DNA of 64,000 nt from Verrucomicrobiota bacterium. Its GTDB lineage: Bacteria > Verrucomicrobiota > Verrucomicrobiia > Opitutales > Opitutaceae. The first letter of the stretch is position 1; every line of letters starts with the position of its first letter. Both the position numbers and the translations under genes were made by a program. Positions 1 through 64,000 of this stretch are shown in pieces. The stretch lies in the NCBI GenBank assembly GCA_016871755.1, contig VHCJ01000001.1:124001-188000 (forward strand). Reading direction: 5' to 3'. Under the pieces are notes generated by a model that was not told the origin of the DNA, did no database searches, and saw only the letters and a list, made by a program, of their open reading frames with translations.

Positions 1-1
1 G

Positions 2-970
2 ACTCAGCGTCCCAAGGAACAGCCCTTCTTCCTCTACCTGTCGCACAAGGCAGTGCACGCCAACTTCACCCCCGCCGAGCGCCACCGCGGCCGCTACGCC
101 AACGTTCCGGTGCCGCGTCCCGGCAACGCCCATGAAACGCCCGCCGAACTCGCCGCCAAACCGCGCTGGGTCCGCGACCAGCGCAACAGCTGGCACGGCG
201 CTGACTTTCCCTACCACAGCGACCTCGATATCGCGGAGTACTATCGCAGCTACTGCGAGACCCTCCTCGCCGTCGACGACAGCGTCGGCCGCGTCCTCGC
301 CCAGCTGAAGGAACTCGGCTGCCTCGAGGACACGCTCGTGATCTACATGGGCGACAACGGATTCATGTTCGGCGAGCACGGGCTGATCGACAAGCGAGTG
401 GCCTACGAGGAATCCATCCGCGTGCCACTCCTCATGCAGTGTCCCGCCCTGTTCCCCAAGGGTCGCACCGTCGACGCGGTGGTGGCGAACATCGACATCG
501 CGCCCACGATCCTCGAGGCCGTCGGCCTGACCCCGCGGCCCGGGTTGGATGGACGCAGCTTCCTCGGCCTCGCCCAAGGCAAGTCCGTCCCGTGGCGCGA
601 GGACTTCCTCTACGTCTATTATTGGGAACGCAATTATCCCCAGACCCCGACGACCTTCGCGCTGCGGACGGATCGCTACAAGTACATCACCTACTACGGA
701 CTCTGGGACATCGATGAATTGTATGATCTCCGGGAGGACCCATCGGAGCGCCGCAACCTGATCCAAAGCCCCGAGCACCGCGCGATCGCCCGCGATCTGG
801 AGCAGCGGCTCTACCGCCGCCTCGCCGCGGAGGGCGGCATGCAGATCCCGCTGAACGCCCCCAAGGGCACGATCTACAACAAACGCCTCGCCCCGCGCGA
901 CGGCGCCGACGCCGCCGACTTCCCGCCCGCCCTCGTCGTCCCCGCCCCGCTCAACCGCGGCGCCCAGTAA
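2..970 (+). CDS. Sulfatase, C-terminal part (runs off left edge)
   Basis: The reading frame is open from base 2, so this is the 3' part of a gene whose start lies outside the window. It encodes the second half of a type I sulfatase of the alkaline-phosphatase superfamily: a PFFLYLSHKAVH stretch, the metal-site block GDNGFMFGEHG, and the usual C-terminal tail (ELYDLREDPSERRNL). The formylglycine motif CxPSR that makes the catalytic residue lies upstream and cannot be seen. The family hydrolyses sulfate esters, often on sulfated polysaccharides, usually after export. The substrate cannot be told. An in-frame GTG at 53 is not the real start because homology continues upstream of it. Confidence 0.9.
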   Translation, partial: TQRPKEQPFFLYLSHKAVHANFTPAERHRGRYANVPVPRPGNAHETPAELAAKPRWVRDQRNSWHGADFPYHSDLDIAEYYRSYCETLLAVDDSVGRVLAQLKELGCLEDTLVIYMGDNGFMFGEHGLIDKRVAYEESIRVPLLMQCPALFPKGRTVDAVVANIDIAPTILEAVGLTPRPGLDGRSFLGLAQGKSVPWREDFLYVYYWERNYPQTPTTFALRTDRYKYITYYGLWDIDELYDLREDPSERRNLIQSPEHRAIARDLEQRLYRRLAAEGGMQIPLNAPKGTIYNKRLAPRDGADAADFPPALVVPAPLNRGAQ

Positions 971-1177
971 CGGGGCTCCCCGGGTGAAATCCCAGCGCCT
1001 CCGAGTCGGTAGTCCGGGGCCGACTTCGTTCAGCAACTGGCTCTCGCGGAGGAGCACGATGGAGCCGAGGGTCAATTCGACTGGGGGCACGTGGTCGGCT
1101 GATGACCCCCTACCCGGGGAACGGCTCGGACGTTGACCCGGGGACGGCGATGGATTTCTTCCCAGGTAGCCAGGCGC

Positions 1178-1253
1178 GTCCCCATAGCTCAAGTGGATAG
1201 AGCAGTCGTTTCCTAAACGACTGATCCGTGTTCGAGTCACGGTGGGGGCACCA
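1178..1253 (+). tRNA. tRNA-Arg (anticodon CCT)
   Basis: A full cloverleaf can be folded by eye. The acceptor stem is GTCCCCA/TGGGGGC (one G-T pair), the D stem GCTC/GAGC, the anticodon stem GTCGT/ACGAC with loop TTCCTAA (anticodon CCT, reads AGG), the variable loop has 4 nt, and the T arm is CCGTG-TTCGAGT-CACGG. The CCA end is encoded at 1251-1253. Total length is 76 nt. Coding debris follows directly downstream. Confidence 0.96.
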
Positions 1254-1841
1254 GCCGCCGCTGCGACCGTAGCTGGCGAGGCAGGGTGCGACGCTCGGAT
1301 TGCCTCGTTCCGTCGCTTGCTCCCGCGCTGCGCCACGCCGAGGCGATGTTCACCGGCAAAGCGGTGAATGGCGGAAAACAACTCGCCCGTCAGTTCGTCG
1401 TAGAGGGAATCGGGCTGGTAGCGGTATTGGGGATCGGCTGCACGCTTCGCCTGCTCTTCCTTGGCTATGGCTGCCTTGTCTGCAGCGACGGCGTGAAAGC
1501 GAACCTTCGGCCCCCTGGAACAAACCCCGGCTGACCGTGCCCAGCGCCTCCGTGATCTCCAGCCTCGCATCTGACCGGCGCCTCACGCACGCTTGAGCGG
1601 CGTCACGGAGAACTCCTTGGGCCGCCACGCCGCTCACGTGATTCCGCCCGCTATCCCCATGACGACAAAGTCCGTGCTTGGTCCGACTCCATCGCTCCGC
1701 GCCGTCATGACCCACGTAACTTCGACTCCACGGTGCCCTCGCGCCTCGTCTCTCGGCGGCCTCATCCGGATCGCCGGTCAACTTGCGGCCGGACTCCGCT
1801 TGGGCAGCTTCGTCTCAGAGACCCGCGTTCACACCGTCCGC
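1254..1841 (-). other. Gene-poor stretch with probable decayed minus-strand coding
   Basis: No intact gene is supported here. On the minus strand, short pieces look protein-coding but sit in different frames: one around 1583-1506 (reads like RLEITEALGTVSRGLFQGAE) and a longer one around 1507-1340 (contains DPQYRYQPDSLYDELTGEL and then FSAIHRFAGEHRLG). They are broken by frame changes and a stop. I do not recognise the family. Position directly 3' of a tRNA would fit the remains of an integrated element, but nothing identifies an integrase. Confidence 0.3.
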
Positions 1842-3215
1842 ATGGTGTTGGCCCTCGCCCTTGCCCTGACCGTGACCGCCGGCGCGAACGCCGCGCCCGC
1901 TCCGGCCGGAGGGTGGCGCGCCGGGGTCGCGCGCGAGAAGATCACGCCGCCAGCCGGGGTGTGGATGACCGGGTACGGGTCGCGCGACCGTCCGGCCGAG
2001 GGCACCGGACAGGACCTGTGGGCGAAGGTGCTCGCCGTCTCCGACCCGTCCGGCCAACGCGCGGTGCTCATTACGCTCGATCTCTGCGGCATCCCGCGGG
2101 AACTGTCCGACGCGGTGGCGAAGGCCGTCGGCGACTCGCACGGTCTGCCGCGGAGCGCCGTGATGGTGAACGTCTCGCACACGCACTGTTCGCCGTTCCT
2201 CCGCGGCTACCTGAACGGTCTTCGCGTGCTGCCGCCGGAGGGCGTCGCGCGCTCAGACGACTACGCGGTCACGCTGCGCGCCGCGATCACACGCGCGGCC
2301 CACGCCGCGCTGGATGCGCTGCAGCCCGCCACGCTCGCCTGGGGCGAGGACGAGGCGCACTTCGGCTTCAATCGCCGCGAGAATCCCGAGAAGGACGTCG
2401 CGACGCTGCGCGCGGCCGGCCAACTGAAGGGTCCGGTCGACCCGCGCGTGCCGGTGCTCGCCGTGCGCTCGGCCTCCGGCGAGCTCGCCGCGTTGCTCGT
2501 CTCCTACGCCTGCCACAACACGACGTTGTCTTACTTCCAGTGGCACGGTGACTACGCGGGCTCGGCACAGCTTGAGCTCGAGCGACTTCATCCGGGCGCG
2601 ACGGTGCTCTTTGCCAGCGGATGCGGCGGCGACATCAACCCCGGACCGCGCCGGCAGGTCGCGCTGGCGGAGCAGTACGGTCGCGACCTCGCCGACGCCG
2701 CCGAACGCGCGCTGGCGCGTCCGCTGCAGCGCATCGAAGGGCATCTCGGCACCGCCTTCGCCGACCTGCCCCTGCGCTTCGCACGCATCCCGACCGCGGC
2801 GGAATTGGAGGCCGCCCGCACCAGCGGCGAACCTGCCCGCGTCGCCTGGGCCGCCGCCGCGGGCAGCGAGTTGGCGGCAAAGGGGGAAGCGATCCTCGAC
2901 TACGCTTATCCCATCCAGGCATGGCGTCTCGGCGACCTCGCCTGGCTGGCCCTCGGCGGCGAGGTGGTGGTCGACTACGCGCTGCGCGTCCGGGCCGAGG
3001 AGGGCCGCAAGCTCTGGGTGTTCGGCTACTCCAACGACGTCATGGCTTACATCCCCAGCGAGCGCGTGCTCCGCGAAGGCCGCTACGAAGGTGACACCTC
3101 GATGCTGCCCTACGGTCGCCCGTCGCCGTGGACCCCGGGCATCGAGGAGAAGATCGTCCACGCCGCGCGCACGACGCTGCGGGCGGCGGAGCGGGCGGCG
3201 GCGGCGGCGCGCTGA
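1842..3215 (+). CDS. Exported neutral/alkaline ceramidase-like hydrolase
   Basis: A 457-residue protein related to the neutral/alkaline non-lysosomal ceramidase family (zinc amidohydrolases that cleave N-acyl sphingosines). ATG 1842 is chosen because it begins a clean signal peptide (VLALALALTVTAGANA). The frame is open further upstream but that part has no family character. Recognisable blocks are an opening REKITPPAGVWMTGYG, a metal-site-like SHTHCSPF at about residues 112-119, YACHNTT, and CGGDINP at about 261. Members in this phylum are often annotated only as hypothetical, and their substrates need not be ceramides. It lacks an operon partner; the next gene starts 268 bp downstream. Confidence 0.75.
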   Translation: MVLALALALTVTAGANAAPAPAGGWRAGVAREKITPPAGVWMTGYGSRDRPAEGTGQDLWAKVLAVSDPSGQRAVLITLDLCGIPRELSDAVAKAVGDSHGLPRSAVMVNVSHTHCSPFLRGYLNGLRVLPPEGVARSDDYAVTLRAAITRAAHAALDALQPATLAWGEDEAHFGFNRRENPEKDVATLRAAGQLKGPVDPRVPVLAVRSASGELAALLVSYACHNTTLSYFQWHGDYAGSAQLELERLHPGATVLFASGCGGDINPGPRRQVALAEQYGRDLADAAERALARPLQRIEGHLGTAFADLPLRFARIPTAAELEAARTSGEPARVAWAAAAGSELAAKGEAILDYAYPIQAWRLGDLAWLALGGEVVVDYALRVRAEEGRKLWVFGYSNDVMAYIPSERVLREGRYEGDTSMLPYGRPSPWTPGIEEKIVHAARTTLRAAERAAAAAR

Positions 3216-3483
3216 AGCGATCGCGGCCACGAGCGCCGAAGCACCGGCGCCGACCGCGGCGGAACCGGAAGCCGCCCCCCAGCGGCGAGTCCGCCCGCGG
3301 CGCCGGTGCCGCTCGCGTCGCCCGGGTCGCCGGGGCCGCCGGGGCCGCCACCGCGTCGTCGCCGCCGTGCGCCCGACAACGACGACCGGCGTGGCGTGGC
3401 GTGGCAGGCGACGCCTTGCCGCACGCTTGCGCGCGGGGGCGCGGTCCCTAGCGTCACGCCCAACGCGCCACCCGGCGCGGTCA

Positions 3484-4851
3484 ATGGCCGAGTCCTCCCC
3501 ACGTCCCCCGCTCCTGCTGCTGACGCATGAATTTCCGCCGCGGCGCGGGGGCATCGCGACCTACGCCGAGGAAATGGCCCGCGCCGCCGTGGCGCTCGGC
3601 TTTGCCGTGGAGGTCTGGGCCCCCGCCGCCGGGCATCCCGGCCGTCGAGGCGCCGGGACCGGCGATCCCGTGACCGCCAACGGGGCCGGACCCCGCCTCG
3701 CCGCGACCGCGCGTCCGGCGGCCCGTCCGCCTGATTCCGTCGGTAACGCCTCGCCACGGGGCACGGCCGCCGCCGGCCACGGTGTCGTTCCCGCCGTCCC
3801 GCAAGGCCACGCGGGCTCGGGCGCCAGCACCGGCGACGCGTCGCTGCCTTACGCCGTGCGCCGCCTTCCGATCCGCGGGACGCACGGGCCGCGCTGCGTC
3901 CTGCGCACCGCGCGCGAACTCATCCGCGACTGTGCGCGGCTCCGCGAGGCCACGGTCCTGCTCGCCGAGCCCGGTCCCATGCTCGCGTGGATGGTCGCGG
4001 GGCTACTCGTGGATCTCCGGCCGCGCGAACTCCTCCTCGCGTTCCATGGCTCCGAACTTCTCCGCTGGCACGATGCCCCGCTGGTTCGTCGCGGGCTGCG
4101 CTCGCTGCTCCAACGCGCCACCCGCGTGGCGACCCTCACCGCGTACACCGAGGGTCTCCTGCGGACCCATTTTCCGGAAGGCGCGGCGAAGGTCTGCCGC
4201 ACGCCGGGCGCGCCACGGTCAGGCCGCTCCCTCACCCCCGCCGCTGCGCCTGCGACCGACCGCCGCGCCGACACCGGAGAACGCCGGTTGGTCGTGCTCA
4301 CCGTGGGACGGCTGCATCCGCGCAAGGGTCACGAACCCACCCTCGCCGCGCTGCAACGCCTTGCACCCGCGCTCCGGGCCCGCGTCGAGTACTGGATCGC
4401 CGGCGGCCAGAGCAAGGGCGGCTGCGAGGAGGCGCTGCGCGCGCGGGCCGACGCCGGGGACATTCCGGTGCGCTTCCTCGGCGAGGTCGCCGACGAGGAA
4501 CTGGATCATCTCTACGCGCAGGCGGATGTGTTCGCGCTGACCAGCGTGGAGTACGGACGCAGCGTGGAGGGTTTCGGCCTCGTCTACCTGGAGGCGGCCG
4601 CGCACGGGCTGCCGGCGATCGCACACCGCGTCGGTGGCGTCGCCGAGGCCGTGATCGACGGCGAAACCGGCCTGTGCGTGTCGCCGGACGATCCGGATGC
4701 CCTGACCGCCGCCTTTGCGCGCCTGCTCGGGGACGCGGACCTGCGGCGCCGGATGGGCGAGGCGGCGCGGGCGCGCGCCCGCCTCGCGAACTGGACGGAC
4801 TCCGCCCGCGCCTTCTTGCTGCCCGCTGCACCGGCTTCCCTTTCCCGATGA
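3484..4851 (+). CDS. Glycosyltransferase family 4 (GT-B fold)
   Basis: A 455-residue glycosyltransferase. The N-terminal domain starts with LLLTHEFPPRRGGIATYAEE, typical of GT4 enzymes. The C-terminal half holds VLTVGRLHPRKGH and the donor-binding block EGFGLVYLEAAAHGLP near residue 360. ATG 3484 begins the conserved N-terminus. Between about residues 53 and 115 lies a Gly/Ala/Pro/Arg-rich low-complexity insert not expected in the fold. Its stop overlaps the next ATG (ATGA at 4848-4851), so it is probably translated together with the thioesterase. Sugar donor and acceptor are unknown; an envelope polysaccharide or glycolipid role is likely by family. Confidence 0.87.
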   Translation: MAESSPRPPLLLLTHEFPPRRGGIATYAEEMARAAVALGFAVEVWAPAAGHPGRRGAGTGDPVTANGAGPRLAATARPAARPPDSVGNASPRGTAAAGHGVVPAVPQGHAGSGASTGDASLPYAVRRLPIRGTHGPRCVLRTARELIRDCARLREATVLLAEPGPMLAWMVAGLLVDLRPRELLLAFHGSELLRWHDAPLVRRGLRSLLQRATRVATLTAYTEGLLRTHFPEGAAKVCRTPGAPRSGRSLTPAAAPATDRRADTGERRLVVLTVGRLHPRKGHEPTLAALQRLAPALRARVEYWIAGGQSKGGCEEALRARADAGDIPVRFLGEVADEELDHLYAQADVFALTSVEYGRSVEGFGLVYLEAAAHGLPAIAHRVGGVAEAVIDGETGLCVSPDDPDALTAAFARLLGDADLRRRMGEAARARARLANWTDSARAFLLPAAPASLSR

Positions 4852-5267
4852 TTCAATCCCGCACCCAGGTCACTGTCCGCTACGCCGAAACCGACATGAT
4901 GGGCGTCGTGTACCACGGCAACTACCTCCCGTGGTTCGAGATTGGCCGCACCACGCTGCTCCGCGAGCAGGGCCTGCCCTATCGCCAGCTGGAGGAAGAT
5001 GGCTTCCGCCTGCCCGTACTGGAGGTGGCGGTGAAGTACCTGCGCCCGGCCGTGTACGACGACACGGTGACGATCGTCACCACGCTGCGCGAGCGGCCGC
5101 TGCTCCGCATCCGCCTCGAGTACGAAGTGTATCGCGGCGAGGAACTGCTCGCGACCGGCAGCACGGTGCACGCCTTCATCGACCGCAGCGGCCGCCCGGT
5201 GCGACCGCCGGCGGCATTCAGCGAAACGATGGCCGGGCTCTTCCCGCCGACCCCCTCCGCCGGCTAA
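4848..5267 (+). CDS. YbgC-like acyl-CoA thioesterase (hotdog fold)
   Basis: A 139-residue 4-hydroxybenzoyl-CoA thioesterase-family protein. The active-site block YAETDMMGVVYHGNY is at residues 12-26, with the catalytic Asp at D16. It hydrolyses acyl-CoA or acyl-ACP thioesters. Family members in other bacteria work near the Tol-Pal system or in phospholipid metabolism, but no tol genes are visible here. Translation is probably coupled to the upstream glycosyltransferase through ATGA. Its TAA stop overlaps the stop codon of the convergent queG gene. Confidence 0.88.
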   Translation: MIQSRTQVTVRYAETDMMGVVYHGNYLPWFEIGRTTLLREQGLPYRQLEEDGFRLPVLEVAVKYLRPAVYDDTVTIVTTLRERPLLRIRLEYEVYRGEELLATGSTVHAFIDRSGRPVRPPAAFSETMAGLFPPTPSAG

Positions 5268-6496
5268 CCGGCACCCGCCGGCTGCTCGTCCGCCGCGGAT
5301 TCGTACTCGGCCAGCACCAGCGGATCCGTCTCGGCCGCGCGGGCCGACGCCAGCGCGTCACCGCCGCCAAGCTGGAAGATCGCCCACACCGCATGCGCGC
5401 GGACCACCGGCAGCGCGTGCTGTGCGAGGGCGTGCAGCGCCGGCAAGTGGGCGCAATCCCCGGAATTGCCCGCAACGATGCAGGCATTGCGGAGCAGGCC
5501 GGAAAGCTTCAGCCGCTTCACCGCCGTCCCCCGGAACACCGCCGCGAATCGCTCCGGCGTCAGCGCGAGCAACTCCGCAGGCGTGAGCTCGCGCAGATCG
5601 TGACTCACGCTGAGCAGCATCCGCCGCCCCTCCTGCGCGAAGCGGTTCCACGGGCACACCTCCAGGCAGGTGTCACAGCCGTACACGCGATCGCCAATCC
5701 CGCGGCGCAGCGCCCGCGGGATGATGCCCTTGTTCTCGATCGTGTGGTACGAGATGCAGCGGCGGGAATCGACGACCCCCGGAGCCGGAAACGCCTGGGT
5801 CGGGCACGCCTCGAGGCAGCGCGTGCACTTGCCGCAAAGGAGTCCGGCGTGGGCGCCCGACTGCGCGGGATTAGCGGGAGGCGGCCGACGCCGGATCGGC
5901 GGGTCCGCGGGAAGTGCGAGGCGCGTCAGGATCGAGGCGAGGAAAAGCCAGTTGCCGTGCGTGCGCGAAATTAGCATCGCGTTCTTCCCGGTGAAGCCGA
6001 GCCCGCTCCGCGCCGCCCAGCCCCGCTCGAGCACCGGACCCGTGTCGACGTAGTAACGATAGTCGCCGCCTCCGAGGTTCGCGAGACGCTCCAGCAAGCG
6101 CCCCGCCTCCACCAGACCGGCGCGGATCGTGTCGTGGTAGTCGGCGTGCAACGCGTACCGCGCCCAGCGCGGGCGGGCGGGAGACGGCAACGCGGCTGCG
6201 CCCACGCCCACGCTCGCCGACGCCGGCGCGTCGGGCATCCAGTAGTTCACGCCGAGCAGGATGATCGAACGGGCGCCCGGCAGGACCTGCGTCGGATCGG
6301 CGCGCTTCTCGCGGGTGCGCTCCATCCAGGCCATGTCGGCGTGGTGCCCGGCGTCGAGCCAGGCTCCGAGACTCGCGCCGACCTCGGGATCCGGCAGGGC
6401 GGCGAACCGCACCTCATCGAACCCGAGTTCGCGCAGCCCCGCGCGCACCTGTTCGTGGAGCGGCGCGGGCATGGGCTCAGGCGCGGCGCGGGGCAT
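5264..6496 (-). CDS. queG: Epoxyqueuosine reductase QueG
   Basis: A 410-residue cobalamin-dependent enzyme for the last step of queuosine tRNA modification, reducing epoxyqueuosine to queuosine. Two ferredoxin-like 4Fe-4S motifs are visible (CGKCTRCLEACP and CDTCLEVCPWNRF), preceded by the conserved VDTGPVLERGWAARSGLGF block, and the C-terminus is HEAT-like. The start at 6496 overlaps aroK by 20 bp. ATG 6472, 24 bp further in, leaves a 4-nt gap after the aroK stop and is an equally plausible start. It forms an operon with aroK. Confidence 0.95.
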   Translation of the reverse strand: MPRAAPEPMPAPLHEQVRAGLRELGFDEVRFAALPDPEVGASLGAWLDAGHHADMAWMERTREKRADPTQVLPGARSIILLGVNYWMPDAPASASVGVGAAALPSPARPRWARYALHADYHDTIRAGLVEAGRLLERLANLGGGDYRYYVDTGPVLERGWAARSGLGFTGKNAMLISRTHGNWLFLASILTRLALPADPPIRRRPPPANPAQSGAHAGLLCGKCTRCLEACPTQAFPAPGVVDSRRCISYHTIENKGIIPRALRRGIGDRVYGCDTCLEVCPWNRFAQEGRRMLLSVSHDLRELTPAELLALTPERFAAVFRGTAVKRLKLSGLLRNACIVAGNSGDCAHLPALHALAQHALPVVRAHAVWAIFQLGGGDALASARAAETDPLVLAEYESAADEQPAGAG

Positions 6497-7046
6497 CCGC
6501 GGGTCGATGCTGGCGGAGCCACTCGGCCGCGTCGCGCTGGTAGGAACGCATCACGTGGTTGACGATGTCGCCCAGCGGGCGGGCGTCGGTCAGGATCATC
6601 GTGCCGGCGCTCCGGTAAAGCGGCTCGCGGGCGGCGTAGAGCGTGCGCAGCCGCGTTTCGAGGTCCTCGACGTTGAGAAGCGGGCGGTGCTTCTGGCCCT
6701 GCGTGCGGCGCAGGATCGTCTCCAGCGAAGCGTGCAGGCAGATGACCACGCCCTTGCGGCGCAGCAGGCCGAGCATGCCCTCGGGCACGATCAGCCCGCC
6801 GCCGCAGGCGATGATGTGGCCGGACTCCGGGTGGCCGGACTCAATGAACGTGCGTTCCATCCGCCGGAACGCGGCCTCCCCCTGCTCGGCGAAGATGGTC
6901 GTGACCGGCTGCCCGGCGGTGCGCTCGATCTCGTGGTCGCTGTCGATGACCCCCATGCGCAGCCGCTGGCCCAGCGCCCGGCTGATGGTCGTCTTGCCGG
7001 TGCCCATGAAGCCGACGAGGTAGAGATTGGGAACGAAGGCGGACAT
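6477..7046 (-). CDS. aroK: Shikimate kinase
   Basis: A 189-residue shikimate kinase, which phosphorylates shikimate in chorismate and aromatic amino-acid synthesis. It shows Walker A GFMGTGKTT (residues 12-20), the DSDHEIER shikimate-binding/Mg block, CGGGLIVPEG near residue 81, and the lid region around HRPLL. ATG 7046 is the start because the conserved N-terminus (PNLYLVGFMG) follows directly. It leads the aroK-queG operon and is divergent from the TRAP transporter, with 201 bp between the starts. Confidence 0.95.
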   Translation of the reverse strand: MSAFVPNLYLVGFMGTGKTTISRALGQRLRMGVIDSDHEIERTAGQPVTTIFAEQGEAAFRRMERTFIESGHPESGHIIACGGGLIVPEGMLGLLRRKGVVICLHASLETILRRTQGQKHRPLLNVEDLETRLRTLYAAREPLYRSAGTMILTDARPLGDIVNHVMRSYQRDAAEWLRQHRPADAPRRA

Positions 7047-7247
7047 CGAGAGCAGCCCCCATCGATGGCGCGCGCGACCGCCCCTGCCAACGCCGAAAAA
7101 TCCGCCTGCCGGGCTGGCCCCTCCAGGCCACGGACGCCGGTGACGATGCGCCCGCGACCGGCAAGAGCGTGGCGCGGACCACCCGCCGCAAAGAAAGGCT
7201 CGTCTGGCCGCGCCCGGCGGGTGAATCTCCGCGCCACCCCTGCCGTG

Positions 7248-8243
7248 ATGCCGCGCCGTTACTCCCTCGCCGGCCTCGCCAGCCTCGTGCTTGGGCTGGT
7301 TCTGCTCGCGGGCTGCGGCCGGGCCGGGGGCGCGAGGGTCATCAAGCTCGCCCACGCGCTCGACCCGTCGCATCCGGTGCACCTTGGCATGGAGCGTTTC
7401 GCGACGCGGCTCGCCGAGAAATCGGGCGGACGGATCCGCGTCGACCTTTACCCCAGCGGCCAGCTTGGCACCGAGCGTGAATGCATCGAACTGCTGCAAC
7501 TGGGCGGGCTGGGCATGGCCAAGGCCTCGTCGTCCGCGCTGGAGGGCTTCGCCGAGGCGTACCGGGTCTTCGGCCTGCCCTTCCTCTTCCGCAACGAGGC
7601 GCACCGCTGGGCGGCGCTCGAGGGCGACGTCGGACGCGGGATCCTGCGGGCGGCGGAGGACAAGTTCCTCCGCGGGCTCTGCTACTACGATGCCGGGACG
7701 CGCAACTTCTACACGACGGCCCGGCGGGTGGAGCGGCCGGAGGACCTCGCTGGGCTGAAGATCCGCACCCAGGAAAGTCCGATGGCGATCCGGATGGTCC
7801 GGGCCCTCGGCGCCTCGGCCACGCCCATCGCGTTCGGCGAACTCTACACCGCGCTGCAGCAGGGCGTCGTGGACGGCGCCGAGAACAACCCTCCCAGCTT
7901 CCACCTCTCCCGCCACTACGAACTCAGCCGCTACTACGTGCTGAGCGAGCACTCCGCCGTGCCCGACGTGCTGCTCATCAGCACCCACCTCTGGCGCCAG
8001 CTCTCGGCGGAGGAGCAGCGCTGGGTGCAGGAGGCCGCCGACGAATCACAGGCGCTCCAGCGGCGGCTCTGGCACGAGGCCTCCGCCCGCTCACTCGACG
8101 CCGTGCGCGCCGCCGGGGTGGAGGTCATTGTGCCGGACCAAGCCGCCTTTCAGGCCCGGGTGGCGCCGCTGCACGATGAGATCGCGCGGGAAATGCCGGC
8201 TGTCGGGGCTCTGGCGCGCCGGATCCGGGAGGTGACGCCATGA
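7248..8243 (+). CDS. dctP: TRAP transporter solute-binding protein DctP
   Basis: A 331-residue periplasmic receptor of the DctP family, which binds an organic-acid-like ligand for Na+-driven TRAP uptake. It carries a lipoprotein signal (LVLLAGC), so it is probably membrane-anchored rather than freely soluble. Family blocks include FPSGQ-like LYPSGQLGTERE, AGLKIRTQESP, and GELYTALQQGVVDGAENN. The ligand-salt-bridge Arg is expected in the KIRTQE segment. It is the first gene of dctPQM; its stop overlaps the next ATG. Confidence 0.94.
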   Translation: MPRRYSLAGLASLVLGLVLLAGCGRAGGARVIKLAHALDPSHPVHLGMERFATRLAEKSGGRIRVDLYPSGQLGTERECIELLQLGGLGMAKASSSALEGFAEAYRVFGLPFLFRNEAHRWAALEGDVGRGILRAAEDKFLRGLCYYDAGTRNFYTTARRVERPEDLAGLKIRTQESPMAIRMVRALGASATPIAFGELYTALQQGVVDGAENNPPSFHLSRHYELSRYYVLSEHSAVPDVLLISTHLWRQLSAEEQRWVQEAADESQALQRRLWHEASARSLDAVRAAGVEVIVPDQAAFQARVAPLHDEIAREMPAVGALARRIREVTP

Positions 8244-8746
8244 CCGCCCTGCGCCACGCCCTCGAACGCCTGCTCGCTGCGGCGATCGCCATCCTGATGA
8301 CCGCGATGGTGCTCAATGTGCTCTGGCAGGTCTTCTCCCGGTTCGTGCTCCGGACACCCAGCTCCCACACCGAGGAACTCGCCCGCTACCTCATGATCTG
8401 GCTCGGTTTGCTCGGCGGCGCCTACGGCGTCGGCACCAAGTCGCACCTCGCCGTCGACTTCCTCACCGCCGGCCTCCAGGGCGCGGCGCGCCGGTGGATG
8501 CACGCGGTGGTGGAGATCGCGGTCCTCGTCTTTGCCGCCGCCGTGATGGTGGGCGGCGGCGTGCGCCTCATGTGGGTGACCTTCACGCTCGGGCAGACCT
8601 CCGCGGCGCTGGGGCTGAAGCTCGGCTACGTGTACGCCGCCGTGCCCCTTGCGGGCGTCTGCATCGTCGTCTTCTGCCTCGCCTCGCTCGCGGCCCTGCG
8701 ACGGGGGAGCGCCGAGGACGCGCATCCGTCGGGAGGGCTGAACTGA
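8240..8746 (+). CDS. dctQ: TRAP transporter small permease DctQ
   Basis: A 168-residue four-helix membrane subunit of the TRAP transporter. It shows the usual W(Q/R)VFSRFVLRTPSSHTEEL block and EELARYLMIWLGLLGG. Start ATG 8240 overlaps the dctP stop (ATGA), and the stop is one base before dctM. It pairs with the large permease in the inner membrane. Confidence 0.93.
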   Translation: MTALRHALERLLAAAIAILMTAMVLNVLWQVFSRFVLRTPSSHTEELARYLMIWLGLLGGAYGVGTKSHLAVDFLTAGLQGAARRWMHAVVEIAVLVFAAAVMVGGGVRLMWVTFTLGQTSAALGLKLGYVYAAVPLAGVCIVVFCLASLAALRRGSAEDAHPSGGLN

Positions 8747-8747
8747 C

Positions 8748-10043
8748 ATGAGCGAAGCCGTCGTCCTGCTCCTCGTCTTCGTGCTCCTGCTCGCCGCCGG
8801 CGTGCCGATCGCGTTCACCCTCGGCCTCTCCGCCCTTGCCGCCCTCGCGGTCAGCCTTGATCCGGGCGCCGCCTCGACCGTGCTGGCGCAGCGGTTGGCG
8901 ACGGGGCTCGACAGTTTCGCGCTGCTCGCGATCCCGTTCTTCATCCTCTCGGGCAACCTGATGAACCGCGGCGGCATCGCGGCCCGCCTCGTGGACCTGG
9001 CCAAGGTGGTGGTCGGCCGCCTGCCGGGCGGGCTCGCCTACGTGAACGTGCTCGCGAACATGCTCTTCGGCGCCGTCTCCGGTTCGGCGGCGGCCTCCGC
9101 CGCAGCCAACGGCGGCTTCATGGCCCCGCTGATGAAGCGCGAAGGGTATGACCGGGACTTTGGCGCGGCGGTGAACATCTCCTCCGCCGTCACCGGCCTG
9201 CTCATCCCGCCCAGCAACGTGATGGTCGTGTACTCGCTCGCAAGCGGCGGCGTCTCGATCGCCGCGCTCTTCGTCGCGGGCTACGTGCCGGGCCTGCTCC
9301 TCGGGCTGGTGCTGATGGGGGTCGGCGGCGGGATCGCGCGGCGGCGGGGCTACCCCGTGGGCGAGCGCATCGGCGCGGCGCAGGCGTGGCGCATCCTGCG
9401 CGCCGCCCTCCCCTGCCTCGCCCTCGTCTTCGTCATCATGGGCGGCATCATCCTCGGCTGGTTCACGCCCACCGAGGCCAGCGCGATCGCCGTGCTCTAC
9501 ACGTTCGTCCTCGCCGTCCTCGTGTACCGCGAGGTCAAGTGGAGCGACCTGCCCCGGATCGTGACCGACTCAGCCGCAACCACCGCGGTCGTCCTGCTCC
9601 TCATCGGCGCATCCATGGGCCTCTCTTGGGTGATGTCCTCGGCCAACCTGCCGCAGGGGGTGACCTCCCTGCTCCTCGGCCTGACGGAGGACAAGCTCCT
9701 GCTGCTCCTGCTCATCAACGTGCTGCTCCTGCTCGTGGGCACCTTCATGGACATGACACCGGCGGTGCTCATCTTCACACCGATTCTCCTGCCGGTCGTG
9801 CAGAAGTTCGGGATGGATCCGATCCACTTCGGGCTGATGATGATCTTCAACCTCTGCATCGGCCTCTGCACCCCACCGGTCGGCAGCGTGCTCTTCGTCG
9901 GCTGCAGCGTCGCCCGCACGACCCTGCGCCACGTCCTCCGGCCGCTCCTCCCGTTCTTCGCCGCGATGGTGATCGTGCTCCTGCTCGTCACCTACGTCCC
10001 GGCCATCTCCCTCTGGCTCCCGTCCCTCCTCGGGCTGAAGTGA
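8748..10043 (+). CDS. dctM: TRAP transporter large permease DctM
   Basis: A 431-residue polytopic membrane protein and the ion-coupled channel subunit of the TRAP transporter. It has about a dozen hydrophobic segments and the family signatures AIPFFILSGNLMNRGG, GAVSGSAAASAAANGG and FTPTEASA. Together with dctP and dctQ it forms a complete single-substrate uptake system. No regulator or catabolic gene adjoins, so the substrate cannot be inferred. Confidence 0.95.
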   Translation: MSEAVVLLLVFVLLLAAGVPIAFTLGLSALAALAVSLDPGAASTVLAQRLATGLDSFALLAIPFFILSGNLMNRGGIAARLVDLAKVVVGRLPGGLAYVNVLANMLFGAVSGSAAASAAANGGFMAPLMKREGYDRDFGAAVNISSAVTGLLIPPSNVMVVYSLASGGVSIAALFVAGYVPGLLLGLVLMGVGGGIARRRGYPVGERIGAAQAWRILRAALPCLALVFVIMGGIILGWFTPTEASAIAVLYTFVLAVLVYREVKWSDLPRIVTDSAATTAVVLLLIGASMGLSWVMSSANLPQGVTSLLLGLTEDKLLLLLLINVLLLLVGTFMDMTPAVLIFTPILLPVVQKFGMDPIHFGLMMIFNLCIGLCTPPVGSVLFVGCSVARTTLRHVLRPLLPFFAAMVIVLLLVTYVPAISLWLPSLLGLK

Positions 10044-10263
10044 ACGGTACCCTCCCGGCGCAGCCGCAGGAGGACAAACACGCCGGCACCGGGTTCCGAT
10101 CCACGGCAACCGCACAGAGACTCGGCGGATGGCCTTTTCGACACATATCATGCTCTTCGTTAACGGTTTAAGTAACCCGTGAGCCTCCTCCTCCTGGTCG
10201 CGAGCGCTGCCGGTCTGCTTTCCTCTCGACTTCCCGGTCGCCGTAAACGAGTGGCGAAGACCC

Positions 10264-10831
10264 ATGTACGGACTTGTGAACCGCGCAGTGCAGGAATTGG
10301 TCACCCGAAACCACGGAGAGGAGGTCTGGCAGCGCATTCGACAACGGGCCAAGGTCGATACGCTGTCATTCCTGAGACTCACGCAGTATCCCGACGAAGT
10401 GACGTATGCGCTGGTGGGTGCCGCTTCGGAGGAACTGGGAGCACCGGCGAGCGATCTCCTGCGGGAGTTCGGCCGTTCCTGGATCGGCTTTGCGATGCGG
10501 GAGGGTTATCGGGAGTTGTTCCGCATCTCCGGGAAGGACCTGCGCAGCTTCCTCGCCAACTTGGACAACCTCCACGCGCGACTCGGCATGACGTTCGTCG
10601 GCATGGACGCACCGAGCTTCGTGGTGACCGACCGTGGGCCGGACGAAATGCTGGTTCATTACTACAGTTCCCGGCCGGGTCTCACGCCGTTCGTACAGGG
10701 CCTGCTGGAGGGCCTCGGTCCGGTGTTTGCGTGCGAGGTGCAGGCGACCGTTGAGTCGACCCGCGCCGACGGTCAGGACCACGACACCTTCCTCGTACGC
10801 TGCACTCCGGTTAAGGAAGCGACCGACTCCC
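10264..10831 (+). CDS. H-NOX haem nitric-oxide sensor (expected stop missing)
   Basis: A haem NO-binding (H-NOX) domain covering about 182 residues. The proximal haem ligand is H104 (LDNLHARLG) and the haem-propionate motif YxSxR is Y133-S135-R137. The distal position that holds Tyr in O2-binding H-NOX proteins aligns with Pro (about P142), which predicts selective NO binding. Homology ends at about residue 182 (FLVRCTP). No stop follows in this frame; it stays open to 11808, but the tail is Arg/Pro/Gly-rich and overlaps the kinase. A TAA at 10812-10814 sits one frame away at exactly the expected end, so one base may be missing. The range given ends at the kinase start. Confidence 0.8.
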
Positions 10832-13360
10832 ATGCCGGGCCTGCAACCCGAGGCACGCCTGCCGGCACCGGACGTGCACGCGCTGCTGCAGGCGGCGTTT
10901 CCCTTTCACCTGGTCTTCGATCAGCACCTGCGGCTGATGGACGTGGGGCGAAGCGTCCCGACAATCTGCCCGGCGGCCGTGGAGGGAGCGGGGCTGCTCG
11001 ACATCACGCGCCTGCTGCGCCCCAAAGGGGTCGTCGACGCCGCCGGCGTCATGGACCGGCACGATCAACTCTTCGTCCTGCAGGTGCCCCAGAACGGCGT
11101 CCAGCTCCGCGGACAGGTGATCGCACTCGCCTCGGGCGGCGCAGCCCCGGCCAGGTTCGTCTTCATCGGCTCACCTTGGGTCACCAAGCTGGAGACGATC
11201 GCGAACCTCGGCCTGACCCTGACCGATTTCGCGGTCCACGACCCGATCGCGGAGTTCGCGCTGTTGCTGCAGACGCGCGACATGGCGCTCGACGATGCGC
11301 GGAGGCTGACAAAGCAGTTGGAGGAGGAGCGCGCAGAGCTCCACGAACTCGCCACGCTGCAACGTCTTCAGATCGAGGTCTCGCAGGCCCTCGCGGGCGC
11401 CGAGGGCGAGGACGCCGCGGTTTCGGCGCTGCTCCGCGAGGTGTGCCGCGTGTTTCGCTACGACCATGCCGAACTCTGGTTGGTCGATGGCGAGGGAGCG
11501 ACGGTCCGGACCCACCACCACCGGGTGGGCGACGACCCGGCGATCGCGTCCCACCCCGCAGGATCATCCGCATCATGGCCCGAAGCGGACGGGTCGAGCA
11601 TCGCGCGCGTCGTGGCGAGCGGCCTGCCGTACGCGACGTCCGCCGGCGGGCACCCTACGACGGTGGTTTCGGCCGGTTCGGGCTTGGCCTCCGAGCTGAC
11701 GGTGCCCGTTCGCAGTTCCAACCGCACGCTCGGAGCCCTGCGGCTCCTCTCGTCCGGCAATGGCGGGCAGTCGCGGCGCCTCATCGACGGGATCACCCAG
11801 ATCGGTGAACGCCTCGGCTGGTATCTGGAGCGCTGCCGGAGTCTCGAGTCGGTGCGGCGCGCCAAAGAGGCCGAACGCGCCAACGAGGCCAAGAGCGCAT
11901 TCCTCGCGACGATGAGTCACGAGATCCGCACGCCCCTGAACGCGGTGATCGGGGTCTGCGGACTCCTGCTCGAGACCGGACTCGCGTCCGAGCAGCGCAG
12001 GCTCGTCGAGATCATGCACAACAGCGGTGATGCGCTGCTGGAAATCATCAACGACACCCTCGATCTCGCGAAGATCGAGGCGGGGCGCGTGGAGTTGCAC
12101 CGGCGCGCCGTCGATCCACGCGCGCTCGTCGAGGAGGCCTTGGAAGTCGTGGCATTCCGGGCCGCCGAGAAGGGTCTCCGCATCGCCGGCATCGTCAGCG
12201 ACGACGTGCCCGGACTCGTCGTTCTCGATCCGCTGCGGGTCCGTCAGATCCTGGTCAACCTGCTCGGCAACGGCGTCAAGTTTACGGAGCGGGGCGAGGT
12301 CGTGCTTGAGGTCCGGGTTCCGGGAGAGGGGCGCCTCGAATTCCGGGTGCGCGACACCGGGATCGGCATTCCCCGCAACTGGCGCGACCGGCTGTTCCAG
12401 CCGTTCTCGCAGGTCGACACGTCCAACACCCGCCGCTTCGGAGGCACGGGGCTCGGTCTTGCGATCACCGGCCAACTGGTGCGGCTGTGCGGTGGATCAA
12501 TCGGCGTCGAGTCGGAGGAGAACGAGGGCTCGACCTTCACGTTCGACATCGAGGCGCCGCCTGCCGACGCCGCGCGAAGCGAAGCCGCTGATCCCCTGCG
12601 AGGCTGCACCGCGCTGGTGGTGGATCGCCACCCCGGCTCCGCCGAGGCGCTCGTGCTCTGCCTCCAGCGCCTCGGGATCAAGGGTCAGCGCGCTGAAGAC
12701 CTCGCCGCAGCACGCTCCCGCGTGGCCGCCGGGCCGGTCGACTTCGTATTAGTCGAGGGGAGCCTCCTCATTGCTGACGAAGCCGGCTGGCGGGATGTGC
12801 GGCGGGCCGGCGGTGGTGCCCTCGTGGCGCTGCAGGCTCTCGGCGCGCCACCGGTTCCCGTCGGCGCGGCGGCAACGCTGACCCTGCCCGTGCGCGAGGG
12901 AGCGCTGGGCACGGTCCTGCGTGAGCTGCGCCTGACCGAGCCGCAACCGGCCCCAACGGTCGCGCCCGCGCAAGCCCTCCCTCCCTTGCCGCCGCTGCGC
13001 GTGCTGCTCGTCGGCGACAATGCCATCAATCGCACCGTCGCCCTCCAGATGCTGCGGAGACTGGGTCTCGATCCGGCAACCGCCGCCGACGGTCAGCAAG
13101 CGATCAACGCCACCCTGCGCGACACCTATGACATCGTGCTGATGGACGTCCAGATGCCTGGCATCGACGGCCTTGAAACGACCCGGCGGATCCGCTGCTC
13201 CGGCCTCAGTCGCCAGCCACGGATCGTTGCGATGACCGCCAACGCCATCGAGGGCGATCGAGAGGCGTGCCTCGACGCCGGCATGGACGACTACCTCGCC
13301 AAGCCGGTGCGACTCGACGCCCTCGCCGCCGCGCTGCGTCGGCAGGTCGCCGCACTCTGA
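10832..13360 (+). CDS. HNOBA-GAF hybrid sensor histidine kinase
   Basis: An 842-residue soluble hybrid kinase. Domains in order: an H-NOX-associated HNOBA domain (residues about 10-150, with [20 protein letters not shown] and FIGSPWVT), a coiled coil, a GAF-like domain (about 190-325), HisKA with SHEIRTPLN (H363), HATPase ([15 protein letters not shown]), a degenerate receiver without its Asp, and a C-terminal receiver with phospho-acceptor D772 (LMDVQMPG). In the last receiver the usual acidic pair E-D reads G-D. No transmembrane segment is seen. ATG 10832 is preceded by AAGGAAG at 10813-10819. HNOBA pairs with H-NOX in soluble guanylate cyclase, so the upstream H-NOX is the likely input. 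No separate response regulator adjoins. Confidence 0.9.
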
Positions 13361-13399
13361 CCCCTTGGGGCGCCGCGCCTGCAGGCACGGCGCCCCTCG
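13316..13399 (+). repeat. 84-bp duplicated segment, copy 1 (end of kinase plus hairpin)
   Basis: This segment, comprising the last 15 codons of the kinase plus the downstream hairpin, recurs at 14774-14857 with one mismatch in 84 (G at 13369 versus T at 14827). This is the original copy, since it lies in an intact gene. Confidence 0.95.
13367..13396 (+). terminator. Hairpin after the kinase gene
   Basis: A perfect 9-bp stem GGGGCGCCG/CGGCGCCCC with a 12-nt loop that itself contains CCTGCAGG. It starts seven bases after the kinase stop. No T-run follows, so termination strength is uncertain. Confidence 0.5.
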
Positions 13400-13479
13400 C
13401 TCCGCTGCGGTGGCTTGGATCCGCCCGCCGCGCCACCGTTGCGCGTGGCTCCCACGGCTCGCGGACCTAGAGTTTCCGG

Positions 13480-14679
13480 ATGCCGTCCTCCCGTCACCCG
13501 CTGCCCGACCTCGTCCGCGCCTTCGCGCTCTTCGGCATCGCGGTGGTGAACGTCGACTACTTCGCCCACGCGACCGCCGGTGGGGTGATCACTGCGGGCT
13601 GGAACACCCCGGCCGACCGACTCGTGTGGTGGATCGTCGCGTCCATCTTCCTGCTCAAGTCCTATTCCCTCTTCGCCCTCATGTTCGGGTTCGGCTTCGA
13701 GCAGCAGCGGAACGCCGCCGCGGCCGAGGGTGTGGGATTGGCGGGGCGCTACGGACGCCGCATGACCGGACTGCTGGTGCTCGGCCTGCTCAATGTCTCA
13801 TGCCTGTTCGTCGGCGATATCCTCGTGGTGTATGCGCTCATCGGCTCGCTGCTGCTCCTCTTCCGCCACGTCAGTCTCAAGGCGTTGCGACGCTGGGCGA
13901 TCGGTCTCTACGCGCTGCAGATCCTGGCCATGCTGGTGCTCGCACTCGCCACCGCACTGCTCGAGCTCCCGGACCTGCAGACAGCACGGCAGGAAATCCT
14001 CATCGAATCGATCGAGGACACGGCGAAACGCGTCGCAGGCGTCGCCGCCACCAGTCCCTTCACCGTCGCCACCGCCCGCGTCGACGCGTGGGCCAGCGAT
14101 TTCGTATGGGTGGTTTCGGTGCAGGGGCTCGGGGCCCTCGCGTTCATGCTCTACGGCATGGTCCTCGCCCGCCGCGGCGAACTGCTCGATCCGGGCTCCC
14201 CGCGCTGGTCGCGCGCCCGCCGCGTCGACCTTCCCATCGGCCTCGTGCTCGCGGCGGCGGGCGGATGGTGCATGGTCCAAAGCCGCCACGACCTCGATCT
14301 GGCATTCATGGCCGGGTTCACGCTCACCATCATCGGCAGTCCGTTCACGACGCTGGGTTACCTTGGCCTGCTCGCAGCGTGGGCGCAGCGCCCGGAGTCG
14401 CCGCTGCGCGCGTTCCTTGGGCGAGCGGGAGGGGGCTCGCTCACCGCCTACCTGCTGCAGGGTTTGCTCCTGTCGCTGGTCTTCTCCGGCTACGGCCTCG
14501 GCTTGGTCGGCCAGCTCGGTGCCGCGACGTACATCCCGATCGGCGCCGCAGTCGCCATCGCTTCCCTGCTGATCGTCAGCGCGTGGCGGGCACGGCATCC
14601 TTTGGGTCCGGTCGAGGCTCTGCTGCGCCGCTGGGTCTACCTCGGGCAGCGGCGCGGAACCCCGGATCCGGCCGCATGA
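13480..14679 (+). CDS. DUF418 (YeiB-like) membrane protein
   Basis: A 399-residue polytopic membrane protein of the DUF418/YeiB family. It has roughly ten hydrophobic segments, the typical opening LPDLVRAFALFGIAVVN, the FSLMFGFGF-like block FALMFGFGFEQQ, and a C-terminal GGGSLTAYLLQ. These proteins resemble acyltransferase-3 membrane enzymes, but the function is not established. It stands alone between the kinase hairpin and intergenic repeats. Confidence 0.85.
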   Translation: MPSSRHPLPDLVRAFALFGIAVVNVDYFAHATAGGVITAGWNTPADRLVWWIVASIFLLKSYSLFALMFGFGFEQQRNAAAAEGVGLAGRYGRRMTGLLVLGLLNVSCLFVGDILVVYALIGSLLLLFRHVSLKALRRWAIGLYALQILAMLVLALATALLELPDLQTARQEILIESIEDTAKRVAGVAATSPFTVATARVDAWASDFVWVVSVQGLGALAFMLYGMVLARRGELLDPGSPRWSRARRVDLPIGLVLAAAGGWCMVQSRHDLDLAFMAGFTLTIIGSPFTTLGYLGLLAAWAQRPESPLRAFLGRAGGGSLTAYLLQGLLLSLVFSGYGLGLVGQLGAATYIPIGAAVAIASLLIVSAWRARHPLGPVEALLRRWVYLGQRRGTPDPAA

Positions 14680-14701
14680 CCGGGGCTTGGCGGGGAAGAC
14701 G

Positions 14702-14769
14702 CTCCGCCGAGAATCTTCCGGGAGGCCCAGCGCCTCTCCGTCCACCGTCCGTGCCGGGGGCGGCACGGG
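14702..14769 (+). repeat. Intergenic hairpin repeat, copy A
   Basis: A 68-bp element, roughly 80% identical by eye to 16491-16559. It ends in a GC-rich hairpin CCGTGCCG-GGGG-CGGCACGG at 14749-14768. It lies between the DUF418 gene and the duplicated kinase-end segment. It could be a REP-like element or a factor-independent terminator without a T-run. Confidence 0.7.
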
Positions 14770-14773
14770 TCTT

Positions 14774-14857
14774 GACGCCCTCGCCGCCGCGCTGCGTCGG
14801 CAGGTCGCCGCACTCTGACCCCTTGGTGCGCCGCGCCTGCAGGCACGGCGCCCCTCG
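14774..14857 (+). repeat. 84-bp duplicated segment, copy 2 (orphan kinase 3' end)
   Basis: A second copy of 13316-13399, 1458 bp downstream and in the same orientation, with 83/84 bases identical. Here it is detached from any kinase gene and lies just upstream of the FAD oxidoreductase. The single mismatch breaks one pair of the hairpin stem. Confidence 0.95.
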
Positions 14858-14899
14858 GTGGATTGACGGCGGCCTCACCTTTGTCTAGGCCTCGGCATC

Positions 14900-16462
14900 G
14901 TGGACTACGACGCGATCACCGTCGGGGCCGGGCATAACGGGCTGGTGAACGCTTTCTACCTCGCGCGGGCGGGCCTGCGGACGCTGGTGCTGGAGTCGAG
15001 GGATCGCGTCGGCGGTTCGTGCGTCACCGAGGAACTGATCCCCGGATACCACTTCTCCACCTGCGCGAATGTCGTCTGGGCCCTGCGGCCGCGGATCATC
15101 TCCGACATGGGGCTGTACGAGCGCGGGCTCGTGGTCGATTCGCGCCAGTTCCTGCGCTTGCTCCCCGACGGCCGCTCGCTGTTCACCGACCGACTCGCCA
15201 ACGCGGGCCCCGGCGAGGAACTGGCGGCGGTGCAGCGCGAAATCGCGCGCTTCTCGAGTGCCGATGCCGCCGCGTTTCCCGAATGGGTGCGCTTCCTCGG
15301 CCGCCTCACTCGCGTGCTCGGGCCGTGGCTCCTCCAACCCGCGCCCAGCCTCCACGACATCTACGCGCGCTGCGAGGACGCCGAGGACCGGCGCGCGCTC
15401 GATCTCGTCCTCACCCATTCCATCGCCCGGATCGCCGACCGTTTCTTTGAGTCCGACACCCTGCGCGATGTCGGCGTCGCGGCCGACATCGGCGACGTCC
15501 ACGACGTCGGCACCGGTTTGCTCTTCGCCCTGACGACGGCGATGGGCGGCTACAGCGAGAACGGACTGCCAGTCCCCAACGGCTTCATTCGCGGCGGCAT
15601 GGGACGGCTGACCGAGCTGATGGCCGACGCCGCCCGTGATCAGGGGGCCACGATCCGCACGAACGCATCGGTCGCCCGGATCGTGGTCGAGGGCGGGCGC
15701 GCCACGGGCGTCGAACTGGCCACGGGCGAGCAGATCACCGCCGGTCGGGTGATCTCCAACGCCGATCCGAAACGGACGCTCCTCGGTCTGGTGGGACCGG
15801 TGGCGCTGGAGGAGCGCCTGCGCGCCCGACTCCAGCGGGTCCAGACCCACGCCGCCGCTGGCTTGAAGCTCCATTGCGCCCTGAGCGAACCTCCGGCGTA
15901 CCGGATGGACCGGCCCCTCACGGACCGCCAGCAGCGGGAGGCGACCTTGATCCTCGCCCCGGATCGCGCCTACCGTGAAGCGGCCTGGCGCGCCGCGGCG
16001 CAGGGAGAACTCCCCGAGCGGCCGATCATCGCGGCCTTCATCCCCAGCGTCTACGATCCGTCGCTCGCGCCGCCGGGCCGCTACACGTGGTCAGCATACG
16101 TCGTCTGGGCGCCGGTGACGCCGCGCCGGGGCACGTGGGCCGAGCGCGGCCCCGAGATGGCCGAGCGCATCATCGAGACCGTGACCCACTATGCGCCCAA
16201 CTTCCGGCGCGCCCTGCTCGATCATCGGCTGATCACGCCGGACTACCTTCAGCAGCACCTGGGGCTCACGGACGGAAACATCCACCACGTCGACGCCATT
16301 CCCTCGCAGCTCTTCCGGCATCGCCCCCTCGAGGAACTCTCCGACTACGGCACCCCGATCGGCGGACTCTACCTGTGCGGCGCGGGAACCCACCCGTGGG
16401 GCGAAGTCAGCGGCGCCCCCGGCTACAACGCCGCGCAGCGGATCCTCCGGGACCTCCCGTGA
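14900..16462 (+). CDS. Phytoene-desaturase-like FAD oxidoreductase (PYROXD2 type)
   Basis: A 520-residue flavin amine oxidase/CrtI-superfamily protein. It has an N-terminal dinucleotide fold VGAGHNGLVNAFYLARAG, then the RDRVGGSCVTEE block, and a C-terminal FAD-closing segment ending GAPGYNAAQRIL. The overall layout matches NAD(P)/FAD oxidoreductases of the PYROXD2 group rather than true carotenoid desaturases, and no carotenoid genes are nearby. The start is GTG 14900, which places the Rossmann motif at the N-terminus as expected. Substrate unknown. Confidence 0.88.
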   Translation: MDYDAITVGAGHNGLVNAFYLARAGLRTLVLESRDRVGGSCVTEELIPGYHFSTCANVVWALRPRIISDMGLYERGLVVDSRQFLRLLPDGRSLFTDRLANAGPGEELAAVQREIARFSSADAAAFPEWVRFLGRLTRVLGPWLLQPAPSLHDIYARCEDAEDRRALDLVLTHSIARIADRFFESDTLRDVGVAADIGDVHDVGTGLLFALTTAMGGYSENGLPVPNGFIRGGMGRLTELMADAARDQGATIRTNASVARIVVEGGRATGVELATGEQITAGRVISNADPKRTLLGLVGPVALEERLRARLQRVQTHAAAGLKLHCALSEPPAYRMDRPLTDRQQREATLILAPDRAYREAAWRAAAQGELPERPIIAAFIPSVYDPSLAPPGRYTWSAYVVWAPVTPRRGTWAERGPEMAERIIETVTHYAPNFRRALLDHRLITPDYLQQHLGLTDGNIHHVDAIPSQLFRHRPLEELSDYGTPIGGLYLCGAGTHPWGEVSGAPGYNAAQRILRDLP

Positions 16463-16490
16463 ACGTTCCGTCGGCGCATCGGGCGGGGAC

Positions 16491-16559
16491 CTCCGCCCAG
16501 AGTTCTTCCCGGAAGCGCAGCGCGCAATCCTTCCCCGTCCGTGCCGAGGGCGGCACGGG
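16491..16559 (+). repeat. Intergenic hairpin repeat, copy B
   Basis: A second copy of the element at 14702-14769. The hairpin CCGTGCCG-AGGG-CGGCACGG at 16539-16558 is fully conserved while the loop differs. It lies between two convergent genes, where a bidirectional terminator would fit. Confidence 0.7.
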
Positions 16560-16619
16560 GCGTGCCCCACTCGCCCGGGCGCGAGGGCTTCAACTAGGCG
16601 GGCGCGTCCGGACCGCTCC

Positions 16620-18107
16620 CTACATCCCCCAGCCGGGACGATAGGTCCGCGCGAGCAGGGCGTTGGCGTGCGGCGCGTTCGTGACGCGAAGATTGGCCGC
16701 GTCCCAGTCCAAGCGGGTTCCCGCCCGGTAGGCCACCGCACCCAGATGGATCGCCTCCATGATCCGGCTGGAGTAACCGAAATGACAGGCGGTCGGGCTC
16801 CCCGTCTTGCACGCGTTCACCCACTCCAGACGATGCCCCACCTCCGCCACGCGCCGGTCCGCCGGCAGCGAGCGGTAAGCCGCCATCCACTCGGCGCTCT
16901 GGCTGAGCGTCATGCCGATCGAGGGCGGAATGCTGGGCGCCGGCGGCACGAGGCGGGCGAACTTGCTTTCCGGCCACAGCATCCAGCGGTCGTAGTTGAC
17001 CAGCAGCATCCCCTCGGATCCACGAAAGACACCCCACGCCCAATCCGGGAACGTGTTCCGCGCGAAAATCTCCGGAGGCTGGCTGCCGTGCGTCCACGTG
17101 AGGGTCACCGGCGGCTGGGCGCCGCGGGCCGGGAACCGGTACCGCACGTGCAGCTGCGCCGGAGTCGTCTCCGGATGCGGCCGCGGTCCCTCCGCCTCGA
17201 CCGAAAGCGGATGGCGGAGGTCCAGTGCCCAGAAGGCCAGGTTGAAGAAGTGCCCGGCCATGTTGCCGAGGTTTCCGCACCCAAAGTCCCACCAGCGCTG
17301 CCAGTTCCCGCCGCAGCCCCGCGAATAGACCGGATGGTAGGGCCGCTCTTTCGTCGCGCCAAGGAAGAGATCCCAGAGAAACCCTTCGGGCACCGGCGGG
17401 GTGTCGGTCGGACGATCCGTCGGCTCGACCCCCGCCCCGCGCGGCCAGATGTGACACTCCTCCACCGTCCCAATCGCGCCCGAGCGGAGCAACTCGATCA
17501 CACGACGGTAGTTTTCCGAGGCATGGATCTGCGTTCCAAGCTGGGTGGCGACGCCCTTCTCGGCCGCCACCTCGGCCATCAAGCGGCCCTCCGCCACGGA
17601 ATGGGCTCCGGGCTTTTCGCAGTAGACATGCTTGCCGCGCCGCATCGCCGCGAGGCTGATCGGGGCATGCAGGTGATCCGGGGTGCTCACCACCACGGCG
17701 TCGATCTGGTCGTCCATCTCTTCGAGCATCACGCGGTAGTCGCGATACCGCTTGGCGCGCGGATAACGGGCGAAGGTCTCCGACGCCGGATTCCGCTTTC
17801 CCGGGACCAGCCGATCCGTGGGCCGCTCATCCACATCGCAGAGCGCGACAATGTCCTCTCCGGTCATCACCGGCTGTGAGGAGGGCGTGATCAGCATCGC
17901 CCGACCCAGGAACTCGACGTTCTCACCGGCGAAGTGCGCGAGGTTCCACGCGCCCATGCCACCGATGCCGACGGCCGCCACCCGAAGCTTTTCGTTGGCC
18001 CGATACGAACGCGCCGAGCGCGCGTCGTTGAGGATCAGCAGACCCGCCGCACCACCCGCTGCGCCGAGAAAACGTCGGCGACTCCACCCTTGCAACGTCT
18101 TGCTCAT
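16620..18107 (-). CDS. Tat-exported Gfo/Idh/MocA-family oxidoreductase
   Basis: A 495-residue NAD(P)-dependent sugar- or cyclitol-type oxidoreductase. The twin-arginine signal SRRRFLGAAGGAAG at residues 9-22 directs folded export. The Rossmann motif VGIGGMGAWN follows, then the family block CEKPGAHSVAEGR. Tat-exported members are common in Verrucomicrobiota and Planctomycetota. It is divergent from the cytochrome-c/propeller gene, with 105 bp between the starts, so both may be controlled from one region and act on related periplasmic sugars. Confidence 0.92.
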   Translation of the reverse strand: MSKTLQGWSRRRFLGAAGGAAGLLILNDARSARSYRANEKLRVAAVGIGGMGAWNLAHFAGENVEFLGRAMLITPSSQPVMTGEDIVALCDVDERPTDRLVPGKRNPASETFARYPRAKRYRDYRVMLEEMDDQIDAVVVSTPDHLHAPISLAAMRRGKHVYCEKPGAHSVAEGRLMAEVAAEKGVATQLGTQIHASENYRRVIELLRSGAIGTVEECHIWPRGAGVEPTDRPTDTPPVPEGFLWDLFLGATKERPYHPVYSRGCGGNWQRWWDFGCGNLGNMAGHFFNLAFWALDLRHPLSVEAEGPRPHPETTPAQLHVRYRFPARGAQPPVTLTWTHGSQPPEIFARNTFPDWAWGVFRGSEGMLLVNYDRWMLWPESKFARLVPPAPSIPPSIGMTLSQSAEWMAAYRSLPADRRVAEVGHRLEWVNACKTGSPTACHFGYSSRIMEAIHLGAVAYRAGTRLDWDAANLRVTNAPHANALLARTYRPGWGM

Positions 18108-18212
18108 GAGGCACCCAACCCTTACGGACCGCGGAGATCAAGGCCGGAGTGGACCGCTTGTTCAGTGACTATTGGTTTCGACCCGCGCCGGAAATTTCGT
18201 TTGTTCTCCGGC

Positions 18213-20774
18213 ATGCCCGCCCCGGCCAGGATCGTCCTCGTCCTCGCGCTTTGCATCGTTTTCGCGACGCGGGAGGGCCGCGCGGCGGACCTCGAGGAGG
18301 CGGTCGCCCGCGTCCGGCAGCAGGGCACCGGGCCCTCACTCATCAACGACGCCCTGCTCCGCGGGCTCGCCGCGAATCCCGCCAACCTCGAGGTCGGCCG
18401 CAAACTCTACAACACCGCCTGCGCAATCTGCCATCTCGAGAACCTGCGCGGCAAGGCCGGCAACGCCGCCGTGGTCGGCGCCGACCTCACGGACAACATC
18501 TGGGACCGCGGCGGCCGCCCCGCCGACATCTTCACCACAATCATGAACGGCGCAATCGACGCCGGCATGCCCGCGTGGAAGGAGGCGCTCGGCGAGGAAA
18601 AGGTCGCACTGGTCGTCGCCTATGTCCTCAGCCGCCTGCCCGTGATCGAGACTCCGGTCTCCGCAGCCAACGCGGCCCACCACGCCAAGCTCAAGGAATG
18701 GCTCGCCCAGCGGGACGACATCCCCCGGCCGGCCCCGGGCGAGGCGCCGCGACTGGTGTACTTTCCGGTACGCCTGCCGGACGGCGCGCTCCTCGAAGCG
18801 CTCGGGCTGATCCATCCCGACGGCAGCGTGCTCCTCTACGACCAGCAGACGCTCGCGCCGCACAGCCTCTGGGCCGATGCGACCTTCTCGCGGGAACGGT
18901 CCGCGATCCGCGGCTTCCAAATCCAAGGACGGCGAATCCTGAGCTTCTCCGGTGCGAGCACCGCGCTCACCGTCAGCACCCCCGCCGCCGCCCCGGTGTC
19001 CCTCACGCGCTCCCTATCCGACGTCGTGCGGCACGGCGATGGCCTCGAGATCCGAACCCGCACCGTCCTTCCCTCGGGCGAGACGATCGTTGGCACGGAA
19101 CGCCTCGGCGTGACCCGCGCCGACGCCGGATTCGTGCTGCACCGCGCGCTCACCTTCGCGGACCTTCCCGCGGGAGCCGGCCTCCAACTCACTCCGGGAC
19201 AAGCGGCGGGCGCGAGCCAAGCGGAACCGGTAATCGTGCGCGCGGAAGGGCGGGTCCAGTCGACCGGGGAAGGCGTGAGCCTCGCGCCCTCGGCGGATCT
19301 CCGCCGCGTCGCGGTGGAATGGGCCTACACCGCCGCGACTCCCGCCGGCGCCCGGCCCGAGCCGGCGGCGAAGCCGACCCGATTCACGTGGGACCCCGTG
19401 CCCCCTGGCGCCGCAACCCGGCCCGGCTACCGCGCGGTGCAGCACCCCGTACCAAGACTGCCCTCCGGCGAGGACCGCTTCCTGCCCTTCGCGATGGCGA
19501 CGGACCCCGTGACCGGCACCGTGTACGTCGCCTCCGGCAAGCTGGGCGAAATCTTCCAGATCCGCGTTGATCCCAAGCCCGGCTCGATCGCCACCTTGGT
19601 CGACTACACCGGAACGCACTTTCAGGACGTCCTGGCCATGGCTCATGACGGCCACTCCCTGCTCGTGCAGCACCGGCGCAACCTCACCCGCCTCCTCGAC
19701 GATGACCACGATGGCATCGCCGAGCACTTCGAGCACCAACTCTCGTTTCCCCAGCTGCTCGATCCAAAGTCCTACGACTGGGGCTACGGCATGGTGCCGG
19801 ACCGGAACGGCGGCTACATCGTGAGCTTCGCGACCCATGCCGTGGGTTCCCAGGAGATGAAAGGGTCGGGCTCCGCGATCCGGCTCACCCACGAACCCGC
19901 AGGCTGGAAAGTCGAGGAAGTCTCGTTCGGCATGCGCAACCCGGTGGGCTGGACGACCGGCCCGGACGGGGATGTCTTCTTCACCGACAATCAAGGCAAC
20001 TGGATGGCGAGCAACCGGCTCTCGCACCTCGTGCCGGATCGTTTCTACGGCTTCCCAAATCCCAAGCAGCCGGAGGCTCGCGCCAAGCCGCCCGGACCGA
20101 CGGCCGTGTGGGTGCCGTACGCCTGGGCGAAATCGATCAACGGCGTCACCTACGACACCACCGGCGGGAAGTTCGGCCCGTTCGCCGGCCACTTCTTCCT
20201 CGCGGAGGTGATGGAGGGCGGGGCGATCATCCGGGCGCAGTTGGAGAAAGTGAACGGGCAGTACCAGGGAGCCTGCTTCCCGTTCTGGAACCGCGGCCTG
20301 CTCGGTCCGGTGACGGTGACCTTCGACCCGGTGGGACGGCTGTGGGTCGGCGGACTCACCGAGCCGGGCTGGCTGCGCCAGCCCGACCGCGGCGCCCTGT
20401 ATTCGATCGAGCACACGGGCGAGGTGCCGTTCGAAATCCACTCGATCCACGCCCGGCCGGACGGCTTCCGCATCCGCTTCACCTCCCCGCCCAGCCGCCG
20501 CGCCGCCGAGGCGGTGTCGTATCGGATCGAGCACTACCGCTACGAGTACTCCTCCGCCTACGGGTCGCGCGAAATCGACCGGACGGCGGTGCCCGTGCGG
20601 AGCGTGACCCTGCAGCCCGAGGGGACCGACGTGGACCTCGTCCTGCCGCCCCTCGTGAAGGGGCGCGTCTACCGTTTCGACCTCGACATCGGCATCACGT
20701 CCGCGCGGGGGGAGCCTCTGGCCAACGACCGCGCTGCCTACACGCTGAACGAGATTCCCGACGCGGCGAACTGA
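18213..20774 (+). CDS. Exported c-type cytochrome fused to beta-propeller dehydrogenase-like domain
   Basis: An 853-residue exported protein. It has a signal peptide (IVLVLALCIVFA), then a cytochrome c domain with haem motif CAICH at about residue 70, a middle region without recognised motifs, and a C-terminal half resembling glucose/sorbosone dehydrogenase propellers (GYGMVPDRNGGYIVSFATHA, MRNPVGWTTGPDGDVFFTDN). Such fusions are frequent in Verrucomicrobiota and Planctomycetota and are thought to oxidise sugars with electrons leaving through haem; the cofactor is not obvious here. ATG 18213 starts the signal peptide. Confidence 0.85.
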   Translation: MPAPARIVLVLALCIVFATREGRAADLEEAVARVRQQGTGPSLINDALLRGLAANPANLEVGRKLYNTACAICHLENLRGKAGNAAVVGADLTDNIWDRGGRPADIFTTIMNGAIDAGMPAWKEALGEEKVALVVAYVLSRLPVIETPVSAANAAHHAKLKEWLAQRDDIPRPAPGEAPRLVYFPVRLPDGALLEALGLIHPDGSVLLYDQQTLAPHSLWADATFSRERSAIRGFQIQGRRILSFSGASTALTVSTPAAAPVSLTRSLSDVVRHGDGLEIRTRTVLPSGETIVGTERLGVTRADAGFVLHRALTFADLPAGAGLQLTPGQAAGASQAEPVIVRAEGRVQSTGEGVSLAPSADLRRVAVEWAYTAATPAGARPEPAAKPTRFTWDPVPPGAATRPGYRAVQHPVPRLPSGEDRFLPFAMATDPVTGTVYVASGKLGEIFQIRVDPKPGSIATLVDYTGTHFQDVLAMAHDGHSLLVQHRRNLTRLLDDDHDGIAEHFEHQLSFPQLLDPKSYDWGYGMVPDRNGGYIVSFATHAVGSQEMKGSGSAIRLTHEPAGWKVEEVSFGMRNPVGWTTGPDGDVFFTDNQGNWMASNRLSHLVPDRFYGFPNPKQPEARAKPPGPTAVWVPYAWAKSINGVTYDTTGGKFGPFAGHFFLAEVMEGGAIIRAQLEKVNGQYQGACFPFWNRGLLGPVTVTFDPVGRLWVGGLTEPGWLRQPDRGALYSIEHTGEVPFEIHSIHARPDGFRIRFTSPPSRRAAEAVSYRIEHYRYEYSSAYGSREIDRTAVPVRSVTLQPEGTDVDLVLPPLVKGRVYRFDLDIGITSARGEPLANDRAAYTLNEIPDAAN

Positions 20775-20895
20775 GCCGTCGGAGGGGCGCGGCGGCGGAA
20801 GTCACGCATTGACAGGGGCGTCCGCAGACCCGTCTCCTCGGCGCATGACCTCTTGCCCCATTTCTGAGTGTCCAACCCCGCCGCGCGGCCCGGCG

Positions 20896-22026
20896 ATGCG
20901 GCGACGCTTCTTCGCTCGCCTCCTCGGCGCTTCCCTCGCCGCCCTCGCCGTTCTCGTGCTCACGACCCCGCAGGCCGCCGCCGCCGATGCCGGCCCGGCC
21001 GCACCAGTCCGCGTCGGCAACGTCATTGACGGCCACGTGCACCCCTCCCTCTGCGTGGCGCGGAACGGGGACGTGCTCGCGGTGTACAACCAGCAAGGCG
21101 GCGGCGGGAAGGAATTGCTCCTCAGCCGTTCCAAGGACGGCGGCCGGACTTGGAGCCCGGCGCAGCCGATTCCGGGGATCGACCAGTGCTCGATCTATCC
21201 CGGATCGCTGACCACCCTCAGCACGGGGCGCATCGTTCTGCAGTGGTCGTGCTATCACTCGGAGGGAGGCAAACTCTGGCGCCAGCCCCAGTACTGCACG
21301 AGCGACGACGACGGCCGCACGTGGTCGAAAGTCGTCTCGATCCCCCTGACCGACCTTACGAACTACAGCTGCCTGCGCCACCCGCTGCTCGAACTCGCGC
21401 CCAACCGCTGGCTGCTTCCCCTGTACGACCGCACCATCGTGCTCGATCCCGAGACCTTGAAGGTCGAACCCTTCGGCGACGGTCGCCGCCACGGCCTTGT
21501 GCCGATCGTGCGGACGCCGGGCGGCGCGATTCTCAGCGGTGCGCCGGTGGCGAATGCCGCGCTGCCGGTCTCCACCCCGGTGGAGATTGTCCGCGGCCTC
21601 CGCTCCGTCGATCAAGGCCGCACCTGGCAGGCGCTGCACGCCCTGCCGACCTTCGGCGTCGCGGGCTACGACCTGACGGTGCTCCGCAACGGGTGGATCG
21701 TGCTGACCTCGATCGTCTATGGCATCGGCCAGGACGGCGAATGGGCGTATCAGCTCAGCGTCTCGCGCGACGACGGCCGCAGCTGGGCGCTGGATCGCGC
21801 GGTCGCAGTCTACAATCCCGGCCGCCGCATCCCCGGACGCGGTTGGCCGCGCACCGTGCAGCTCGACGACCAGACCCTCGGCACGCTGTTCTACGACCTC
21901 GACGCGAACCAGCCCGGCGGTCCGGGCGTGTTCTTCGTCCGCACCCCGATCCGCGCCTTGGATACGCCCGCCACCCGGCCTCTCGCGGCCGCCACGGCGG
22001 CGGCGGCACCTGTCGTCACGCGCTGA
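20896..22026 (+). CDS. Exported sialidase-like BNR/Asp-box protein
   Basis: A 376-residue exported six-bladed-propeller protein of the exo-alpha-sialidase superfamily. A signal peptide (FARLLGASLAALAVLVL) starts at ATG 20896. Four Asp-box repeats are visible: SKDGGRTW, SDDDGRTW, SVDQGRTW and SRDDGRSW. The arginine triad of true sialidases cannot be assigned with confidence, so another glycoside specificity is possible. It lies 121 bp after the cytochrome-dehydrogenase gene in the same direction, fitting a glycan-degradation neighbourhood. Confidence 0.85.
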   Translation: MRRRFFARLLGASLAALAVLVLTTPQAAAADAGPAAPVRVGNVIDGHVHPSLCVARNGDVLAVYNQQGGGGKELLLSRSKDGGRTWSPAQPIPGIDQCSIYPGSLTTLSTGRIVLQWSCYHSEGGKLWRQPQYCTSDDDGRTWSKVVSIPLTDLTNYSCLRHPLLELAPNRWLLPLYDRTIVLDPETLKVEPFGDGRRHGLVPIVRTPGGAILSGAPVANAALPVSTPVEIVRGLRSVDQGRTWQALHALPTFGVAGYDLTVLRNGWIVLTSIVYGIGQDGEWAYQLSVSRDDGRSWALDRAVAVYNPGRRIPGRGWPRTVQLDDQTLGTLFYDLDANQPGGPGVFFVRTPIRALDTPATRPLAAATAAAAPVVTR

Positions 22027-22274
22027 TTCCCCGGAAACCGCTCCGGGCACGACTGCCGGGCCACCGGCGACCCAGAGCGCGGCGTTCATGCGTGCTCCGA
22101 TCCTCCGCTCCGCCGAGCCTCTTCCGCGGGCCGGCAGCGATTCGTCGGCGACGCCTCCGGTGCCTCGCACCGGCTCACCCGGCTCGGCCTGAACAGCGCC
22201 GGCATCCCTCAGGCTGGAGGCAGCGGCTGCACATTCCGCTTTCCGGGCCAGCGACTCCACGCGAGACTGCGGGC

Positions 22275-23336
22275 ATGTCCGATCATCCGCGGTCCGATCA
22301 CCACTTCGCGAGCGACAACACGGCGGGAATCTGCCCGGAGGCCTGGGCCGCCCTCCAGCAGGCGAATGTCGGCCGGGAGGCGAGCTACGGCGACGACCCT
22401 TGGACCCAGCGGGCGCGCGAGCTGATCCGCGGGGTTTTCGAGCGGCCGGACGCCGAGGTGTTCTTCGTGTTCAACGGCACGGCGGCCAACGCGCTGGCCC
22501 TGGCAAGTGCGTGCCAGAGCTACCACGGCGTGATCGGGCACGAGGTCGCGCACATCCTCGTCGACGAATGCGGCGCGCCGGGATTCTTCACCGGCGGCGC
22601 CACCGTGCTCCCCTGCCCCGGCGAAGGGGCGAAGCTCGAGCCGGCGGCGGTTGAACGCGTCCTCACGCGCCGCTCCGATCTGCACTTTCCGAAGGCGCGC
22701 GTGCTGTCGCTCACGCAGTCGACCGAGTGGGGCACGGTCTACCGGCCGGCGGAAATCGCCGCCCTGACGCAACTCGCCCGACGGCACGGGCTGGCGGTGC
22801 ACATGGACGGCGCCCGCTTCGCCAACGCCATGGCCGCGCTCGCGGGCGAGGGCGCGACGCCCGCGGACCTGACTTGGCGCGCCGGCGTGGACGTGCTCTG
22901 CCTCGGCGGAACCAAGAACGGCCTGAACAGCACGGAGGCGGTGGTGTTCTTCGATGCCGTGCTCGCGCGCGACTTTGCCTGGCGCGGCAAGCAGGCGGGT
23001 CAACTGGCATCGAAGATGCGCTTCGCCTCCGCCCAATGGGTCGGGGTCCTCGAAGCAGGCGCGTGGCTCCGCCACGCCGCGCACGCCAATCGCATGGCCG
23101 CCCGCCTGGCCGACCTCCTCCGCTCAATCGCAGGCGTTCAACTCTGCCTCGAGCCTGAGGTGAACGCGGTCTTCGTGCGCCTGACCCGGTCCGTGGCCGC
23201 GGCGCTCGAAGCGCGCGGCTGGCACTTTCACGTCTTCATCGGCAACGACGGTTACCGCCTGATGTGCTCGTGGGACACCCGCGAGGAGGACCTGCAGGCG
23301 TTCGCGCGCGATCTCCGAGCCGTGCTGGCGGCGTAG
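22275..23336 (+). CDS. ltaE: Low-specificity L-threonine aldolase
   Basis: A 353-residue PLP enzyme that cleaves L-threonine or allo-threonine to glycine and acetaldehyde. Family features are the opening FASDNTAGICPEAW, the GTAAN block, HMDGARFANA, and the PLP lysine K214 in GGTKNGLNS. ATG 22275 starts the conserved N-terminus. It is monocistronic. It marks the last ordinary gene before an accessory island. Confidence 0.93.
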   Translation: MSDHPRSDHHFASDNTAGICPEAWAALQQANVGREASYGDDPWTQRARELIRGVFERPDAEVFFVFNGTAANALALASACQSYHGVIGHEVAHILVDECGAPGFFTGGATVLPCPGEGAKLEPAAVERVLTRRSDLHFPKARVLSLTQSTEWGTVYRPAEIAALTQLARRHGLAVHMDGARFANAMAALAGEGATPADLTWRAGVDVLCLGGTKNGLNSTEAVVFFDAVLARDFAWRGKQAGQLASKMRFASAQWVGVLEAGAWLRHAAHANRMAARLADLLRSIAGVQLCLEPEVNAVFVRLTRSVAAALEARGWHFHVFIGNDGYRLMCSWDTREEDLQAFARDLRAVLAA

Positions 23337-23946
23337 TCACGGGCTATCCGGAACCGTCGGCGGATCCCGGTCTGGGCGGCGCACTTCGTCCGGCCGCCAC
23401 GACGTGACGAGCGACGACAGGACGCGACCAAAGCTCTCGTTGTCAGAGACATTGACGGAGGCAACGAAATGAGCGCACAGGTCGGCAAGTGACGCCGGAC
23501 GACCAGAGCGCACGGAAACGTGTGCGTCTCCTTGTGCGTGTGCACAGTCGCTGGTTGGTAAAGTCTCAGTCGTGAGCGCATCGGCCGGCAAAGGCCCGTG
23601 CGACGCCGCCACGCCCGCCCCGGAAGGACGTGAGCCCCTCCGAGACCGCCGAGGTCACCGGCTCAGCCTCGATCCAAGGCAGTTTCGCGATCTCCGTGTG
23701 CAGCACCAAGGCAGCTTCAAAAGCGATCGGGCGCTTTTAAAATTCAGGCCCCTTTTCTTTAACTCCTCGGACGATTGGGGCCAGCAGAGTGCTCACACCC
23801 CTAACTTGGCCGACACCGCGAGTTTGAGTAATCGGCAAAACATCGGCAAAATCTCCGCTTCTTACGGCGCAAAATATTCTTTAACCTTTTGTCCCATAGG
23901 TATAAACCTGCCGAAAAGATCGGTAAAAAGATCGGCGATAACGCTC
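23337..23946 (+). other. Fic upstream region with repeated ATCGG(C/T)AAAA boxes
   Basis: No gene is supported with confidence. From about 23720 the region is distinctly AT-richer than the surrounding DNA. It holds two pairs of similar boxes: ATCGGCAAAA at 23831-23840 and 23842-23851, then ATCGGTAAAA at 23919-23928 and ATCGGCGATA at 23931-23940. Spacing within pairs is 11 and 12 bp, about one helix turn, as in operators bound by a dimer or oligomer. They lie just upstream of the inferred Fic start and could be an autoregulatory operator. The Fic frame is open through this region back to a GTG at 23572. Confidence 0.55.
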
Positions 23947-25140
23947 ACGAAAACGGCCATCGAGCCCGTCATCCCCACCCAGAGGCTCCGTCCCCTGGAA
24001 GACTTGGCATGCACGATTGTCGAACGAGCCGCCCGTCTCTCGGCCAAGTTGCGAGAACCGTTGCGAGCCCAGATTGCCGAGCTGACCCGATGGATGCACT
24101 GCTACTACTCGAATTTGATCGAGGGCCAGCAGACACGTATTCAGGACATTGAGGCGGCGCTCAAAAAAGACTTCGCGGCCGAGCCGAAGAAACGCGGTCT
24201 GCAGCAGCTTTCGCTGGCACATCTGGAGGTCCAGCGGTGGGCCGCAGGCCAGACCGGATCGCCCTTCGCCGCCGATTTCATCCGCGAACTACACCGGCGA
24301 TTCTACGCGCAACTTCCCGAATCCATGCGCGTCGGCACCACGTCGAAGGGAGAAAAAACGCCGCTGACTCCCGGCCAACTGCGGGACCGCGACGTGGAGG
24401 TCGGCACTCACGTCGGACCACCGTACGAACTCGTCCCTGAGTTGCTCAGTCATTTTCAGTGGTGCTACGAGTCGGCGGATTTTTCCCTCATTCAGCGCAT
24501 CATCGCCATCGGCGCGAGCCATCACCGCCTCGCCTGGATTCACCCCTTCCGCGACGGCAACGGACGCGTGGTGCGGCTGTTCTCGGACGCGTTGATCCGG
24601 CAACTCGGCATCGACGGGGGTGGCCTCTGGTCGCTGTCGCGCGGTTTCGCACGCGAGCGGTCGGAATACTATCAGCGACTGTCCAACGCCGACCAGGAAC
24701 GCAGCAGCACCAGCGCGGACGATGGTCGCGGTCATCTCAGCGAACGCACGCTCTGGGATTTCTGCGAATTCACGCTGCGCGTGATGGCCGACCAGATCGC
24801 CTTCATGGAGCAGTTGCTCGACCTCGACGGCCTCGAGCGGCGCATCGAGCACTACGTCCGCGTCGTGGATGCCCAGGTCGCACCCGGAGCCGACCGCGTT
24901 TTTCTCCTCCTGCGTGAGGCCCTGCTGCGCGGCGAATTTCCGCGCGGTGAAGCGGCCCGCATCGTGAACGCCAGCGAGCGCACGGGCCGCTCGGCGCTGA
25001 CTCTTGCGATCGAGGCGGGATTGCTGGTATCGGACACACCTAAAGCCCCCGTGCGGCTCGGCCTGCCGGCAAAAGTGCACGAGACCTATTTCCCGCAGCT
25101 ATTTCCCGGTAACCAATTCACGGGGAGTGCAACCGGATGA
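23947..25140 (+). CDS. Fic-family AMP-transferase with inhibitory motif
   Basis: A Fic protein that attaches AMP (or a related group) to target proteins. The complete catalytic motif HPFRDGNGRVVR is at residues 199-210. The autoinhibitory helix motif [S/T]xxxE[G/N] appears as SNLIEG at 55-60, so it is a self-inhibited class II type. A winged-helix-like C-terminus follows (ERTGRSALTLAIEAGLLV). The start is uncertain: family homology begins around KTAIEPVIP, where the codon in the expected ATG position is ACG (23947). The frame is open to GTG 23572, which would add about 125 residues of no family character. The last codons abut a PIN-like gene fragment. Confidence 0.85.
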   Translation, partial: TKTAIEPVIPTQRLRPLEDLACTIVERAARLSAKLREPLRAQIAELTRWMHCYYSNLIEGQQTRIQDIEAALKKDFAAEPKKRGLQQLSLAHLEVQRWAAGQTGSPFAADFIRELHRRFYAQLPESMRVGTTSKGEKTPLTPGQLRDRDVEVGTHVGPPYELVPELLSHFQWCYESADFSLIQRIIAIGASHHRLAWIHPFRDGNGRVVRLFSDALIRQLGIDGGGLWSLSRGFARERSEYYQRLSNADQERSSTSADDGRGHLSERTLWDFCEFTLRVMADQIAFMEQLLDLDGLERRIEHYVRVVDAQVAPGADRVFLLLREALLRGEFPRGEAARIVNASERTGRSALTLAIEAGLLVSDTPKAPVRLGLPAKVHETYFPQLFPGNQFTGSATG

Positions 25141-25258
25141 GGTGATCCGACAGATGGCCTTGGATCAGGGGCGCACGCTCGTGACGATCGATGGGGATTT
25201 CAGTCACTTGGTGCGGTTTCCGACAGAAAATACGCCGGGCGTGATCTACATCCATTCG
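25124..25258 (+). pseudogene. DUF5615 PIN-like toxin fragment
   Basis: In a different frame from Fic and overlapping its last codons, about 45 residues read PDEVIRQMALDQGRTLVTID then GDFSHLVRF and PGVIYIH. This is the second half of a DUF5615 PIN-like nuclease, whose members have the pattern D-x-x-V...A...GR-x-LVT-x-D-x-DF. The N-terminal half with the first acidic residue is absent, apparently replaced by the Fic gene. No partner antitoxin is visible. Confidence 0.6.
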
Positions 25259-25305
25259 AGTTTTTGGACACTACGAGATAGACAGAGTTTGCGCACTCGA
25301 TTCGT

Positions 25306-25581
25306 TCAGCGACGGTTTCGGATAAACGCTTTGACTTCGTCGTGGTTGCCGTAGAAGTGGAACTCAAATGTGTCTCCCCTTCGCTGAAAAATAAGACGCA
25401 TGTCCAGTGCGTCGCGGCATTCCATGAAGTCACCGATTGCGCGCAGCCCAATCCCGGCATGCCGGTGCGGACTCCCGTAGGCAGCATCGGCGGCATGGAT
25501 CGCCTCCAACACAGCCAACAGTCGAGTGTCCGAAAGCCCACGCAAACACCGGCGGAACGACGGCAGAGTTGCCGTTTTCAT
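25306..25581 (-). CDS. RelE-like type II toxin
   Basis: A 91-residue small protein with a RelE/ParE-superfamily pattern: TLPSFRRCLRGLSD at the start, central RAIGDFMECRDALDMRLIFQ, and a C-terminal FYGNHDEVKAFIRNR. Toxins of this fold usually cleave mRNA on the ribosome or block gyrase; which applies cannot be told. ATG 25581 overlaps the stop of the upstream antitoxin gene (ATGA), a typical coupled antitoxin-toxin arrangement. Confidence 0.75.
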   Translation of the reverse strand: MKTATLPSFRRCLRGLSDTRLLAVLEAIHAADAAYGSPHRHAGIGLRAIGDFMECRDALDMRLIFQRRGDTFEFHFYGNHDEVKAFIRNRR

Positions 25582-25883
25582 TCACGGAGGGAGTCGATTC
25601 CGGATACGACGCGAATTCCACCGGATCGTTGTGAAGCTGCAGAAGATCGACGCATCCGTTTGCCGGCGGCAGCAACTTCCGCAGAGGTCACTCCATACTC
25701 GACAGCGGCATATTCCGAATCGGAAAGCGCAATGGGGAAAGGAATCGCTTTCCGGCTGACGACCTGTGCCAAGAAAAGCTCGATCGCTGAGCGTGAATCC
25801 AGACCAAGACGCGCCAAAATCGGGCTGGCTTCGGAAAGTCGGGAGCGGGACAGGCGAATGGTCTTGGTAGAGGTGGCAGGCAT
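25578..25883 (-). CDS. RelB/DinJ-like antitoxin
   Basis: A 101-residue protein with a ribbon-helix-helix N-terminus (KTIRLSRSRLSEASPILARL) and DSRSAIELFLAQVV, as in RelB/DinJ antitoxins, followed by a longer tail that would wrap the toxin. ATG 25883 is preferred; a GTG at 25910 would add nine residues. It is the first gene of the pair and probably represses its own promoter, which contains an inverted repeat. Confidence 0.75.
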   Translation of the reverse strand: MPATSTKTIRLSRSRLSEASPILARLGLDSRSAIELFLAQVVSRKAIPFPIALSDSEYAAVEYGVTSAEVAAAGKRMRRSSAASQRSGGIRVVSGIDSLRE

Positions 25884-25918
25884 GTCACAAAGTGATGCAG
25901 ATTGTGCCACTTGTCAAC
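25884..25918 (-). promoter_or_regulatory. Putative promoter/operator of the toxin-antitoxin pair
   Basis: Reading on the minus strand, TTGACA (25917-25912) is followed closely by ACAAGTG and, 13 nt later, CACTTTGT, an imperfect inverted repeat ending just before the antitoxin ATG. This is where a ribbon-helix-helix antitoxin would bind. No convincing -10 box is seen. Confidence 0.4.
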
Positions 25919-26023
25919 TGAGACGAAGTCGGCGAGGTTGACAAAGCTCTCCCGCTCATTGGGCATCCTGGAAGTGGTTGAGGCGACCGGTCGTTCTCCC
26001 GTCTGGGCCAGAAACTGAAACGA

Positions 26024-26251
26024 TCACGCGGCGTCTCGGTAGTAGTGGTTGAGCATGCCGCCGAGACGCTGGCGCCGCCGGACTTTTCCAAACGCGGCTC
26101 CAACCTCCAGAGCTGGTCGGATAATTCTGCCATCGAGCCCCTGATGGTTTTGCTCAAGGTGGTAGTGCTCGAGATACTCGTCGACTACACATCGCAGATT
26201 GAGCTGCCGGAGGGAGAAAAGACCTACCAGAACATCACCCGGGGACCTCTG
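26024..26251 (-). pseudogene. Transposase remnant (rve integrase-core C-terminus)
   Basis: About 75 codons of the C-terminal end of a DDE integrase-core transposase, ending at its own stop. Readable blocks are VVDEYLEHYHLEQNHQGLDG and RRRQRLGGMLNHYYRDAA, matching the EHYHxERNHQGL and RLGGLLNYYYR ends of this family. Upstream the match fades and shifts frame, and the catalytic DDE part and terminal repeats are not found. It is a decayed insertion sequence at the right edge of the accessory island. Confidence 0.75.
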
Positions 26252-26525
26252 GCGAGCAACGTGGATGTCTTCGGCCACGCCGCTATGATTGCGGTGGGGC
26301 TTGAGAGTTCCTGTGCGTGCAGGTGTGCGTCCGCGGTTTTGGCGCTCGCCGAGTAAATTGCCGCGGCGCACGCCTCCAGAAAACGCACCATTGGTTCGAT
26401 CCCAGTTGGCTCGGCGCGTTCAGCCCGGGCGGCCGACGGCACCGCGCCATCGGGCCGGCACCCGAAGCGCGACCACTCGAGCCGCCTGCGGGCGCCGCCG
26501 CCGGCAGCGCGGGCAGACCGGGCGA

Positions 26526-26555
26526 AAAAAAGCGCCCCGGAGTGACCGGGGCGCG
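26526..26555 (-). terminator. Rho-independent terminator of the FKBP gene
   Basis: On the minus strand, GCGCCCCGG-tcact-CCGGGGCGC is followed by seven T residues. It sits 54 bp after the FKBP stop. A strong intrinsic terminator. Confidence 0.92.
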
Positions 26556-26609
26556 AGGGGGGACGACGGCCGGCGCGGCGACCGAGGCCGATCAACCGAC
26601 TGCGGCGAC

Positions 26610-27410
26610 TTACTTGGTCGCAGCGGGCGCGGCGGGGGCCGCCGGGGCGGCGGGCGCGGCCGGGGCCTTGATCTCAAGCAATTCGACGTCGAAGAGCAGC
26701 ATCGCGCCCGGCGGGATGCCCGGGCGGCCCTCGTCGCCATAAGCCAGCTGCGGCGGGACGTAGAGCTTGATCTTGCCGCCGACGTTCACCTTCTGCAGGC
26801 CCTCGGTCCAGCCCGGGATGACTTGGTCGAGACCGAACTCGGCCGGCTCGCCGCGCTGCACGGAACTGTCGAAAACGGAGCCGTCGACCAGCGTGCCGGT
26901 ATAGTGCACCTTCACGGTGTCGGACGCCTTCGGGAAGGCGCCGGTGCCCGGCTGCACGACCTCATAAACGAGTCCGCTGGGCAGGGTGACCACGCCCGGC
27001 TTCGCCTTCACCTCGGCGAGGAGCTTGGCCGCTCCCTCGGAACTCTGGCGCTTCAACTCGGCCATGTAGGCCTCCTGCTTCGCCTGCATGAACTTGTCCA
27101 TCTCCGGCCCGATTTCCTCGAGCTTGTAGGGAGCGTCCTTGCCCGCGGCGGCGGATTGGAGGCCCTTGATCATGGCGGCCGTCTGTTCCGGCGTGAACTT
27201 CAGCTCGGTGATCCCGATGCGCTTGCCCACGAACCAGCCGAAGGTCTCCAGAAGCTGGTCTTCCGTGAAACGCGGCGCGGCCGGGGCGGGCGCCGCCGCC
27301 AGCGCCGGCGGCGTGTTGGCGAGCGTCGGGGCAGGCTCCTGCTGAGCAGCCGCGACGGAGAACGAGACGGCCAACAGGGCCGACGAGGAGAGGACTCGGA
27401 GGGAGTTCAT
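26610..27410 (-). CDS. Exported FKBP-type peptidyl-prolyl isomerase
   Basis: A 266-residue exported isomerase. It has a signal peptide (LRVLSSSALLAVSFSVAAA), an N-terminal dimerisation-like helical region (about residues 45-135), then the FKBP domain (about 140-245) with VKVHYTGTLVDGSVFDSS, VIPGWTEGLQ and YGDEGRPGIPPGAMLLFDVE. This is the FkpA/Mip-like arrangement for periplasmic folding. The C-terminus ends in a run of Ala-Ala-Pro repeats (about residues 247-264) and a second Ala/Pro-rich linker follows the signal peptide. It is monocistronic and divergent from the LOG-domain gene. Confidence 0.93.
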   Translation of the reverse strand: MNSLRVLSSSALLAVSFSVAAAQQEPAPTLANTPPALAAAPAPAAPRFTEDQLLETFGWFVGKRIGITELKFTPEQTAAMIKGLQSAAAGKDAPYKLEEIGPEMDKFMQAKQEAYMAELKRQSSEGAAKLLAEVKAKPGVVTLPSGLVYEVVQPGTGAFPKASDTVKVHYTGTLVDGSVFDSSVQRGEPAEFGLDQVIPGWTEGLQKVNVGGKIKLYVPPQLAYGDEGRPGIPPGAMLLFDVELLEIKAPAAPAAPAAPAAPAATK

Positions 27411-27558
27411 GCTTCGATGGGAGTAATCTCAGGGATCCGCCCGATGCGGGCTTGGTTCCCGGAAAAGTCCTGACTCGTGCCCGGAGTCGGCCGGGAAGGC
27501 AAACCATTATCCTCGCTTGTCTCGCCGCGCTGATCGGAGAGACTCCCCTGTCCGTACC

Positions 27559-29475
27559 ATGCAAGACAATCTATTCTGGACGAGTCAGGATGGGCAGATT
27601 CTGACCGTGCGGCACAAGGACGATCAGACCGTCCTGCTCACGCTGGCCTTCTGGCCGCGCCATCCGGCGGAGTTCGATTTCCTCAGACGGCATCTCGCCG
27701 ACCTGCGCTTCACCGAGCGCAGCACGCTCGCCCGCATCGGCATCGAAATGCTCACGCAGGGCTGCCCGGTCGTCGACGGCAACCGCCTCACGCTCGAGGC
27801 CGAGGCCTTCCTCTTCGACGCCAGCTTCCCGAACGCGTCCTTCTGGAAAAAGCTGCTCCGCCCCGGCGTCACGGTCGGCCGCCTCTACTACGCCCCCGCC
27901 GCCGCGAAGCTCACCACCGCGGAAATTTGGGAGGCCGTGCGCGACAACCAGCTCAAGCTCCCGAACACGATCAGCATCGACCGCCACGGCCGCGTCTACC
28001 TCACGCCCCACCAGGTCGTCTACACCCTCAACCCCCGCCTGCCACGCAGCAGCTTCGAGCGGCTCGTCTGCGGCGAGGCCGGCCGGCCGTTCCTCGACAA
28101 GGTCCAGGTCCGCCGCGACGCCTCCCCGCTCACCATCCCGCCGCGCTCGGGCTTGATCACCAGCTGCTCCATGTATCTGAAGGAGCACTACGTGGTGCTC
28201 AACCAGGGCGAGGGTCCGTTCGGCATCCACACCAGCGCGGTGCTGCTCGATCCGCTGAAGACCTTCGGCACGAATGTCATGCTGGAGATCTACAACCAGG
28301 GCGACCAGCCGGTCGTGAACCCCTTGGTCTCCGTCGAGGTCTTCCGCGCCCCGCCGATCGCCGACCCCGAGAGCAAGCAACTGGCCAAGCGGCGTTCACG
28401 TCTGCTGGCGACCGTCGGCGAGGCCTACCAGGCGCTGGACGAGGTGCCGCCCCCGCCTGCGACCGAGCCGCGGCCGCGCACCCGCCTGACCGTGCGCGGC
28501 CAGAGCTCCACGATGGAGAACCTCAGCCGACTCCTCAGTCTCGGCGCCGGTGGCTCCCTGAAGCCGAAGCTCGCGGAGGCCAAGGGCGAGAGCCCCGGCT
28601 TCAAGACCCTCGTGCAGGCGCTCGACAACGCGCCGTCCGACGCCGACACGCTGCTGGTGGATTACTTCCCGAATCTCTTCGAGTACATCGAACTGCTCAC
28701 GCGCGTTCCGGAGCTCAAGCTGCGCCGTCTCGTCTTCCGCCGTCCGTCCCGCACGCACGGGTTCTTCCTGTCGAGCAACGCCCACGCGCGGCTCGATGCC
28801 CTCAACGCCATCGGCATCGATGTCTACTGGTACAACGAGGCGATGGGCGACGTGTTCCTCCACACGTACAAGAAGGATCAGGGCTTCTTCATCCGCGAGG
28901 AACTGGTCCGGCGCTTCCAGGAGTCCACCATCCTCGCCTTCTACGGCAGCGCCGTGGGACTCGACATCGAGCAAACGCGGCGGATTTCGCAGTTGATCGA
29001 CACGCTGACCGGCTTCATCGGCCCGAACGTCGGCGTGCTCACCGGCGGCGGCGGCGGGGTCATGCGCCTCGCCACCGACCAAGCCCGCAGCCAGGGAGCC
29101 CTCACCGGCGCGTGCTTCCTTGAACTGGAAGCCCAGCCGCCCGAGCTCGGGGTCGACTTCTTCAACACCTTCCAGGAGAACAGCCGCCACTTCCGCCAAA
29201 AGTGGTTCGAGGTCGCCGATTTCTGCATCTTCAACGTCGGCGGAGTCGGCACCCTCGAGGAAATCGGAATCGAGCTGTGCAATCTCAAGCTGGGGATCCG
29301 CCCGCGCGTGCCCTACGTCTTCTACGATCCGGCGTACTTCGCCGACCTGCGGGAGCAGCTCATCGCCATGGTCCGGACCCAGCGCGCCCCGGCGTGGATC
29401 ATGGATTACATCCTGTTCTCCGACGACCCGACCGAAGTCGTGGCGTTCTACCGCAAGAAGCTGCAGGTGCTCTGA
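27559..29475 (+). CDS. LOG-domain protein with large N-terminal extension
   Basis: A 638-residue protein whose last ~250 residues belong to the LOG/lysine-decarboxylase-like family (STILAFYGSAVG, VLTGGGGGVMRLA, and NVGGVGTLEEIGIEL in place of the usual PGGxGTxxE). LOG enzymes act on nucleoside monophosphates, either as phosphoribohydrolases or as pyrimidine/purine 5'-nucleotide nucleosidases. The first ~380 residues have no motif I recognise. ATG 27559 is favoured over ATG 27517, which would add 14 Arg-rich residues. Here the motif proline is replaced by Val, so activity is not certain. Confidence 0.75.
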   Translation: MQDNLFWTSQDGQILTVRHKDDQTVLLTLAFWPRHPAEFDFLRRHLADLRFTERSTLARIGIEMLTQGCPVVDGNRLTLEAEAFLFDASFPNASFWKKLLRPGVTVGRLYYAPAAAKLTTAEIWEAVRDNQLKLPNTISIDRHGRVYLTPHQVVYTLNPRLPRSSFERLVCGEAGRPFLDKVQVRRDASPLTIPPRSGLITSCSMYLKEHYVVLNQGEGPFGIHTSAVLLDPLKTFGTNVMLEIYNQGDQPVVNPLVSVEVFRAPPIADPESKQLAKRRSRLLATVGEAYQALDEVPPPPATEPRPRTRLTVRGQSSTMENLSRLLSLGAGGSLKPKLAEAKGESPGFKTLVQALDNAPSDADTLLVDYFPNLFEYIELLTRVPELKLRRLVFRRPSRTHGFFLSSNAHARLDALNAIGIDVYWYNEAMGDVFLHTYKKDQGFFIREELVRRFQESTILAFYGSAVGLDIEQTRRISQLIDTLTGFIGPNVGVLTGGGGGVMRLATDQARSQGALTGACFLELEAQPPELGVDFFNTFQENSRHFRQKWFEVADFCIFNVGGVGTLEEIGIELCNLKLGIRPRVPYVFYDPAYFADLREQLIAMVRTQRAPAWIMDYILFSDDPTEVVAFYRKKLQVL

Positions 29476-29522
29476 CGCGGCTTGCCTAACCGGGGTCGAC
29501 CGGGGTTTGCTCGCGGTTTCCC

Positions 29523-30824
29523 ATGGCCCCCCTTCCGCGCTCGATCCTCGTCGTCGGCTCCGGCGGTCGCGAACACGCGCTCGTGCACGCCCTCCGGCGC
29601 TCCCCCGCCCAGCCCCGCGTCCTCGCCGCCCCGGGCAACGCCGGCATCGCCGAGGATGCGCCGTGCCTGCCCGTGGCCGCCGACAACATCCGGGGGCTCG
29701 TCGAACTGGTCCAGCGCGAGGCAATCGACTTCGTCGTGGTCGGTCCCGAGGTGCCGCTCTCCCTCGGCCTCGTCGACGCCCTCGCCGCCGCCGAAATCCC
29801 CGCCTACGGGCCCACCGCCGACGGCGCCCGGCTGGAAGCGTCCAAGATCTACACGAAGGAAATCCTCCAGAAGTACCGGATCCCGACCGCCGACGCCGCC
29901 TTCTTCGACGACGCCGACGCCGCCATCGCCTACATCCGCGCCCGGCCCGCCCCCATCGTGGTCAAGGCCGACGGTCTCGCCGCCGGCAAGGGCGTCGTGG
30001 TCGCGTCCTCCCACGACGAGGCCGCCGCCGCCGTGCAGGCGCTGCTCGCGCTCCACGCGAAGCCGGACCCGGCCGCCGCGCCGGCCCGCATTCTCATCGA
30101 GGACTGCCTTGTCGGAGAAGAAACGTCCCTCCTCGTCGTCGTCTCGGGCCGCGACTACGTGATCCTGCCGACGTCGCAGGACCACAAGCGGGCGGGCGAC
30201 CACGACACGGGGCCCAACACCGGCGGGATGGGGACCTACTCGCCGGCCGAGGTGGTGACGCCGGAACTGCTCGCGCGGATCGACCGGGAGATCGTGCGTC
30301 CGTCCGTCGACGCCATCGCCGCCGAGGGCATCGTCTTCCGCGGCACGCTCTTCATCGGCATCATGCTCACCGCCGACGGCCCGAAGGTGCTCGAGTACAA
30401 CACGCGCTTCGGCGACCCGGAGACGCAGGTGGTGCTCCCGCGGCTGCGGACCGACGTGCTCAGCCTGCTCTGGGCCGCCGCCCTCGGCGAGCTCGCCGGG
30501 GTTTCCCTCGACGTCAGCCCCGAGCACGCGCTCTGCGTCGTGATCGCCGCCCGGGGCTACCCGGATCGCTACGCGAAGGGCGACGTGATCCAGATCCCGG
30601 TACCCCTGCCGCCGGAGGTGACGGTCTACCATGCCGGCACCGCGCGTTCCTCGACCGGCGAGCTCGTGACCAACGGCGGCCGCGTCCTCGGCGTCACCGC
30701 CCTCGGCCCCACGCTGCAGGCCGCCGCCGACTCGGCCTACGCCGCCTGCGAGCGCATCGCCTGCGCAAGCAAGTACTACCGCCGCGACATCGGCGCCCGC
30801 CAACTGCGCCGGCATTCGGCTTAA
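29523..30824 (+). CDS. purD: Phosphoribosylamine-glycine ligase PurD
   Basis: A 433-residue ATP-grasp ligase for the second step of purine synthesis, joining glycine to phosphoribosylamine. Visible blocks are [15 protein letters not shown] at the N-terminus, [30 protein letters not shown], and [12 protein letters not shown]. Length is normal for the family. No other pur gene adjoins; it lies 47 bp after the LOG-domain gene in the same direction, and both relate to nucleotides. Confidence 0.97.
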
Positions 30825-30841
30825 CCCCGACTCCGTTTCCC

Positions 30842-31615
30842 GTGACCGCCCCGGTTCTCCGGCTCTGCCTCAGCGTCGCCGCCCTCGGTCCCTTGGGACT
30901 GCCGGGCCTCCGCGCGGAGTCCGCGCCCGCCGCCGCGAGCCAGCCGGCCAGCGTCAGCGCCGCCTCCCTGCCGGCGCCCGTCCACCTCGCGGCGGCCTCC
31001 ACCATCCATCCCACGCCGACCGCCGCAGCATTCCCGCGTCCGCTGCCGGGAGGACCGGCGTACGTGCGCGCCCGGGACCTCGCGCAGTTGGACCTTGCCG
31101 CGACGCCCGCGGAAGCGATCGTCGACCTCCGCAGCCTCGGTGAGGCAACCGCGGAGGGAATCGCCCAGCTCCGCACCCTCCTCGCGGCGGGTTCGGCGGG
31201 GACTCTTCGCTTGGTTCTGATCGATCCCGCCACGGCGGGCGAGTTGCAGGCGTTGGTGAAGGCGGCTTCCGGCCGGATCCTGACCCTCGGGGCCAACCTT
31301 CCGCCCGGTGCGGTCGACGTGGCCGTGGCCACGACGACCGACCTCGACGGTCGCGCCGTCGCGGCCCTGGATGCCGGCCGCGCACCGCACGAACTCCTTG
31401 GGACGCGGCCGGAGAAGGCCCGGTACGATGAGTCCTCCATGGTCCGCGACCACGCGAAGGGCTTGCCAATCCCGGACGCCCCGCCGGAGGCGGACGAGTC
31501 GTCCGACCACGCCAAGCCGCCAACCGGTCTCGACAGCGAGACTGCCCTGGTCGACCACGTGCTTGAGCGGGCCCTGCACCTCCATCGTGCCCTGCGGGCG
31601 ATCCGCCGCATCTAA
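30842..31615 (+). CDS. Hypothetical exported protein
   Basis: A 257-residue protein that I do not recognise. GTG 30842 begins a plausible signal peptide (LRLCLSVAALGPLGLPGLRA), followed by an Ala/Pro/Ser-rich linker and then a folded-looking part with VDLRSLGEATAEGIAQLRTL and LRLVLIDPATAGELQALV, perhaps a small alpha/beta domain. It follows purD by 17 bp and may be co-transcribed with it. Confidence 0.65.
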   Translation: MTAPVLRLCLSVAALGPLGLPGLRAESAPAAASQPASVSAASLPAPVHLAAASTIHPTPTAAAFPRPLPGGPAYVRARDLAQLDLAATPAEAIVDLRSLGEATAEGIAQLRTLLAAGSAGTLRLVLIDPATAGELQALVKAASGRILTLGANLPPGAVDVAVATTTDLDGRAVAALDAGRAPHELLGTRPEKARYDESSMVRDHAKGLPIPDAPPEADESSDHAKPPTGLDSETALVDHVLERALHLHRALRAIRRI

Positions 31616-31689
31616 GCGGCGACGCACGCGCAGGTCGTTGGCCGGGATTGCGTTTCGCGAGGAAGCGGATTGCTTCCTGAGACCGAGGC

Positions 31690-32175
31690 ATGAGCGAAAA
31701 GCGCACTCTTCTGACCGTCTGCACGGCCAACACCTGCCGCAGTCCGATGGCGGCTGGCTTGCTGGCGCATGCCTTGGCGGCCCAGCCGGAGCCCCTCCGC
31801 TCGCTTCACGTCGTGTCTGCCGGCGTCGCTGCCCGCGGCGGTGAACCGGTCTCGGCGAACTCCGTCGCCGCCCTGAAGCGGGTCGGCCTGAACATCGACC
31901 GCCACGTCAGCCGCCCGCTGTCGCAGGCCCTCGTCGATGACGCCCTCGCGGTCTTCTGCATGACGGAGTCCCACCGCAGCATGATCCAGCTTCGGTTCGA
32001 CCCCCCGCCCCGGCACCTGTACCTCTGGCGGGAATTCCTGCCGGCGGGGGATCCGGAGATCGCTGATCCGTTCGGCGGCAACCTCCGGGCTTACGAGGCG
32101 TGCCGCGACGAAATGGTCGAGGCGATCCCCTCGTTGATCGCCTTCCTCCAGCGCCTGCGCCGCGGCGAGGCCTAG
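31690..32175 (+). CDS. Low-molecular-weight protein-tyrosine phosphatase
   Basis: A 161-residue LMW-PTP-family phosphatase. The P-loop C(x5)R is C11-TANTC-R17 followed by Ser, and the general acid is D126 in IADPFGG. Bacterial members dephosphorylate protein tyrosine or, as in YwlE, protein arginine; this Thr/Asn-containing P-loop does not settle which. It lies just upstream of glyA, a common arrangement in other bacteria. Confidence 0.9.
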
Positions 32176-32269
32176 GCGGCGGTTTTTGCTTCCGATCCGG
32201 AGCTTTCGCTGCTTCCTCGGAGGACGGCCAAGGCCGGTGCGGACCGCCGCCCGCGGAGGCCGCCCCCCC

Positions 32270-33535
32270 ATGCTCAACACGTCACCGCTCGCCCAACTCG
32301 ACCCGGAGATCTCCGCCGCCATCGCCGCGGAATTCGATCGTCAGCAAAGCCACATCGAGCTGATCGCCTCCGAGAACTTCACCTACCCGGCGGTGATGGA
32401 GGCGCAGGGCAGCGTCCTGACCAACAAGTACGCCGAGGGTTATCCGGGCAAGCGGTGGTACGGCGGCTGCGAGCACGTCGACGTCGTCGAGACGCTGGCG
32501 ATCGAGCGCGCCAAGCGCCTCTTCGGCGCCGAGCACGCGAACGTGCAGCCGCACTCCGGTTCCCAGGCGAACTTCGCCGTGTACACCGCGGTGCTGTCCC
32601 CCGGCGACAAGCTGCTGGGCATGAACCTCGCCCACGGCGGCCACCTGACACACGGCAATCCGGCGAACTTCTCCGGCAAGCTCTACCAGTTCTGCCAGTA
32701 CGGAGTCCGCGAGGACAACGGCCTGATCGACTACGATGAACTCGCCGCCGTCGCGGCCCGCGAGAAGCCGAAGATGATCACGGTCGGGGCCAGCGCCTAC
32801 TCGCGCATCATCGACTTCGCCCGGATGGGCGAGATTGCCCGCAGCGTCGGCGCGTACCTGTTCGCCGACATCGCCCACATCGCCGGTCTGGTCGCCACGG
32901 GCGTGCACCCGTCACCGGTCCCGCACGCGGACTTCGTCACCACCACCACCCACAAGACCCTCCGCGGTCCGCGCGGCGGCCTGATCCTCTGCCGCGCCGC
33001 GCACGCGAAGGCGATCGATTCAGCGGCCTTCCCCGGTGCCCAGGGCGGCCCGCTCATGCACGTCATCGCCGCCAAGGCGGTGTGCTTCGGCGAGTGCCTC
33101 AAGCCGGAATTCCGCCAGTACGCCGAGCAGGTCGTGCGCAACTCGCGCGCCCTCGCCGCCGCCATGATCGCCCGCGGCTACAAGGTCGTCTCCGGCGGCA
33201 CCGACAACCACCTCTTCCTCGTCGACCTGCGCGCCAACCTGCCCGAGCTCACGGCCAAGAAGGCGCAGGAAACCCTCGATCTCGCGCACATCACGCTGAA
33301 CAAGAACACCGTGCCGTTCGAGACGCGCTCTCCGTTCCAGGCCTCGGGCATCCGCATCGGCACGCCCGCCATCACGTCCCGCGGGATGCGGGAAGAGCAC
33401 ATGGACGGCATCGCCGGGGCCATCGACTTGGTGCTGAAGGCAATCGGTACGCCCGACGAGGCGGCCACCCTCGTGAAGGCGCGGGAGCGCGTCGCCGGGC
33501 TGCTCTCGTCGCATCCGCTGCCCTACCGGCGCTGA
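32270..33535 (+). CDS. glyA: Serine hydroxymethyltransferase
   Basis: A 421-residue PLP enzyme interconverting serine and glycine with tetrahydrofolate and feeding one-carbon metabolism. The PLP lysine is K229 in [14 protein letters not shown]. Other blocks are [20 protein letters not shown] and [21 protein letters not shown] 32270 matches the normal N-terminus. Length is normal. Confidence 0.98.
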
Positions 33536-33612
33536 GCCACCCCCGCGCTTCCGGCGGCAAACGGGCGTTTGCCGCTTGGCGGCCCGGGCGCGACGGGTTT
33601 TCCTGCGTTTCC

Positions 33613-34938
33613 GTGTCCACGTCCGCCCCCTCGTCCCCGCGTCGGCTGTCGCTCGGCGTCATCTTCCTGACGCTGTACATCGACCTGATCGGGTTCTCGA
33701 TCATCTTCCCGCTCGGGCCGGACCTCCTGCGCCACTACCTCGCGGCGGAGGGACTCTCGGGGGTGTTGGGTGCGCTGCTGCAGGGGCTGGGCAGCGCCGC
33801 AGCCGCGCTGGGCAACGAACGTCACCTCCCGGAGGTGCTGTTCGGCGGCGTCATCAGTTCGCTCTTCTCCATCCTGCAGTTCGTCTTCGCACCGTTCTGG
33901 GGCGGGCTCTCCGACAAGCGCGGGCGGCGTCCCATCCTGCTCCTCACCGTGGCCGGCACAGCCGCAAGCTACCTGCTCTGGGTGTTTTCCGGCTCCTTCT
34001 GGCTGTTCCTGATCGCACGCCTCGTCGCCGGCGCGTTCGGGGGCAATCTCTCGGTCGCGACAGCGGCGGTGGCGGACGTGACGACGCGGGCCGAACGTTC
34101 GCGGGCCATGGGCCTCGTCGGCGCCGCCTTCGGTCTCGGGTTGGTCACCGGACCCCTGCTCGGGGCGCTGACGGCTCGGCTTGACCTCACCGAGGTCTTT
34201 CCGGCCTTGGTCGCGTGGGGCCTGAATCCCTTTTCCGCCCCGGCCCTGCTCGCCTGCACGATGAGCGTCGTGAACCTGGTCTGGATCGCCGTCCGCTTCC
34301 ACGAAACGCTCCCGGCCGCCACCCGAAGCGAGGCGCGCGAGCCGCGCCTGCGTAACCCGGTCCGGGCTCTGCTGGAACAGCGGCGCCCGGAGGTCCGCCG
34401 AATCAACGGGGTGTCCTTCCTCTTCTCGGTCGCCTTCGTGTCCATGGAGACCGCCCTCGTCTTCCTCGCCGCCGAGCGGTTCCGTTTTTCACCCCACGAC
34501 AACGGCCTGCTGATGGGATTCCTCGGGGTGTGCTCCATCCTGACGCAGGGCGTGCTGGTCCGCCGTCTGCTGGCGCGGCTGCGCGAAACCCGCGTGCTCC
34601 TGATCGGCCTCGCCACGTCGGCCGCCGGGCTCGTGACGATCGGTTTCTCGCCGGCTCCGGTGTGGCTGTACGCCGGAGTCGGCCTCCTCGCCCTGGGCGG
34701 GGGACTGATCAACCCGGCTTCCAGCGGCCTGATCTCGCTCTACGCGGGCGAGGAGGAACAGGGTCGCGTGCTCGGGATCTTCCGGTCCCTCGGTTCGCTC
34801 GCCCGGGCCATCACCCCGCTCGGTGCCGGCGCGGTGTTCTGGACGCTGGGGGCGGAAGTCCTCTTCAGCGCCGCCGCCGCCCTGGCCCTCGCCGCGGCGT
34901 GGACCGCACTGCGGCTGCCCCAGCCCCGCATCGGATGA
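33613..34938 (+). CDS. MFS exporter (TetA-like)
   Basis: A 441-residue major facilitator with twelve predicted hydrophobic helices. It starts with SLGVIFLTLYIDLIGFSIIF, close to the TetA/DHA1 pattern, and the loop 2-3 motif A reads GGLSDKRGRRP. An extra segment after helix 1 (about residues 45-75) is longer than in TetA. The start is GTG 33613. Substrate unknown. The stop overlaps the ATG of the aspartyl protease (ATGA), so the two are probably made together. Confidence 0.87.
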   Translation: MSTSAPSSPRRLSLGVIFLTLYIDLIGFSIIFPLGPDLLRHYLAAEGLSGVLGALLQGLGSAAAALGNERHLPEVLFGGVISSLFSILQFVFAPFWGGLSDKRGRRPILLLTVAGTAASYLLWVFSGSFWLFLIARLVAGAFGGNLSVATAAVADVTTRAERSRAMGLVGAAFGLGLVTGPLLGALTARLDLTEVFPALVAWGLNPFSAPALLACTMSVVNLVWIAVRFHETLPAATRSEAREPRLRNPVRALLEQRRPEVRRINGVSFLFSVAFVSMETALVFLAAERFRFSPHDNGLLMGFLGVCSILTQGVLVRRLLARLRETRVLLIGLATSAAGLVTIGFSPAPVWLYAGVGLLALGGGLINPASSGLISLYAGEEEQGRVLGIFRSLGSLARAITPLGAGAVFWTLGAEVLFSAAAALALAAAWTALRLPQPRIG

Positions 34939-36155
34939 CGGTGGCGCCGCGTTCCCGCTCGTTTCCGGCCTCGGCGCGGACCTTGCTCTCCGCCGCCCTG
35001 CTCGCGTGGGCCGTGCTCGCCCTCTCGGGCTGCGCCCTCCTGCCGCGCAAACCGGAACCGGGTCGCACCACGTTCTCCGCCCCGCTCGTCAGCCTGCCCG
35101 TCGTCCTGACGGCCCACACGCCCGTGATCGAACTCCCGCGCGGAAAGTCAGGAAAGTGGCGCTTCCTCGTCGACACGGGCTCGTCCGTCACGCTCGTGTC
35201 ACCGGACTTCGCCGCCCAGGCCGCGCGGCGGGGCACCACCCCCGAGGGCGCCGGCGTCTCCGTCCGCTCCGCATCCGGCGAGTGGATCACCCTGCCCGCC
35301 GTCACCCTCCGGCGACTCGACCTCGGCGGGGTTCGGTTCGAATCAGTCCCGGCCGTGGTCTACAACTTCGATGCGCTCTCCGATCATTTCGGCGAGCGGA
35401 TCGACGGTATCCTCGGTTTCCCCTTGTTCCGGGAAACCGTTCTCACGCTCGACTACCCGCAGTCCACCCTCCGCCTCACCCCCGCCGGCAGCAGCGGCGG
35501 GCTCACGCCGGGGTCGCGCCTGCGCTTCGACCCGGCGAACCGCGTGCCTCTCGTGCCCATGGAAATCGCCGGCCAAGCGGTGAACGTGCTGGTCGACACC
35601 GGCAGCGACGGCGGCCTGCAGCTCAATCCGACCGGCCTCACGGTCCCGTTCCGCGCGCCGCCCGTCGACGGCGCGAAGGTCGCCACGCTGCTCGGCGATC
35701 GCCAGCAGCGGCTGGCCCGGCTTGAGGGCAACGTCCTGCTCGGCTCCCACGTGTTCGCGCAGCCGGTCGTCGACCTGAACGAATCGCTCGGCTCCGTGGG
35801 CGGTGACGCGCTCCGGCACTTCGTCGTGACCTTCGATCAGGCGCGGGGGGAGATGACCGTGTTCCGCGACCCGGGCCGGAGCCCGGAGACGCCGCCGATC
35901 CGGAGCGGGGGGCTGAGTTTCCGCCGCACCCCCGCCTACTGGCGCGTCTCGCACGTCATCCCCGGATCGCCCGCCGCAAAGGCCGGCATTCAGGAAGGCG
36001 ATCTCGTCATCCGCATCGAAGGCGAGCCCGTGGCGAACTGGACCCTGCGTCGCTATGACGCCTGGGTGGCGCGGGCGTCCGCGCTCCAACTGACCTTCCT
36101 CCACGGCCTGCAGGAGCGGACTGAGCGGGTGGAGTTCTTCACCCTTGTTCCCTAG
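34935..36155 (+). CDS. Retropepsin-like aspartyl protease lipoprotein with PDZ domain
   Basis: A 406-residue lipoprotein (lipobox VLALSGCALL). Two aspartyl-protease active-site motifs are present in one chain, FLVDTGSSVTLVS at about residue 77 and NVLVDTGSDGGLQLN at about 220, which would let a single protein form a two-lobed active site. A C-terminal PDZ domain (about 325-405, with VIPGSPAAKAGIQEGD) probably binds substrates. It is coupled to the MFS gene by ATGA, and its TAG abuts the stop of the convergent rsmB gene. Confidence 0.85.
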   Translation: MTVAPRSRSFPASARTLLSAALLAWAVLALSGCALLPRKPEPGRTTFSAPLVSLPVVLTAHTPVIELPRGKSGKWRFLVDTGSSVTLVSPDFAAQAARRGTTPEGAGVSVRSASGEWITLPAVTLRRLDLGGVRFESVPAVVYNFDALSDHFGERIDGILGFPLFRETVLTLDYPQSTLRLTPAGSSGGLTPGSRLRFDPANRVPLVPMEIAGQAVNVLVDTGSDGGLQLNPTGLTVPFRAPPVDGAKVATLLGDRQQRLARLEGNVLLGSHVFAQPVVDLNESLGSVGGDALRHFVVTFDQARGEMTVFRDPGRSPETPPIRSGGLSFRRTPAYWRVSHVIPGSPAAKAGIQEGDLVIRIEGEPVANWTLRRYDAWVARASALQLTFLHGLQERTERVEFFTLVP

Positions 36156-37469
36156 CTAGCCGAGAGGGGCGGTCGGAGCGCGGAGCCGGAACGCGCCCGC
36201 TCCGTCCTCGCCCGACTCGAAGGGCCGCGCGAGCACCTGCGCCTCCAGCGTCCAGCCCCGGCCGGTCGGGGATTGGAGGAACGCCGCGACCACGCCCTCA
36301 TTCTCCTCCGGCTCGAGGCTGCACGTCGAATACACCAACCGTCCCCCCGGGGCCACGCGGTCGGCCGCGGCGCGCAGCAACGCGCCTTGGTGGTCGGCAT
36401 GGCGCGCGATGTCGCCGGCCTGCAGGCGCCACCGTACGTCCACGCGATGCCGCATTACCCCGGTGTTCGAACAGGGAACGTCGAGTAGGACGCCGGCAAA
36501 CCGTTCAGGCAGACCCTGCTGCCGGAACGTCTCCGCCCGCGCCGTGGCGAGATCGATTCCCGCGACCTCCACTGTCACGCCACGCACGCGGAGAAGGTTC
36601 TCCCGGAGCCGATCCAGACGCGGACCCGGCAGGTCCAACGCCACGAGTCGTCCGGCACCCCGAAGCCGATCCGCGATCCACACGCTCTTCCCTCCCGGAG
36701 CCGCGCAGGCATCGAGCAGCGTCTCCCCGGACTCCGGCTGAAGGAGGTCCACGGCGTGGCGCGTGGCCGGATCCTGGATGTAAAGCTGGCCCGCCTGCAG
36801 CAGCGCGAGCACCTCGGTCCAGCGACCCGCCGGGACCTCGTAAAACGTCGGGGCGGGAGCGGGCCGCAGCCACTCCGGCACCGGCCCCTCGCCCCGCCAG
36901 CGCACGTGGATCCGGGCGGGGGTCTGATGCAACTCCAGCAGGCGCTGCGTCGCCTCGGGGCCAAAGGCCCGGAGCCAGCGCGCCACCAGCCACTCCGGGT
37001 GCGAAAAACGCTGCGCCAGCGACCCCACCGCCGCGTCGGTGGGCAACGGTTCCGCCAGCCCCTCCGCCATCCTCCGGACCACGGCGTTGACCAACCGCGC
37101 CTCAGAGGCACTCGCCAGCCGCTTCGCTTGGTCGACCGCATGGTGGACGACCCGCGCCACGTGACCCTCCTCGCCACCCTCGATCAATTCGAACCCCGCC
37201 GTCAGCAGCAACGCCTTGACCCGCACCCGCGGCGGCCGGGGGATCCGACGGTTGATCTCCCGCTCCAGTCGGCTGAGATGACGCAGGACTCCGAGGAAAA
37301 GATGCTGGACCCGCGCCCGCTCGGCCGGACTGAGCGTCCGGGGCAGGCTCTCCAGCAGGGCATCCGCCCGCTCCGCCCGGTCCAGCCAACGAATCAGGAG
37401 CCGCACCGCGGCGGCCCACGCGGGGGAGAAGGCGGGCGACGCAGGGGCCGAGGGCGTGGGGGACGGCAT
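36156..37469 (-). CDS. rsmB: RsmB-family 16S rRNA (cytosine-C5) methyltransferase
   Basis: A 437-residue enzyme with an N-terminal NusB-like domain (about residues 10-140) and a C-terminal SAM-dependent methyltransferase. It shows SAM motif DACAAPGGKS, the PC-motif cysteine in DVPCSNTGV, and the catalytic cysteine in YSTCSLEPEENE. The RsmB family makes m5C967 in 16S rRNA. ATG 37469 is preferred over the far-upstream ATG 37679, which would add 70 residues not seen in the family. Confidence 0.9.
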   Translation of the reverse strand: MPSPTPSAPASPAFSPAWAAAVRLLIRWLDRAERADALLESLPRTLSPAERARVQHLFLGVLRHLSRLEREINRRIPRPPRVRVKALLLTAGFELIEGGEEGHVARVVHHAVDQAKRLASASEARLVNAVVRRMAEGLAEPLPTDAAVGSLAQRFSHPEWLVARWLRAFGPEATQRLLELHQTPARIHVRWRGEGPVPEWLRPAPAPTFYEVPAGRWTEVLALLQAGQLYIQDPATRHAVDLLQPESGETLLDACAAPGGKSVWIADRLRGAGRLVALDLPGPRLDRLRENLLRVRGVTVEVAGIDLATARAETFRQQGLPERFAGVLLDVPCSNTGVMRHRVDVRWRLQAGDIARHADHQGALLRAAADRVAPGGRLVYSTCSLEPEENEGVVAAFLQSPTGRGWTLEAQVLARPFESGEDGAGAFRLRAPTAPLG

Positions 37470-37766
37470 GAAGGGGCCGAGGCTGGCAGCCGCCAGCGAC
37501 TTGCCAAGACCTAAGCCTTGACCCTGCAGTCGGAGGCGCAGCAACAGGGTGAGAGGGCGAGCGCATTTCAGAGGCGAGAGACCGGGGTTACACGGAGGGT
37601 ATTTCGACGGGAAAGAGCCACTGAGAGGCGCCGCCGGATCGCCTCGGGGCAGCCCGATCGACTGCAGAGTCTTGGCCAAGGTCGCCGGGGGATCCGGCGG
37701 GGTGACCGCAGGGGCTGATTGACATCCCCCCCTCCGGTCGGCTTTGCTCTCCCTTCTCCCTCGATT

Positions 37767-39620
37767 ATGACTTCGGACGCAGTCTCAGCGCTGATCGCAA
37801 AGAATCCGTCTCTCAAGACCCATCGGGCCAAGCTCGAATCGATGGGGGCTGGTGCGTACGTCATTCACCGGAGCTGGGGATTCGGTCAGATCAGCCGCTT
37901 CGACGAAGCCGCCCAGCGCCTGATCATCGACTTCGCCACGAAGCCGGGTCACCCGATGGATCCGGCCTTCTGCCTGACCACGATGGACGTCCTGCCGGCC
38001 AAGCACTTGCTGGTCCGCCGGGAGACGGACAAGGCGACGATTGCGAAGCTGATCGACGAGAATCCGGCCCAGCTGGTCGTCGAGGCGCTGCAAGCGTATC
38101 CGAACAACGCCACGACGGCGATCGATCTTGAGATCACCCTCGCGCAGACGATCGGCGAGGAGCGCTTCAAGAAGTGGTGGGCCAACGCCAAGAAGGAAAT
38201 CGCCAAGGACGCCCGCATCGCCGTTCCGGCGAAGAAGACCGAGTGCTACGTCCTCCGCGAGATCGCCGTTTCCGCCGAAGAGGAAATCCTCGAAAGCTTC
38301 ACCGGCACCCGCTCCGCCCGCCGCCGCATCCTGCTCGCCGAGCAACTCCTCAGCTCGCTCGAAAAGGGCGCCGCCGCCGTCGACCTCGCCACTGTCCTCG
38401 CCGGTCTCACCGAGGCCGTCCGCGACTCCAACCAGCTGGACGCCGCCGAGCGGCTCCACGGTGCCGCGGTCCGCGATGACGTCGCCCGCCGAGTGGGCGC
38501 CGACGTCGCCTCCCTCGAGCCGTCCCAGGCATCGCTGATCGCCAACCCGCGCGACCTGCCCGCGATCTCCGACCGCATCCCCGTCCACTTCCAGTCGCAC
38601 TTCCTCGAACTTATCCTCGAGACCCATCCGATCGAGGCCCGGGACATCGCGTTCAACCTGCTGAAGACCTCGCAGGGCAAGTTCACGACCGAGTGCATCA
38701 AGTTCCTCGTCGAGAAGGGCCACACTGCCGAACTCGCGAACGTCTTCAAGCGCTGGCAGACCGAACAGAATCTCCGCGCCCCGGTCCTCCTCTGGATCGT
38801 CAAGAACCGCGGCACGCCGAAGTTCGCCAAGCTGCTCGACGACATGATCACGCCGCGGCTGCTGAACGCGATTTTCTTCGCGATCGACTACGAGGCGCTC
38901 CAGTCCGCCTCCGCCCGCCGCATCCCGCTGGCCGACATCCTCAGCGAGGACACCGAGCTGATCGGCGAACTGCTCTCCCGCGCCGATCCGGAGACGGCCC
39001 GCGATCTCGCCAACACCCTCATGCTCAACCAGGGCTTCGAGGAGCTGACGAAGAAGTCCCTCCTCGCCCGGTTCATCAAGCTGTTCCCGAGCATCCAGTC
39101 CCTCGTCGCCAGCGACGCGGAGTCCAAGGAAGAGCAACTCCTCGTCTCCCGCGAGAGCTACGAGCGCAAGCGCGAGGAATACGAGACGATCGTCTCCCGC
39201 AAGATTCCCGAGAATTCCAAGGCCATCGCCACCGCCCGCGAGCACGGCGATCTCAAGGAGAACTCCGAGTACAAGATGGCCAAGCAGGACCAGCAGGTCC
39301 TCATCGCGCAGAAGAGCCTGCTCGAGCGCGACCTCGGCCGCGCCCGCATCACCGACTTCCGCGAGGCCACCACCGACCAGATCAGCGTCGGCAGCGTCGT
39401 CGAAATCCGCAGCCTCACCAGCGGCGCCACGACGCGCTACACGATCCTCGGCGCCTGGGACAGCGATCCCGACAACCACGTCATCGCCTACAAGACGCCC
39501 CTCGGCCTCGCCCTGCTCGGCCGCCGCGTCGGCGACGAGGTAAAGGTCAAGATCGGCGCCTCCGAGGACAGCTACGCGGTCACGTCCATCGCCCGCTACG
39601 TCGACCGGAACCCGGCCTGA
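37767..39620 (+). CDS. GreA/GreB-domain elongation factor with long N-terminal extension
   Basis: A 617-residue protein. Its last ~160 residues are a GreA/GreB factor: a coiled coil (YERKREEYETIVSRKIPENS, then AREHGDLKENSEYKMAKQDQ, which contains the acidic loop type of Gre tips) and the C-terminal FKBP-like domain (DQISVGSVVEI to VTSIARYV). Gre factors stimulate transcript cleavage by stalled RNA polymerase. Normal GreA is about 158 residues, so some 450 residues are added at the front; these look helical and repeat-like and begin with YVIHRSWGFGQI. ATG 37767 is the likely start. Confidence 0.82.
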   Translation: MTSDAVSALIAKNPSLKTHRAKLESMGAGAYVIHRSWGFGQISRFDEAAQRLIIDFATKPGHPMDPAFCLTTMDVLPAKHLLVRRETDKATIAKLIDENPAQLVVEALQAYPNNATTAIDLEITLAQTIGEERFKKWWANAKKEIAKDARIAVPAKKTECYVLREIAVSAEEEILESFTGTRSARRRILLAEQLLSSLEKGAAAVDLATVLAGLTEAVRDSNQLDAAERLHGAAVRDDVARRVGADVASLEPSQASLIANPRDLPAISDRIPVHFQSHFLELILETHPIEARDIAFNLLKTSQGKFTTECIKFLVEKGHTAELANVFKRWQTEQNLRAPVLLWIVKNRGTPKFAKLLDDMITPRLLNAIFFAIDYEALQSASARRIPLADILSEDTELIGELLSRADPETARDLANTLMLNQGFEELTKKSLLARFIKLFPSIQSLVASDAESKEEQLLVSRESYERKREEYETIVSRKIPENSKAIATAREHGDLKENSEYKMAKQDQQVLIAQKSLLERDLGRARITDFREATTDQISVGSVVEIRSLTSGATTRYTILGAWDSDPDNHVIAYKTPLGLALLGRRVGDEVKVKIGASEDSYAVTSIARYVDRNPA

Positions 39621-39816
39621 GCCGGTCCGGGCCGCCACCCAGCCCTCCACCGATCCAACCTCCCGGCGGTCGGTCCGTCAGGGGGTGAGCATGGCGATCG
39701 GCGGTCCGGTCGCCCCCCTTGGCGTCCGCGCCCCCGCCCCGCTCGGGCAGGAGGCTCCCAAACTGCGGCGCAGGAGCGGGTTTGACGCCAGTCGCGCCGT
39801 CCGCCAACGTCCGAGG

Positions 39817-40191
39817 ATGGACTCCACCCCAACTCCCCCCCCGGCCGCCCCGCTTTCCAACGACGCGAAGATGTGGGCGACGCTCTGCCACCTGTCCGCT
39901 CTCAGCGGTTTCATCGTGCCCTTCGGCTCCCTGATCGGTCCGCTCATCATTTGGCAGCTGAAGAAGAACGAGTTCCCGATCGTCGATGATCAGGGCAAGG
40001 AAGCCCTGAACTTCCAGATCACCACCCTGATCGCCGCCATCGTCTCCGGCATCCTGATCTTCGTGGCGATCGGCATCGTGCTGCTCATCGTGGTCGCTAT
40101 CGCGTCCCTGGTGCTCACCATCATCGCCGCGATCAAGGCCAACAACGGGGAAACCTACCGGTACCCGTTCGCCCTGAGGCTCATCAAGTAA
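39817..40191 (+). CDS. DUF4870 small membrane protein
   Basis: A 124-residue protein with the DUF4870 pattern: KMWATLCHLSALSGFIVPF, then GPLIIWQLKKNEFPIVDDQG and KEALNFQIT, and two to three hydrophobic helices. ATG 39817 begins after a Pro-rich leader. The function of the family is unknown. The next gene starts 22 bp downstream in the same direction. Confidence 0.88.
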   Translation: MDSTPTPPPAAPLSNDAKMWATLCHLSALSGFIVPFGSLIGPLIIWQLKKNEFPIVDDQGKEALNFQITTLIAAIVSGILIFVAIGIVLLIVVAIASLVLTIIAAIKANNGETYRYPFALRLIK

Positions 40192-40213
40192 GGATGAGCC
40201 CGGCCCGAACCGC

Positions 40214-41188
40214 GTGAACGCCTGCTGGGACCTGCTCAAGCTCCTCGCGGATCCGACGCGGCTGCGCCTGCTCTCCCTGCTGCACCGGGAGGAACTCTCG
40301 GTGGCGGAGTTGCAGGACATTCTGGGCATGGCCCAGTCCCGCATCTCGTCGCAGTTGGCGCTGCTGCGGCAGGCGGGACTGGTCTCCGACCGGCGCGACG
40401 GCAAGAAAGCCTTCTACTCGCTGCATCCCGGGCTGTCCGGCGCCCAGCAGGACCTGCTGCGCGCCGCCTGGGATGCGGTCGCGGGGGAATTGGGGGCCGA
40501 CCGCGACAACCTGGAGCGGATCCTCGCCAGGCGGCGGGCGCATCAGGAGCAGTACTTCAACCTGATCGCGGGCAAGCTCGGCCGAAACTACTGTCCGGGC
40601 CGGTCATGGCAGGCCATCGGCCACCTCGCCCTCCGTCTCGCTCCACCCGTCGTGGTGGCCGACCTCGGCGCCGGCGAGGGGCTGATCTCCCAACTCCTCG
40701 CCCGGCGCGCCCGGCAGGTCTGGTGCATCGACAACTCGCCCCGCATGGTCGAGGTCGGCTCCGAGCTCGCCGCCCGCAACAGGCTGAGCAATCTGACCTA
40801 CCGCCTCGGCGACATTGAAAAGGTGCCGCTGCCCGACGAGTCCGTCGACGTCGCCATCCTCAGCCAGGCGCTGCACCACGCCCATCATCCCCAGACCGCG
40901 GTGAACGAGGCCTTCCGCATCCTGCGGCGCGGCGGCCAGTTGGTGGTGCTCGACCTCAAGGCGCACGGCTTCGAGCGGGCCCGCGAACTCTACGCGGATG
41001 TCTGGCTGGGGTTCGGGGAAAGCGCCCTGCACCGCTTCCTGCGGCAGGCCGGCTTCGAGCAGGTCGAGGTTTCCCTCGTTGCCCGCGAAGAGCAGGAGCC
41101 GCACTTCGAGACCATCCTCGCCTGCGGCATCCGACCCGGCAGCGCCTCCGCCATCCCCGCCGCCCCCGCCGCCGCGGCACTGGACTAG
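40214..41188 (+). CDS. ArsR-type regulator fused to SAM-dependent methyltransferase
   Basis: A 324-residue two-domain protein. Residues 1-90 are an ArsR winged helix (LLADPTRLRLLSLLHREELS, QSRISSQLALLRQAGLV), without an obvious Cys metal site. Residues about 130-300 are a class I methyltransferase (VADLGAGEGLISQLLARRA, SQALHHAHHP). Such fusions occur widely and are thought to tie transcription to methylation metabolism; the substrate is not known. The start is GTG 40214. Confidence 0.88.
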   Translation: MNACWDLLKLLADPTRLRLLSLLHREELSVAELQDILGMAQSRISSQLALLRQAGLVSDRRDGKKAFYSLHPGLSGAQQDLLRAAWDAVAGELGADRDNLERILARRRAHQEQYFNLIAGKLGRNYCPGRSWQAIGHLALRLAPPVVVADLGAGEGLISQLLARRARQVWCIDNSPRMVEVGSELAARNRLSNLTYRLGDIEKVPLPDESVDVAILSQALHHAHHPQTAVNEAFRILRRGGQLVVLDLKAHGFERARELYADVWLGFGESALHRFLRQAGFEQVEVSLVAREEQEPHFETILACGIRPGSASAIPAAPAAAALD

Positions 41189-41252
41189 TCAGCGGGCGGA
41201 CTCCAGCCGCCCACAGCCGCCGCCAACGCACCGCATCCGTCGGTGCGCAGCC

Positions 41253-43022
41253 TCACTCAAAGCGCACGCGGGCGCGGTGGAACTGCTCACAGAGCGCGAG
41301 CACATCGCGACCGCCGGAAAGCGTCAGGGCTTCCTCCGCGAGCACCCGCGCATCCGCCAGCGTCAGCGCGCGCACGACGTACCTCACCGCCGGGATCAGC
41401 GGCGGGGTCATGCTGAGTTCATCCACCCCGAGTCCGAGCAGCAGCGGCGCCAGCACGGGATCGCCCGCCATTTCGCCGCAGACGCTCACCTTGATGCCGG
41501 CGGCGTGGGCCTCGCGGACGATGTGCCGGATCGTGCGGATGACGGCCGGGTGCGTGGGTTCGTACAGGTGCGCGATGCGGTCGTTCACCCGATCAATCGC
41601 GAGCAGGTACTGAATGAGGTCGTTGGTCCCGATGCTGAAGAAGGCATTCCGCGTCGCGAGCAGGTCCGCCGTGTACGCCGCGCTCGGGATCTCGATCATC
41701 GAGCCCACCGCCAGGGTCTCGTCGAAGGCGACGCCCGCCGCGCGAAGTTCCTCGCGGCACTCCTCCAGCACGACATTCGCCCGCGCCAGTTCCTCGCACC
41801 CGCTGATCATCGGGTACATGAGCTTCACGTTGCCGTAGGCGCTGGCCCGCAGGATCGCCCGGAGCTGCTCCTTGAAGAGGTTCGGGTTCTCCAGGCAGAA
41901 ACGGATCGCCCGGAAACCCAGGAAGGGGTTGTCCTCCCGCGGAAAGAGGCCGGGGTTGCCCTCCATCGCCTTGTCGCCGCCGAGGTCGAGCGAGCGGATC
42001 ACCACCGTCGCCGGCGCCAGTTGCTCCGCCACCTTGCGGTAAGCCTCAAACTGCTCCTCCTCGCCCGGAATGTGCGAGCCGTTCAGGTACAGGAACTCCG
42101 TCCGGTACAGGCCCACACCCGCGGCGCGGTAGTCCTTCACCAGCGGGACCTCCTCGGCGTTCTCGATGTTCGCCCGCAACACCACCTCCACTCCATCGAG
42201 CGTGACCGAGGGCCGCTGGTTGGCCTGCAGCAGCCGCTCCTCGAGGGACTTTTTCTGGACCTGGATCTTGCCGTACCGGAACAGCGTCTGCTCCGACGGG
42301 TGCACGATCACCAAGCCGTCGTAGCCGTCGACGAGGATCCAGTCACCATGATGCACCTTGGCGCTGAGGCCGCGGGCGCCGACCACCGCCGGGACCTTCA
42401 TCGAGCGGGCGACGATGACCGCGTGACTGGTCTTGCTGCCCGAATCCGTGATCACCCCCAAGGCGTGACTGCGGTCGATGCTGGCCGCATCCGAGGGGGA
42501 AATGTCGTTGGCAACGACGACCCGTTTATCGACGAGGCGGGAGAGGTTTTCCGAGGACTGCCCGAGGAGGTTCGCCAGCACGCGCTGCGCGACGTCGCGG
42601 ATGTCCCCCGACCGCTCCCGCAGGTACTCATCGTCAATCTGCGTGAAGGCATCGACGTACCGGCGGGCGACGTCGTTGAAGCAGCTCTCGATGTTCCGCC
42701 CGGACTTTTCGAAGGAGCGAATCGTCTCCGCGATCAGGGCCTGGTCCTCAAGCACGAGGAGATGCGCATCGAAGATCCGGGCTTCGTCCGCGCCGAGGTT
42801 GCGCTCCACCTCGTCGCGGATGCGCTGGATCTGCTCGCGCGTCACGAGGATCGCCCGCTCGAACCGGGCCACTTCCTCCAACCACTTCCCGGACTCGACC
42901 TCGTACGTCGGCACCTCCAGATCGGACTGCAGATAGACAAACACCTGCCCATACGCGATCCCGTGCGAGGCGGCGATGCCTTGCACCACGAGTTCGGGCT
43001 TCGGGTGGGCCTGCTCGGACAT
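41253..43022 (-). CDS. ptsI: PTS enzyme I (phosphoenolpyruvate-protein phosphotransferase)
   Basis: A 589-residue enzyme I, which takes phosphate from PEP and passes it to HPr. The phospho-histidine is H200 in GSKTSHAVIVARS. The PEP-binding half holds GVGLYRTEFLYL, and the catalytic Cys appears in VCGEMAGDP near the C-terminus. No ptsH or EII gene adjoins, so HPr must be encoded elsewhere and the role may be regulatory. ispE lies 134 bp upstream on the same strand. Confidence 0.95.
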   Translation of the reverse strand: MSEQAHPKPELVVQGIAASHGIAYGQVFVYLQSDLEVPTYEVESGKWLEEVARFERAILVTREQIQRIRDEVERNLGADEARIFDAHLLVLEDQALIAETIRSFEKSGRNIESCFNDVARRYVDAFTQIDDEYLRERSGDIRDVAQRVLANLLGQSSENLSRLVDKRVVVANDISPSDAASIDRSHALGVITDSGSKTSHAVIVARSMKVPAVVGARGLSAKVHHGDWILVDGYDGLVIVHPSEQTLFRYGKIQVQKKSLEERLLQANQRPSVTLDGVEVVLRANIENAEEVPLVKDYRAAGVGLYRTEFLYLNGSHIPGEEEQFEAYRKVAEQLAPATVVIRSLDLGGDKAMEGNPGLFPREDNPFLGFRAIRFCLENPNLFKEQLRAILRASAYGNVKLMYPMISGCEELARANVVLEECREELRAAGVAFDETLAVGSMIEIPSAAYTADLLATRNAFFSIGTNDLIQYLLAIDRVNDRIAHLYEPTHPAVIRTIRHIVREAHAAGIKVSVCGEMAGDPVLAPLLLGLGVDELSMTPPLIPAVRYVVRALTLADARVLAEEALTLSGGRDVLALCEQFHRARVRFE

Positions 43023-43156
43023 GGAGGGGAATGGCGCCGGGTCGGAGGGGGTGCGACGACGCCGGGGGGAGCTTTAGCCCCGCCTGCAGAGAGGGGTCAA
43101 CGCGGATTTCCGTCGCGCCACAAAAGCATGCCGTCCGGGCGCGGCGCGCACGCGGT

Positions 43157-44068
43157 TCACGCCAGCCGGGTCGCCGCGAAGAACGCCTCCGCGCCCCACG
43201 CCGCGAACACCCTTGCCCGAAGGGCCTCGGTCACCGCCGCCAGCCGCGGTGCGGGCACTCCGTCCGGCGCGAACGCAAAGCAGCAACTGCCGCTGCCGCT
43301 CATGCGCACGTCCAGTTCCAGTTCCTCCCGCACCTGGTCCGCGAGCGCAGGCAGGGCGAGGTACTTGCCAAACGCGACGCGCTCCAGGGTGTTGCCGGGC
43401 AGCGCCCGGAGCGGAGCGGCCGGATCGGCGAGCCATCGCGCCAAGGCCGCCTCAGCCTCGTCCGGTCGTTCGTACGCCGTCGCGCCCAGCGCCGCGAGCC
43501 GCCGGAACGCCCACGGGGTCTCGATGCCCCAAGCAGGCTTGAAGAGCCACACCGGCCGACCCGAGACCCGCCGCGCCACCGCCGCCGCCACCGGTTCAAT
43601 CCGTTCCCCACGGCCGCGCATCAACACCGGTCCGTCCGCCAGAAAGAGCGGGCAATCCGACCCCAGCTGCGCCGCCAATCCCGCCCGCACGCTGGCGCTC
43701 AAACGGGTCCCCGCCAGGCGATCCAAGGCCCGCAGCGCCGTCGTCGCATTGCTGCTGCCCCCGCCCAGCCCCGCCCCACGGGGAATGCGTTTCTCGAGGT
43801 GAAAGTGCACGCCACCCGTCCAACCCGACACCGCCCGGAAGGCCTGCTCGGCGCGGAGGACGAGGTTGCTCGCATCCACCGGCAGCGTGGGGTCATCGCA
43901 GGTCAGGCTCGCCGTCCCATCCGGACCCGGCATCACCGTCAGCGTATCCGCCAGCGCCAGCGGGCTGACGAGCGACACGAGTTCGTGGAAGCCGTCGGCG
44001 CGGCGGCCGACCACGGCGAGCGTGAGGTTCAGCTTGGCCGGCGAGGAGAGGACAAGGGCGGTGCTCAC
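43157..44068 (-). CDS. ispE: 4-diphosphocytidyl-2-C-methyl-D-erythritol kinase
   Basis: A 303-residue GHMP kinase of the MEP isoprenoid pathway. It starts with the family block SSPAKLNLTLAVVGRRADGF, and the ATP loop is PRGAGLGGGSSNA. GTG 44068 is preferred, since ATG 44122 would add 18 residues before the conserved N-terminus. It lies divergent from pyrF-ispD-ispF, so three consecutive MEP enzymes are clustered here. Confidence 0.94.
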   Translation of the reverse strand: MSTALVLSSPAKLNLTLAVVGRRADGFHELVSLVSPLALADTLTVMPGPDGTASLTCDDPTLPVDASNLVLRAEQAFRAVSGWTGGVHFHLEKRIPRGAGLGGGSSNATTALRALDRLAGTRLSASVRAGLAAQLGSDCPLFLADGPVLMRGRGERIEPVAAAVARRVSGRPVWLFKPAWGIETPWAFRRLAALGATAYERPDEAEAALARWLADPAAPLRALPGNTLERVAFGKYLALPALADQVREELELDVRMSGSGSCCFAFAPDGVPAPRLAAVTEALRARVFAAWGAEAFFAATRLA

Positions 44069-44207
44069 GGGGAACAGTCCCAGCCTGCACGCAGTCGCCA
44101 CCCAAGCTGAAGCCGAAACCATCCGCTTTCCCGGTTTGCCAGCCGGCGTACCGGAGGCCTATTCCTGAGGGGCTCCCTCGTTTCGCCTTCGTTCCTCCTC
44201 CTTCTCC

Positions 44208-44915
44208 ATGGCCTGCGATCTCATCCTTGTCCTCGACGAACCGTCCCCCCGCGTGGTCCAGCCGCTCCTGCGCGCCCTTTCCGGGGAGATTCGCTGGGTG
44301 AAGATCGGGCTGCAGATGTTCACCGCCTGCGGTCCGGACTGCGTGCGCGAGATCGCCGAGCAGGGCTTTAAGGTCTTCCTCGATCTCAAGCTCCACGACA
44401 TCCCGAACACCGTGGGCCACGCCGTGGAATCCGCCGCCCGCCTGCCCATCCACATGCTCACGCTCCACACCTGCGGCGGAGCGGAAATGATGCGCCGGGC
44501 CGTCGCCGCCCAGCGGGCCACGCGGCCCGAGCTGCTGCTGCTCGGCGTGACGGTCCTGACGTCGATGGGGACGGCCGACCTGAACGCCGTCGGCGTGCCC
44601 GGCGCCCCCGAGGACCAGGTGCTGCGGCTGGCGAAACTCGCCACCGACTCCGGCCTCGCGGGTCTGGTCTGCTCCCCGCTGGAAATCGCCCCGCTGCGCG
44701 CGGTCCTCCCCGCCGCCACACAGCTGATCACCCCCGGCATCCGGCCAAGCGGCGCGAAGGCCGATGACCAGACGCGCGTCCTCACCCCGGCCCAAGCGGC
44801 CGCCGCCGGCGCCAACTTCCTCGTGGTCGGGCGCCCGATCTCGCAGGCCACAGACCCCGCCGCCGCCGCCCGCGCCATCCTCGCGGAAATCGCCGGCCGC
44901 GGCGCCACGCCATGA
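44208..44915 (+). CDS. pyrF: Orotidine 5'-phosphate decarboxylase
   Basis: A 235-residue enzyme for the last step of UMP synthesis. The catalytic D-x-K-x-x-D is D59-K61-D64 in FLDLKLHDIPNTV. The phosphate-binding end reads TPGIRPSGAKADDQTRVLTP. Normal length. The stop overlaps the ispD start (ATGA). Confidence 0.97.
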   Translation: MACDLILVLDEPSPRVVQPLLRALSGEIRWVKIGLQMFTACGPDCVREIAEQGFKVFLDLKLHDIPNTVGHAVESAARLPIHMLTLHTCGGAEMMRRAVAAQRATRPELLLLGVTVLTSMGTADLNAVGVPGAPEDQVLRLAKLATDSGLAGLVCSPLEIAPLRAVLPAATQLITPGIRPSGAKADDQTRVLTPAQAAAAGANFLVVGRPISQATDPAAAARAILAEIAGRGATP

Positions 44916-45601
44916 GCCGCACCGCCGCCATTCTCCTCGCCGCGGGCAGCGGCCGCCGGATGGACGGGGTCGTCGAGGACAAGGTCCTCGCCCCCCTCGC
45001 CGGGAAACCCGCCTTCGCCCACGTCGTCGCCGCCTTCCTCGCCAGCCACGCCGTCGACTTCTACGTCATCGTCCACCGCGATGCCGCGCAGTCGCTCCGG
45101 CTCTCCGCCTACGCCCCCACCCCCGCACACTTCGTCCGCGGCGGCGCGGAACGTCAGGACTCCGTCGCCCGCGCCCTCGCCGTCCTGCCCGACGACGTCG
45201 CCCACGTCTTCATCCACGACTGCGCCCGCCCGCTCATCCGGCCCGAGCAGATCGCCGCGCTGCGCCGCATCGTGCTGCGCGAGGAGGCCGTCGCCCTCGC
45301 CCACCGGGTCACCGATACAGTCAAGGTCCACCAGGACTCCGGCCACCTCCGCACGCTCGACCGCTCCCGTCTCTGGGCTATGGAGACTCCCCAGGTGTTC
45401 GCGCGTCCGCTCATCGTGCGCGCCTACGCCCGCGTCGCCGCACGGGGCCAGCGGATCACCGACGATGCCCAGGCCGTCGAGGGCCTGCGCCATCCGATCG
45501 CCTTGCTCGAAAATCCCCACCCGAATCCCAAGCTCACCACCCCCGCCGACCTCGCATGGTGCGAGTACCTGCTCCGCCAGCGTCACGCCGCCGAGGCCTG
45601 A
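44912..45601 (+). CDS. ispD: 2-C-methyl-D-erythritol 4-phosphate cytidylyltransferase
   Basis: A 229-residue MEP-pathway enzyme that joins CTP to methylerythritol phosphate. The nucleotide loop ILLAAGSGRRM is at the N-terminus, followed by DKVLAPLAGKP, GGAERQDSV and IHDCARPLI. It is coupled to pyrF by ATGA, with ispF 137 bp downstream. Confidence 0.95.
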   Translation: MSRTAAILLAAGSGRRMDGVVEDKVLAPLAGKPAFAHVVAAFLASHAVDFYVIVHRDAAQSLRLSAYAPTPAHFVRGGAERQDSVARALAVLPDDVAHVFIHDCARPLIRPEQIAALRRIVLREEAVALAHRVTDTVKVHQDSGHLRTLDRSRLWAMETPQVFARPLIVRAYARVAARGQRITDDAQAVEGLRHPIALLENPHPNPKLTTPADLAWCEYLLRQRHAAEA

Positions 45602-45738
45602 GGCCCCGGCACAGCCGGACCCGCTTTCCCGCGCCTTCCCTCTCCTCCGCTCGTCGCTCTCCTCCACCCGTCGCTTTTCTTCGCCCCTCGCTCGCGGATG
45701 GTCCTTCCCTCTCTCCCGGCGACGCTCCCCTTCCTCCC

Positions 45739-46212
45739 ATGCGCATCGGTCACGGCTACGACATCCACCGGCTCGTCCCCGGGCGCCCGCTCGTGCTCGG
45801 CGGGGTCCGCTTCGACACCGACTACGGGCTGGAGGGCCACAGCGACGCCGACTGCCTGACGCATGCGATCTCTGATGCGTTGCTGGGCGCGGCCGGCCTG
45901 CCGGACATCGGTCATTTTTTTCCCAATACGGATGAATCACTCCGCGGCATCGACTCCCAGGTGTTGCTGCAGCGGGTGATCGCCGAGCTCGCCCGCCGCG
46001 GCTGGGCACCGGTCAACATCGACGCCACCGTCATCGCCGAGCGGCCCCGCCTGCTCGCCCGCGTGCCGGAGATGAAGATGCGGCTCGCCGCCAGCACCGG
46101 CCTCGCGCCCGACGCCATCGGCATCAAGGCGACGACCAACGAGGGCGTCGGCGACCTCGGCCGCGGCGTCGCCATCGCGGCGCACGCCGTCGCCCTGCTC
46201 CAGCGCGCCTAG
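45739..46212 (+). CDS. ispF: 2-C-methyl-D-erythritol 2,4-cyclodiphosphate synthase
   Basis: A 157-residue MEP-pathway cyclase. The zinc ligands are D8, H10 and H42 (GYDIH; CLTHAISDALLGA). Other family blocks are GHFFPNTDESLRGIDSQ and KATTNEGVGDLGRG. ATG 45739. It forms the product used by IspG. Confidence 0.97.
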   Translation: MRIGHGYDIHRLVPGRPLVLGGVRFDTDYGLEGHSDADCLTHAISDALLGAAGLPDIGHFFPNTDESLRGIDSQVLLQRVIAELARRGWAPVNIDATVIAERPRLLARVPEMKMRLAASTGLAPDAIGIKATTNEGVGDLGRGVAIAAHAVALLQRA

Positions 46213-46228
46213 CCGGCGCGGACGTGTG

Positions 46229-47863
46229 ATGCGCCGCTCCGCCTCCATCGTCAGTCTCGGCGTTTCCCTGCTGGCGGTCTTCGCGGTCATCAGCGGGGGT
46301 TGCCGCGCCCGCGACACCGCCGTCGAGCAGGGGCTCCGCGACCAGATCCTCCACCGCGGCTTCAGCCCGGACATCGCCGACCTCGATCCGCACGTCGCGA
46401 TGATGGTGAGCGACTACGGCGTGATCTCCGCCTTCTTCGAGGGCCTGGTCGCCGAGGACCCGCGCGACCTGCATCCCGTCCCAGGCGTCGCGGAGCGCTG
46501 GACGGTGTCCGCAGACGCCACCGCCTACACCTTCCACCTGCGGGCGGACGCCCGCTGGTCCAACGGCGACCCGGTCACCGCCGCAGACTTCCTCGCTTCG
46601 TGGCGTCGCGCCCTCACGCCCTCCTTCGGCTGCGAGAACGCGGCGCTTCTCTACGTCGTGCGCGGCGCGGCCGACTTTCACCAGGGCCGGACGACGCGCT
46701 TTGCCGACGTCGGCTTCGCCGCGCCGGACGCGCGGACCGTGGTCATCACGCTGGACCGTCCGACCCCCTATTTTCTCTCCCTGCTGCAGCACTGGGTGTG
46801 GTGGCCGGTGCACCTGCCGACGTTGGAGAAGGCGGGGAACCCCTACGCCCGCGGGACGCGCTGGACGCGCCCGGAGACCTTCGTCGGCAACGGACCGTTC
46901 CGGCTCAAGGAATGGACGATCGGCCAGCGCATCGTCGGCGTGAAGAGCGACACCTACTGGGACGCCGCCACCGTCCGGCTCCGGGAGCTCCGCCTTTATC
47001 CGATGGAGGACATCAACGCCGAGGAGCGCGCCTTCCGCGGCGGGCAACTGCACGTGACGGAAGCGGTGCCGGCGGCGAAGATCGATGCCTACCGAGCCGC
47101 GGCGACGGGCGAACTGCGGATGGATCCCGCGCTCGGCACGTACTTCTATCGCCTGAACGTGAAGCACCCGTTCCTCGAAAAGCGCGAGGTCCGGCAGGCA
47201 CTCGCGCTGGCGGTGGACCGCGAGGCGATCGTCACGCGCATCCTGCGCGGGACGCAGGTGGCGTCAGCCGCCTTCACGCCCAGCGGCGTGGCCGGATACG
47301 AGCCGCCCCAAGGGTTGGAGTACAATCCCGATGCCGCGCGGGCCCGCCTCGCGGCGGCCGGCTACCCCGGCGGTCAAGGCGCACCGACCTTCGAGTTGCT
47401 CTTCAACACCTCCGAGAATCACCGCGCGATCGCCGAAGCGCTGCAGGAAATGTGGCGCCGCGAGCTCGGTCTCTCCGTGCGCCTCGTCTCAATGGAGGGC
47501 CGCACCGTCCTCGACGCGCGCCGCACCAGGCAGTTCCAGCTCCTGCGCTCCAGCTGGGTCGGCGACTACGCCGACCCCATGACCTTCCTCGCGGTCTGGC
47601 GCGCGGCGAGCGGCAACAACTACACCGGCTGGCAGAGTCCGGCCTACGAGGCCCTGCTCGACCGCGCGGAAGACACCCGCCTCCCGGAGGAGCGCTGCCG
47701 CCTGCTCCGCGAAGCCGAGGGCATGCTCCTGCAGGATGCGCCGCTCATCCCCCTGTACCGCTACACCCACGTCTACCTCCTCCACCCCGGCGTCCGCGGC
47801 TGGCATTCCAATCCCATGGGCCGCCACCCGTACAAGCGCGTCTGGCTGGAACCAACCCGCTGA
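46229..47863 (+). CDS. Oligopeptide ABC transporter substrate-binding lipoprotein 1
   Basis: A 544-residue SBP of the OppA/DppA class (family 5). It has a lipoprotein signal (VISGGCRARD), then ARWSNGDPVTAADFLASWRR typical of peptide binders, and DVLAS-like central blocks. ATG 46229 directly follows an in-frame GTG at 46226; both are possible. It starts only 16 bp after ispF. A second, related binding protein follows. Confidence 0.92.
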   Translation: MRRSASIVSLGVSLLAVFAVISGGCRARDTAVEQGLRDQILHRGFSPDIADLDPHVAMMVSDYGVISAFFEGLVAEDPRDLHPVPGVAERWTVSADATAYTFHLRADARWSNGDPVTAADFLASWRRALTPSFGCENAALLYVVRGAADFHQGRTTRFADVGFAAPDARTVVITLDRPTPYFLSLLQHWVWWPVHLPTLEKAGNPYARGTRWTRPETFVGNGPFRLKEWTIGQRIVGVKSDTYWDAATVRLRELRLYPMEDINAEERAFRGGQLHVTEAVPAAKIDAYRAAATGELRMDPALGTYFYRLNVKHPFLEKREVRQALALAVDREAIVTRILRGTQVASAAFTPSGVAGYEPPQGLEYNPDAARARLAAAGYPGGQGAPTFELLFNTSENHRAIAEALQEMWRRELGLSVRLVSMEGRTVLDARRTRQFQLLRSSWVGDYADPMTFLAVWRAASGNNYTGWQSPAYEALLDRAEDTRLPEERCRLLREAEGMLLQDAPLIPLYRYTHVYLLHPGVRGWHSNPMGRHPYKRVWLEPTR

Positions 47864-47903
47864 GTCCGCTGGACCTTGACGGATTCCTGCACTCACCTTC
47901 CGT

Positions 47904-49523
47904 ATGATCCGACGTTTCCTGACCCTCTCCGGCGCGGCCCTCCTCCTCCTCGCCGGCTGCAAACCCCGCGACGCCGCCACCCCCTCCGCCACCGCGACCC
48001 CGGCCGCGGGCGCCAAGGTGCTCTACCTCGGCAACGGCACCGAGCCGCAGGACCTCGACCCGCAGGTCGTCACGGGCGTGCCGGAAAACAAGATCGTCAA
48101 CGCTCTCTTCGAAGGCCTCGTGGCCTACGGCCCGAGCGGTCAAGGCACGATCCCCGCCGCCGCCGCCAGCTGGAGCATTTCGGAGGACGGACTCGTCTAC
48201 ACCTTCAACCTCCAGCCCAACGGACGCTGGTCCAACGGCGACCCGGTCACCGCGGCCGACTTCGTCGGGTCGTACCGCCGCATCCTCAACCCCAAGCTCG
48301 CGTCCGAATACGCCAACAAGCTCTACCCGGTGGTCGGCGCCCGCGAATTCCATGAGGGCAAGCTGCAGGACTTTTCGCGGACCGGCTTCAAGGCCCTCGA
48401 TGCCCGGACGCTGCAGATCACGCTCAAGCGCCGCACCTCGTTCCTCATTGAGTCGATGAAGCACTACGCATGGTTCCCCGTGCACCTGCCGACCGTCGAG
48501 AAGTTCGGCGGACTTGAGCGCAAGGGCAGCGCGTGGACGCGGGCCGGCAACCTCGTCGGCAACGGTCCCTACACGCTCACCGAGTGGTCCATGCAGCAAC
48601 GCATCATCGTCGACAAGGCACCGACCTACTGGGACCGCGATGCGCTCCGGACCGACCGCATCATCTTCTATCCCACGGAGAACATCGAGACCGAGGAGCG
48701 CATGTTCCGGACGGGCCAGCTGCACAAGACCAACGAGCTGCCGCTGGACAAGACGGATGTCTACCGCCGCGAGCAGCCGGAGAGCCTGCGGATCGATCCG
48801 CTCCTCGGCATCTACTTCTTCCGGATCAACCTCACGCGCCCCCCGCTGAACGACAAGCGCATCCGCCGCGCCCTCGCCCTCGCGATCAACCGTGAGGTCA
48901 TCGTGGGGAAGGTCACGCGGCAGAACCAGCAGCCCGCCTACAACGCCTGCCCGCCGATGGAGAGCTTCACGTCCCCGGCGCGCCTCGCCGGCGATCTCGC
49001 GGAGGCGCGCCGCCTCCTCGCCGAGGCCGGCTATCCTGAGGGCAAGGGCCTGCGTCCGATCGAACTGCTCTACAACACCAGCCAGAACCACAAGAAGATC
49101 GCTGAGGCGCTGCAGCAGATGTGGCGCCAGAATCTCGGGGTCGACATCGCCCTCGTGAACCAGGAATGGAAGGTCTACTTGGATTCCCAGGACACGCTGG
49201 CCTACGACCTCTCGCGCGCCGGCTGGATCGCGGATTACGTGGATCCCAACACGTTCTTCGACCTCTGGCGCACCGGCGACGGCAACAACGACACCGGCTT
49301 CGCCAACGCTGAGTACGATCGCCTGCTCGAGGAGGCGCTCGGCACCGCCGACGAGACGGCCCGCCGCGCCCTCTACGCCCGGATGGATGCGATCCTGATG
49401 GATGAACTGCCGATCATCCCGCTCTACTTCTACACGCGCACCTACGCCGCCAACCCGCGCCTCCAGTCGCCGCCGAACTTGGTCGAGACGCCGAACTACA
49501 AGTTCATCTACCTGCGGGACTAG
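47904..49523 (+). CDS. Oligopeptide ABC transporter substrate-binding lipoprotein 2
   Basis: A 539-residue SBP of family 5 and a paralogue of the preceding gene (shared WSNGDPVTAADFV, YPTEN/YPMED and EEALG/EDTR segments). Its lipoprotein signal is LLLLAGCKPRD. It matches OppA-like peptide binders in layout (DLDPQVVTGVPENKIVNALF). Two tandem binding proteins probably widen the range of peptides for the permeases that follow. Confidence 0.94.
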   Translation: MIRRFLTLSGAALLLLAGCKPRDAATPSATATPAAGAKVLYLGNGTEPQDLDPQVVTGVPENKIVNALFEGLVAYGPSGQGTIPAAAASWSISEDGLVYTFNLQPNGRWSNGDPVTAADFVGSYRRILNPKLASEYANKLYPVVGAREFHEGKLQDFSRTGFKALDARTLQITLKRRTSFLIESMKHYAWFPVHLPTVEKFGGLERKGSAWTRAGNLVGNGPYTLTEWSMQQRIIVDKAPTYWDRDALRTDRIIFYPTENIETEERMFRTGQLHKTNELPLDKTDVYRREQPESLRIDPLLGIYFFRINLTRPPLNDKRIRRALALAINREVIVGKVTRQNQQPAYNACPPMESFTSPARLAGDLAEARRLLAEAGYPEGKGLRPIELLYNTSQNHKKIAEALQQMWRQNLGVDIALVNQEWKVYLDSQDTLAYDLSRAGWIADYVDPNTFFDLWRTGDGNNDTGFANAEYDRLLEEALGTADETARRALYARMDAILMDELPIIPLYFYTRTYAANPRLQSPPNLVETPNYKFIYLRD

Positions 49524-49676
49524 TTCGCGTCCGCGCCTCGCCGTCCGCCCGGCCGCCGCGCGGGGCGGGGCCACACGCGCGCCCGATCTCGGCCCGCCAC
49601 CGGCCCGCCGGAGCGGGCCCCGCCCTCCGCCTGCCGCCTTGCCTTCGCCTCAAAAGGGCTGAAGGCTCCCGCCCGC

Positions 49677-50597
49677 ATGCTTCGGTTCTTCGCGTCGCGC
49701 CTGCTGCAGTCCCTCCTGGCGCTGATCATCATCATCACGGCTACGTTCTTCATGCTCCGCTTCGTGCCGGGCGGTCCGTTCACGACCGAGAAGGCCGTCA
49801 CGCCGGAAATCCTCCGAAATCTGGAGGCGCACTACGGGCTCGATCAGCCGCTCTGGAAGCAGTACCTCGACTACCTCGGCAGCCTCGCGCGAGGGGACTT
49901 CGGCCCCTCCTTCAAGTACCCGAACCGCACGGTCAACGAAATCCTCGCCGACAAGCTGCCCGTCTCGCTTGAGTTGGGCGTCCTCTCCCTGCTGGTCGCG
50001 CTGCTGATTGGCCTGCCCCTCGGCATCCTCGCCGCGGTCCGCCGCAACACGTGGGTCGACTACGTCGCGTCGTCGTTCGGCATGGTCGGCATTTCCATCC
50101 CGACCTTCGTGGTCGGTCCGCTGCTGGTCCTCGCCCTTGCGATCCACCTCGGCTGGTTCAACGCCTCGGGCTGGTACTCCCCCATCGACCGGATGCTGCC
50201 CTGCCTCGTGCTCGGCATCGCCTACGCGGCGCCGATCTCGCGCCTGACCCGCGGCGGCATGCTCGAGGTCCTGAGCCAGGACTTCATCCGCACCGCCCGC
50301 GCCAAGGGCGCCTCCGAGCTGCGGGTGGTGATGCGGCACTCGCTCAAGGGCGGCCTGCTGCCCGTGGTGTCGTTCCTCGGGCCCGCCATCGCTGGGATCC
50401 TCACCGGCTCGTTCGTGATCGAGACCATCTTCCAGATCCCCGGCATCGGCCGCGAATTCGTCAACAGCGCCTTCAACCGCGACTACACCCTCGTGCTCGG
50501 CACGGTCATCCTCTACGCGGTCCTGATCATGGCGCTCAACCTCGCCGCCGACGTGGTGCAGGCGTGGATGAACCCCAAGGTCCGGCTCGAGGCCTGA
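49677..50597 (+). CDS. oppB: Peptide ABC transporter permease OppB
   Basis: A 306-residue inner-membrane permease with six hydrophobic segments, opening FFASRLLQSLLALIIIIT and carrying the EAA loop ARAKGASELRVVMRHSLKGG that contacts the ATPase. The family block GSFVIETIFQIPGIGREFVN is present. It follows the two binding proteins and precedes oppC. Confidence 0.95.
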   Translation: MLRFFASRLLQSLLALIIIITATFFMLRFVPGGPFTTEKAVTPEILRNLEAHYGLDQPLWKQYLDYLGSLARGDFGPSFKYPNRTVNEILADKLPVSLELGVLSLLVALLIGLPLGILAAVRRNTWVDYVASSFGMVGISIPTFVVGPLLVLALAIHLGWFNASGWYSPIDRMLPCLVLGIAYAAPISRLTRGGMLEVLSQDFIRTARAKGASELRVVMRHSLKGGLLPVVSFLGPAIAGILTGSFVIETIFQIPGIGREFVNSAFNRDYTLVLGTVILYAVLIMALNLAADVVQAWMNPKVRLEA

Positions 50598-50617
50598 TCG
50601 GCCCCCCGGCCACCCCG

Positions 50618-51517
50618 ATGTCCGCCTCCGTCACTTCCCCCGTCGCCTCACCCGCCGCCGCCCCCGAGGAGGGCAGCTCGCTCTGGCACGACGCCTGGCT
50701 GCGCCTGCGCAAGAACCGCCTCGCCGTCTTCGGCGCCGCCACCCTCATCATCGTCGCCCTGGCCTGCTTCGTCGGACCGTTCTTCAGCCCGTACGGCTAC
50801 GAGGAGCAGAACCTCGATCTCGGCGCCGCCGGTCCCAGCGCCGCCCACTGGCTCGGCTCCGACACGCTCGGCCGCGACCTGCTCGTCCGCCTGCTCTACG
50901 GCGGCCGCGTCTCGCTCGGCGTGGGCCTCGCCGCCACGTTCGTCGCCCTCACCATCGGCGTCGTCTACGGCGCGATCGCCGGCTACTCCGGCGGCAAGCG
51001 CGACGCCGTGATGATGCGCGCGGTCGACATCATGTACTCGCTGCCGTTCACGATCTTCGTGATCCTGCTGATGGTGTTCTTCGGGCGGAACATCATCCTG
51101 CTCTTCGTAGCCATCGGCGCGGTGGAGTGGCTCACGATGGCCCGCATCGTCCGCGGCCAGGTCATGGCGGTGAAGCGCATGGAATTCATCGAGGCCGCCC
51201 GCTCCCTCGGCTTCGGCCGGCGCCGGATCATCTTCCGTCACATCCTGCCCAACATCCTCGGGCCGATCATCGTCTACACCACGCTCACCATCCCGGGCGT
51301 CATGCTGCTCGAGGCCTTCCTCAGCTTCCTCGGCCTCGGCGTCCAGCCGCCCATGAGTTCGTGGGGCGTGCTGATCAAGGACGGCGCCGAGAAGATGGAG
51401 GAGTTCCCGTGGCTGCTGATCTTCCCGGGCACGGTCTTCTCGCTGACGCTGTTCTCGCTCAACTTCCTCGGCGACGGGCTGCGCGACGCGCTCGACGTGC
51501 GCGCGAGCAAGGACTGA
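50618..51517 (+). CDS. oppC: Peptide ABC transporter permease OppC
   Basis: A 299-residue permease with the N-terminal OppC block WLRLRKNRLAVFGAATLI, then LGSDTLGRDLLVRLLYGGR and the EAA loop EAARSLGFGRRRIIFRHILP. It pairs with OppB. The ATPases OppD/OppF that normally follow are absent; the next gene is an unrelated exporter. Confidence 0.95.
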   Translation: MSASVTSPVASPAAAPEEGSSLWHDAWLRLRKNRLAVFGAATLIIVALACFVGPFFSPYGYEEQNLDLGAAGPSAAHWLGSDTLGRDLLVRLLYGGRVSLGVGLAATFVALTIGVVYGAIAGYSGGKRDAVMMRAVDIMYSLPFTIFVILLMVFFGRNIILLFVAIGAVEWLTMARIVRGQVMAVKRMEFIEAARSLGFGRRRIIFRHILPNILGPIIVYTTLTIPGVMLLEAFLSFLGLGVQPPMSSWGVLIKDGAEKMEEFPWLLIFPGTVFSLTLFSLNFLGDGLRDALDVRASKD

Positions 51518-51538
51518 GCCGCCGCCGCCCGAGCCGTC

Positions 51539-53296
51539 ATGCGCGCCCTTCGCCGAATCCGGCCGTACCTGCGCTTCCTGCGGCCGGTGCGGGTGCACCT
51601 CGCCGGAGCGATCCTTTTCGGACTCCTCTACGCGGCGGCCACCGGCCTCGGGATCCCGACCCTCACCAACTACGTCTTCCCGCGCATCTTTACCAACGGC
51701 GGCGAACGAATGGCGTGGGGCGACGTTCTGCTCGTCGCCGCCTACATCCCGTTCATCTTCCTCGTCCGCGCCGTCGCCGGCTACCTGAACGGCGTCCTCA
51801 TCCAGTTCGCCGGCACGCGGGTGCTCGAGGGGCTCCGTCTCGACTACTTCCGCAAGCTCCAGATCCTGCCACTGTCGTTCGTCCAGAACCGCCAGACCGG
51901 CGACCTGATTTCACGGGGACTCGCCGACACGACGCAGCTGCAGTTCGTGCTCACGCAACTGGCGAACGATGGCATCAAGCAGCCGGGCACGCTGCTCTTC
52001 GCACTCGGCTTCCTCGGATTCAAGGCCGCCGAAGCCGAGGGTGTGGCCTTGATGCTGGTCTGCCTCGCCGTCGTCCCGCTCGTCGTCCTGCCGGTGCGGT
52101 ACATCGGACGCAAGGTGACCCGCCGCGCGCAGGAGCTGCAGGCGCAGCTGGGCGCGGTCACCGCCCTGCTCTCCGAGAACCTGTCCGCCGCCCGCGAGGT
52201 CCGCGCCTACGGGCTTGAGGGCCATGAGACGTCGCGCTTCGAGGCCCTGACCCGGCGGCTGTTCACGTCGCAGATGAAGATCACCAAGTACGCGCAGGCC
52301 CTCAGCCCCGCGATCGAGGTGATCGCCGCCTTCGGCGTCGCCGGCACGCTGCTCTACGCGTTCTCGGCGGGGGTTTCCAAGGACGACTTCCTCGGGGTCG
52401 TGACCGCCCTGTTCCTCGCCTACGAACCGATCAAGAAACTGGGCGCGCTGAACAACGAGCTCAGCCGCGCCGTCGCCTCGCTGGATCGCCTTGAGGTGGT
52501 GCTCCTCGCCCCGGTGGAAGTCGCCGATCCGGCGCGGCCCGCCGCGATTCCGGACGGCCAGCTCCGCGGCGGGGTGCAGTTCGACGCCGTCTCGTTCGCC
52601 TACGTCCCGGGCCAGCCGGTGCTGCGCGAGGTCACCATCGACATTCCCCCGGGCACGGTCTGCGCGCTGGTCGGTCCGAGCGGCGCGGGCAAGAGCACCT
52701 TCGCCAATCTCGTCCCGCGCTTCTTCGAGGCCAGCAGCGGCGCGGTCCGCATCGACGGCATCGATGTCCGCGATCTGCGCATCGCCGACCTGCGCGGCCA
52801 CATCGCCGTGGTCTCCCAGGATCCGGTGCTCTTCAACGAATCGATCCGCAACAACCTGCTGCTGGGGCGCCCGTCCGCGACCGAGGCGGAGGTGATCGCG
52901 GCGGCGAAGGATGCCTTCGCGCACGACTTCATCGTCGCCGAGCCCGAGGGCTACGCCACGACCGTCGGCGAGCGCGGGGGCCGGCTCTCCGGCGGCCAGC
53001 GGCAGCGGCTGGCGCTGGCCCGAGCGTTCCTGCGCAACGCGCCGATCCTGATCCTCGACGAGGCCACCAGCGCGCTCGACAGCGAGAGCGAGGCCGCGGT
53101 GCAGCAGGCGCTGCAGAAACTGATGGTCGGAAAGACGGTCTTCATCATCGCCCACCGTTTCTCCACCATCCGCGCCGCGTCCCTGATCCTCGTCTTCGAA
53201 GAGGGGCGCATCGTCGCGCGGGGCTCCCACGCCGAGCTGCACGCGTCCTGCGCACTCTACCGCAACCTCTACGACCGGCAGAGCGCCGGCGCCTGA
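51539..53296 (+). CDS. MsbA-like ABC exporter (fused membrane and ATPase domains)
   Basis: A 585-residue half-transporter. The N-terminal six-helix domain (about 1-320) is followed by an ATPase with Walker A GPSGAGKST, signature LSGGQRQRLALARA and Walker B ILILDEATSALD. The layout matches MsbA-type lipid flippases. The three glycosyltransferases that follow support a role in exporting lipid A-core or a similar lipid, but a drug or peptide exporter is not excluded. Confidence 0.9.
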   Translation: MRALRRIRPYLRFLRPVRVHLAGAILFGLLYAAATGLGIPTLTNYVFPRIFTNGGERMAWGDVLLVAAYIPFIFLVRAVAGYLNGVLIQFAGTRVLEGLRLDYFRKLQILPLSFVQNRQTGDLISRGLADTTQLQFVLTQLANDGIKQPGTLLFALGFLGFKAAEAEGVALMLVCLAVVPLVVLPVRYIGRKVTRRAQELQAQLGAVTALLSENLSAAREVRAYGLEGHETSRFEALTRRLFTSQMKITKYAQALSPAIEVIAAFGVAGTLLYAFSAGVSKDDFLGVVTALFLAYEPIKKLGALNNELSRAVASLDRLEVVLLAPVEVADPARPAAIPDGQLRGGVQFDAVSFAYVPGQPVLREVTIDIPPGTVCALVGPSGAGKSTFANLVPRFFEASSGAVRIDGIDVRDLRIADLRGHIAVVSQDPVLFNESIRNNLLLGRPSATEAEVIAAAKDAFAHDFIVAEPEGYATTVGERGGRLSGGQRQRLALARAFLRNAPILILDEATSALDSESEAAVQQALQKLMVGKTVFIIAHRFSTIRAASLILVFEEGRIVARGSHAELHASCALYRNLYDRQSAGA

Positions 53297-53324
53297 GCGT
53301 TCGCCGCGCCGCCCCCACCCGGTC

Positions 53325-54452
53325 ATGGCCGCCGCCACGCCCCGCATCCTCGTCATCCGCCGCCGCTACCTCGGCGATGTCGTGCTGCTCGGGAGCGTCT
53401 TCGCCAGCCTGCGCGCCCACTGGCCGGAAGCATCGATCTGCGTGCTCACCGAGGCCGCGTACGCCGAGGTGCTGGGCCTCAATCCCGACGTCGCCCACGC
53501 GCTCGTCTTTCCGTCGTCCGTCACCGGTTGGCCGCGGTTCATCCGCACGCTCCGCGCCGCCCGGTTCACGCACGTGCTCGACTTCGACAACAACGATCGC
53601 ACGGCACTGGTCACGCGTCTCTCCGGCGCGCCGGTCCGCGTGACCTACGACCGCGAGATCAACCCGTTCCGGCATCGCTGGGCCTACACGGGCTCGGCGA
53701 AGATCACGAACGCGTTCTACACGTCGGAGCACATCACCGAGACCTACCTCGCGCTGCTCAGCGCACTCGGCGTGCCCGCCTCCGTCCGCACGGTCCGCCT
53801 CGTCCCGCGCGTCACCGACCGCGACGTGGTCCGCGCGCTGCTGGGGCCCGCGGCAGCGCCATCGCCCGCCGGAGCGTCCGCGGCGGGCGGTTCCGCCCCG
53901 CGCGCCGGGAGCGTCGGCGTGCGCCGGGCCCCGCGCGTGCTCGTCCACCCGGGCAGCCGCAGCCCGTTCCGGATCTGGCCCGCCGAGCGGTTCGCGGCAG
54001 TCTGCGATCGGTTGCAGGACGAACTGGGCGCGCAGGTCTTCCTCGTCGCGGGTCCGGGTGAACAGGCCCTGGTGCGCGCGATCCGCGGCCACGCGCAGAG
54101 CCATCTCGTGGCGCTGAGCCAGCGCTTCAGCGTCGGGCAATTCGCCGCGCTGCTCGCGGAATTCGACGTGATGCTCTGCCACGACAGCGGGCCGATGCAC
54201 GTCGCCGCCTCCGTCGGCACGCCCGTCGTCGCCCTCTTCGGCTCGCAGAATGCCGCGATCTGGCGGCCGCTGGGGCCGCGCCACACCGTGCTGCAGACGC
54301 CGCTGCCCTGCACGTGCCTCGGCGCAGCGGCACCCGACCCGTGCGTGCCATCCGACTCCTACCGGAGCTACTGCGTGCGCAAGCTCGAGCCCGATCTCGT
54401 CTTCTCCGCCCTGCGTGCCACGCTCGCCGACGCCCCCGTTCGCCATGCCTGA
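53325..54452 (+). CDS. Glycosyltransferase family 9 (heptosyltransferase-like)
   Basis: A 375-residue GT9 enzyme. It opens with ILVIRRRYLGDVVLLGSVF, typical of ADP-heptose:LPS heptosyltransferases, and has the donor-binding block CHDSGPMHVAASVGTPVVAL. An Ala/Gly/Pro-rich insert lies around residues 176-205. It overlaps the next gene by 8 bp. By family it adds heptose to the inner core of lipopolysaccharide. Confidence 0.9.
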   Translation: MAAATPRILVIRRRYLGDVVLLGSVFASLRAHWPEASICVLTEAAYAEVLGLNPDVAHALVFPSSVTGWPRFIRTLRAARFTHVLDFDNNDRTALVTRLSGAPVRVTYDREINPFRHRWAYTGSAKITNAFYTSEHITETYLALLSALGVPASVRTVRLVPRVTDRDVVRALLGPAAAPSPAGASAAGGSAPRAGSVGVRRAPRVLVHPGSRSPFRIWPAERFAAVCDRLQDELGAQVFLVAGPGEQALVRAIRGHAQSHLVALSQRFSVGQFAALLAEFDVMLCHDSGPMHVAASVGTPVVALFGSQNAAIWRPLGPRHTVLQTPLPCTCLGAAAPDPCVPSDSYRSYCVRKLEPDLVFSALRATLADAPVRHA

Positions 54453-55395
54453 CACGCCGCTCACCGTCACGATCGCGATCCCGACTTACCGGCGGCCCGC
54501 GCTGCTGCAGCAGACGCTGGAGGGGCTCGTCCAGCAGGACTACCCGGCGGAGCAGTTGGAAATCCTGATCATCGACAACCACTCCCGCGACGAGACCCGC
54601 GCCGTGGTCGAGCGCTTCGCCGGCGCGCGGCACGTCCCCCGCTATGTCCTCGAAACCCAGCAGGGCGCAAACTTCGCGCGCAACCGGGCGATCGCGGAGG
54701 CGAAGGGCGAGGTGATCGCGTTCGGCGACGACGACATCCTCATCGGGCCGGAGTGGGTGCGGGAGATCGTCCGTCCCTTCGCCGAGAATCCCCCCGGGCG
54801 CGTCGGTGCGGTGGGTGGCGAGGTGATCCCCGTCTTTCCCGAGGGCTGCCCGCCTTGGGTGGCGGTGTTTCACGGGCCGCAGGCCTTCCGCAACGAGGCG
54901 GGCCCGCTGCGTCCCGGTCAAGTGCCAATGAGCGCGAGCCTCGCGTTCCTGCGGCGGACTTTCGGCGAACTCGGCGGCTTCGATACGACGGTGGGACGCA
55001 AGGGCTCGGTGATCTTCGGGGGCGACGAGAACCTCGCGATCCGGCGGTTGCAGCAGGCGGGCTACGAGGTGTGGTTCGCGCCGGCCGCCCGGGCGCGGCA
55101 CCAGATGCCGGCCAGCCGCACCACGCTCCGCTACGTGCGCAAGCACGCCTTCGACTCCGCGCGCTCGCGGGTGGTGGGGCGGATGCGGGAGGATCGGGAG
55201 CGAGGCCGCTCATCCGCCGGCTACCTCGCCTCGCGCTTCGTCGGCAACGTCGCCAAGGCCGCCGGCTTCGCCGCCTTGGCCGCCCTGAGCTTTGTGGTCT
55301 TCTGTCCCGATGCGGCGCGCCAGAACCTCGTCCGGTCCTGGCGCAGCTGCGGTTACCTCTACCAGATCGCGCGCAGCGCAACCGTTCGGGTCTGA
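54445..55395 (+). CDS. Glycosyltransferase family 2
   Basis: A 316-residue GT2 enzyme. The nucleotide-binding start is VTIAIPTYRRPALLQQTLEG, and the metal-binding DxD appears as FGDDDILIGPEW. A hydrophobic segment near the C-terminus (FAALAALSFVVFCP) probably anchors it in the inner membrane. ATG 54445 overlaps the heptosyltransferase stop. Likely part of the same envelope-glycan set. Confidence 0.9.
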   Translation: MPDTPLTVTIAIPTYRRPALLQQTLEGLVQQDYPAEQLEILIIDNHSRDETRAVVERFAGARHVPRYVLETQQGANFARNRAIAEAKGEVIAFGDDDILIGPEWVREIVRPFAENPPGRVGAVGGEVIPVFPEGCPPWVAVFHGPQAFRNEAGPLRPGQVPMSASLAFLRRTFGELGGFDTTVGRKGSVIFGGDENLAIRRLQQAGYEVWFAPAARARHQMPASRTTLRYVRKHAFDSARSRVVGRMREDRERGRSSAGYLASRFVGNVAKAAGFAALAALSFVVFCPDAARQNLVRSWRSCGYLYQIARSATVRV

Positions 55396-55533
55396 CGCTT
55401 GCCCCCGGCCTTCGGCTCGGTTTGGGTGGGACCGTCGCTCCCACGCCACGTCCCATCGTTTCCGTCCACTGCACCCCGTCGAACCAACTGGGACCCGGCG
55501 GACCGCCCGCCGTCACTTCCTTCTCCTCCCGCC

Positions 55534-56325
55534 TTGAACCGCCCCCCCCTCACGCTGTCCGTCGTGATCGTTGCCCGCAACGAAGGCCGGATCCTGCCCC
55601 GCTGCCTCGCGAGCGTGCACGGGTGGGTCGACGAGATCATCGTCGCGCTGAACGGCACCACCGACGACAGCGCCGAAGTCGCGGCACGCTCCGGCGCCGC
55701 CGTGCACACCGTGGAGTGGCGCGGGTACCGCGACACCAAGAACGACGCCCTCGCCCTCGCCCGCCATCCGTGGGTACTCTGCCTCGACGCCGATGAGGAA
55801 GTGTCCGGCGCCCTGCGGCGGGACATCGAGGCGTTCTTCGCCGCCGGACAGGATGCGAGCCACGCCGGGGCCCGCTTTCCCCGCAAGGTGTGGTTCATCA
55901 ATCGCTGGATCACGCACGGTGACTGGTACCCCGATCTTTCCCTGCGCCTGATCGACCGCCGCCGGTCCCGCTGGGGCGGCGACGCGGTGGTGCACGAGAA
56001 GATGGAATGCGACGGCCCGGTCGCGCGGCTGCCCGGCGACCTGCATCATTACTCGTTCCCGAACCTCGCCACCCAGATCGCGAAGATCAACCCCTTCGCC
56101 GACCTCTTCGTCCGCCAGCAGCAGGAGCACGGGCGCCGGTTTTCCGCGATCAACGCCGTGGGTCGAGCGCTGTGGCGGTTCTTCCGCGGCTACGTGTTGA
56201 AAGCGGGTTTCCTCGACGGCTACCCGGGCCTATGCGCCGCGACGGTGAATGCCTTCGCCGTCTTCGCACGCCATGCGCGGCTGTACGAAGCGGAACGCGG
56301 CCGGCCCCCGCCGGACCTGTCCTGA
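55534..56325 (+). CDS. Glycosyltransferase family 2 (WaaE/KdtX-like)
   Basis: A 263-residue GT2 enzyme resembling WaaE/KdtX core glucosyltransferases. It has LSVVIVARNEGRILPRCL, VDEIIVALNGTTDDSAE and the DxD block LCLDADEEVSGALR. There is no ATG near the conserved N-terminus; TTG 55534 is the closest start, and the frame stays open to another TTG at 55399. Confidence 0.85.
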   Translation: MNRPPLTLSVVIVARNEGRILPRCLASVHGWVDEIIVALNGTTDDSAEVAARSGAAVHTVEWRGYRDTKNDALALARHPWVLCLDADEEVSGALRRDIEAFFAAGQDASHAGARFPRKVWFINRWITHGDWYPDLSLRLIDRRRSRWGGDAVVHEKMECDGPVARLPGDLHHYSFPNLATQIAKINPFADLFVRQQQEHGRRFSAINAVGRALWRFFRGYVLKAGFLDGYPGLCAATVNAFAVFARHARLYEAERGRPPPDLS

Positions 56326-56327
56326 CC

Positions 56328-56720
56328 ATGCCGTCGGATGCCGAACCCACCCGTTTCAGCCGCACCGCGGAGGATCTGATCGCCTCCCTGCGTCGCGTTC
56401 CGCTGGAGTCCAATCCCCGGACCCGCCGGCGGGCCACCCACGACGTCGCCGCGCTCGTCAACGAACTCGTGGTCCGCCACGGCATCGGCATCGAAACCCC
56501 CGAGCAGGCCATCCGCGAACAGTGGGCCGCGATCGTCGGCCCAGCCAACGCAGCTTATTCGCATCCCTTCCAGATCGATCCCAAAGGCCGCCTGATCGTG
56601 GTGACGAGCCACGCGATCGTCCGCAACGAGCTCTTTCTGCATCGATCAACTATCACCAAAAAAGTGCAACAGGTACCCGGTTGCAGTGCGGTCCGGGAAA
56701 TTTTCCTGCGTTCCGGCTAG
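56328..56720 (+). CDS. DUF721 (DciA-like) protein
   Basis: A 130-residue DUF721-family protein. Its C-terminal domain has the pattern IREQWAAIVGPANAAYSHPF and LIVVTSHAIVRNELFLHRS. DUF721 includes DciA, the replicative-helicase loader of most bacteria without DnaC. ATG 56328 lies two bases after the glycosyltransferase stop. A role in replication initiation is inferred from the family only. Confidence 0.8.
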   Translation: MPSDAEPTRFSRTAEDLIASLRRVPLESNPRTRRRATHDVAALVNELVVRHGIGIETPEQAIREQWAAIVGPANAAYSHPFQIDPKGRLIVVTSHAIVRNELFLHRSTITKKVQQVPGCSAVREIFLRSG

Positions 56721-56942
56721 CCTAAACTTCGCGCTTGCGCCCGACGGGTGCAGGCGAGACTCTCCGCACTTGCGTTAGTGGATGCCCGTCAGGTTACGGG
56801 CGCCCACCATGCTTGGTCCCGCATTCCGCGGGATTGGAACGGTGTTGCCGGCCTAGCCTGCGGTTCTCCCCGCAGGCGCCGCGGGCGACACGGGAGCCGC
56901 ACCCCGTCGCTCCCCTTCAGGCGTGTAACTCCATCAAAAACC
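56721..56942 (+). promoter_or_regulatory. Structured rpsO leader
   Basis: 222 bp without coding, containing several GC-rich stem-loops in a row: CCCGTCAGGTTACGGG, CCCGCATTCCGCGGG and CCTGCGGTTCTCCCCGCAGG. Ribosomal protein S15 represses its own mRNA through leader structures in several bacteria, so an autoregulatory leader is plausible, but I cannot match it to a known class. Confidence 0.35.
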
Positions 56943-57209
56943 ATGTCCACCGCCATCGCTAAGCCCGAGATCATCGCTCAGTACAAGACCCACGATAAGG
57001 ATACCGGCTCGTCCGAAGTCCAGATCGCGCTGCTCACCGCCCGGATCAATCACCTGACCGAGCACCTGCGCACGCATCGCAAGGATTTCCACAGCCGCCG
57101 CGGCCTCCTTCAAATGGCCAGCCGCCGCCGCAAGCTGCTCGACTACCTCAAGCGCGAGGATCTCGCGAAGTACTCCGACATCCTTCAGAAACTGAATCTG
57201 CGCAAGTAA
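56943..57209 (+). CDS. rpsO: Ribosomal protein S15
   Basis: An 88-residue S15, which binds 16S rRNA early in small-subunit assembly. It has the family blocks [38 protein letters not shown] and the C-terminal [19 protein letters not shown]. The normal partner pnp follows. No clear Shine-Dalgarno site precedes ATG 56943. Confidence 0.98.
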
Positions 57210-57222
57210 CCCTTCTCTGCAC

Positions 57223-57254
57223 ACGGGCGACCCGATCCGCGGGTCGCCCGTTGT
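57223..57254 (+). terminator. Terminator after rpsO
   Basis: A perfect 12-bp stem ACGGGCGACCCG/CGGGTCGCCCGT with loop ATCCG, followed by TTGTCTTC. It starts 13 bases after the rpsO stop. The T-run is weak, so read-through into pnp is possible. Confidence 0.8.
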
Positions 57255-57590
57255 CTTCACGACACTCGCCGACGTACGGGACATTTCCGCTTGCCGCCAC
57301 GCCCTCCGGGGCCGGGGGCGCCAACCGGAAATCTCTCGTGATCGTCACGGGGATGCAGGGTGGAATTCCACCCCAACCGCGCCGCCGTCCCATCGGCGGC
57401 CTCAACCCAGGGCCTGCCGCCCGTCTCTTCCTGAGACCGGTCGGCGCCCAAACCCGCCGCAGGCCTCCCGCCTGCGCCACCGGGCCGCTTCAGGCGGTCG
57501 CCCGGCCGTACCTAAATCCGCCGACGCACGTACCTTCGTACGTCCGTCCGTCCGCCAGTCAGTCCGACCGCAAGTCATCGAAAGCAAGTC
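57255..57590 (+). promoter_or_regulatory. pnp upstream region with palindromes
   Basis: 336 bp without a supported gene. It contains the perfect palindrome GGGTGGAATTCCACCC at 57359-57374 and the hairpin ACGTAC-CTTC-GTACGT at 57528-57543, close to the pnp start and followed by short tandem CCGT repeats. In enterobacteria pnp mRNA is autoregulated through an RNase III-cut leader hairpin; whether this leader works that way is unknown. Confidence 0.35.
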
Positions 57591-59735
57591 ATGAATCAGA
57601 AATACAACGTCGTGGTTCCCGAACTCGGAATCACCTTCTCCACGGGCTCCATCGCCCAGCTCGCCAACGGCGCCGTCAATGTGTGCGTCGGCGAAACCAA
57701 CCTCCTCGTCACCGCCTGCGTCGCTCAAACGATGCGCCCCGGCCAGGATTTCTTCCCGCTCACCGTCGACTACCGCGAGAAGTACGCCGCCGCCGGCCGC
57801 TTCCCGGGCGGTTACTTCAAGCGCGAAGGCCGTCCGTCCGAAAAGGAAATCCTCACGTCGCGCCTCTGCGATCGTCCGTGCCGCCCGCTCTTCCCCGAGG
57901 GCTTCCTCAATGAGGTGCAGATCATCGGCCAGCTGCTGTCGGCCGACCAGCTGAACGACGCCGACATCCCGATGGTCAACGGCGCGTCCGCCGCCCTCGC
58001 GATCTCCGACATCCCGTGGGCCGGCCCGATCGCCGCCGTGCGCGTCGGCCAAATCGACGGCCAGTTCGTCGCCAACCCGACGATCGAGCAGATGTTCGCC
58101 AGCAACCTCGACCTGATCTACGTCGGCACCGAGAGGGACATGCTGATGATCGAGGGCTCGGCCGACCAGATCTCCGAGGAGCGCTTCATCGAGGCCCTCG
58201 CGTTCGGCCATCAGTCCATCCAGCCGATCATCCGCGCCATCCGCGAGCTCGTCAGCCTCTGCGGCAAGCCGAAGGCCACGTTCGCCCTCGTCGGCGCCAC
58301 CCCCGAGGCCCGCGCCATCATCGAGCGCGTCGTCCCCGCCGAGCGTCTCGCCACCGCCATCTTCGGCAAGGAAAAGGCCGCCCGCGGCGCCGCCGTCAAG
58401 GTGCTCAAGGAAGAGGCCAAGGCCGTCCTCCTCGCCGAACTCGGCGAGGGCAAGTTCACCGATGTCGACCTCAACGTCGTCTTCGAGGACCTGCAGTACA
58501 AGGCCTACCGCAAGACCGTCCTCGAGCGCGGCGTTCGCGCCGACGGCCGCAACGCCAAGCAGGTCCGCCCGCTCGACGCCCAGGTCGGCGTCCTCCCGCG
58601 CGTCCACGGCTCCGCCATGTTCCAGCGCGGCGACACGCAGAACATCGCCATCACCACGCTCGGACCGACCAAGGAAGCGCAGGACATGGACGGCCTGACC
58701 GGCGGTCCGACGTCAAAGTCGTTCATCCTCCACTACAACTTCCCGCCGTTCTCCGTCGGTGAAACCGGCCGCTTCACCGGCCCGGGTCGCCGCGAAATCG
58801 GCCACGGCGCGCTCGCCGAGCGCTCCCTCGTGCCGATCCTCCCGCCCGAGGACGTCTTCCCGTACTCCATCCGCGTCGTCTCCGAGATCATGGCCTCCAA
58901 CGGCTCGACCTCGATGGCGTCGATCTGCGGCGGCTGTCTCGCCCTCATGGACGCCGGCGTGCCGATCATCGCCCCCGTCGCCGGCATTTCCTGCGGTCTG
59001 ATGACCGAGAACGCGCCGGACGGCTCGATCGCGAAGTGGACGACCATCACCGACATCCTCGGTGAGGAAGACCACTTCGGCGACATGGACTTCAAGCTCG
59101 CCGGCACGACCAAGGGCATCACGGGCTTCCAGCTCGACCTCAAGATCAACGGCCTGCCCTTCGAAATCGCCAAGACCGCGATCTTTCAGGCCCGCGACGC
59201 CCGCATCGAAATCCTCAAGACGATGCTCCGCGCCCTCAGCGCCCCGCGCAAGGACCTGTCCACCTACGCCCCGCGCATCCAGACGATCCAGATCGATCCG
59301 GAAAAGATCGGCCTGCTCATCGGACCGGGCGGCAAGACGATCCGCCGCATCGTCGAGACGACCGGCGCGCAGATCGACATCGCCGAGGACGACTCCGGCA
59401 AGGTGTTCATCTACTCGAACAACGCCGACGCGATGAACCGCGCCGTGCAGGAAATCGACTCGCTCTGCGGCGGCGGCGCCCAGATCGAGATCGGCAAGAT
59501 CTATCAGGGCCGCGTCACCGGCATCAAGGAGTTCGGCTGCTTCGTCGAGTGCCTCCCGGGCAAGGAAGGCCTCTGCCACATCTCCGAGCTCGCCGACATG
59601 CGCGTCCGCCGCACCGAGGATGTCGTCAAGATGGGTGAAACCATCTGGGTGAAGTGCGTCGGCATCGACGAGAAGTCGGGCAAGGTCCGCCTCTCGCGCA
59701 AGGCCGCCATGAAGGAACGCGAGCCGCAGGCCTAG
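57591..59735 (+). CDS. pnp: Polyribonucleotide nucleotidyltransferase (PNPase)
   Basis: A 714-residue phosphorolytic 3'-5' exoribonuclease. It has two RNase PH domains (second one with [34 protein letters not shown] and [12 protein letters not shown]), then a KH domain ([16 protein letters not shown], about residues 563-578) and an S1 domain ending near 705. It acts in RNA turnover, usually as a trimer with other degradosome proteins. Length is normal. It is followed by a strong terminator. Confidence 0.98.
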
Positions 59736-59814
59736 GGTGGCACCCCCGCCCCCGAGGCCCCCGCCGCCTCCTAAGCTCGGCCCCATCACCGATCAGCACG
59801 ATCGGTTCCCTTCC

Positions 59815-59849
59815 CGCCGGAGCCCCATACGGGCTCCGGCGTTTTTTTT
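59815..59849 (+). terminator. Rho-independent terminator after pnp
   Basis: An 11-bp stem CGCCGGAGCCC/GGGCTCCGGCG with loop CATAC, followed by eight T residues. It starts 79 bases after the pnp stop. Strong intrinsic terminator. Confidence 0.97.
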
Positions 59850-59945
59850 GGCCGCGGCCCGCACGCCGGCGCGCCCACACCCTTGCGCTGGGCGCCCCAG
59901 CCTGACATCCCTCCCCTCCCGGTCCCGACGCGGGACCGCATTCCC

Positions 59946-60785
59946 ATGAAGCTCCTGGTCACCAACGACGACGGCATCGACTCCACGTTTCTCCTCGAAC
60001 TGGTCCGCGCCCTGAAGGACGCCGGCCACGCCGTCTTCGTCGTGGCGCCGAAGAGCGAACAGAGCTGGATCGGCTGCGCGAAGTCGCGCCACCGGACCGT
60101 CACGTCCACCGCGCTGCCGCCCTTGCTGGGTTGCCCGACCTGGACGGTCGACGGCACGCCGAGCGACTGCGTGAACATCGCCCTGGCGCATCTCCTGCCG
60201 CGGAGCGAGCGGATCGACGCCGTGGTCTCCGGCATCAACATCGGCCGCAACGCCTCCCTCGGCTTCATCCTCGCCAGCGGCACGATCGGCGGCGCGTGGG
60301 AAGGCGCGATCCACGGTCTCCCCGGCATCGCCCTCTCCCACGACCTGTCCGCCGAGGCCTTCGCCACCATCCGCGTGCAGGGCGGGCAACCCGACGCCCG
60401 CATCCTCGCGTCGGTCCGCACCGCCGCCGCCCGCGCCGCCGCCCTCCTCCCGGAACTGGTCGCCACAATCCCGGGTCCGGGCTTCGCGGTGCACAACCTC
60501 AACTTCCCTGACCCCTGCGCCGCCGACACCCCGATTGTCCGCACGGTCCCAGCCCACGTCGTCATCCCCGGTCTCTTCAGTCCCGCGGCCGACGACGGCA
60601 CCCACCGCTTCGTCTTCCACCTTGGTGAGGACCGTTCCCCGACCGAGCCGCTGACGGACCGCATCGCCTTGGACACGGGACGAATCAGCCACACGATCCT
60701 CGATTACCGCGTCCTTGGTTCGGCCTTCGTGCCGCCCGGCCCCACCGCGTCACGGCCGGACGCCTCCGGCACGGCGGCGCATTGA
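59946..60785 (+). CDS. surE: 5'/3'-nucleotidase SurE
   Basis: A 279-residue survival protein with metal-dependent nucleotidase activity. The N-terminal metal site is D8-D9 in LLVTNDDGIDS, with VVAPKSEQS, VDGTPSDCVNIAL and SGINIGRNAS further on. Length is in the family range. ATG 59946. The ABC ATPase follows 43 bp downstream. Confidence 0.93.
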   Translation: MKLLVTNDDGIDSTFLLELVRALKDAGHAVFVVAPKSEQSWIGCAKSRHRTVTSTALPPLLGCPTWTVDGTPSDCVNIALAHLLPRSERIDAVVSGINIGRNASLGFILASGTIGGAWEGAIHGLPGIALSHDLSAEAFATIRVQGGQPDARILASVRTAAARAAALLPELVATIPGPGFAVHNLNFPDPCAADTPIVRTVPAHVVIPGLFSPAADDGTHRFVFHLGEDRSPTEPLTDRIALDTGRISHTILDYRVLGSAFVPPGPTASRPDASGTAAH

Positions 60786-60828
60786 CGGCCCGGATCGAAC
60801 GGCCAATCCTCACCCACTCCCCGCTCCG

Positions 60829-61812
60829 ATGATCGAAGTCGAAAACCTCACCCGCATCTTCAGGACCTACCGGAAGAAGCCCGGTTTCTGGGGCGGCGTG
60901 AAAGGCCTGTTCCACCGGGAATTTGTCGAGACCGCGGCGGCGAACCAGATCTCGTTCTCGATCCCGGAGGGCACCTTTGTCGGCTTCCTCGGCCCGAACG
61001 GCGCCGGCAAGACGACGACGCTGAAGATGTTGTCGGGCCTGATCTACCCGACCAGCGGGTCCGCGCGGGTCGCCGGCTTCGACCCGACCCGGCGCGAGAA
61101 CGCCTACCGCCGCATCTTCGCGCTGGTGCTCGGCCAGAAGAACCAGCTCTGGTGGGATCTGCCGGCCAACGAGTCGTTCATGCTCCTGCGGCACATCTAC
61201 GACCTGCCCGCCGCCCAGTTCCGTGAAACCCTCGACGAGTTGGTCGCACTCCTCGGCGTGAAGGAAAAGCTCAACGTGATGGTCCGCGAGCTCTCCCTCG
61301 GCGAGCGGATGAAGATGGAGCTGATCGCGGCCCTGCTGCACCGGCCGCGCGTGCTCTTCCTCGACGAGCCGACGATCGGCCTCGATGTGGTCTCGCAACG
61401 CGCCGTGCGCCAGTTCCTCCGCGACTACAACCGCCGCTACCGCGTGACCATCCTGCTCACGAGCCACTACATGGCCGACATCAAGGAGCTGTGTGAGCGG
61501 GTGATCGTGATCGACAAGGGTCGGAAGATCTACGACGGCGCGCTTGACCGCCTCGAAGCCGGCACAGGGAGCCGCATGAAGATCGTCCGCTTCATCCCGA
61601 GTGACCTCGCGGCCTTCCCGGAGACCTGGAAGTCGGCCCACGGCGAAACCGCCCGCGATCCCGCCGACGGCCGGTTCACCGTCCGCGTGCCCGTCACGAA
61701 CGTCGTCGCGGTCTCCCAGGAGATTCTCACCACCGGCACCGTGGCCGACATCACGATCGAGGACGTCCCGCTCGAGGACGTGATCGCCGAGTTGTTCAGC
61801 ACCGCCCGCTGA
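60829..61812 (+). CDS. ABC transporter ATPase (ABC-2 type), no permease adjacent
   Basis: A 327-residue ATPase. It has Walker A GPNGAGKTT (about 55-63), a degenerate signature LSLGERMKMELIAALL, Walker B VLFLDEPTIGLD and switch H in LTSHYMADI. The long insert before Walker A and the C-terminal extension place it with ABC-2-type exporters. Such ATPases are normally followed by one or two permease genes; here a toxin-antitoxin remnant follows, so the partner is missing or elsewhere. Confidence 0.88.
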   Translation: MIEVENLTRIFRTYRKKPGFWGGVKGLFHREFVETAAANQISFSIPEGTFVGFLGPNGAGKTTTLKMLSGLIYPTSGSARVAGFDPTRRENAYRRIFALVLGQKNQLWWDLPANESFMLLRHIYDLPAAQFRETLDELVALLGVKEKLNVMVRELSLGERMKMELIAALLHRPRVLFLDEPTIGLDVVSQRAVRQFLRDYNRRYRVTILLTSHYMADIKELCERVIVIDKGRKIYDGALDRLEAGTGSRMKIVRFIPSDLAAFPETWKSAHGETARDPADGRFTVRVPVTNVVAVSQEILTTGTVADITIEDVPLEDVIAELFSTAR

Positions 61813-61989
61813 GCGCAGGCCAGAGCGGACCGCCCCCGGATTCCGAGTCCGGGGTGGATTTCCGGGGGGTTGAGGAGTGGTCCGTCAAGCCGGGCCATCC
61901 GCACTGCATCCGTCGGACCTCGATCGACCGAAGGGCAGACATGGGGCCGTCCCTCGACGCCCCCCCGCGCACGCTGTCAGCTTTTCAGC

Positions 61990-62232
61990 GTGAAAACGAC
62001 ATACCCTCTCCGGGAGCTGCAGCGAGCGGCCGCCTCGGCGGTCCACGGGGCGGAGTCCGGGGCACTGGTCACGGTGACCCGCCGCGAGAAGCCGGTGGCG
62101 CATCTCATTTCGGACCAACGGCTGGGAGCCTTGCTGGAGACCCTCGAACTCGCCGGCAACCCCGACTTCGGGGCGGCACTCGCGTCGCTGAAAGCCGGAA
62201 AGATCAAATTCCGCGCCGCCTCCTCTCGGTGA
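61990..62232 (+). CDS. Phd/YefM-type antitoxin
   Basis: An 80-residue antitoxin of the Phd/YefM family: KTTYPLRELQRAAASAVHGA, then VTVTRREKPVAHLISDQRLG, the usual core, and a flexible C-terminus for toxin binding. The start is GTG 61990; an upstream open frame without homology was not used. Its TGA overlaps the GTG of the toxin frame (GTGA), as in coupled pairs. Confidence 0.8.
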   Translation: MKTTYPLRELQRAAASAVHGAESGALVTVTRREKPVAHLISDQRLGALLETLELAGNPDFGAALASLKAGKIKFRAASSR

Positions 62233-62514
62233 GAAAACGGCCCGCCGTCGTGGCGGAGTCGGTCTGGCAGTACGTTGCGGCAATCGCTCCCGAACCCAGG
62301 CGACGCTGCAAGGCCGCCTTGCTCGCGCTGCCCTCCGGCGACACCCCGCGGTTGGAGGGCGACTACGCCGGGGATTTCCCGGCTCCGCGTCGGATCGCTC
62401 CGTTTCATCTACCGGGAGCATCAAGGTCGGATCGAGGTCTTCTACGTCGAGCAACGAAGGCTGGTCTACGAGCTGCCGGCCGCCCATCTCGGGCGGCTCT
62501 TCGACGGACGCTGA
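62229..62514 (+). pseudogene. RelE/ParE-family toxin, frameshifted
   Basis: Codons 1-50 read in one frame (RPAVVAESVWQYVAAIAPEP, later LEGDYAGDF), and the C-terminal part in another (ISRLRVGSLRFIYREHQGR and IEVFYVEQRRLVYELP). The two halves together make a normal RelE-superfamily toxin of about 94 residues. The shift lies at about 62375-62383 (GGGGATTTCCCGG); one extra base explains it. The toxin is therefore inactive unless the base is an error, while the antitoxin remains intact. Confidence 0.75.
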
Positions 62515-62520
62515 CTCTCG

Positions 62521-62602
62521 CGCCGCCGGAAGGCAGGAGGTCCGGCCACGGCGGCGGGTCGCCAGTGAGTTGCATAGGGCACTGCGGAGGGGCACCTCAC
62601 AG
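62521..62602 (+). repeat. Imperfect direct repeat left of Fic remnant
   Basis: The first 50 bp match 63778-63827 with four to five differences, and weaker similarity continues to about 62602. Read on the minus strand it encodes a short relic (LTGDPPPWPDLLPSGG) of the C-terminus of the gene at the right edge. It starts six bases after the toxin stop. Confidence 0.7.
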
Positions 62603-62710
62603 GCTTAAAAAGTAATGAGAATGAAATGAGACAATCTGTTTGTAACCATAAATGGCATTCGTTATCTCTTTCGACAGAGATTCATCTGAAACACGGGCAC
62701 CGATCGCACC

Positions 62711-63764
62711 CTGACTCCCCTTGGCTACGCATGGTTGGCGCGCGAGTATGGGCTGAACCCGATTCCCCACTTTGTCGAATCGTTCGCGGCCGTCCCAGGT
62801 ACCGCCCGGGATTTTCCAACGTGCCCTGCGCTACCTCTATGCCAAGGAGACTCGCACGTCGTACGCGATCGAGCGCGAGACGCCCACCCATCAGCGTGCC
62901 GAGCGCTTCATGGCTCTCCTGCATCGAGCCGGAGCAGACGAGTTCCTCACCCCGGAAGGTTTGCTGAATCTTCAGCGCACCATCGTCGATCCTCGCTTCG
63001 CCGCCCAGGGCTGGCGCACCCTTCAGAACTACGTCGGCCAATCGCTCGCACCCGGAGTGGAGGAAGTTCACCTCGTTCCACCCAAACCTGCTGACATTGG
63101 TTCGCTCATGGCCGCTTGGCTGAATGTCGGGGGCACCTTGTGCAAGACAGACGATGTGCCTCCCGTCGCCGCTGCGGCATGGGTCGCCTGGGCCTTCGTC
63201 TTCCTGCATCCCTTCGAGGATGGTAACGGACGCATCCATCGTTTCCTCATCCACCATGTGCTGGCTGCACGCCGCTTCGGTCCGCCCGGCGTGCTTCTTC
63301 CGATTTCAGCAGTGCTTCTGAACCGTCCAGCCGACTACGACGCTTCCTTCGAACTTTTCTCCGTCCCGCTCAAGGCCCGCTCCGACTACGAACTCGACGG
63401 CGACCTGCGCATGACCCTCACCAACGACACCATCGAGCACTTCCGCCACATGGACCTCACGGCCGTGGCCGTCGCCCTGCATGGATTCCTCGCGGAAACC
63501 ATCGAACGCGAAGTTCCTTCGGAATTACGCTTTCTCCATGCGTACGACGCCGCCCGCTCGGCCATGCGCGAGATCATCGATCTCCCCGAGACCACGGCCA
63601 ATCTTTTGGTGCGCCTCTGCCTGCAAAACCAAGGCCACCTGTCCAAGGCCAAGCGCGGGCACAGAGCGTTCGAGAAACTCACGGACGAGGAGATCAATCG
63701 TCTCGAAGCCGCGGTGGCCGCAGCGTACGCCGGCACCGACGCAGTACCGTCCGAACACGCCTAA
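62711..63764 (+). pseudogene. Fic-family protein with internal deletion
   Basis: The N-terminus of a ~500-residue Fic family is readable at about 62711-62809 (TPLGYAWLAREYGLNPIPHF, then VESFAAVPGTAR). The frame then jumps at 62809-62811 to IFQRALRYLYAKETRTSYAI, skipping roughly 150 residues usually found between. The rest is intact to 63764, including HPFEDGNGRIHR and the inhibitory-type SYAIER. No ATG precedes the N-terminal piece, and a stop in that frame lies at 62687-62689. A shorter product could start at TTG 62772 and would keep the catalytic motif. Confidence 0.75.
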
Positions 63765-64000
63765 ACGGCGGCAGCACCGCCGCCGGGAGGCAGGAGCTCC
63801 GGCCACGGCGGCGGGGCGCCGGTGAGTTCCAGCACGCGCTGCCGAAGGGTGGCCTCGCACTGCCGCACGGCTGCCGTGAGGGCGGCCGGCTCCAGCGCCG
63901 CACTGACCCGGATCCCCGCCAGCTCCGCCGGCTCAAGGAGTTCCTCCGCGAGGCGACCGCCACCGCGTTCTCGTCGTGCTGGCGGTAAGCGCTTACGCTT
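63761..64000 (-). CDS. Hypothetical protein, C-terminal end (runs off right edge)
   Basis: An open minus-strand frame from the window edge to TAG at 63763-63761. About 79 residues are visible, with coding-like composition: LAEELLEPAELAGIRVSAAL, then LTAAVRQCEATLRQRVLELT and PPPWPELLPPGG. I do not recognise the family. Its stop overlaps that of the Fic remnant, convergently. Its 3' end is duplicated in diverged form at 62521-62602. Confidence 0.5.
   Translation of the reverse strand, partial: KRKRLPPARRERGGGRLAEELLEPAELAGIRVSAALEPAALTAAVRQCEATLRQRVLELTGAPPPWPELLPPGGGAAAV
63778..63860 (+). repeat. Imperfect direct repeat right of Fic remnant
   Basis: Partner of 62521-62602, in the same orientation, 1257 bp away. 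This copy is inside the open minus-strand frame at the right edge and is probably the source copy. Confidence 0.7.

Follow-up and report, generated by a model that had tools for sequence, protein, structure and literature searches.

Do the two adjacent genes studied here carry the sensory half of animal soluble guanylate cyclase (sGC), divided between two proteins and joined to a histidine kinase? The window, that is, the whole stretch of 64,000 nucleotides that was analysed (G000:C1:124001-188000), belongs to a draft genome of 3.67 Mb with a completeness of 97.41%. The initial annotation had proposed that an sGC-like sensory module (H-NOX, HNOBA and helix) is spread over two adjacent genes with a hybrid histidine kinase as output, and the profile, sequence and fold matches described below bear this out. 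The locus is very probably a two-gene NO-sensing two-component module in which the H-NOX protein acts on the kinase. By Pfam, TRAP-transporter genes (DctP, DctQ, DctM) lie upstream of the pair and a DUF418 gene lies downstream. Homologues of DctM and DUF418 occupy the corresponding places in L006, the closest named locus, which comes from a same-genus relative, a pond metagenome bin of the Opitutaceae. The TRAP-transporter genes ahead of the H-NOX gene span 6261-10043 in the window and L006:1403-4237, the latter assigned by ORF resemblance. The window also encodes a Fic/DOC domain protein at 23572-25137. The features of the pair are collected in Table 1.

Table 1. Features of the H-NOX/kinase pair, in window coordinates.
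Feature	Position	Strand	Basis
H-NOX (HNOB) gene body	10264..10848	+	ATG 10264 to the codon preceding the lost stop; Pfam
H-NOX domain, residues 2-161	10267-10746	+	PF07700
Proximal haem ligand His104	10573..10575	+	pairs with Alr2278 His105; invariant in 17/17
Phe143, distal position	10690..10692	+	pairs with Nostoc Met144 in the Alr2278 alignment
AAGGAAG, ribosome-binding-site-like, 12 nt before ATG 10832	10813..10819	+	inferred from sequence
Hybrid histidine kinase HNOBA-helix-GAF-HisKA-HATPase-REC1-REC2, 842 aa	10832..13360	+	Pfam, relatives
CGA codon where L006 has the H-NOX stop TAA	10849..10851	+	gap-free alignment with L006
HNOBA (H-NOXA/PAS)	10883..11347	+	PF07701, two stretches; PDB sequence matches
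Long signalling helix, residues 138-189	11243..11398	+	AlphaFold2 model
GAF, about residues 192-319	11405..11788	+	weak Pfam match; GAF structure matches
HisKA, residues 353-418; phospho-acceptor His363 in MSHEIRTP	11888..12085	+	Pfam, motif position
HATPase_c, residues 466-575; N, G1, F and G2 boxes	12227..12556	+	Pfam, motifs
Degenerate receiver REC1 (end estimated); Glu642 at the acceptor Asp site	12596..12946	+	Receiver_CRE1
REC2, residues 724-835; Asp772 acceptor, Thr802, Lys824	13001..13336	+	Pfam, alignment

The first gene encodes an H-NOX domain with the haem-binding features that had been read from the sequence at the outset, namely His104 and a YxSxR motif (Tyr133/Ser135/Arg137). PF07700 was found to match the ORF at 10264 with an E-value of 3.7e-47 and 160.7 bits (cut-off 25.5), covering profile positions 1-161 of 163. 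His104, Tyr133 and Arg137 are unchanged in all 17 aligned H-NOX sequences (the window and 16 paired relatives), and Trp73 pairs with Trp74 of Nostoc Alr2278. This Nostoc protein is the best PDB sequence match (E 5.9e-50), followed by sGC beta1 (1.1e-34), and the Shewanella oneidensis and Tt H-NOX proteins are far more distant (E about 2e-5). In an AlphaFold2 model built from a 12-row alignment, with a mean pLDDT of 82.7, the same ranking was observed by Foldseek, which placed Nostoc H-NOX first (2o09_A, TM 0.86/0.92) and sGC beta next.

The ligand preference of the domain turns on the distal pocket. From the arginine of the motif onward, the window reads R-P-G-L-T-P-F and Nostoc Alr2278 reads R-A-G-L-A-P-M, so that Nostoc Pro143 pairs with Pro142 of the window. 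We take Nostoc Met144 to be the structural counterpart of Tt Tyr140 and sGC Ile145. Judged from this alignment, Phe143, next to Pro142, is the likeliest equivalent of the distal Tyr. The initial annotation had stated that the distal tyrosine is replaced by proline; the lack of a tyrosine was confirmed, and the residue named was found to be one position off. The column of Phe143 holds Phe in 14 and Met in three of the 17 aligned sequences, and Tyr in none. The predicted selectivity for NO thus survives as a prediction: since there is no distal Tyr whether Phe143 or Pro142 is taken, NO selectivity of the window H-NOX is a fair prediction and no more. According to passages of PMC12329717, only predicted O2 sensors among the H-NOX proteins possess the distal Tyr.

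The second gene encodes a protein whose domains follow the order first proposed for it (HNOBA, coiled coil, GAF, HisKA, HATPase and two receiver-like domains), as supported by Pfam and by an AlphaFold2 model. Its start is most likely ATG 10832, whereas the ORF list opens the frame at GTG 10634; the ATG lies about 85 nt downstream of position 10746, at which the HNOB match ends. The kinase of L006 starts at ATG 5016, preceded by AAGGAAGGT. Searching both frames with profiles, a check that the initial annotation had named, matched PF07700 in the one and PF07701 in the other, with HNOBA at kinase residues 18-172. The PF07701 match (E 8.6e-19, 68.3 bits vs a cut-off of 23.4) covers the N-terminal PAS part and consists of two stretches, residues 18-87 and 88-172, aligned to profile positions 7-77 and 112-195. 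By sequence, the HNOBA domain is closest to 2p04/2p08 (2p04, E 4e-13), and the matches to sGC range from 3e-10 to 1e-7 (alpha1 3.3e-10, beta1 3.3e-8).

Structure prediction, carried out on each protein alone, also leads to sGC, which takes Foldseek ranks 1-6 for kinase residues 1-349 and forms the second group for H-NOX. The kinase model, built from a 12-row alignment, has a mean pLDDT of 79.4 and a pTM of only 0.50, so that domain orientation is not readable from it; 2p08 was ranked 31. In VIA-align comparisons, this model was superposed on sGC beta 8hbe_B with Z 17.0 and rmsd 2.5 over 137 aligned residues, on 8hbh_B with Z 17.4 but rmsd 7.1 over 189, and on 2p08_B with Z 15.5 and rmsd 2.4 over 107, at 30-31% identity. 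The continuous helix predicted by the model stands for the coiled coil named at the outset. The GAF domain scored just under the Pfam cut-off (22.0 vs 22.4) and is supported by the model, in which 3cit_A, a sensor-kinase GAF, was matched with Z 16.4 and rmsd 2.7 over 152 aligned residues (VIA-align). A chance match is excluded by the E-values and fold matches obtained for the pair. The Pfam scan, at E up to 0.01, returned no cyclase family for it.

The output half has the features of a hybrid histidine kinase, namely His363 in HisKA, the N, G1, F and G2 boxes and a receiver with Asp772. The two receivers differ in quality. For REC1, the best stretch of Receiver_CRE1 (residues 589-632) scored 27.3 bits vs a cut-off of 27, Glu occupies the acceptor position (window codon 12755-12757) in all three of the closest sequences, and dN between the window and L006 (0.36) is the highest among five kinase sub-regions. 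Glu642 and this high dN are as expected for a pseudo-receiver, which REC1 would appear to be on sequence grounds. In REC2, the acidic pair reads Gly728-Asp729 in the window (Gly728 at 13013-13015), Asp-Asp in L006 and Glu-Asp in L007, so that the canonical receiver pair, usual but not strictly defining, is lacking there; Gly728 may weaken metal binding by REC2. By Pfam, the window kinase carries no HPt domain, whereas one is present in six of 17 HNOBA proteins from other loci (L008, L009, L013, L016, L063 and L066), and L067 has an HPt match under the cut-off. The Hpt family has three matches genome-wide, in short frames of 137-176 aa away from the locus, on G000 C6, C25 and C44. With a kinase lacking HPt and three such frames in the genome, the relay probably continues in trans. 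Pfam scans of the pair and 15 other window ORFs identified no response regulator.

Is the adjacency of the two genes a peculiarity of this genome? A survey of relatives, also suggested at the outset, was found to place H-NOX beside HNOBA again and again. Genome contigs scanned with the HNOBA region alone yielded 11 loci, which carry the labels Verrucomicrobia (or groups within it), planctomycetes, Gemmatimonadetes and Proteobacteria; all 11 have H-NOX directly upstream. Among 337 genomes sampled from the phylum of the window, 19 contain H-NOX and seven contain HNOBA including its N-terminal part, six of these seven with H-NOX directly upstream. The exception is G013, a single-contig genome of the same family, in which an orphan HNOBA hybrid kinase (L063:2052-5123) was observed and no H-NOX match was found. 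In a second sample, 398 genomes from the phylum to which L009 (a locus labelled Proteobacteria) belongs, 16 have HNOBA with the N-terminal part, and 14 of these adjoin H-NOX; in the remaining two, G744 has no H-NOX within 1.5 kb and G456 is cut by the contig start. Left out of these counts are PF07701 hits that begin at profile position 160 or later and miss the N-terminal PAS part; they account for 12 of the 19 matching genomes in the first sample and eight of 24 in the second. A GGDEF motif was found by pattern match in 11 of the 16 HNOBA frames from the phylum of L009. Therefore, with H-NOX beside HNOBA across the surveys and GGDEF in so many frames, HNOBA behaves as an adaptor coupling H-NOX to different outputs, kinase or GGDEF.

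HNOBA, HisKA, HATPase and REC were found together in 16 of the 17 HNOBA proteins of relatives that were scanned. The HisKA of L010 lies just below the cut-off (26.4 vs 26.9), and the 17th protein, the kinase of L015, is broken over two frames, of which the first part was scanned. GAF is common to the window kinase and its closest relatives, L006 and L007. H-NOX itself is present in three of 57 relatives and, within the genus, in only two of 10 genomes. The family of the window contains H-NOX-kinase pairs of two kinds: the MYG type of the window, and an MKG type in G016, where H-NOX adjoins a hybrid kinase with HPt and no HNOBA match (L069:5661-8766). MYG-type H-NOX genes without an adjoining HNOBA match were seen in L048, L049 and L061 (G256, G239 and G361), none of which passed a rough pattern check for the proximal His.

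Between the window and L006, dN and dS are 0.087 and 1.21 for H-NOX, 0.19 and 0.77 for the whole kinase, and 0.10 and 0.61 for the HisKA-HATPase region. Both genes are under purifying selection relative to L006, as an average over the whole divergence that recent decay could escape. Taken as a whole, the kinase is conserved no more strongly than its neighbour DUF418 (dN 0.17) and far less than DctM (dN 0.035).

The junction between the two genes differs from that in L006. In L006, the H-NOX frame ends at TAA 5006-5008, 7 nt ahead of the kinase ATG. Among the 16 paired relatives, a 4-nt ATGA stop/start overlap with an ATG start was found in nine and a candidate kinase start no more than 60 nt from the H-NOX stop in 15, the place in L011 lying outside the reach of the script. 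In the window, where the aligned codon is CGA, the H-NOX frame does not stop near the end of its domain; it is open to TGA 11806-11808, giving 514 aa, and shares about 975 nt with the kinase gene. A sequencing indel was rejected as the cause, for the alignment with L006 shows no gap between the H-NOX start and the far side of the junction. The lost stop may reflect an error in the assembled consensus. Alternatively, the open frame may lengthen the H-NOX product, and such a long out-of-frame tail may harm it.

Could the tail be functional? In its favour, the frame was kept open as long in just 1.65% of 2000 synonymous shuffles of the kinase ORF; over the first 324 codons, the window kinase has no stops in that frame vs a shuffle mean of 3.9 (a fraction of 0.012 of 500 shuffles being as low), and L006 has one vs a mean of 4.9 (0.036). 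Against it, L007 shows no deficit, with eight stops vs 8.8 in shuffles (0.45), and two of five other window ORFs are likewise stop-free (DUF418, 0.172; the ORF at 29523, 0.086). The frame is furthermore interrupted by a second stop in L006 and by a further seven in L007, and its codon-position composition equals that of the kinase frame. No NCBIfam model matched the tail at E up to 0.001. The evidence is mixed and the test post hoc, and the open frame was judged a by-product. There is only the slightest chance that a +1 ribosomal frameshift near the junction yields a single H-NOX-HNOBA-helix-GAF-kinase chain alongside the separate proteins; if true, the product would be a bacterial counterpart of the sGC beta subunit, fused in cis.

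How might the pair work? Beyond the domains, residues, adjacency and conservation observed, a mechanism is proposed in which the ligand, the docking and the relay partners are all putative. The stand-alone H-NOX protein would bind NO on a haem ligated by His104, and NO binding would break the Fe-His bond, turning the distal subdomain against the proximal one. Acting in trans, the H-NOX protein would then dock on the kinase at its HNOBA/PAS dimer and signalling helix, much as the beta1 H-NOX docks in cis in sGC, and would change the autophosphorylation of His363. The phosphate would pass from His363 to Asp772 of REC2, then to a stand-alone HPt protein, a step introduced because no HPt is attached to the kinase, and on to an unlinked response regulator, with REC1 (Glu642) as a non-phosphorylated pseudo-receiver. 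NO-sensing H-NOX proteins act on histidine kinases according to parts of PMC12329717 and PMC8846402, and the same parts describe inhibition of HnoK autophosphorylation by NO-bound H-NOX in the cases studied. By analogy with HnoK, NO-bound H-NOX would be expected to inhibit the window kinase.

Other readings of the locus differ in what the haem would sense. The H-NOX protein could be a haem-redox or oxidative-stress sensor with the same kinase output, for redox roles of some bacterial H-NOX proteins are reported in excerpts of PMC12329717 and PMC7108781, and an aa3-type oxidase in the genome, found by a PF00115 search, makes haem oxidation plausible. Doubt has been raised that the Nostoc protein is purely an NO sensor, to judge from the title 'Is Nostoc H-NOX a NO sensor or redox switch?'. 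A redox role is nevertheless unlikely here, as the haem pocket residues and the fold follow Nostoc and sGC. A second oxidase match in the genome is ccoN-like. Sensing of O2, as by the H-NOX proteins of strict anaerobes, agrees with the shared fold family, yet it is extremely improbable: neither the window nor any of the 16 paired relatives has a distal Tyr, Pfam detects no fusion to a chemotaxis receptor, and the aa3-type oxidase also argues against it.

A further reading is that the locus is decaying in this genome and the pair has ceased to serve as this module. It would account for the change of the H-NOX stop to CGA and of a REC2 acidic residue to Gly728, and the dN of the whole kinase, close to that of DUF418 and far above that of DctM, fits it too. 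However, H-NOX and the catalytic core both show a low dN relative to dS, and the kinase boxes are intact, so that decay appears quite unlikely. The two-gene NO-sensing module thus remains the preferred reading; weighing against it are the lost H-NOX stop, Gly728 of REC2, the lack of a response regulator among the window ORFs scanned, the doubt about the Nostoc protein and the presence of H-NOX in so few genomes of the genus.

How does this module compare with known systems? Bacterial HNOBA genes were reportedly found to adjoin HNOB genes by Iyer, Anantharaman and Aravind in 2003; relative to these neighbourhoods, the window has the same adjacency and differs by its lineage and the lost H-NOX stop, and in nothing essential. 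The Nostoc kinase gene of 2p04/2p08 reportedly also adjoins the Nostoc H-NOX gene. From Nostoc punctiforme, the HNOBA/PAS domain of a histidine kinase has been crystallised (2p04/2p08; Ma et al. 2008), and it is the best PDB match by sequence; that kinase is cyanobacterial, and the window kinase adds a GAF domain and two receivers, Nostoc being compared on its PAS domain. In parts of PMC8196705, PMC2828450 and PMC2904703, bacterial homologues with H-NOXA/HNOBA domains are described, and the Nostoc kinase PAS structure serves as a model of sGC; the last of these cites the 2003 paper. The H-NOX/HnoK systems of Shewanella and Caulobacter have a stand-alone H-NOX acting on a histidine kinase, as proposed for the window, and the Caulobacter H-NOX gene lies beside the kinase gene according to sections of PMC12329717 and PMC8846402. 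Neighbouring H-NOX and HNOBA-GGDEF genes have a cyclic-di-GMP output, whereas that of the window is phosphotransfer; Dgc1 of Dinoroseobacter is described as under NO control in part of PMC8846402.

The H-NOX, HNOBA/PAS and following helix of animal sGC (6jt0, 6pas, 8hbh) are homologous to those of the window pair. In sGC, however, they are fused in cis in a heterodimer with a cyclase output, whereas the window has them in the same order over two frames, with phosphotransfer as output and no class III cyclase domain. Overall, the coupling of an sGC front end to a histidine kinase is a known arrangement, and the window pair is a further example of it that opens no new kind of system. This example has a GAF domain, shared with the closest relatives, and a lost H-NOX stop. 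H-NOX in Verrucomicrobiota seems to be little described in the papers searched, and the pair adds an Opitutaceae-like example together with a small survey in which HNOBA behaves as a dedicated partner of H-NOX in several bacterial phyla. Such trans H-NOX/HNOBA pairs are useful models of how the NO signal passes through the sensor module of sGC.
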